A stretch of DNA of 21,612 nt from a virus, in the IMG/VR virus record IMGVR_UViG_3300032677_000188, positions 1 through 21,612 of that record; one strand, given 5' to 3'. The translations under genes were made by a program, and so were the position numbers. Below, piece by piece: positions 1 to 21,612 of this stretch (positions within the stretch are counted from its first letter, which is position 1; every line of letters begins with the position of its first letter). Below the pieces are notes generated by a model. The model was not told where the DNA came from. It saw only the letters and a list, made by a program, of their open reading frames with translations, and searched no databases.

Positions 1-1
1 C

Positions 2-856
2 CTCGTAGGGTCACCAGTCGCCACCATCGACCAGGTGCAAGGAGTCAGGTCGGACGATATCACCTTCAAGTGCGGCCTTTACGCGGATTCCTTCCCGCTG
101 CTGATCGCCGCCGCATTGGGCGGGACAGACACGGTGACCGGCGTAGGTCCGTACACCCACGTGATCAAATTGCTGAACTCGGCCAGTACCGGCTCACAAC
201 CCCCTTCGTTCTCCGTCATGCTCTTCGACGGAGCGAACTACTGGACTATGGCCGGATGTCGCCTGGACACCATCGAGATACCCTTCGCATCAGACGGGGT
301 TACCGACGCGACGGTGAAGTTCATCGGCAACCCTGCTACCTCGGCCACGTCGGCGCCCACGGTCTTTGCTACGCCATCGTGGAGTTCGGTCGTCATGATC
401 CCAGGTTGGTCGGTTGCCGTGACGGTGGCGACCGTGTCGCTGGCCTACATCCAGTCAGGTTCGCTGCTTATCTCTCGTGGTACGACCGCCCTGTTCACAG
501 AGGGGACTCAGACCGCGTACGTCAACTTCGCTGGGCCTATCAAAGTAACTGGAAAGATGACCGCCGTCGTTGCGACCCAGTCCGACCCTTGGACCGCCGC
601 ATCACCGGCTCAGGCTCTCACCCGCGACCCCGTGGCGACGGTTCTCACCTTCACGGACACGAACGACACGAACACCCCGACCATTTCGTTCACGATGACC
701 AAGACTCAGTTCATGGAACCGAAGCGCACCCAAGGAAAGCTCTACACGGAAGTAGAGGCCAACTTCGAGGCCGTCTCGAACCCCACGGATGCATCGACTG
801 GATTCTCTCCCATCGCGTCGACGACTATCAACAACACCTCGGCGGCGTACAACTAG
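2..856 (+). CDS. Major tail (tail tube) protein, 5' end missing
   Basis: Probable major tail protein, which polymerises into the tail tube of a siphovirus. The frame is open to the first base of the window, so the true start lies outside; 284 residues are visible. A GTG at 35 is in frame, but the codons before it read sensibly (VGSPVATIDQ), so it is probably internal. The protein is rich in beta-forming Thr/Ser/Val and has no membrane segment. Position supports the call: it is followed at once by a frameshifting tail assembly chaperone and then the tape measure gene, the canonical siphovirus order. The N-terminal part (VRSDDITFKCGLYADSFPLL) resembles phage tail tube proteins from memory; no profile search was possible. 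A structural virion role is quite sure, the exact family less so. Confidence 0.7.
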   Translation, partial: LVGSPVATIDQVQGVRSDDITFKCGLYADSFPLLIAAALGGTDTVTGVGPYTHVIKLLNSASTGSQPPSFSVMLFDGANYWTMAGCRLDTIEIPFASDGVTDATVKFIGNPATSATSAPTVFATPSWSSVVMIPGWSVAVTVATVSLAYIQSGSLLISRGTTALFTEGTQTAYVNFAGPIKVTGKMTAVVATQSDPWTAASPAQALTRDPVATVLTFTDTNDTNTPTISFTMTKTQFMEPKRTQGKLYTEVEANFEAVSNPTDASTGFSPIASTTINNTSAAYN

Positions 857-877
857 ACTTCCTGAGAAAGGAGGACT

Positions 878-1354
878 ATGCAAAACGTCGTACTTTCCAC
901 GGGTCAAATCGCCGTCCTGCGTTCCGTTGACGAACTCACTGAGGGCCAGAGCCGTAAGATCGAGATAGCCCGCGCTCGAAGTGGCGCGGTTATACAGAAA
1001 TTCCAAAAGCCCATCTATATCGACGCCAATGGTGAGGACACATTTGATGCCACCCCGTCACCCACTACTCGCGTTGGAGTCCCTACGTCGGCTCTCGACG
1101 AGGTGTCGGACGAGGATTGGGAGAGGATAAACGGGTTTTCCGATGTCCTCATCAATGAAATGACGGTATCCCTCGACGGCTCACCTGTAGTGAACCCGTC
1201 AGAACTCAAGAAGTCGGTATACGGTGCTCTTTCAGACGCCGTCTCGTCGCAATACGCCAGTAAGCAGGTTTCCGTGGATGGACCCGATGAGAAGGTCAAC
1301 CCTTTAGCCGGAGCCGTCGAATCAACCGACTCTTCGTCGGTGAACCCGATCTAG
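878..1354 (+). CDS. Tail assembly chaperone, short form (G-like)
   Basis: 158-residue protein made by normal reading of the chaperone gene. Tail assembly chaperones coat the tape measure protein and recruit tail tube subunits, and are not in the finished virion. The start is well supported by a strong Shine-Dalgarno AAAGGAGG at 867-874, three bases before ATG 878. The call rests on position (between major tail and tape measure genes) and on the slippery heptamer CCCTTTA near its 3' end with a second open frame beyond it. The protein is acidic and soluble-looking, with a Ser/Asp-rich C-terminus after the slip site. Sequence similarity alone would not have identified it. Confidence 0.7.
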   Translation: MQNVVLSTGQIAVLRSVDELTEGQSRKIEIARARSGAVIQKFQKPIYIDANGEDTFDATPSPTTRVGVPTSALDEVSDEDWERINGFSDVLINEMTVSLDGSPVVNPSELKKSVYGALSDAVSSQYASKQVSVDGPDEKVNPLAGAVESTDSSSVNPI

Positions 1355-1494
1355 AAGTTGTGTCGTACTGGCGAGAGTATGACTTTCGCAAACGGTTCGG
1401 CGGCTCTCATCAGGACTTTCTATCGCAACCCGTTGAGGTAACATTGTGGTTGATTGAGATAGATCGGGCGGCGAATGACCAGAATAGAAGTTAG
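878..1494 (+). CDS. Tail assembly chaperone, -1 frameshift fusion (GT-like)
   Basis: Predicted fusion from a -1 ribosomal slip at CCCTTTA (1300-1306), which in frame reads C CCT TTA. After the slip, reading continues from AGC at 1306 to TAG at 1492-1494. This adds 62 residues to the first 143, giving 205 in total. The added domain contains YWREYDFRKRFGG and WLIEID; I recognise this aromatic/basic plus WLxxID pattern as typical of T-domain extensions of actinophage chaperones. That frame is open only from 1291 onward and has no good start of its own, as expected for a frameshift domain. Lambda G/GT is the model: the short form is the majority and the fusion the minority product. The end overlaps the next gene, which starts at 1475. 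Confidence 0.75.
1300..1341 (+). promoter_or_regulatory. Programmed -1 frameshift site (slippery heptamer plus hairpin)
   Basis: CCCTTTA at 1300-1306 fits the X XXY YYZ rule exactly and is in the correct phase of the upstream frame. A perfect 6-bp hairpin (ACCGAC, loop TCTTC, GTCGGT) spans 1325-1341, 18 bases after the heptamer. That is further than the usual 5-9 base spacer, so its contribution is uncertain. An alternative short pairing, GTCG 1316-1319 with CGAC 1327-1330, lies closer. The zero-frame stop is 46 bases downstream. Confidence 0.75.
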
Positions 1495-1930
1495 CGGAAT
1501 CAACAAGTTCGCTGACGAACTCGCGGGGAAGAGGCACGCCGTCGACCGAGCGGCCCGAAACATTGTGACGAAGGGTCGGCTCATCGTCGCCACCAAGGCG
1601 CGAAAGGTCTTTCGCCCGTACCCAGGGGGAAGGAAAATGGCCAAGAGCGGCAACACCTATTACGTCTTCGTCCCCCCGTTCAGTGCCACACCCCCGAAAC
1701 CGACGAATAGGTCGGGACATCTTCAAGAATCCATCGCTGGGGGACCAGTAGTCAGAATGGGGCCAACCGCATGGGCGGGGATGGTTGGAACATCGGAAAC
1801 GTACGCCAGATATGTGGAGTTCGGAACCAAGTTCATGGCCAAAGAGCCTTTCTTGAAGACAGGTCTTCGCAACTCTCGCGGGGACCTTCAGGAACTCGCT
1901 GAAGCCGAGTGGGAAGAGGCGGTTCGCTGA
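1475..1930 (+). CDS. HK97 gp10-like tail completion / neck protein
   Basis: 151-residue protein resembling the HK97 gp10 / minor neck protein family, which joins head-tail connector and tail. The family signature is the C-terminal stretch YARYVEFGTKFMAKEPFL, matching the usual YA-x-YVEFGT-x(n)-M-x-x-x-PFL. The N-terminal half is basic and probably helical. ATG 1475 lies inside the chaperone frameshift extension and lacks a convincing Shine-Dalgarno, so initiation may be coupled to ribosomes completing the fusion product at 1494. Its location is unusual: in most siphoviruses this gene lies upstream of the major tail gene, not between the chaperones and the tape measure. It ends in a TGATG junction with the next gene. 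Confidence 0.75.
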   Translation: MTRIEVSGINKFADELAGKRHAVDRAARNIVTKGRLIVATKARKVFRPYPGGRKMAKSGNTYYVFVPPFSATPPKPTNRSGHLQESIAGGPVVRMGPTAWAGMVGTSETYARYVEFGTKFMAKEPFLKTGLRNSRGDLQELAEAEWEEAVR

Positions 1931-3573
1931 TGGCGTTTGGTTCACTGTCATCCGTTACGGCCACACTGATCGCCGACACCAGGGAATTTTCGGCAAAGAT
2001 CGACGAGGCTCAGGCCAAAATGGAAGGTTTCGGGAAGACCTCCGAGACCGTTGGCCAGAAATTCACCAAGTTTGGCAACATGGCCGCGAATGCCGTCATC
2101 GGCGCGGGCGCGGCGATCGTAGGGTTTTCCGTCGATGAGGCGTTCAAGTTCCAAGAGGCGATGGACAGACTTCAAAACGCGACGGGAATGACGGATAAGC
2201 AGATCAAGGCTCTTGGCCAAACGATAATTCAGGTGTCCGACTTGACTGGTTCCTCTACGGCTGATCTCGCCACCTCTATGGCGAACATAGAGCAGGCGGG
2301 GATACGCGGGGCCAAGGCTACAGAACTCATGACCGTCGCCGCGAAGGCGGCACTCGCTACCAACACCAACGTTGTGGACGTGACTCACGCTCTCGTCGCC
2401 GCCCAGTCCCTTCAGATCGCCAAGGGAGAAGATATCGCCAATCTGACGGGGATACTTGTCGCTGGTTCACATGCCTACGTAGGTGGCCTCGATGCTGAAG
2501 TGTCGATGCTCCAAGGGAAGGTAGGTGTAGCCCTCGCCAACTACCACATCGGGCTGAAGACCTCCATCGAGCTTGGTTCAGTTTTCGCCAAGATTGGACT
2601 CCCCACTCGATCCATAACGTCGTTCATCAATGGGCTGGGGAAACTTGAAGCGCCCATGACCACTCTTTCCACCACATCGAAGGGTGTAACGGAGAAACTA
2701 TCGACCTACTATCTCTCGCTAGAGCACGTGGGACTCAGTCAGGCGAAACTCGCATCTGACTTGCGGGTTGGCAATATCGCGGGGCTTTTGACCCAGATAA
2801 AGGACGCCGCTGCCGCATCGCATCAACCTCTGTCCGAACTGATGAACGTCGTCTTTGGGGCCACCGGAGGGGCCACCGGCTCATTACTCGCCAACTCCTC
2901 AGCGGCGATAAATCAGGTACAAAAGGCTCTCAACGGAGCGGGCGGGAACTCTCTCAACAAAGCGTTCGAGACGGCCTCGGAACAGTTCGGCAACAAACTG
3001 CACATCATAGAGAACAACCTGAAGAACTCCGCCGCGCAGTTCGGTCTCATTCTCATGCCCTACATCTCAGACGCGGCGACGTTCATAGAGAACGCGCTGA
3101 CCAGCCTCGAAAAGCACCCCGTCGAGCGAAAGGCACTCGAAATCGACCTCGGGGTTACGGTGGCCGCAGCGATAGGACTCAAAATAGCCAACGCGCTACA
3201 GTCCGCGACGCAGGTATCCCTTCTCGGCGAGATAGCGGCGAACACCGCCGCTACCGCTGGCGAGGGGGGGGCGAAGGTCGCGTCACTCGGAGCGGCAGAG
3301 ACGGCGGCTGGCGGAGGGGCGTTGCTCGCGGGGGCCAGGGCCGCCGGTGGGATTTTCGGTGCGGCGGCACTCGCGACGTTGGCAACGCAGGAACTCAACA
3401 AAAGCAAGAACGTCCCGTGGTGGGATCCCGCCAAACTTGTGGCGTCTGCCGTAACTGCGGCGGCCCATGCGGCGTCGATAGCCTATGACGACGTTACCGG
3501 GACGGGGAAAAAAGGTACGGCTCGGGGCTCGAAGACCCTGACCATGAACAATAAACTCAGGATCATCAAGTAA
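1930..3573 (+). CDS. Tape measure protein
   Basis: 547-residue tape measure protein, which sets tail length and is ejected ahead of the DNA. The start ATG 1930 overlaps the previous stop (TGATG) and removes seven unlikely residues of a longer GTG-start frame. Features: helical N-terminus with the AxLxADTxxFxxxIxxAQAxM pattern of TP901-like tape measures; a hydrophobic Ala/Gly segment around residues 45-62; a conserved-looking core with repeated T/S/A-rich helices (about 90-330); and a very Ala/Gly-rich region (about 400-520) likely to interact with membrane. It is short for the family; at roughly 1.5 angstrom per residue the tail would be about 80 nm. TAATG couples it to the next gene. Confidence 0.9.
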   Translation: MAFGSLSSVTATLIADTREFSAKIDEAQAKMEGFGKTSETVGQKFTKFGNMAANAVIGAGAAIVGFSVDEAFKFQEAMDRLQNATGMTDKQIKALGQTIIQVSDLTGSSTADLATSMANIEQAGIRGAKATELMTVAAKAALATNTNVVDVTHALVAAQSLQIAKGEDIANLTGILVAGSHAYVGGLDAEVSMLQGKVGVALANYHIGLKTSIELGSVFAKIGLPTRSITSFINGLGKLEAPMTTLSTTSKGVTEKLSTYYLSLEHVGLSQAKLASDLRVGNIAGLLTQIKDAAAASHQPLSELMNVVFGATGGATGSLLANSSAAINQVQKALNGAGGNSLNKAFETASEQFGNKLHIIENNLKNSAAQFGLILMPYISDAATFIENALTSLEKHPVERKALEIDLGVTVAAAIGLKIANALQSATQVSLLGEIAANTAATAGEGGAKVASLGAAETAAGGGALLAGARAAGGIFGAAALATLATQELNKSKNVPWWDPAKLVASAVTAAAHAASIAYDDVTGTGKKGTARGSKTLTMNNKLRIIK

Positions 3574-3809
3574 TGGACCACAACCTAGACGGGAACATCG
3601 TTGTCAACAACGAAATAGAGATAAGTGCCGAGGCCATCGGCCAACTTCTCGTCGCTAACCCCGTGTTCGTCAAGTCAGTCGCCCTCGTGGTGTGGAATGA
3701 ATTGATCCGAATGGGCAGGTCCAAGGGGAATCTCTTCGGGAAGTGGGCGCAGCGTCCCCTACCGTCCGGAGTGGTCAACCAGCCAACAGGAACGAAGAGG
3801 CTGGGATGA
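3573..3809 (+). CDS. Small protein between tape measure and minor tail genes, unknown function
   Basis: 78-residue protein that I do not recognise. Its start ATG 3573 shares a base with the tape measure stop (TAATG) and its end overlaps the next start (ATGA), so it is translated in the tail operon and probably works in tail assembly or is a small virion part. The N-terminal third is acidic; residues about 20-48 form a hydrophobic, helix-prone stretch (AIGQLLVANPVFVKSVALVV) that could be a membrane segment or a buried helix; the C-terminus is basic. Small proteins at this position are common in actinophages but poorly characterised. Confidence 0.6.
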   Translation: MDHNLDGNIVVNNEIEISAEAIGQLLVANPVFVKSVALVVWNELIRMGRSKGNLFGKWAQRPLPSGVVNQPTGTKRLG

Positions 3810-6052
3810 CCCAGATACCCTACCTGCCGGTCTTTGACGTGTACATGGCCTTCAACCCGACCTATTCGGGCGCGACCCTTTTCGCGGCCCCTCAGCAGGC
3901 TCTACCAGCGTCGGGCGCGTCAAATTCCTACTGGACGAACGTCTCTGCGTACCTACGAGACTTCACGACCAACTCGGGGAAGCAACACTACCTCGACAGG
4001 GTGGAGGCAGGAACCCTGAGGGCGACCTTTAACGGCAGAACGGGTTTCTTCTTCAACGGAGCAGCTCCGTCCGGTGGTGTAGACGGGAATGGAACGGGTT
4101 ACGTCATCCAGCCACGACTACCCATCGCCATAACTGCGACGTGGTCGTCTACCACCTACCCCGTGTTCTGGGGAGTGATCGACAACGTCCAAGAGCAGGT
4201 GACCAATCAGGTGGACGTGGACCTCTTGGTGGACGCCAGCGATCTCACGAAGTACCTCTCGCTTTGCTACATGACCCGACAGAGTTTCTGGCCCACCTAC
4301 GCCCAGTCCACCAGCGCGCAGGCGTGGTACCGTATGGGCACACCGTCACTCGCCACGGTCACCAACGCCGTCGGCGGGGGGACAACCGTCACCTACACGG
4401 CTCAGAACACCTTCACGGCAGGTCAGAACGTCACCGTCACCGGACTCGGCACGGGGTCGGGGTCGTCGCTGAATCTCAACAACGTGGTAATAGCCTCGGC
4501 AAGCGCGTCACAGTTCACGGTGACCAATTCCACGGTCGGCCAGTCGTCGGGAACTGGAACAGCCTATCGAACGATAATCACAGATCAGATGGGGGGAACG
4601 TCGGGCAACTATCTGGGGGCAGTGTCGTGGCCCACGTATGGAGCGATGATCTACGATACGAACTCCTGCGTCGATCTGACCAATGGCTCGTCGGCTGCGA
4701 CAGGTCTGGCTAGATTCCCCGCGTTCACCTCTAGTGAGGGAGGGTTGGACTTTTGGGTTTTGGGGCAGAACATAGCCGGTTCAATCATTGCCCAGGGCAT
4801 CAACACGGGGTCGAACTACATTCTTCTGGAATGCACGTCGTCGGGTCTGTACCAGATATCGGTAGCGGGCACCCTCTACACCTCGTCGGTACAGATCAAT
4901 GATGGTTATTGGCACCACGTAGGGATCGTCGACAACGGGTCGGGCACGCTACAGGGTTATGTGGACGGGGCGTTCTTCTCTATAGGCTCTGGAACGCACT
5001 GGACCGCCCCTACCAACCTCGCTATCGGGAACACCAGCCCTCTCCTTGGAGGGCTGAACGCCTACGTCGATGAGGTAGTGGTTTCCAACACGTCGAGCCT
5101 GTCAACTCTTCAGAACGAGATCAAATCACGGTACCGTGCGGGAACCCTCTTGCAACTTGGGTTCCCCGTGACCAGCGCAACGGTTCTTTCCGGTGACCGG
5201 ATCGCTGAAGTGCTGCTTTTGGCGGGATTTGGGAGCATCGTCAACGGAGCCATCGTCCTCCCGTCGAACTTCTACTATATCAACAACGGTAGTGCGTGGG
5301 TCAACGGGACATCGGGAAACGGTTTCGTAGGGTGCGAGCCGTGGTACTGGGACTCACCGATAACCGAATCCACCGCGCTCGATCTCATCGGCCAGATTTG
5401 CGACACCGACATAGGATCATTCGTCCAGTCGCCAAAAGGCACCGTCAACTTCTACAACCAATCGTTCTACGGCACGTGGACGTGGACCGTCTCCACTTCG
5501 TCGGGAACGTGGTCGCCCAATAGTTACTCGCCCGCAAGTGATCACATCTGGACTGACGACGGCTCAGGATACGCATACGACGGTCCTACGTTGCAAGTGA
5601 ACCGAGACGACGCGGATACCTGGACACTCGTCAAAATCACCCCTCAGGCCGGTGTGGACCAAATCTACGAGAACTCCTCGGCTGAAGCGCGATGGGGTCT
5701 CTCTACCCTCACTAAGACCGGAACGATTCCAACGGCCCTGACGTACGCCCTTTCCGCCGCCAACTTCCTCGGTTACCTGTTTAGAAGTCCCCTTCCGAGA
5801 GTGTCCAACGTCGAACTCTGGTCCGAGACCAACAACGGGGCCTACAACACGGCCATAGTAGGGGCGGTTCTGGGGGACGTGGTGGAATTCAAAAGAACCT
5901 CCCCTAACGCCTCTACCGGGGGGACGTACCCTACCCAGATGGGCCGGATAGATCAGAACATGGTCATAGAGGCCAAGTCCCTTGAATTCGTGGCCGACCC
6001 AGGCACCCTACGAGCCTCGTTCACCCTCGACCCGTATCCGGTGAGGTCATAG
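3806..6052 (+). CDS. Minor tail / hub-like protein with inserted LamG-like domain
   Basis: 748-residue minor tail protein, likely part of the tail tip or baseplate hub. ATG 3806 in an ATGA overlap is preferred over GTG 3743, which would overlap the previous gene by 67 bases. Residues about 1-155 look like a phage tail-tip domain, including YLDRVEAGTLRATFNGRTG near 62-80. Residues about 165-440 hold Thr/Gly-rich beta segments and a concanavalin A / LamG-like fold, with WHHVGIVDNGSGTLQGYVDG as the hallmark strand pair and a final YVDEVVVSN strand. The tail domain seems to resume at about 463 (GDRIAEVLLLAGFG) and 525-540 (LDLIGQICDTDIGSF). LamG folds commonly bind carbohydrate, so this may contact the host surface. 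Followed by a TAGTG overlap. Confidence 0.75.
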   Translation: MTQIPYLPVFDVYMAFNPTYSGATLFAAPQQALPASGASNSYWTNVSAYLRDFTTNSGKQHYLDRVEAGTLRATFNGRTGFFFNGAAPSGGVDGNGTGYVIQPRLPIAITATWSSTTYPVFWGVIDNVQEQVTNQVDVDLLVDASDLTKYLSLCYMTRQSFWPTYAQSTSAQAWYRMGTPSLATVTNAVGGGTTVTYTAQNTFTAGQNVTVTGLGTGSGSSLNLNNVVIASASASQFTVTNSTVGQSSGTGTAYRTIITDQMGGTSGNYLGAVSWPTYGAMIYDTNSCVDLTNGSSAATGLARFPAFTSSEGGLDFWVLGQNIAGSIIAQGINTGSNYILLECTSSGLYQISVAGTLYTSSVQINDGYWHHVGIVDNGSGTLQGYVDGAFFSIGSGTHWTAPTNLAIGNTSPLLGGLNAYVDEVVVSNTSSLSTLQNEIKSRYRAGTLLQLGFPVTSATVLSGDRIAEVLLLAGFGSIVNGAIVLPSNFYYINNGSAWVNGTSGNGFVGCEPWYWDSPITESTALDLIGQICDTDIGSFVQSPKGTVNFYNQSFYGTWTWTVSTSSGTWSPNSYSPASDHIWTDDGSGYAYDGPTLQVNRDDADTWTLVKITPQAGVDQIYENSSAEARWGLSTLTKTGTIPTALTYALSAANFLGYLFRSPLPRVSNVELWSETNNGAYNTAIVGAVLGDVVEFKRTSPNASTGGTYPTQMGRIDQNMVIEAKSLEFVADPGTLRASFTLDPYPVRS

Positions 6053-6528
6053 TGCCTAATATCCCGAATACCTCGACCGCTGGGCTTGTCCTCACCTCTC
6101 GGGGAACGGGACTCAATGATTCGGTCTGGTCATCAGTGGGGACCGCGCAGTATTACGACTCACAGACCTATTCGATTTCGGGTCTTTTGGCTGCGTGGAG
6201 CTCGGGAGCCAGTAACTACCTCCCGTCATTCTTTTACGCCGTCCAACCAGGGCAGACAGTGACATTGGCTGGGGTGTGCGGGATGGTTCACGGGGGAACC
6301 TCGATAACCTATTCGGTATACCGTGGAACGGGCGGCGTGGCACTTCCAGGTTCGTCCATCGGCGGACTAACCGGACTTACTGCGTCAACTTCAGTGCCAA
6401 CGTCGCTCACCGCTCCTACCTCGACGGTCACGCTCGGGACATTGGATTACTTCAACATCCAGATAACGGGCATTTCCGGCACCCCTGACGGCGGAACGGT
6501 CACCTTCGTGTTCCAGGTGACGACCTAG
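6052..6528 (+). CDS. Beta-rich virion protein, unknown function
   Basis: 158-residue protein that I do not recognise by family. GTG 6052 overlaps the previous stop (TAGTG), and its own stop overlaps the next GTG in the same way, so it is firmly part of the tail operon. It has no signal peptide or membrane segment. Alternating Thr/Val/Ser strands (VQPGQTVTLAG, SITYSVYRG, YFNIQITG, GTVTFVFQV) suggest one or two beta-sandwich domains of the kind found in tail fibres and receptor-binding subunits. A structural role is inferred from fold type and position only. Confidence 0.6.
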   Translation: MPNIPNTSTAGLVLTSRGTGLNDSVWSSVGTAQYYDSQTYSISGLLAAWSSGASNYLPSFFYAVQPGQTVTLAGVCGMVHGGTSITYSVYRGTGGVALPGSSIGGLTGLTASTSVPTSLTAPTSTVTLGTLDYFNIQITGISGTPDGGTVTFVFQVTT

Positions 6529-7457
6529 TGAGCACCGTCTACGTATCGAACAACGGCAACGGCACCGTCTCTGTGGTCGATACTGGGTCCAACACCATCA
6601 CTGGCACCATCACAGTGGGAAGCAGCCCCAAGGGGATAGCGGTTACCCCTGACGGCTCACAGGTCTGGGTGTGCAACAACGTCTCGGCGGGGTCGGTTTC
6701 GGTAATATCAACCTCGTCAAATACTGTGATCGCCACAATCACGGGAATCTCTTACCCTGCGTCCATATGTTTCACCCGTGACGGTCTGTATGCGTTCGTC
6801 GGCTCAGACACCGTGACCACGATTTACAAAATTTCCGTCTCATCGCGGACGGTGGTCACCTCCACCAACATCGCCAACGCCTACTACGGCATCACCGTCG
6901 ACCCGACCAACACCTACATCTACCCCGTAGTCGGGGGTGCGTATCAGGTAAAAGAGGTTTCCATATCTACCGACACGCTGAATGCCACACGGCCCTCGAC
7001 GCTGCTGGGGGGGTACGCCTACGCGATAGGGACGGACTCAACTGGGGCGAACATCCTCGCCACTGGCCCTGGCGAAAACGTCTACACCATCAACAGATCG
7101 AGCAACACCGTCACCTACACCTACGGGTCCACGGGGATGGGTTCATCTCAGTACGGGTCGGTGTCGAACTCCACGTTCCTCCATTGGTATGTGGTGAATG
7201 ATGGAGTTCTCGCCGATGTCCTGGTAAACTCGCACTCCCTTGCTCCGCACACGTTCGCGAGTGGACACACCACTGGCGGGGTGGCGATAACCAACGACGA
7301 CGCCCACCTCTACGTCGCCGACCAGACCGCCAACTCTCTCATCTATTTGACCGTCAACGCGGTAGTGACCACCACCATCACGGGGTTCTCTACTCCGTGG
7401 GGGGTGGCGATTACCCCCGCTCCCCCTGCGACCATGCAACTAGTGATGCTCACCTAG
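6528..7457 (+). CDS. YVTN-family beta-propeller protein
   Basis: 309-residue protein made almost wholly of YVTN/SMP-type beta-propeller repeats. The first blades are clear: YVSNNGNGTVSVVDTGSNTI, then SPKGIAVTPDGSQVWV, SVSVISTSSNTVIATI, YPASICFTRDGLYAFV, and a late blade with GGVAITNDDAHLYVADQTAN. At about 43 residues per blade the length fits seven blades with little else. GTG 6528 overlaps the preceding stop (TAGTG). There is no signal peptide, unlike many cellular YVTN proteins, which fits a virion component. In this position, among fibre-like genes, it may be a receptor-binding or adhesive tail protein; that role is inference. A 61-base gap follows, with a possible TAAACT -10 element at 7492-7497 but no good -35. 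Confidence 0.8.
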   Translation: MSTVYVSNNGNGTVSVVDTGSNTITGTITVGSSPKGIAVTPDGSQVWVCNNVSAGSVSVISTSSNTVIATITGISYPASICFTRDGLYAFVGSDTVTTIYKISVSSRTVVTSTNIANAYYGITVDPTNTYIYPVVGGAYQVKEVSISTDTLNATRPSTLLGGYAYAIGTDSTGANILATGPGENVYTINRSSNTVTYTYGSTGMGSSQYGSVSNSTFLHWYVVNDGVLADVLVNSHSLAPHTFASGHTTGGVAITNDDAHLYVADQTANSLIYLTVNAVVTTTITGFSTPWGVAITPAPPATMQLVMLT

Positions 7458-7518
7458 AGAAAACGGACACGAAACTGCCGCTGCCGGTCCCTAAACTAAA
7501 GTAGAACAAGGAGAATCA

Positions 7519-7893
7519 ATGGCGCTGACCTACCTAACCAACACGACGGCGAATGCGGCGATAGCGGCTATCGTCCCGTCTGCCACCAACGTCGCCCTCT
7601 CTCTGCACACGGGATCACCAGGGAACACCGGAGCCAACGAAGAGACTGGTACGGGTTACATCTACCAGACGATTCAGTACGGTGCGGCCAGCGCCGGAAT
7701 CGAATTAGGCCCAACCTCGACGGCTTCATTCACCGCGACCGGATGGACGGGGACCCTCGGCTACTTCGGTACGTGGAACTCAGCGCACTCCACCTGGTAC
7801 TGCGGAGGGGCGTTGACATCTTCGCTCACCCCTCCATCGTCGTGCACCGTGATCGTATCAGTTTCGGGAATCTCGATCTCAGTTCAGGGATAG
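7519..7893 (+). CDS. Gp80-like phage tail/virion protein
   Basis: 124-residue protein with the pattern VALSLHTGSPGNTGANEETGTGY near the N-terminus. I recognise this as the hallmark of a widespread actinophage structural family (Gp80-like, LSLHTADPGxTGxNE). The rest is beta-rich, ending in VIVSVSGISISVQG. The start is secure: AAGGAG at 7508-7513 lies five bases before ATG 7519. The function within the virion is not well established; members usually sit among minor tail and fibre genes as here. It opens a small sub-cluster after the only sizeable gap in the tail operon. Confidence 0.7.
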   Translation: MALTYLTNTTANAAIAAIVPSATNVALSLHTGSPGNTGANEETGTGYIYQTIQYGAASAGIELGPTSTASFTATGWTGTLGYFGTWNSAHSTWYCGGALTSSLTPPSSCTVIVSVSGISISVQG

Positions 7894-7900
7894 GACCATC

Positions 7901-8245
7901 ATGAAAAAGACCAAGACCGGCGTCAACCCAGACGGAAGCGATCACTTCACGTACGACTTCTCGGATCACCCAGGAATGCAAGACGACGACGTGACGAAGC
8001 ACACGCACGTTCTCATCATCACCCCGGACGGAATAAACGGGACCGTCTCCACAGCAGATGGGACCACGTACGATCTCAGCGACAAGTGGATCGCAGTAGC
8101 AACCGAGCACGCTGACGAGGTAGCCGCAAACATTCACACGACGGCTCTGGCCCTTGGCTACACCGCCGACCAAGTGCCGTCCGTAGGCCCAATTCAGGCC
8201 GCTCGCGATGCGTTCCTAGCGGCAGGCTGGACGCCCTCGGCGTGA
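7901..8245 (+). CDS. Small acidic protein in virion operon, unknown function
   Basis: 114-residue protein that I do not recognise. It starts at ATG 7901, seven bases after the previous stop, with a modest AGGA site. It is acidic and His/Asp-rich in the first half (DHPGMQDDDVTKHTHVLIITPDG), then helical (EHADEVAANIHTTALALGY). It lacks membrane segments, signal peptide and Cys pairs. The stop overlaps the next start as GTGA, so it is co-translated with the following virion protein. Possible roles include a fibre chaperone or minor capsid/tail protein; the sequence does not decide. Confidence 0.55.
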   Translation: MKKTKTGVNPDGSDHFTYDFSDHPGMQDDDVTKHTHVLIITPDGINGTVSTADGTTYDLSDKWIAVATEHADEVAANIHTTALALGYTADQVPSVGPIQAARDAFLAAGWTPSA

Positions 8246-9138
8246 TTGCTCTTGGCGTCTCGTCTTCCCTCAATGCGGTAGCGACGACGGGGTCCACTGT
8301 CACCTACACGGTTACCGGGGCGTTGATGTCGAACGCGTCCCCTCCTGTCGTCACGTCCTACGAAGTTCTCGCGCAGGGACAGATAGCGGCCAGTGCGGGG
8401 GCGTTGTTCAGTACGTCCAGTTCGCAAACGGCGTTGGTATCTGACATCCACCTGCTCAACACATCAGCGTCGGCGGTACAGACGGTATCGCTCTACATCG
8501 CCGGAACGGCGACAACGAACCAAATCAATACCCTGATAATTCCCATTGCGGGATGGGCGCACTACGAAGCCGGTAACGGGTGGATCGTCTACAACTCTGT
8601 AGGAACGCCGGTCACGGGTTCGTCGGTTGGCGGAGCCCTCGGCACGCCAGCAACAGCGAGCCAAGCAGCGGCGACGATGACCGCAGGATCGGCCAACATC
8701 GTCCCCGGGTCGCTCTTCCAACTTCCCACCGGATCACTGGTAGCGGGATCAACGTTTCGTTGGACCATCAACCTATCCAAAACTGCGGCGGGAACGGCCA
8801 CGTTCACCGTTACGGTGAAGTTCGGTACGGCAGGGACCACATCTGACGCGGCTATCGCCACGTGGACTTCGGGCACCAACACGGCGATAATCGACTACGG
8901 GCTGCTCGTAGTCACGTGCAATATTCTCACGACGGGGTCAGGGGGTACAGCCAACTGCCTCGCGTACTACAGCCACAACCCCGGCGTCGTCGCCACGGGA
9001 CTCGGGTTGATCGGTGTCGTCCCAGGTTCGACGGCCACCCTCAACACCACCTCGGCCTCTCCCTACTTCCACATTGACGTTACGCCGGGCTCATCGGCAG
9101 TAATGGTGGGAAACGCCATAGCCGAGCGTCTGGCGTAA
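8242..9138 (+). CDS. Beta-rich virion structural protein, probable fibre or decoration domain
   Basis: 298-residue protein starting at GTG 8242 in a GTGA overlap. Two parts are visible. Residues about 1-125 contain a beta domain with SDIHLLNTSASAVQTVSLYI and WIVYNSVGTPVTG, a strand pattern I have seen in phage structural proteins. Residues about 130-298 form a jelly-roll-like C-terminal domain (VPGSLFQLPTGSLVAGSTFRW, ATFTVTVKFG, SPYFHIDVTPGS), similar in style to head-fibre, tail-fibre and decoration C-terminal domains. No enzymatic motif is present. Placed between an acidic small protein and a long repeat protein, it probably forms part of the host-contact surface. Family name uncertain. Confidence 0.6.
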   Translation: MIALGVSSSLNAVATTGSTVTYTVTGALMSNASPPVVTSYEVLAQGQIAASAGALFSTSSSQTALVSDIHLLNTSASAVQTVSLYIAGTATTNQINTLIIPIAGWAHYEAGNGWIVYNSVGTPVTGSSVGGALGTPATASQAAATMTAGSANIVPGSLFQLPTGSLVAGSTFRWTINLSKTAAGTATFTVTVKFGTAGTTSDAAIATWTSGTNTAIIDYGLLVVTCNILTTGSGGTANCLAYYSHNPGVVATGLGLIGVVPGSTATLNTTSASPYFHIDVTPGSSAVMVGNAIAERLA

Positions 9139-9141
9139 GAA

Positions 9142-10188
9142 ATGTCCACGCCATCGTCGGCGTCGTGGTTCTTTGGTGCGCCGGACCCGTTCGACGACTT
9201 CGCTGGTCCCCTTGCACAAGTAGCGACCAGTTACGGAGCCGTTGGTTCTGGGGGATTCTCTTACTCGGGTTCTGCCACGGCGAGCCCCGTGGCGTCATCA
9301 TCGACGACGTACGCCTACACGGGAGCTGCGGGGGCATCCCTGGTGACATCGGGTGCATCCTCCTACCCCTTCGCCGCGTCAGCCGCGGCGTCCCCGTCGG
9401 TAGGGACAGCCACCACTTATTCCTATTCGGGCAACGCGAGCCTTCAGTTCCAGGTATCTGCCTCGGGTGCGTATCCCTTTTTGGGTTCAGCCTCGGCGAG
9501 TCCGGTAGTTTCCTCGGTGACCAGTTACCCGTTCCTCGGTGCGTCGTCGCTTTCCATCAAAGTCGCCTCAACCGTGTCGTACACCTACTCGGGGGCTGCG
9601 GGGATTGCCCTAAATATTGGCTCCTCGACGACGTTCTCCTACTCTGGGTCGGCGTCGGTAAAACTTGCCACGAGCGGGTCAGGTCCATACCTCTTCGCGG
9701 GCTCCCTGTCCGTATCCGTTCAAGTACTTGGGTCTTCGCAGTTCCTCTATCTCGGGTACGGCTCGGCGAGTCCGGTCGTGTCCTCTGCATCCTCCTACCC
9801 CTTCGCCGCGTCAGCCGCGGCGTCCCCGTCGGTAGGGGGGATGGGGCCGTACCTGTACTCGGGTTCTGCCACGGCGAACATAGGGTCGGATTCCTACTAC
9901 GTCACGGGATCGGCGAAGTACCTGTTTTCCTCCACTGGGCAAGTGAGTCCCGTCATCGCGGGCGTCGCAGTCTACCTGTATTCCGGCTTGGCGGTCGGGG
10001 TTCTCAAGTTCATCGGGATACCAGGCACCGCGTCCAGTTCCACCGCTGCCGCAGTGGTTCGCGGATCGCTGATTTCGGGTCTTGTCGCTGGTTCGGTGAG
10101 ATATCCGCTGCTTAGGGGCAGTACAATTGGGCCAAGCGTTCGAGGCGCGACCAAGTCGGCGGCGGTCCGTGGGATGACTGAGGTTTAG
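9142..10188 (+). CDS. Fibre-like protein of 18-residue tandem repeats
   Basis: 348-residue Ser/Ala/Gly/Tyr-rich protein that I do not recognise. Residues 39-236 are eleven tandem units of exactly 18 residues with no indels, following [YF]-x-[YF]-x-[GA]-x-x-x-x-x-x-x-V-x(5), as in YPFLGSASASPVVSSVTS. Further degenerate copies run to about residue 290. The C-terminus changes to RGS/RGAT/RGMT motifs (about 305-345) that may be a capping or attachment region. The strict aromatic and small-residue spacing suggests a beta-solenoid or extended beta fibre. Placement among virion genes makes a tail fibre, stalk or adhesin likely, but this is inference. ATG 9142 lies three bases after the previous stop; TAG is followed at once by the next ATG. 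Confidence 0.65.
   Translation: MSTPSSASWFFGAPDPFDDFAGPLAQVATSYGAVGSGGFSYSGSATASPVASSSTTYAYTGAAGASLVTSGASSYPFAASAAASPSVGTATTYSYSGNASLQFQVSASGAYPFLGSASASPVVSSVTSYPFLGASSLSIKVASTVSYTYSGAAGIALNIGSSTTFSYSGSASVKLATSGSGPYLFAGSLSVSVQVLGSSQFLYLGYGSASPVVSSASSYPFAASAAASPSVGGMGPYLYSGSATANIGSDSYYVTGSAKYLFSSTGQVSPVIAGVAVYLYSGLAVGVLKFIGIPGTASSSTAAAVVRGSLISGLVAGSVRYPLLRGSTIGPSVRGATKSAAVRGMTEV
9354..9405 (+). repeat. 52-bp exact direct repeat, copy 1
   Basis: Identical to 9786-9837. The copies lie 432 bp apart, which is eight 54-bp units and 144 codons, so recombination between them would delete or duplicate sequence without breaking the frame. Confidence 0.9.
9786..9837 (+). repeat. 52-bp exact direct repeat, copy 2
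   Basis: Second copy of the 9354-9405 sequence, covering the end of unit 10 and most of unit 11 in the fibre-like gene. The bases just outside differ, so the identity has sharp limits. Confidence 0.9.
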
Positions 10189-10566
10189 ATGGCAACAACG
10201 AATTATGTCTACACGTCGGGAACCGTCGTGCGCGTCGGGACCGACCCGACATTCAGCCCGCCAGGAGCACCGTTCACTAGTATTTCGGGCGTTCTCGTCA
10301 ACCCTGACGTGGTCACCTTCAGTTACTCCTACCAAGGTCAGACGGTCGTGACCTACACATGGACAAACGGGCAGGTACCCCCTGATCCGTCGTACAAGAT
10401 CGTAAAGGATTCTACAGGAGTCTTCCACATTGACATCGACACCACGGGATACGAAGGTGTGTGCATCTACACGTGGGAAGGGGCACCAGGGTTGAGCGGG
10501 CTTGACGCCACCAAGACTCAGGTCGTGGCTGCGGGAACGTTCACGGTATCACCGAACCCTCTCTAG
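10189..10566 (+). CDS. Ig-like beta-sandwich virion protein
   Basis: 125-residue protein starting at ATG 10189 immediately after the previous TAG. Strand-rich sequence (VVTFSYSYQGQTVVTYTW, GVFHIDIDTTGYEGVCIYTWEG, VVAAGTFTVSP) gives the look of a single Ig-like or fibronectin-like domain. Actinophages carry such small beta-sandwich proteins near tail or head fibre genes, where they may decorate the particle or bind surface glycans. There are no membrane segments or catalytic motifs. It is the last gene of the virion module; only 41 bases separate it from the WhiB gene. Confidence 0.6.
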   Translation: MATTNYVYTSGTVVRVGTDPTFSPPGAPFTSISGVLVNPDVVTFSYSYQGQTVVTYTWTNGQVPPDPSYKIVKDSTGVFHIDIDTTGYEGVCIYTWEGAPGLSGLDATKTQVVAAGTFTVSPNPL

Positions 10567-10607
10567 ATCCGCCATTTTTGCTCATTGACGTGCGAGAATG
10601 CAAGGTA

Positions 10608-10910
10608 ATGAACCCACAGGACGCCGAATGCCGAAAGCGCGGAATCCCTTGTAACTGGTTCTTCGATTATGAGAACATCGCCAATCCGAATCATCCTCTC
10701 GGGCGGGTTCCAAAAGCGTGTGTCGACGCTTGCGCGAATTGCTCCATCCGTGTCGAATGCCTCGACTGGGCGTTGAGCCACGAACTGCACGGATATTGGG
10801 CCGGGACTCGCAAGAACGCGCGCCAGAAACTCCGTAAAACTCTAGGGGTGAGGCTTATTCGTAGCGAGTCGTCGCCTCCGTGGTGGGATGAGGACACTAC
10901 TTGGGTGTAG
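10608..10910 (+). CDS. WhiB-family Fe-S transcriptional regulator
   Basis: 100-residue WhiB-like protein. The family binds a 4Fe-4S cluster through four Cys and modulates sigma-factor-dependent transcription in actinobacteria. The canonical ligands are C15, C42, C45 and C51 (CANCSIRVEC gives C-x2-C-x5-C), followed by the turn motif GYWAG at 62-66 and a basic C-terminal tail (TRKNARQKLRK). Two extra Cys, C8 and C38, flank the normal set. ATG 10608 with a nearby AAGG site is preferred over TTG 10578, which would add ten residues starting inside the previous intergenic gap. The family is essentially restricted to actinobacteria and their phages. It may reprogram host transcription or switch phage stages; the target is unknown. 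Confidence 0.9.
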   Translation: MNPQDAECRKRGIPCNWFFDYENIANPNHPLGRVPKACVDACANCSIRVECLDWALSHELHGYWAGTRKNARQKLRKTLGVRLIRSESSPPWWDEDTTWV

Positions 10911-10963
10911 GCTGACCCGTACCTAGTGGAGCGAGGGGTTATGACGGCGATAATGGAAGGTCA

Positions 10964-11302
10964 GTGAGATTTCGGCTGGTGGCGTTGGCCACCGTGTCGC
11001 TACTGCTCTCCCTCCCCGCAGGGGCATCGAGGCCGTTGGTCAGTTCGACCATCATGGCCAAGGTAGTGAAGGTCGCCCAGTGCGAGACCCATGGAAAATG
11101 GAACTCGCGTGGTCCCGTATACCAAGGGGGACTAGGATGGCTTCATTCGACGTGGTTGGACTACCGTGCTCCGTCGTTCCCCTTGGATATGTCAAATGCG
11201 ACCCCTCAGCAACAGGCATGGGCGATGGACCGATTCGTCTCTCAGACCCTTCATTACTGGCCGCACCAGAATTATCCGATGACGTGCGGCGGCGGGTACT
11301 GA
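10964..11302 (+). CDS. Secreted Rpf-like / transglycosylase-like muralytic protein
   Basis: 112-residue protein with a Sec-type signal peptide (basic RFR, then ALATVSLLLSL, likely cleaved near AGA-S at 20-23) and one catalytic-type domain. VAQCETHGKW places C40 and E41 as in the resuscitation-promoting factor fold, where the Glu is catalytic; GGLGWLHSTW and ATPQQQAWAMDRF match the later Rpf segments, and C108 is the probable disulfide partner of C40. Rpf domains cleave peptidoglycan. GTG 10964 is preceded by GGAAGG at 10955-10960. It could be a lysis enzyme exported without a holin, or help entry. No holin or amidase gene is adjacent. A terminator follows. Confidence 0.8.
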   Translation: MRFRLVALATVSLLLSLPAGASRPLVSSTIMAKVVKVAQCETHGKWNSRGPVYQGGLGWLHSTWLDYRAPSFPLDMSNATPQQQAWAMDRFVSQTLHYWPHQNYPMTCGGGY

Positions 11303-11320
11303 CAACGGCTACAATAACGG

Positions 11321-11346
11321 TGATCCGTTTATCCCTTTACGGATCA
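11321..11346 (+). other. 8-bp inverted repeat downstream of the lysin gene
   Basis: TGATCCGT at 11321-11328 pairs perfectly with ACGGATCA at 11339-11346 around a 10-base loop. It lies 18 bases after the lysin stop and before the main terminator hairpin. It may protect the mRNA 3' end, assist termination or bind a protein; no poly-T follows. Confidence 0.5.
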
Positions 11347-11363
11347 GCACCTTTCCACTGGTG

Positions 11364-11400
11364 ACAAGACCCCCTAGCGCCCCCTGCTAGGGGGTCTTGT
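11364..11400 (+). terminator. Strong hairpin terminator after the late operon
   Basis: A perfect 14-bp stem (ACAAGACCCCCTAG with its complement at 11387-11400) closes a 9-base loop. It is GC-rich and lies between the lysin gene and the first early promoter cassette, so it should stop late transcription before the recombination genes. There is no U-tract (GCGTGCC follows), as is common for terminators in high-GC actinobacteria. Confidence 0.8.
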
Positions 11401-11421
11401 GCGTGCCAAGTCGATCCACCG

Positions 11422-11494
11422 CTATAGACTAGACACCCGTCTACAACCCTGCTACACTTCAACCAACCCAGTGGAAAGGAAATGAAATGGACAT
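11422..11494 (+). promoter_or_regulatory. Repeated promoter-leader cassette, copy 1
   Basis: Contains TAGACA (-35, 11430-11435), a 17-base spacer and TACACT (-10, 11453-11458) with an extended TGC just before it. The predicted transcript start is near 11465. A Shine-Dalgarno GGAAAGGA (11473-11480) precedes ATG 11487 of the Gam-like gene by six bases. A dyad TAGAC-N4-GTCTA (11430-11443) overlaps the -35 box and is a candidate operator. The 73 bp are identical to copy 2 at 13411-13483. An out-of-frame ATG at 11482 is too close to the Shine-Dalgarno to compete well. Confidence 0.85.
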
Positions 11495-12044
11495 CGAAGT
11501 AACTGAGTCGCTGACAGAATTCCTGTTGAGCGAGGGGGAGCCAGAAGACTTCAACAACTCTGGCTTCGTCATCACGACGGAGGACCAAGCGATATGGGCG
11601 ATGCGCAAACTAGCGGACGCTCAACGAAAGATAGACGCGATCACTCTGCGAGCTGAGACCGAACGTCGACGGATAAACGCATGGGAGGACCAATCGACGA
11701 AACCGTTTTCTTCGACGGTGGAGTATTTCGCTGGACTCCTCGGGTCGTACGCCACATGCCAGCGTGACGAGGGGGTGAAACACCTCTCGTACCCTGACGG
11801 ATATGTGCAGACACGGGCAACACAGGACAAGGTGGTGGTCGCCGACAACGAAAAGTTCGTTGACTGGGCTATCTCCACGGGACATCAGTCGTGGATCAGG
11901 ACCCATAGCGAGGCAGATTTGGGCTTTATAAAGTCCATCGCTCAGTTTTCTGACGAGAATGTCATATCTGACACGGGGGAGGTAGTCGAAGGGCTGCGCC
12001 ACATCCCCGCTGGCGTATCGGTGTCCATAAAGGTGAGTGAGTGA
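11487..12044 (+). CDS. Gam-like host nuclease inhibitor
   Basis: 185-residue protein resembling the Mu Gam family, which binds double-stranded DNA ends and blocks host exonucleases such as RecBCD or AddAB. Matching features are the helical first half (DQAIWAMRKLADAQRKIDAI, then ETERRRINAWEDQ), a second helix pair around a hydrophobic FAGLLGSYA, the beta segment LSYPDGYVQTRATQDKVVV, and FVDWAI near the C-terminal third. It is first in the operon behind promoter cassette copy 1 and overlaps the ERF recombinase gene, a common pairing of end protection with strand annealing. The start at ATG 11487 is fixed by the Shine-Dalgarno in the cassette. Confidence 0.8.
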   Translation: MDIEVTESLTEFLLSEGEPEDFNNSGFVITTEDQAIWAMRKLADAQRKIDAITLRAETERRRINAWEDQSTKPFSSTVEYFAGLLGSYATCQRDEGVKHLSYPDGYVQTRATQDKVVVADNEKFVDWAISTGHQSWIRTHSEADLGFIKSIAQFSDENVISDTGEVVEGLRHIPAGVSVSIKVSE

Positions 12045-12817
12045 TGCAGAGCGAACAGATCAACGAACTTTCCGCCGCACTCGTCGCCTTTCAGGGGGAG
12101 ATGGGGACGGTTCCCAAGGGGTCGGTAAACCCGTTCTTCAAATCCAAGTACGCCGACCTTGCCGATGTGAAAGTGGCCGCAAGCCCAGTCGCGGCCAAGC
12201 ATGGGTTAGCAGTCACCCAATTCCCGACCACCCAGGACGGAGAACCCGCATTGATGTCGATGCTGGTTCACTCGTCAGGGCAGTGGATATCGGACGTTGC
12301 TAAGTTGATGGTAAAGACCACCGACCCACAAGGGCAGGGATCTGGACTGACGTACATGAGACGCTACGCATACTGTTCAATCCTCGGAATTGTGGCTGAC
12401 GAAGACGACGACGGGAACAAAGGGTCTAGTAAGCCCGTAGAGCGTCCCTCTGGACAATCACAGGGAAACCCTAGCGACCCGAGACTAGAGGCGATTTTGG
12501 CCGCTGAGGGGTCGGGGAACACCTTCGTCGATGACATCTGCGCCAAGTACCGCCAGTACGGGAAACTTTCTGAGAACCAGATCGCAAAGGCGTTCGAGGC
12601 GGCGACCAAGCCGCGAAATCCCGTGCGCATCGAAGATTCAGACCGTCAAGCGCAATTGATACGCATAATCTCGGGATTCACCGACGAGCAGAAGGCCGAA
12701 CTGTCGGACCACTGGGACGACAAGGGACTTCCTTCCATCCGTACGGGGATGAATACTGAACAACTAGACAAGGCAGAGAGCCTGGTGCGGTTTCTCTCCA
12801 ACCCCGCCGGAGAGTAG
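12044..12817 (+). CDS. erf: ERF-family single-strand annealing recombinase
   Basis: 257-residue ERF protein that anneals complementary single strands during phage recombination or genome circularisation. Family landmarks are NPFFKSKYADLADV (about 27-40), a central beta region with SMLVHSSGQWI, and the diagnostic GSGLTYMRRYAYCSILGIVADEDDDGN (read as two adjoining motifs near 100-126). A linker rich in Ser, Pro and Gln follows, then a helical C-terminal domain (about 155-255) that may interact with partners. ATG 12044 overlaps the Gam stop (TGATG); GTG 12041, one codon earlier, is an equally close alternative. A terminator follows 24 bases after the stop. With Gam it forms the recombination module. 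Confidence 0.9.
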   Translation: MQSEQINELSAALVAFQGEMGTVPKGSVNPFFKSKYADLADVKVAASPVAAKHGLAVTQFPTTQDGEPALMSMLVHSSGQWISDVAKLMVKTTDPQGQGSGLTYMRRYAYCSILGIVADEDDDGNKGSSKPVERPSGQSQGNPSDPRLEAILAAEGSGNTFVDDICAKYRQYGKLSENQIAKAFEAATKPRNPVRIEDSDRQAQLIRIISGFTDEQKAELSDHWDDKGLPSIRTGMNTEQLDKAESLVRFLSNPAGE

Positions 12818-12840
12818 TACTCTCGTTTCACCTCATCAAC

Positions 12841-12877
12841 GCATAAAGCCCAGAGATTGTCTCTCTGGGCTTTATGC
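12841..12877 (+). terminator. Perfect 16-bp hairpin terminator after the ERF gene
   Basis: GCATAAAGCCCAGAGA (12841-12856) pairs without mismatch with 12862-12877 around a 5-base loop. The arms contain AAAGCCC and GGGCTTT, so the stem itself supplies a short T-run. Symmetry means it could act in both directions. It separates the Gam-ERF unit from the following winged-helix gene. Confidence 0.85.
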
Positions 12878-12939
12878 GGCTATCCCGTGAAAGGTCGCCA
12901 AGTGATTCTATCAGCAGTCTTAAGACGCAGGTGCGAAAA

Positions 12940-13410
12940 GTGAGTGTCCGCGTCCAAACCTACGTATGGCAGCTGAAACTTACCCCTACCCAAAAACTCG
13001 TGGCGATAGCGTTGGCCGACCACTGCCACGATGACGGGTCAGAGGCCCGCCCGAGTCAAGAAACCATCTGCAAAAAGACCGGACTTGGTATTACCGCAGT
13101 GAGAAGAACTCTCCACCAGCTCGTCGACCTGGGGGTGATGATCCTAGATCGTCCGTCGAGCCAACATCGGGCAAATTGCTACATGTTCTTGATACCTAAC
13201 GGGTTCGCGACCATCAGACCGTCACGAGAGGTGGGTCTGGCCCCAGACCGTCCCTTGGGTTCCCAGACCGTCCCCTCAGTCCGTCCAGACCGTCACGAGG
13301 GGACGCCTAACCATAAAGAACCATCATTAGAAACCGGACAAACGGAGATTGTTGATTTGTTGGCTATCCGAGCAACCAACGACAGAATATTCAATCGTAA
13401 AAGAACTTAA
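12940..13410 (+). CDS. Winged-helix replication-type DNA-binding protein
   Basis: Protein of 156 residues from GTG 12940, with a helix-turn-helix_36-like domain as found in phage replication initiators and O/DnaD-like proteins. SVRVQTYVWQLKLTPTQKLVAIALADHCHDDG opens the domain (quoted here as a contiguous pair of helices), RPSQETICKKTGLGITAVRR is the recognition helix region, and the wing includes VMILDRPSSQHRANCYMF. The frame is open back to ATG 12874, but that ATG lies inside the terminator arm; homologues as I recall them begin near SVRV. The C-terminal half is Pro/Arg-rich with repeated DRP and QTVPS and then an NHKEPSLE segment, probably disordered. No helicase loader gene is adjacent. 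Function inferred from domain. Confidence 0.65.
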   Translation: MSVRVQTYVWQLKLTPTQKLVAIALADHCHDDGSEARPSQETICKKTGLGITAVRRTLHQLVDLGVMILDRPSSQHRANCYMFLIPNGFATIRPSREVGLAPDRPLGSQTVPSVRPDRHEGTPNHKEPSLETGQTEIVDLLAIRATNDRIFNRKRT

Positions 13411-13483
13411 CTATAGACTAGACACCCGTCTACAACCCTGCTACACTTCAACCAACCCAGTGGAAAGGAAATGAAATGGACAT
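13411..13483 (+). promoter_or_regulatory. Repeated promoter-leader cassette, copy 2
   Basis: Identical over 73 bp to copy 1 and beginning directly after the stop of the winged-helix gene. It has TAGACA at 13419-13424, TACACT at 13442-13447 with extended TGC, and the dyad at 13419-13432. The Shine-Dalgarno leads into ATG 13476 of the zinc-ribbon gene. The leftmost base of the identity is the first base after a TAA stop, so the cassette sits as a clean module between genes. Confidence 0.85.
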
Positions 13484-13733
13484 AATCACTTGCCCAGACT
13501 GCGGAACCTCGGAGAATGTTCACGCGACAGAAAAGGGGTATTTGTGCGCACTCTGTCTTGCTCATTGGCCTTACGACCATCGTGAGGCTTGCTGCGAACC
13601 TGACTTCGACTACGAGAAGGGAAAGTACGTTCACGGGCCGGACTGCCGAGCATGGTTCATGGCCGAAGGCGACCGGCTGATCGAAGAGTTGAAGAAGAGC
13701 ATCAACAACCTGAGGGAGTTGGTCGGAGAATGA
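13476..13733 (+). CDS. Small zinc-ribbon protein
   Basis: 85-residue protein with an N-terminal zinc ribbon: C6-x2-C9 (CPDC) and C24-x2-C27 (CALC). A second Cys group (C39, C40 and the C of HGPDC near 57) could bind another metal ion. The C-terminus is a charged helix (RLIEELKKSINNLRELVG). I do not recognise a specific family. It is the first gene behind promoter cassette copy 2, so it should be among the earliest and most strongly expressed. The stop overlaps the next start as ATGA. DNA, RNA or protein binding is possible; the sequence does not say which. Confidence 0.65.
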   Translation: MDIITCPDCGTSENVHATEKGYLCALCLAHWPYDHREACCEPDFDYEKGKYVHGPDCRAWFMAEGDRLIEELKKSINNLRELVGE

Positions 13734-13927
13734 ATATCGAAACAAAATTCGGAATTGGTGACCGTAGTGACTATGGGGTTGTGTCAGATGTCGAGATATA
13801 TGTGAGCGATGGAGAGATCGTAATTAAATACTGGCACCGAAACGGAGTTGAGTGGATACCCGAGGATGAAATGTCCATGATTTCATTAGCGTGTAAACAC
13901 ACTATCCCTGAGGTCGAGGTTCGATGA
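13730..13927 (+). CDS. Small acidic protein, unknown function
   Basis: 65-residue protein starting at ATG 13730 in an ATGA overlap; a longer reading from GTG 13652 would run far into the zinc-ribbon gene and is unlikely. The sequence alternates strand and turn (VVSDVEIYVSDGEIVIKYW), resembling a small SH3-like or Tudor-like barrel with conserved-looking aromatic residues (YWHRNGVEWIP). No catalytic motif is visible. It is co-translated with the zinc-ribbon protein and with the hexapeptide repeat protein that follows. Confidence 0.55.
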   Translation: MNIETKFGIGDRSDYGVVSDVEIYVSDGEIVIKYWHRNGVEWIPEDEMSMISLACKHTIPEVEVR

Positions 13928-14748
13928 GAGATATTCCACTGGATCTACAACGACAAGGAGCGCTAGATGTTCTGTCAGAGGATTGGATTGGAGGGGGTAT
14001 GAAATACAAGGAACAACTGACCAAGGAGAACACAATGAACGTATTGAAACTAACCGCTAAGGACTTCAAGAATGGCGAGTACGTCGGAACAGAGACGTTC
14101 GATGCCGAGTATCAAGGCTCAGTGGAGATCGAGGGTTCGCTCGGCTATCAACAGATAAGTCGTATCTGGTGTTCGGGCTCACTGTATATAGAGGCGGGCA
14201 CGTCCATCAAGGCGGGCTCGTATATCAAGGCGGGCTCGTTCATCAAGGCGGGCTCGTTCATCGAGGCGGGCTCGTCCATCGAGGCGGGCACGTCCATCAA
14301 GGCGGGCTCGTCCATCATGGCGGGCTCGTCCATCATGGCGGGCTGGTCCATCGAGGCGGGCTCGTCCATCATGGCGGGCTGGTCCATCGAGGCGGGCTCG
14401 TCCATCAAGGCGGGCACGTCCATCAAGGCGGGCTCGTTCATCGAGGCGGGCTCGTCCATCAAGGCGGTAAGAGGATTAACAGCGGGACGATGGGTAACGT
14501 GCAAACTCTCGCTGAAGATTGGCTGGCGAATCATTGCTGGTGTCGCGCCGTGGATCGACGGCTCTGATCCAAATGATTCAACAGTTACCTGCGGGAAACT
14601 GGAATCCGGAAAGTTCGTTGGAACGCTGGTGGAAACGGGATTGCCAGACGATAAGACCGAACAAGCCAACGCTGTATGCAACCACCGTCAGACAGGAAAG
14701 TTCTGCTCCGACTGCGGAGAGAAGTTGGAAGCCGAGGAGGGGGAGTGA
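13924..14748 (+). CDS. Hexapeptide-repeat beta-solenoid protein with C-terminal zinc ribbon
   Basis: Up to 274 residues. The core holds fifteen perfect 6-residue repeats, I-[KEM]-A-G-[STW]-[SFY] (nt 14188-14457), the pattern of a left-handed beta helix with Ile inside. A beta domain follows (GWRIIAGVAPWIDG, then GKLESGKFVGTLVETG), and the end CNHRQTGKFCSDCG is a likely zinc ribbon. Start choice is open: ATG 13924 (ATGA overlap), ATG 13999 (after GGAGGGGG) or ATG 14035, which has the best-placed Shine-Dalgarno (AAGGAG at 14023-14028) and begins MNVLKLTAKDF. The gene is in the early region, so it is unlikely to be a tail fibre. It is not an acyltransferase: no catalytic His is visible. Function unknown. 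Confidence 0.7.
   Translation: MRDIPLDLQRQGALDVLSEDWIGGGMKYKEQLTKENTMNVLKLTAKDFKNGEYVGTETFDAEYQGSVEIEGSLGYQQISRIWCSGSLYIEAGTSIKAGSYIKAGSFIKAGSFIEAGSSIEAGTSIKAGSSIMAGSSIMAGWSIEAGSSIMAGWSIEAGSSIKAGTSIKAGSFIEAGSSIKAVRGLTAGRWVTCKLSLKIGWRIIAGVAPWIDGSDPNDSTVTCGKLESGKFVGTLVETGLPDDKTEQANAVCNHRQTGKFCSDCGEKLEAEEGE
14188..14457 (+). repeat. Fifteen-unit 18-bp coding tandem repeat
   Basis: Consensus ATC RAG GCG GGC TCG TCC. Ile, Ala and Gly codons are almost invariant, while changes fall on the second, fifth and sixth codons (AAG/GAG/ATG, TCG/ACG/TGG, TCC/TTC/TAT). A degenerate sixteenth unit (IKAVRG) follows. All frames stay open through the array. Confidence 0.9.
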
Positions 14749-15545
14749 AGAACTATAAAGAGTGCGCGACAAAGCAAGACCTAGAGAGGATTCTTGCCGC
14801 AGGTGATATCCCGATCTTGCGAGAGGGATATTGGACGATAGGGGGCTCCGCGACGGTGCGGGCTTCGGACTCCGCGACGGTGCGGGCTTCGGACTCCGCG
14901 ACGGTGCGGGCTTCGGGCTCCGCGACGGTGCGGGCTTCGGACTCCGCGACGGTGCAGGCTTCGGACTCCGCGACGGTGCAGGCTTGGGACTCCGCGACGG
15001 TGCGGGCTTCGGACTCCGCGACGGTGCAGGCTTGGGACTCCGCGACGGTGCAGGCTTGGGGCTCCGCGACGGTGCGGGCTTCGGGCTCCGCGACGGTGGA
15101 GGCTTCTCCCTACGTCGCCGTCACCAAGCACGGGACTACTCCCAAGATCACCGGAGGGGTAGTCATCCAAATCCCCCGATTGGACAATACCGAGACGTGG
15201 CTGAAGTTCTACGGCATCACCCCGACCAAAGCAGGAAAAGTAACGCTCTTCAAGGCCGTCAGCGACGAGTTCAAGTCTGGCTACGAGTGGGACTACTCCC
15301 CTGGCTCAAAGCCGACCGCTTTCGACTTCGAGGCGACCAACGAGTGCGGGAAGGGTCTGCACCTGTGTGCCCGACCGACCATCTCCAAGAAGTACATGAC
15401 CGGGGCCACCCGCTACGTGGCCTGCACCGTCAACGTCTCCGAGATTGTCGTGATTCACGAAGATGGAGAATCGAACAAGGTGAAGGTACCGAGAATCCTG
15501 AAGTGCGTGGAGTGCGACGAGGACGGGAAGGCGGTGCGGAAGTGA
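14745..15545 (+). CDS. Octapeptide-repeat protein with C-terminal DUF7666-like domain
   Basis: 266 residues from GTG 14745 (GTGA overlap, behind GAGGAGGGGGA). Residues 1-34 are a helical cap (YKECATKQDLERILAAGDIP); residues 35-122 are eleven perfect octapeptides S-A-T-V-[RQE]-A-[SW]-[DG], a short beta-solenoid. The C-terminal ~140 residues contain TLFKAVSDEFKSGYEW, FEATNECGKGLHLCARPT and RYVACTVNVSEIVVI, which I recall from phage proteins with a DUF7666-type domain that often follows such repeats; biochemical role unknown. The two solenoid genes are adjacent but have different repeat period and C-terminal domain, so they are not simple duplicates. The stop overlaps a tiny next frame (GTGA). 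Confidence 0.7.
   Translation: MKNYKECATKQDLERILAAGDIPILREGYWTIGGSATVRASDSATVRASDSATVRASGSATVRASDSATVQASDSATVQAWDSATVRASDSATVQAWDSATVQAWGSATVRASGSATVEASPYVAVTKHGTTPKITGGVVIQIPRLDNTETWLKFYGITPTKAGKVTLFKAVSDEFKSGYEWDYSPGSKPTAFDFEATNECGKGLHLCARPTISKKYMTGATRYVACTVNVSEIVVIHEDGESNKVKVPRILKCVECDEDGKAVRK
14847..15110 (+). repeat. Eleven-unit 24-bp coding tandem repeat
   Basis: Consensus TCC GCG ACG GTG CGG GCT TCG GAC. The SATV and Ala codons are nearly invariant at DNA level; changes are limited to CGG/CAG/GAG, TCG/TGG and GAC/GGC. Near identity between units indicates recent expansion. Frames on both strands stay open through it. Confidence 0.9.
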
Positions 15546-15589
15546 GCCAACCTACAGAGCCTGTCTCAGAAGCCGAGGAGGGGGAATGA
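15542..15589 (+). CDS. Possible 15-residue cistron (MSQPTEPVSEAEEGE)
   Basis: A tiny frame that starts at GTG 15542 in a GTGA overlap and ends in an ATGA overlap with the next gene. Its last codons encode EAEEGE and at the same time carry the Shine-Dalgarno of the following gene. This 21-base end matches the end of the hexapeptide-repeat gene (14728-14748) with one mismatch. It may be a real coupling peptide, or the leftover 3' end of a duplicated or deleted gene. Confidence 0.4.
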   Translation: MSQPTEPVSEAEEGE

Positions 15590-15771
15590 GTTGGTCATCA
15601 AAACGAGCCGACCGATTGTGGGCGAAGCGGCAGGCTCACGTCAAGTTCTGGGCCAAACACGGCGCGGATAGGTGCCAGCGGTGTGGGGTAACAAGAGGAG
15701 TCCATCATCAGGAATATCTGGTGGATACGGTTTACCAGTTGTGTTGCAAGAAGTTCAAGGAGGGGGAGTGA
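15586..15771 (+). CDS. Small zinc-binding protein resembling an HNH core fragment
   Basis: 61-residue basic protein. C30-x2-C33, H40-H41 and C53-C54 follow the order of an HNH zinc-binding core (CQRCG, VHHQEYL, LCCKK), but the catalytic Asn/His C-terminal half is absent, so it is either a mini zinc finger or the remnant of an HNH nuclease. ATG 15586 is preceded by GAGGAGGGGGA and overlaps the previous tiny frame. It ends KEGE-stop, its last codons supplying the Shine-Dalgarno for the next GTG. The N-terminal half is rich in Arg, Lys and Trp, fitting nucleic acid binding. Confidence 0.6.
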   Translation: MSWSSKRADRLWAKRQAHVKFWAKHGADRCQRCGVTRGVHHQEYLVDTVYQLCCKKFKEGE

Positions 15772-16070
15772 AGAAAAGTGAAAGTGCAGCCCTGCGCGAG
15801 GAGATCGCTCGACTGCGCAAGGACTTCGAGGAACTGAAACGGATGGCCGCCTACACCCCCAAGTCGCCTCAGACCGGGACGAGTGCGTGCAGTCACGTGT
15901 TTGCGTGGAATGGCGTTATCCCGCCTACTCACTGTCTCATCTGCGGAACTCCTATGCCGCAACCTCCGTTTCCGTGGCAGCCTTACTACCCTTACAGTAC
16001 GCTTCTGAACGCCACGCTTCCGGTCGGCACGAGAGTGACGTACACCACCAACCCCAACGATCTGTCGTGA
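15768..16070 (+). CDS. Coiled-coil plus zinc-ribbon small protein
   Basis: 100-residue protein from GTG 15768 (GTGA overlap, behind AAGGAGGGGGA). Residues 5-26 form a charged helix or short coiled coil (LREEIARLRKDFEELKRM). A metal site follows, with CSH near 41-43 and C-x2-C in HCLICG. The C-terminal part is Pro/Tyr/aromatic-rich (PQPPFPWQPYYPY) and ends in a beta-like segment (GTRVTYTTNP). I do not recognise a family. The layout suggests an oligomerising adaptor, but no function is shown by the sequence. The next gene begins only 11 bases after its stop. Confidence 0.6.
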   Translation: MKKSESAALREEIARLRKDFEELKRMAAYTPKSPQTGTSACSHVFAWNGVIPPTHCLICGTPMPQPPFPWQPYYPYSTLLNATLPVGTRVTYTTNPNDLS

Positions 16071-16081
16071 AGGAGGAACAA

Positions 16082-16339
16082 GTGGGCATCATTGAGGCCG
16101 ACGCTGCGCGGTACGCAGAGATGGCGAAGGAGGACCAGCGGCATATCATGGTCCACCGCGAGGACGACGGGAGCCTGACGTGCGAGATCGACGGCGAAGC
16201 GTTCCACGCTGACAATGCCTGGCAGTTGGCGTCCCGCATCGAGGGACGGGGCATCTTCGGCGTCTCCTTCTGGTTCGACTCGGTATTTTCCGAACCGGGC
16301 GTGATGTTGCCCGTGACTGACAAGGAGGCCCAGGAGTGA
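16082..16339 (+). CDS. Small acidic protein, unknown function
   Basis: 85-residue protein. GTG 16082 is preferred because AAGGAGGA at 16070-16077 is correctly placed; GTG 16067 in a GTGA overlap is the alternative and would add five residues. Acidic, with a central HHMV-like strand region (HIMVHREDDGSLTCEIDGEAF) and a hydrophobic aromatic C-terminal part (GIFGVSFWFDSVF). It may form a small alpha/beta fold. Its end (KEAQE-stop) overlaps the next GTG. Family not recognised. Confidence 0.55.
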   Translation: MGIIEADAARYAEMAKEDQRHIMVHREDDGSLTCEIDGEAFHADNAWQLASRIEGRGIFGVSFWFDSVFSEPGVMLPVTDKEAQE

Positions 16340-16473
16340 GCATCGTCAGAATCCAATGCCAGGACTGCCACTCGCTGATGCAAAGTCACCTTCACGAGAA
16401 CGGCGACGAGACGTTGTGGTGCCCGAAGTGCCATCCGTTCTTTAGTCCCACCGACAAGGAGGGGGAGGAATGA
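16336..16473 (+). CDS. 45-residue zinc-ribbon protein
   Basis: A short protein from GTG 16336 in a GTGA overlap, with GGAGGCCCAGGA upstream. It contains two metal pairs, C8-x2-C11 (CQDC) and C29-x2-C32 (CPKC), the layout of a complete zinc ribbon. It ends KEGEE-stop, with the Shine-Dalgarno for the next frame in those codons (AAGGAGGGGGAGG). Too short for enzymatic activity; nucleic acid or protein binding is likely. Confidence 0.6.
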   Translation: MSIVRIQCQDCHSLMQSHLHENGDETLWCPKCHPFFSPTDKEGEE

Positions 16474-16535
16474 GTGAAATCGAGACACTCGAAGCGCGGG
16501 TTCGGGCGTTTGTCGTACTGCCGAGCCGGTTATGA
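16470..16535 (+). CDS. Possible 21-residue cistron
   Basis: Starts at ATG 16470 (ATGA overlap with the zinc-ribbon gene, strong Shine-Dalgarno upstream) and ends in an ATGA overlap with the next gene. It encodes MSEIETLEARVRAFVVLPSR and one more Leu. The junctions and Shine-Dalgarno favour real translation; the peptide itself shows only a short amphipathic helix. It may serve mainly to couple translation, or may be a truncated gene start. Confidence 0.4.
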   Translation: MSEIETLEARVRAFVVLPSRL

Positions 16536-16708
16536 CCACCGTCGCTGAGAAGATGGAGTGGCTGAGTTCTCACCCGCGAACGTGGTTCTGCTGGGCGAAG
16601 AAGCCCTACCCCTACACAGCCAAGCCGGTGAAAGGACCAGCGTTCGAGCGCAAATACATCCGCGACCTACTGACCGGAGAATGGGAGTTTTGGGTTAGGT
16701 CAGAATAG
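16532..16708 (+). CDS. 58-residue basic aromatic protein, unknown function
   Basis: Starts at ATG 16532 in an ATGA overlap. Trp- and Lys/Arg-rich throughout (TWFCWAKKPYPYTAKPVKGP, then RKYIRDLLTGEWEFWV), with no membrane segment or paired Cys. Its TAG stop (16706-16708) lies within the first bases of promoter cassette copy 3, so that promoter begins inside this gene's end. I do not recognise it; a DNA-mimic role is unlikely given the positive charge. Confidence 0.55.
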   Translation: MTTVAEKMEWLSSHPRTWFCWAKKPYPYTAKPVKGPAFERKYIRDLLTGEWEFWVRSE

Positions 16709-16770
16709 ACTAGACACCCGTCTACAACCCTGCTACACTTCAACCAACCCAGTGGAAAGGAAACGAAATG
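16705..16770 (+). promoter_or_regulatory. Repeated promoter-leader cassette, copy 3
   Basis: 66 bp matching copies 1 and 2 with a single change (T to C at 16764). It has TAGACA at 16711-16716, TACACT at 16734-16739 with extended TGC, and the dyad at 16711-16724. The T-to-C change removes the upstream decoy ATG present in the other copies, leaving ATG 16768 as the first start after the Shine-Dalgarno. It should drive the membrane-peptide, helicase, methyltransferase and HNH unit. Confidence 0.85.
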
Positions 16771-16809
16771 ACCAAGATTCGAAAGACAGGAAAAGGGGAT
16801 CCCGAATGA
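16768..16809 (+). CDS. Possible 13-residue leader cistron (MTKIRKTGKGDPE)
   Basis: The first start after cassette copy 3, with its Shine-Dalgarno at the same distance used by the Gam-like and zinc-ribbon genes. The peptide is basic. Its TGA overlaps the next ATG (ATGA at 16806-16809), so ribosomes finishing it could start the membrane peptide. It could be a leader peptide controlling the operon or the truncated start of a lost gene. Confidence 0.45.
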   Translation: MTKIRKTGKGDPE

Positions 16810-16889
16810 CATCCGCGCTCGTAGCATGTGGTCTCGTTGTTTTCGCCGCGCTGGCCGGAATTGTGGCAATACTAAAAAGGGGACTGTAG
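16806..16889 (+). CDS. 27-residue single-pass membrane peptide
   Basis: Encodes MTSALVACGLVVFAALAGIV followed by AILKRGL: one hydrophobic segment (residues about 3-22) and a positive C-terminus, suggesting N-out/C-in insertion. It starts in an ATGA overlap and ends in a TAGTG overlap with a second membrane peptide. It is smaller than typical holins. The paired layout recalls small toxin, superinfection-exclusion or antiholin peptides, but no such role can be shown. Confidence 0.5.
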   Translation: MTSALVACGLVVFAALAGIVAILKRGL

Positions 16890-17005
16890 TGAGCATGACC
16901 CTCCCACAAATTATCTTCGAGGCGGTCAAACTCGTCCTCTGGTCCGGCCTTGTATTCATGACCGCCTTGGTCCTGTGGGTGGGGATTCAGGAGATGCGCC
17001 AATAA
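16889..17005 (+). CDS. 38-residue single-pass membrane peptide
   Basis: Starts at GTG 16889 in a TAGTG overlap; an internal ATG is two codons later. A hydrophobic stretch (LVLWSGLVFMTALVLWVGI, about residues 15-33) forms one membrane helix, preceded by a short amphipathic segment (LPQIIFEAVK). It ends in a TAATG overlap with the next gene. Together with the 27-residue peptide it makes a pair of co-translated membrane peptides at the head of the helicase operon. Confidence 0.5.
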   Translation: MSMTLPQIIFEAVKLVLWSGLVFMTALVLWVGIQEMRQ

Positions 17006-17172
17006 TGCCACTTACCCAAAAGCAGAAGCAGATCAGGTACACCCTGCGGAGAATCGAACGTGGCGACTACAAACACGGAACTCCGTACTGTTACGGGGCT
17101 TTGGGGTGTCGGTTGTCGGAGTGTCGTGAGGCCATGAGGGAACACCAAAGGAAATACGAGGTTTCACGGTGA
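17005..17172 (+). CDS. Small Cys-rich basic protein of a common actinophage type
   Basis: 55-residue basic protein from ATG 17005 (TAATG overlap); a longer reading from GTG 16975 would overlap the membrane peptide and is less likely. HGTPYCYGALGCRLSECREA resembles a short motif common in actinophage and actinobacterial proteins (HGT-x-x-x-Y-x(n)-GCRC-x-x-C-x-x-A), thought to bind metal and perhaps DNA. Flanking helices are Lys/Arg-rich. Its stop overlaps the helicase GTG (GTGA). Confidence 0.6.
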   Translation: MPLTQKQKQIRYTLRRIERGDYKHGTPYCYGALGCRLSECREAMREHQRKYEVSR

Positions 17173-18533
17173 GTCGGTACGAGGAGTTTTTGTCGAAGAA
17201 GGCGCAACTTGTCGGCAACGGCGGTTTTGAGCCTTTGTTCATTCCTGATCACCTGTTCAATTTCCAAAAGGTGTTGTTAGATTTCGCCCTACGAAGGGGA
17301 AGGTCGGCCATGTTCGCCGACTGTGGGCTAGGAAAAACGGCGATGGAGTTGGCGTGGGCTGACAACGTGTACCGACACACAGGAAAGCCCGTTCTGGTTC
17401 TAACCCCGTTGGCGGTTGGCTTTCAGATGATCGACGAGGCGCACAAGTTCGGACATGATGCGCACCTGTCACGAGATGGGACGATTCAAGCCCCGATAGT
17501 TGTCACCAATTACGAGCAATTGGAGAAGTTCACATGGTCCGACTTTGGCGGCGTCGTGTGTGACGAGAGTTCAGCCATCAAGTCATTTGAGGGAGTAACC
17601 AGAGGTCGGGTAACCGAGTTCATGCGACTTCACCGATACCGGCTATTGGCTACTGCGACCGCAGCGCCGAATGACTATGTAGAACTTGGAACTTCGGCGG
17701 AAGCATTGGGGGAGATGGGACACATGGATATGCTTTCCAGGTTCTTCACCAATGACGCCAAATCGGTGTCGTCGAGGGGTCGGGGTTTTGGAGGATCACA
17801 AGTCGAGTGGCGGTTGAAGGGTCACGCACAACTTCCGTTCTGGCGATGGGTGGTCAGTTGGGCCGTTAGGAAGCCGAGCGATCTCGGCTTTGAGGACGGC
17901 GGGTTCATTCTCCCCCCACTGGAGGAGACAATCCACCTTGTCCACCCGAGCAGGGCAAAAGAGGGGACTTTGTTCGACCTTCCGGCTGTTGGGCTTCAAG
18001 AAGAAAGAGAAGAATCCCGGAGAACGATTGTCGAGCGTTGCGAAATGGCGACGGAGATCCTTTCCCGCTCGGAGAACGGGGTCGCGTGGTGTCACCTGAA
18101 CGACGAGAGCAAACTTCTATCCCAAATGATTCCGGGCGCTGTCGAGGTTTCGGGCTCTGATTCCGATTCGTCAAAGGAGGAAAAACTGGCGGCGTTCAGT
18201 CGTGGGGATATCAAATTCCTTGTTACCAAGCCCAAGATTGGCGCATGGGGATTGAACTGGCAACACTCCCACACGATGACCTACTTCCCGAGCCACAGCT
18301 ACGAGCAGATGTACCAAGCGATTCGCAGAATGTGGCGATTCGGGCAAGTCAATCAGGTGGAGGTTCACCTGATAACCACCCCAGGAGGGGAGAACGTATT
18401 GAGGAATCTCCAAAGGAAAAGCGAACAAGCAGACCAGATGTTTCAGCAACTAGTGGCAGAGATGAACAACGCGCTATCAGTCCGCCGGGCTGATTTTGAG
18501 AAAGAAATGGAGTTGCCTTCATGGCTAAGGTAG
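17169..18533 (+). CDS. SNF2-like superfamily 2 helicase/translocase
   Basis: 454-residue ATP-dependent DNA translocase. Walker A is DCGLGKT at 51-57, with a Q-motif-like FQ at 32-33; Walker B is VVCDESS with D132-E133 (DESS, a form seen in phage SNF2 proteins); motif III is ATATAAPND at 161-169; motif VI is QAIRRMWRFGQ at 383-393, with the two Arg expected as arginine fingers and the RxGQ typical of SNF2. It has both RecA-like lobes but no extra nuclease or chromodomain. GTG 17169 starts in a GTGA overlap. The 3' end overlaps the methyltransferase gene by 13 bases, implying joint expression. Likely roles are replication restart, recombination or work with the methyltransferase. Confidence 0.85.
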   Translation: MSRYEEFLSKKAQLVGNGGFEPLFIPDHLFNFQKVLLDFALRRGRSAMFADCGLGKTAMELAWADNVYRHTGKPVLVLTPLAVGFQMIDEAHKFGHDAHLSRDGTIQAPIVVTNYEQLEKFTWSDFGGVVCDESSAIKSFEGVTRGRVTEFMRLHRYRLLATATAAPNDYVELGTSAEALGEMGHMDMLSRFFTNDAKSVSSRGRGFGGSQVEWRLKGHAQLPFWRWVVSWAVRKPSDLGFEDGGFILPPLEETIHLVHPSRAKEGTLFDLPAVGLQEEREESRRTIVERCEMATEILSRSENGVAWCHLNDESKLLSQMIPGAVEVSGSDSDSSKEEKLAAFSRGDIKFLVTKPKIGAWGLNWQHSHTMTYFPSHSYEQMYQAIRRMWRFGQVNQVEVHLITTPGGENVLRNLQRKSEQADQMFQQLVAEMNNALSVRRADFEKEMELPSWLR

Positions 18534-19504
18534 GGGAACAAGTAATAACTGATCGCTACGCGATTTACAACGCCGACTGCATGGACATTCTTAGGGCCAT
18601 GCCCGACGACAGCATTGACGCGACAATCTACAGCCCTCCGTTCGGGGGGTTGTATCACTACTCATCAGACGACCGCGATTTGTCGAACGCAAGGGATTAC
18701 GACGAGTTTTTCGAGATGTACCGATTCATATTGGAGGAGATTTACCGAGTGACTGTTCCGGGCAGGTGTTCGGGAGTCCACACGGCCCTCGTGCCGAATG
18801 TGGCCTCGGCGTCGTTCGGTTCCTACATTGACTTTCCTGGCGACGTTATACGCGCCCATCAGTCAGTCGGGTTCGATTTCATAGCCCGTCACGTCATATG
18901 GAAAGAGCCTTTGGGGGTGCGGCGGCGAACCATGCAAGGGAACCTTGCCCACAAGTCAATCGTCTTGGACGGTTCACTTGGGGGGATGGCCGCACCCGAC
19001 GAGCTACTGATTTTTCGCAAGAAAGGCGACGGGAACCCCGTGTCGCACCCGACAGGGCTGACGGGAGACTACGCCGGTTCGGAGCAGCCCCCTTCGGAGT
19101 TGGCGAAGTGGCGTGGCTACGATGGTGACCAGAAGTTGAACCGCTGGTCGCATTGGGTTTGGAGGCGTTACGCCTCGTCCGTGTGGGATGACGTGAGGGG
19201 AACAAGGGTTCTCCCTTTTCAGGATGCGAAGGATGAGGACGACGAGAAGCACGTCCACCCCCTGCAACTTGACGTGATCGAACGATTTATCGACCTTAGG
19301 ACGGTCAAGGGTGACAAGGTGTTCACCCCGTTCATGGGGGTCGGTTCCGAGGTGTACGGAGCGGTCAGAATGGGTCGGTTCGGTATCGGCGCGGAATTGA
19401 AGCACAGTTACTTTGTCCAAGCGACACGGAACATGGACACCATTGACCGACCAGCCGAGGACGTTCTCGAGCCGTTGTTCGACGACTCATGGGTGGACGA
19501 ATGA
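18521..19504 (+). CDS. Beta-class DNA methyltransferase (N4-C or N6-A)
   Basis: 327-residue S-adenosylmethionine-dependent DNA methyltransferase. Motif IV SPPF at 38-41 comes before the cofactor motif I (FTPFMGVGS, residues 268-276, then GRFGIGAELK), so the order is that of the beta class. SPPF is more frequent in N4-cytosine enzymes but also occurs in N6-adenine ones. The middle (about 120-240) contains the probable target recognition region with RRRTMQGNLAHKS and WVWRRYASSVWDDV. It overlaps the upstream helicase gene. No cognate restriction enzyme is certain; an HNH gene lies two genes on. The enzyme may protect phage DNA from host restriction or mark it for replication. Confidence 0.85.
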   Translation: MAKVGEQVITDRYAIYNADCMDILRAMPDDSIDATIYSPPFGGLYHYSSDDRDLSNARDYDEFFEMYRFILEEIYRVTVPGRCSGVHTALVPNVASASFGSYIDFPGDVIRAHQSVGFDFIARHVIWKEPLGVRRRTMQGNLAHKSIVLDGSLGGMAAPDELLIFRKKGDGNPVSHPTGLTGDYAGSEQPPSELAKWRGYDGDQKLNRWSHWVWRRYASSVWDDVRGTRVLPFQDAKDEDDEKHVHPLQLDVIERFIDLRTVKGDKVFTPFMGVGSEVYGAVRMGRFGIGAELKHSYFVQATRNMDTIDRPAEDVLEPLFDDSWVDE

Positions 19505-19647
19505 AACAGTCCTACTGGGTCACCGTAGACGGCCAAATCGTCTCGGACCCCTCATCGAAGTTCTACGCCAAGGCGGTCAAGAAGGCGCTCACAAGGGCTA
19601 GGGGTTCGTCAAAGGGTGTTCAGATCATGGGAGGGAGGAAACTGTGA
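19501..19647 (+). CDS. 48-residue basic protein, unknown function
   Basis: Starts at ATG 19501 in an ATGA overlap with the methyltransferase and ends in a GTGA overlap with the HNH gene. Sequence features are SYWVTVDGQIV (a beta hairpin) followed by a basic helix (KFYAKAVKKALTRARGSSKG). Its end carries GGGAGGAAACTG, a Shine-Dalgarno for the next gene. The basic helix suggests nucleic acid binding. It resembles no family that I know. Confidence 0.55.
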   Translation: MKQSYWVTVDGQIVSDPSSKFYAKAVKKALTRARGSSKGVQIMGGRKL

Positions 19648-19988
19648 AATCCAGCACCAAAGGCGCGAGGTTCCAACGTGAGTTCCTCCGTATGCGAAAG
19701 ATTGTCGAGGGACGGTCCGGAGGACTCTGTGAGGCTCCTAATTTCGTCACACGGGCGATTTCCCAAGACGACAGGGCACTTACCGAGGCGGCCTACTCGT
19801 GGCAGTTTGAGAACGCTTGCAACGGCAGGGCGTCGCACGTTCACCACCGGAAATATCGTTCGAGGGGTGGTACTAATTCACCGGCGAACCTCGTACATGT
19901 CTGTTCGTCGTGTCACGACTGGATTCACGCACATGGAGAAAAGTCGAACCTGCTGGGGCTTTCCCTGCGGGCTGAGGAGAACGAATGA
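19644..19988 (+). CDS. HNH endonuclease
   Basis: 114-residue HNH nuclease from GTG 19644 (GTGA overlap). Zinc ligands are probably C29, C59, C87 and C90. The beta-beta-alpha metal core has H67-H68 (HVHHRKYRSRGG), N82 (SPANLVHVC) and H91 with H95 (CHDWIH). The first two Cys are 30 residues apart instead of a tight pair, an insertion containing AISQDDRALTEAAYSWQF. HNH proteins near terminase genes assist packaging in HK97-like phages, and this one lies 950 bp before the small terminase; it could equally be a free-standing nuclease. Stop overlaps the next ATG (ATGA). Confidence 0.85.
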   Translation: MKSSTKGARFQREFLRMRKIVEGRSGGLCEAPNFVTRAISQDDRALTEAAYSWQFENACNGRASHVHHRKYRSRGGTNSPANLVHVCSSCHDWIHAHGEKSNLLGLSLRAEENE

Positions 19989-20323
19989 ACGAAATGCTGA
20001 GTTTTTTCCCAGACAACGTGGTTGAACTGAAGTCGTGGCAACGCCATTCCCCTCCATCTGTCCACTACTCGCAGGAGAGCATGGACGCAGCCTCTCTGAT
20101 CGTCCCAAAGCGCGGGCCACTGCAAGAAAGGGTGTTCGCTGCTATAAAAGCATCCCCGCACGGCCTTACTGACCAAGAAATCGCGAAGGTGACGGGATTG
20201 GACCCGAATACAACCAGACCCCGCAGAATCGAACTTACGAACGCTCGCAGCATAATTCAAGCGGGGACTCGTCCCACCCAGGCGGGTAGATTGGCAGTCG
20301 TATGGGTGGTGAACCGTGACTAG
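19985..20323 (+). CDS. Winged-helix DNA-binding protein
   Basis: 112-residue protein from ATG 19985 (ATGA overlap). The C-terminal two thirds hold a helix-turn-helix: LQERVFAAIKASPHGLTDQE, then IAKVTGLDPNTTRPRRIEL as the recognition helix, and a wing with TRPTQAGRLAVVWV. This LTDxEI...NTxRPRRxEL pattern is recurrent in phages, often in small proteins of the DNA-metabolism region. The first 35 residues look flexible. It could be a regulator of the early operons or a replication accessory protein; it is one of the few proteins in the window that could bind the promoter dyads. Confidence 0.7.
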   Translation: MNEMLSFFPDNVVELKSWQRHSPPSVHYSQESMDAASLIVPKRGPLQERVFAAIKASPHGLTDQEIAKVTGLDPNTTRPRRIELTNARSIIQAGTRPTQAGRLAVVWVVNRD

Positions 20324-20531
20324 GGATGAACGACGACTAGGGGATATCGCGAATGAACTCGAAAGACTGCGAGTAGAGATAGCCTCCGCCGATGACGATG
20401 CCGCCGAAGCGCGGGCGAAGAGGGCTGAAGTATGGAAACTCGCCGAGGAAATAGGCGTGAAGCGAGCACAGTTGGCCAGGTGGTCGGCCTGTGACCCCAT
20501 TCTAGTGACAAGAGCACTTCGAGACGTGTGA
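20316..20531 (+). CDS. Small coiled-coil protein with possible helix-turn-helix
   Basis: 71-residue charged protein from GTG 20316, overlapping the previous gene by eight bases. Residues about 8-40 form a long amphipathic helix rich in Glu, Arg and Ala (ANELERLRVEIASADDDAAE), likely a coiled coil. Residues 42-70 (LAEEIGVKRAQLARWSACDP) have the look of a helix-turn-helix. This helix plus HTH layout is common in small actinophage proteins with no assigned role. It ends in a GTGA overlap. Confidence 0.6.
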   Translation: MTRDERRLGDIANELERLRVEIASADDDAAEARAKRAEVWKLAEEIGVKRAQLARWSACDPILVTRALRDV

Positions 20532-20710
20532 GGAATTACTACATGACCGCCAACGACACCGAAAACCCAAGGGACAAGTATTTGTCCGTAAGAATCCGTC
20601 CCGCGCTTCGAGAGTTGATACTAGAGGACGCACTAGAGAATGAGATTTCCCAGGGGCAGGTAGTCCGGTCAATTCTGGCAGAGCATTATGTCCGACAGGG
20701 CAGATCGTGA
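20528..20710 (+). CDS. Ribbon-helix-helix-like small DNA-binding protein
   Basis: Up to 60 residues. KYLSVRIRPALRELILEDAL gives a beta strand followed by helix one, and ENEISQGQVVRSILAEHYV helix two, the CopG/Arc/MetJ layout. GTG 20528 is used here for its GTGA overlap, but ATG 20543, behind GAGG about nine bases upstream, is an equally good start and gives 55 residues. Ribbon-helix-helix proteins bind short dyads as dimers, so this is a candidate for the operator over the -35 boxes. The stop overlaps the next GTG. Confidence 0.65.
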   Translation: MRNYYMTANDTENPRDKYLSVRIRPALRELILEDALENEISQGQVVRSILAEHYVRQGRS

Positions 20711-20859
20711 AGGAACCACTTACGCCACTACAGGAGAGCGCAGCGAACGCCCATGAGGTCTACGAGACGTACGTCGGGGCAGGGTTTAGCGAAGATCAGG
20801 CAATGCAAATAGTCACCTCGATTGTTCGGGCCGCATTTAGAATAAATCGAGAGGACTAA
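20707..20859 (+). CDS. 50-residue helical protein, unknown function
   Basis: Starts at GTG 20707 in a GTGA overlap. Predicted two-helix protein: ESAANAHEVYETYVGAGFSE and EDQAMQIVTSIVRAAFRI. The pattern GFSEDQAMQIV resembles short UBA-like helical motifs often seen in phage small proteins (GFxxxQAxxLV). No metal or catalytic residues. It is the last gene of the early operon; the parS-like site begins 23 bases after its stop. Confidence 0.55.
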   Translation: MKEPLTPLQESAANAHEVYETYVGAGFSEDQAMQIVTSIVRAAFRINRED

Positions 20860-20882
20860 AGACTGCAGAACCGTTCCAATCT

Positions 20883-20896
20883 GTTTCACGTGAAAC
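20883..20896. promoter_or_regulatory. Perfect parS-like palindrome
   Basis: GTTTCACGTGAAAC is a 14-bp perfect palindrome identical to the chromosomal parS consensus known from Streptomyces and mycobacteria. With the base on its left it matches 15 of 16 positions of TGTTTCACGTGAAACA. It lies in the 78-bp gap before the small terminase gene, centred about 48 bases before the start codon. The expected chance occurrence of this exact 14-mer in the window is far below one in a thousand. No parA or parB gene is in the window. Confidence 0.8.
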
Positions 20897-20900
20897 CAAC

Positions 20901-20938
20901 CGGACAATGACCTAAAGGGATTGCTAACATCGGTTCTA
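20901..20938 (+). promoter_or_regulatory. Probable leaderless promoter for the terminase genes
   Basis: TAACAT at 20925-20930 with an extended TGC in front resembles the -10 elements of the three cassettes. A weak -35 (CGGACA, 20901-20906) lies 18 bases upstream. The -10 box ends seven bases before ATG 20938 and there is no Shine-Dalgarno, so transcription probably starts at or next to the start codon. Confidence 0.5.
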
Positions 20939-21435
20939 TGTCACCGGAAAAGATGGGGGTAGAACTCACTATCTCAGAACGAGATAACCGAGCCGCCTCT
21001 ATGAAACTCGCAGGACTGACCTACGAGGCAATAGCCCAGGAATTAGGCATCTCTCGCTCGACCGCTTTTGACGCCGTGGACAGGGCGATGAAGTCCGTAC
21101 CCTACGGGGACGCCGACTCCTTGCGGAAGATCGAACTGGCTCATTTGGAGAAGGCCCAGGCCAAAGCCTTTCAGATCCTTGAAGCCAAGCACATAGCGAT
21201 ATCCGCCAGTGGAAAGCCCGTCTACGACAATGGAGAACCCGTAGAGGACGATTCCGTTTCGCTGAAGGCTATTGACTCGATCATCAAGATTCAGACCCGA
21301 AGGGCGAAACTACTTGGGCTCGACGCTCCTACAAGGGTTCAGGCGATGGTCGGGATTATCACCCTTGACGACCAAAAGGCCGACATTCTCAACCTCTTTG
21401 ACCGATTGAAGGCCCGTGAGCTGGTCGAAGGCTAA
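20938..21435 (+). CDS. Terminase small subunit
   Basis: 165-residue protein that recognises the packaging site and feeds DNA to the large subunit. An N-terminal helix-turn-helix (LAGLTYEAIAQELGISRSTA, about 27-47) is followed by helices (DADSLRKIELAHLEKAQAKA) for oligomerisation, a short beta turn (ASGKPVYDNGEPVEDD) and a C-terminal helix-rich region (KAIDSIIKIQTRRAKLLGLD) typical of small terminases. It directly precedes the large terminase, which starts 20 bases before its stop. ATG 20938 is used with the leaderless promoter; ATG 20953 is a possible internal start without Shine-Dalgarno. Confidence 0.85.
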   Translation: MSPEKMGVELTISERDNRAASMKLAGLTYEAIAQELGISRSTAFDAVDRAMKSVPYGDADSLRKIELAHLEKAQAKAFQILEAKHIAISASGKPVYDNGEPVEDDSVSLKAIDSIIKIQTRRAKLLGLDAPTRVQAMVGIITLDDQKADILNLFDRLKARELVEG

Positions 21436-21612
21436 AACCGTCGCCAACTGGGAGCCGGAGAAACAACGGGAGTTTCTAGACTCCCTGAGTCCTGAGCAGG
21501 TCGGAGAATTGCAACTACGCCCCTGGTACTGGATTGGCCGACCCGAGCAGCAACTACCCGAAGGCGACTGGGACGTATGGCTTTTGCTGACTGGGAGAGG
21601 ATTTGGCAAGAC
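21416..21612 (+). CDS. Terminase large subunit, N-terminal part (3' end outside window)
   Basis: The first 65 residues of the packaging ATPase-nuclease. It starts at GTG 21416 within the end of the small terminase gene, with a frame that stays open to the window edge. After a helical N-terminus (NWEPEKQREFLDSLSPEQVG) comes WYWIGRPEQQLPEGDWDVWL and then LLLTGRGFGK, the Walker A-like P-loop of terminases, cut off just before the expected Thr. GRGFGKT is a recognised variant in actinophage large terminases. The nuclease domain and everything downstream lie beyond the window. Confidence 0.9.
   Translation, partial: MSWSKAKTVANWEPEKQREFLDSLSPEQVGELQLRPWYWIGRPEQQLPEGDWDVWLLLTGRGFGK

What the first reader, a model, noticed from the sequence alone, without database searches (positions are those of the whole stretch)
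13924..15545. Two adjacent early-region beta-solenoid proteins with different repeat period
A 6-residue repeat protein and an 8-residue repeat protein lie head to tail under an early-type promoter, each with its own C-terminal domain (zinc ribbon; DUF7666-like). Beta-solenoids are expected in tail spikes, but these are far from the virion genes and coupled to zinc-ribbon genes. They might be DNA mimics, decoys or scaffolds that counter host defence. The pairing, not each protein alone, is what looks new.
Basis: inference. Interest (0 to 1): 0.6.

Follow-up and report, generated by a model that had tools for sequence, protein, structure and literature searches.

The report
Two early phage repeat-solenoid proteins, one RIIB-like
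Two neighbouring phage genes of the early type encode fast-evolving spring-shaped repeat proteins; one ends in the same domain as the classic anti-defence protein RIIB of phage T4, and in both families the exposed residues look selected to vary, so they are probably intracellular binding tools rather than virion parts, although the two genes are not a conserved pair.

Summary
In detail: two overlapping genes (14035-14748, 14745-15545) encode an 18-bp/6-residue and a 24-bp/8-residue repeat protein in an actinobacterial phage fragment, downstream of a 73-nt promoter cassette that occurs three times. Both belong to wider phage families. The first is a hexapeptide left-handed-helix family, widespread in environmental phages. 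The second (PHROG 15773; Che8 gp59, SkinnyPete gp38 and others) lies in early regions and ends in DUF7666, which by profile and predicted structure is the C-terminal domain of RIIB. RIIA and RIIB counter RexAB immunity in T4-like phages, so a counter-defence role is plausible for it. DNA mimicry is not supported: the arrays are nearly neutral. The pairing is not conserved: 0 of 28 other records with the second gene carry the first, and 0 of 48 other records with the first carry the second. New here: within arrays, synonymous sites are nearly frozen while exposed codons vary (pN/pS 2.1 and 3.2; neutral simulation about 1), and unit number differs (3-7, and 12 versus 14) between phages whose DUF7666 DNA is identical. 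Best reading: two independent, rapidly re-tailored binding solenoids, side by side by accessory-gene turnover.

The parts
13411..13483 (+). promoter/operator/RBS cassette ahead of the operon (TAGACA-17-TACACT; contains TAGAC-ACCC-GTCTA inverted repeat); further copies at 11422-11494 and 16703-16775
   Evidence: direct repeat family D3; promoter-like hit at all three copies; inverted repeat read from the sequence
13476..13733 (+). small Cys-rich (zinc-ribbon-like) ORF, first gene after the cassette
   Evidence: ORF; only weak Zn_ribbon hits
13730..13927 (+). small ORF of unknown function
   Evidence: ORF, no family hit
14035..14748 (+). gene 1 (W1): hexapeptide-repeat beta-helix protein, 237 aa, with conserved N-cap and C-terminal 'TxTCGKLE..G' region
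   Evidence: Pfam Hexapep 1.7e-9; family alignment A5; AF2 model
14192..14467 (+). 18-bp x 15.3 tandem array of gene 1
   Evidence: TRF
14745..15545 (+). gene 2 (W2): octapeptide-repeat beta-solenoid + DUF7666/RIIB C-terminal-type domain, 266 aa, GTG start overlapping gene 1 stop
   Evidence: phrog_15773 2.9e-42; DUF7666; AF2 model pLDDT 92; Foldseek BFVD
14846..15106 (+). 24-bp x 10.9 tandem array of gene 2
   Evidence: TRF
15200..15545 (+). region coding the DUF7666 / RIIB C-terminal-like domain (about residues 152-266)
   Evidence: RIIB PHROGs match residues 152-250; RIIB models match over about 113-115 columns

Best explanation
Both genes most likely encode intracellular, early-expressed phage proteins whose tandem arrays fold into beta-solenoids that serve as fast-changing binding surfaces. 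Core residues are fixed for the fold, exposed residues differ from unit to unit, and unit number changes quickly by tandem duplication and loss. Gene 2 presents a C-terminal DUF7666 domain homologous to the C-terminus of RIIB; the likeliest role is to bind and neutralise (or shield the phage from) a host or prophage membrane/abortive defence, with the solenoid as the adaptable targeting part. Gene 1 is a stand-alone solenoid of a separate, widespread phage family with a similar adaptable-binder role. They are neighbours in one accessory operon, not a conserved two-component system. Shown by computation: families, genome context, predicted fold, RIIB-domain homology, near-neutral charge, array-length change, excess non-synonymous variation. 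Inferred: early expression, binding, defence as the target, independence of the two proteins.
For: RIIB homology by profile (phrog_609 5.3e-8, phrog_36818 5.2e-6, phrog_3803 3e-5) and by structure (RIIB models at E 4e-6 to 3e-4, prob 1.00, mostly rmsd 2.4-3.2 over about 115 columns). RIIA/RIIB of diverse phages counteract RexAB (PMC11879866) and RIIB is itself sensed by a gasdermin defence (PMC12409349). Relatives of gene 2 sit between repressor/antirepressor/excise and WhiB/RecE-RecT genes. Within-array pN/pS: W1 family 2.06 (95% 1.63-2.65), exposed positions 3.55, core 0.27; W2 family 3.19 (2.45-4.36), exposed 4.35, core 0.45. Robust to composition and kappa; codon position 3 is less variable than both other positions in 60 of 76 and 14 of 20 arrays. 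Simulation: neutral arrays give 0.90-1.17, core-purifying arrays about 0.5; divergent virion-module repeat of the same phage 0.83. Phages with identical DUF7666 DNA carry 4, 4, 3 and 7 units, or 12 and 14.
Against: No expression or functional data. Gene 2 has only the RIIB C-terminal domain and no RIIA-like gene was found among the window ORFs scanned, so RIIB function cannot be assumed. DUF7666 also occurs on giant-virus ankyrin proteins, so it need not mean counter-defence. Other phage repeat ORFs, some helical or tetrad-type, show the same excess of non-synonymous change, so it may be a general feature of such arrays rather than a sign of this function. Arrays from related phages are not fully independent.
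Confidence: 0.5

Rival explanations
1. The two proteins form a dedicated pair (co-scaffold or toxin/antidote-like unit) that works only together.
For: Overlapping GTGA start/stop and one promoter cassette; different repeat periods side by side.
Against: Hexapeptide family absent from 28 other records carrying the octapeptide/DUF7666 gene (plus one Porphyromonas record with octads only). Octapeptide/DUF7666 gene absent from 48 other records of the hexapeptide family, apart from repeat-only partial hits in one. Short gene overlaps are usual in phage operons.
Confidence: 0.06
2. DNA mimics or DNA-mimic decoys, like the pentapeptide protein MfpA.
For: Beta-solenoid shape; early location; a few family arrays are acidic (L006, L007: about -0.9 and -0.8 per octad).
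Against: Window arrays have net charge +1 and -2, pI 5.1 and 8.1; median family charge per hexad -0.27; octad arrays range from positive to negative. A mimic needs sustained negative charge.
Confidence: 0.04
3. Virion spikes, needle or baseplate parts.
For: Octad repeats resemble the T4 gp5 needle repeat (Gp5_trimer_C 7.1e-5, below cut-off; phrog_9992).
Against: Located among Gam/Erf/replication genes, 3 kb or more past the last tail ORFs; relatives consistently in early regions; C-terminal RIIB domain; no tail domain attached.
Confidence: 0.05
4. Selfish or near-neutral tandem-repeat expansions riding on tolerant genes; the solenoid has no specific function and only DUF7666 matters.
For: Array length changes freely, down to 3 units; the array is broken by frameshift in Nitzel and apparently in others.
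Against: Strong purifying selection on core positions and excess change at exposed ones, against neutral simulation.
Confidence: 0.2
5. DUF7666 is a degenerate or active ADP-ribosyltransferase-like domain, so gene 2 is an enzyme of host takeover with a solenoid targeting arm.
For: Weak PDB Foldseek hits to PARP10 ART and to CNFy, whose relative CNF1 has an ADP-ribosyltransferase-like domain D4 (PMC9426531); invariant K170, H206 and E256.
Against: Foldseek probabilities at most 0.35 and E at least 0.19; no profile hit to any ART family in Pfam.
Confidence: 0.12

Closest known systems
PHROG 15773 / mycobacteriophage Che8 gp59, SkinnyPete gp38, Squirty gp51 (all 'hypothetical protein')
   Same: same architecture: short N-cap, 8-residue array, cap strand, DUF7666; same kind of early location
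   Different: 35-41% identity; upstream neighbour there is an unrelated small gene, not a hexapeptide solenoid
RIIB lysis-inhibition / anti-RexAB proteins of T4-like phages
   Same: C-terminal domain by profile and predicted structure
   Different: rest of RIIB absent, replaced by a repeat solenoid; no RIIA gene found in the window
Bacterial hexapeptide-transferase left-handed beta-helix (LpxA, LpxD, GlmU)
   Same: gene 1 repeat passes Pfam Hexapep; weak fold hits
   Different: no catalytic domain, no conserved His among invariant residues, C-terminal region specific to phages; NCBIfam scores far below cut-offs
T4 gp5 C-terminal octapeptide needle
   Same: octad period and VxA-type spacing (sub-threshold)
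   Different: not fused to lysozyme/OB domains; not among virion genes
TALE/STAR/MOON-type modular repeat proteins (PMC11417379)
   Same: near-identical repeats with variation concentrated at a few exposed positions
   Different: beta-solenoid rather than helical repeats; ligand unknown; no evidence of DNA binding

Membership tests
PHROG 15773 (octad + DUF7666 early phage proteins) | full-length profile match with same domain order | tested here: met
   E 2.9e-42, residues 34-263 of 266; alignment
PHROG 15773 (octad + DUF7666 early phage proteins) | early-region location | tested here: met
   window: Gam, Erf, replication-initiator genes just upstream; relatives:
RIIB | C-terminal RIIB domain | tested here: met
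   phrog_609/36818/3803, Foldseek prob 1.00
RIIB | the rest of the RIIB protein | tested here: not met
   RIIB matches cover only residues 152-250 of gene 2; the N-terminal half is an octad solenoid
RIIB | linked RIIA gene | tested here: inconclusive
   none among the window ORFs scanned; window is a fragment
RIIB | protects against RexAB-like exclusion | not testable with these tools
   needs infection assays
Hexapeptide LbH acyltransferases | hexapeptide repeat above Pfam cut-off | tested here: met
   37.4 bits vs cut-off 27
Hexapeptide LbH acyltransferases | conserved catalytic histidine / enzyme-family match | tested here: not met
   no invariant His in 10 relatives; NCBIfam enzyme models at 13-41 bits vs cut-offs of 160 or more
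DNA-mimic solenoids (MfpA-like) | strong net negative charge of the solenoid | tested here: not met
   +1 and -2
T4 gp5-type needle | Gp5_trimer_C above cut-off | tested here: not met
   23.4 bits vs 30.9
Conserved hexad+octad gene pair | co-occurrence in other phages | tested here: not met
   0 of 28 and 0 of 48 other records

The most novel reading that the evidence does not exclude
Early phage regions carry a class of modular, TALE-like recognition solenoids: beta-solenoid (and other) arrays whose frozen DNA repeats are re-tailored by unit gain/loss and by diversifying selection at a few exposed codons, aiming effector domains such as the RIIB C-terminus at changing host or prophage defence targets.
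Probability: 0.15. Interest if true: 0.85.

Novelty: new variant of a known kind. Interest (0 to 1): 0.5.

Why it matters
RIIB is a founding gene of molecular genetics whose mode of action is still unclear. Finding its C-terminal domain on variable-length solenoids in mycobacterial and other phages gives a small, separable module and a natural series (3 to 21 repeats) for testing what the domain does. Excess non-synonymous variation inside these arrays marks them as likely arms-race interfaces and gives a cheap screen for other phage host-interaction proteins.

Tried and rejected
Pairing as a conserved system: searched both ways, not found. The three G052 hits were rejected because they cover the repeat part only (model positions 36-124) and lie over a long tetrad-repeat ORF of another family on the opposite strand. 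DNA mimicry: charges near neutral. General enrichment of other tandem-repeat genes near these genes: for gene 1 relatives 0.32 arrays per 10 kb within 2 kb against 0.19 at 2-6 kb, a weak difference; for gene 2 relatives 4 of 6 arrays lie within 1 kb but three of these are the same Ala-tetrad type. PDB profile search of DUF7666: only chance hits. PDB Foldseek for gene 1: no significant hit, LbH enzymes top the list. Literature: no paper on DUF7666 or on this class of early phage solenoids; the cluster F1 Girr toxicity screen does not mention it. Zinc-ribbon domain of gene 1: not supported beyond a Cys/His tail. Protein scans first failed on off-by-one coordinates.

Full report
Observation. The window is an IMG/VR virus record of 21,612 bp, a fragment of an actinobacterial tailed phage: it has a WhiB-like gene at 10578-10910, tail genes at 1-3.6 kb, and Gam, Erf and replication-initiator genes at 11.5-13.4 kb. 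It contains two tandem arrays only: 14192-14467 (18 bp) and 14846-15106 (24 bp). They lie in two overlapping + strand genes: W1, best start ATG 14035, end 14748; and W2, GTG 14745 to 15545. A 73-nt block with TAGACA-17-TACACT and an RBS occurs at 11422, 13411 (identical) and 16703 (92%), so both genes sit in an operon that shares its promoter sequence with the Gam/Erf operon. Early timing is inferred, not measured.

W1. The array passes Pfam Hexapep (1.7e-9). A C-terminal alignment, then the family alignment A5, recovered 11 and then at least 240 IMG/VR loci, of which 80 were kept. The family has a conserved N-terminus (M-x-T-L-x-L-T-x-K-D-F), 8-36 hexads (median 18.5) and a C-terminus with TxTCGKLE. 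AlphaFold2 gives a continuous solenoid (pLDDT about 90 in the array) and a disordered tail; the Cys/His tail called a zinc ribbon is private to this phage. No catalytic histidine of hexapeptide transferases is conserved.

W2. It matches PHROG 15773 over its length (2.9e-42) and has relatives in 33 phage records, mostly Mycobacterium cluster F and N-type phages plus Gordonia and uncultured phages, and in about 25 non-redundant loci overall. In Che8, SkinnyPete, Squirty, ThetaBob and BabeRuth the gene lies downstream of repressor/antirepressor/excise and upstream of WhiB or RecT-type genes. AlphaFold2 (pLDDT 92) shows N-cap, solenoid with one short strand per octad, then a globular domain. That domain matches DUF7666 in all 16 aligned relatives, RIIB profiles and, by fold, RIIB proteins of many T4-like phages at E 4e-6 to 3e-4 with probability 1.00. 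The same fold search lists ankyrin proteins of giant viruses, so attachment to repeat scaffolds recurs.

Mechanism. RIIA/RIIB of divergent phages counter lambda RexAB (PMC11879866), and RIIB is also an activator of a gasdermin defence (PMC12409349). A RIIB-type C-terminal domain carried by a solenoid is therefore most simply read as an adapted counter-defence or host-membrane protein; this is inference. DNA mimicry is disfavoured: array net charge is +1 and -2 and families scatter around neutral.

Evolution of the arrays. Phages with 100% identical DUF7666 DNA have 4, 4, 3 and 7 units (BabeRuth, Rebel, Raymond7, L031) and 12 and 14 units (SkinnyPete, Frankie). Within arrays, units differ mainly by amino-acid-changing substitutions at exposed positions: pN/pS 2.06 (W1, 76 arrays) and 3.19 (W2, 20 arrays); 3.55 and 4.35 at exposed positions, 0.27 and 0.45 at core positions. 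The third codon position is the quietest, and the result stands under skewed composition and kappa 1-4. Simulated neutral arrays with unit gain and loss give about 1, and core-purifying arrays about 0.5; the diverged 18-residue repeat of a gene in the virion module of the same phage (9142-10188) gives 0.83. Other phage repeat ORFs found nearby, such as the Ala-tetrads of Che8 gp57 and the GAV and SQL tetrads, show the same sign, so this is a property of a wider class. Caveats: shared ancestry among arrays, simple counting method, and metagenomic arrays that may be mis-assembled (several contigs end inside arrays).

Pairing. No locus within about 6 kb, no whole record among 28 other W2 carriers plus one Porphyromonas octad record, and none of 48 other W1 records (window as positive control; one record gave repeat-only partial hits) holds both genes. 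The W1 search was checked on known positives. Different repeat proteins do lie near each other in other phages (hexad with VSGNA-type hexads in L052, with pentapeptides in L081, with tetrad proteins in L042, L061, L079 and L109; octads with Ala-tetrads in Che8, with pentapeptides in L021), but enrichment over background is weak. I read it as accessory-gene turnover.

Verdict. Real, ordinary as a pair, more interesting as a class: a RIIB-domain solenoid family, with signs of diversifying selection on repeat faces in both families. New variant of a known kind; interest 0.5.

Noticed in passing
window 11422-11494, 13411-13483, 16703-16775: Three near-identical 73-nt promoter/operator/RBS cassettes with a TAGAC-ACCC-GTCTA inverted repeat, likely one repressor-controlled regulon.
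   Followed up: partly
L061 7406-8548, L079 7520-9244, L085 816-2381, L087 1-843, L042 7310-7532: Proteins near W1 relatives with GSQV/GAV/SQL tetrad arrays, several of them inserted in what looks like one conserved host protein (DUF6745-like from memory, not tested); same excess of non-synonymous unit variation.
   Followed up: partly
L004 4764-5627 (Che8 gp57), L022 4600-5300, L018 4700-5110, L109 6830-7225: Ala-rich tetrad-repeat (SAAW/SAAE) proteins, mostly close to the octad/DUF7666 gene; Che8 gp57 and the L022 ORF share their flanking sequence.
   Followed up: partly
L148 (NC_051690 Nitzel gp52/gp53), L035/L139 (EleanorGeorge), L038: W2 homologues broken by frameshift (Nitzel within a much shortened array; the others apparently), leaving the parts as separate ORFs.
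   Followed up: partly
L009 5793-6380 (phage ctKR88 and two sister records): W1 homologue is split by a frame break in the array; the next gene encodes a zinc-ribbon protein labelled lysW.
   Followed up: no
W2 model m33bea81faf19, DUF7666 domain: Weak structural resemblance to ADP-ribosyltransferase-like folds (PARP10, CNFy) with invariant K170, H206 and E256; if real it would bear on RIIB function.
   Followed up: partly
window 9142-10188: Gene next to the tail module with 13 diverged 18-residue units (YPFLGSASASPVVSSVTS type).
   Followed up: partly
L012 4719-5492 (Porphyromonas phage005b): SATVRAWG octad array identical in style to W2 but on a protein without DUF7666.
   Followed up: no
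L003, L014, L016, L017, L021, L023, L027: IMG/VR contigs that end inside the octad array or its gene, so arrays break assemblies and metagenomic unit counts may be wrong.
   Followed up: no
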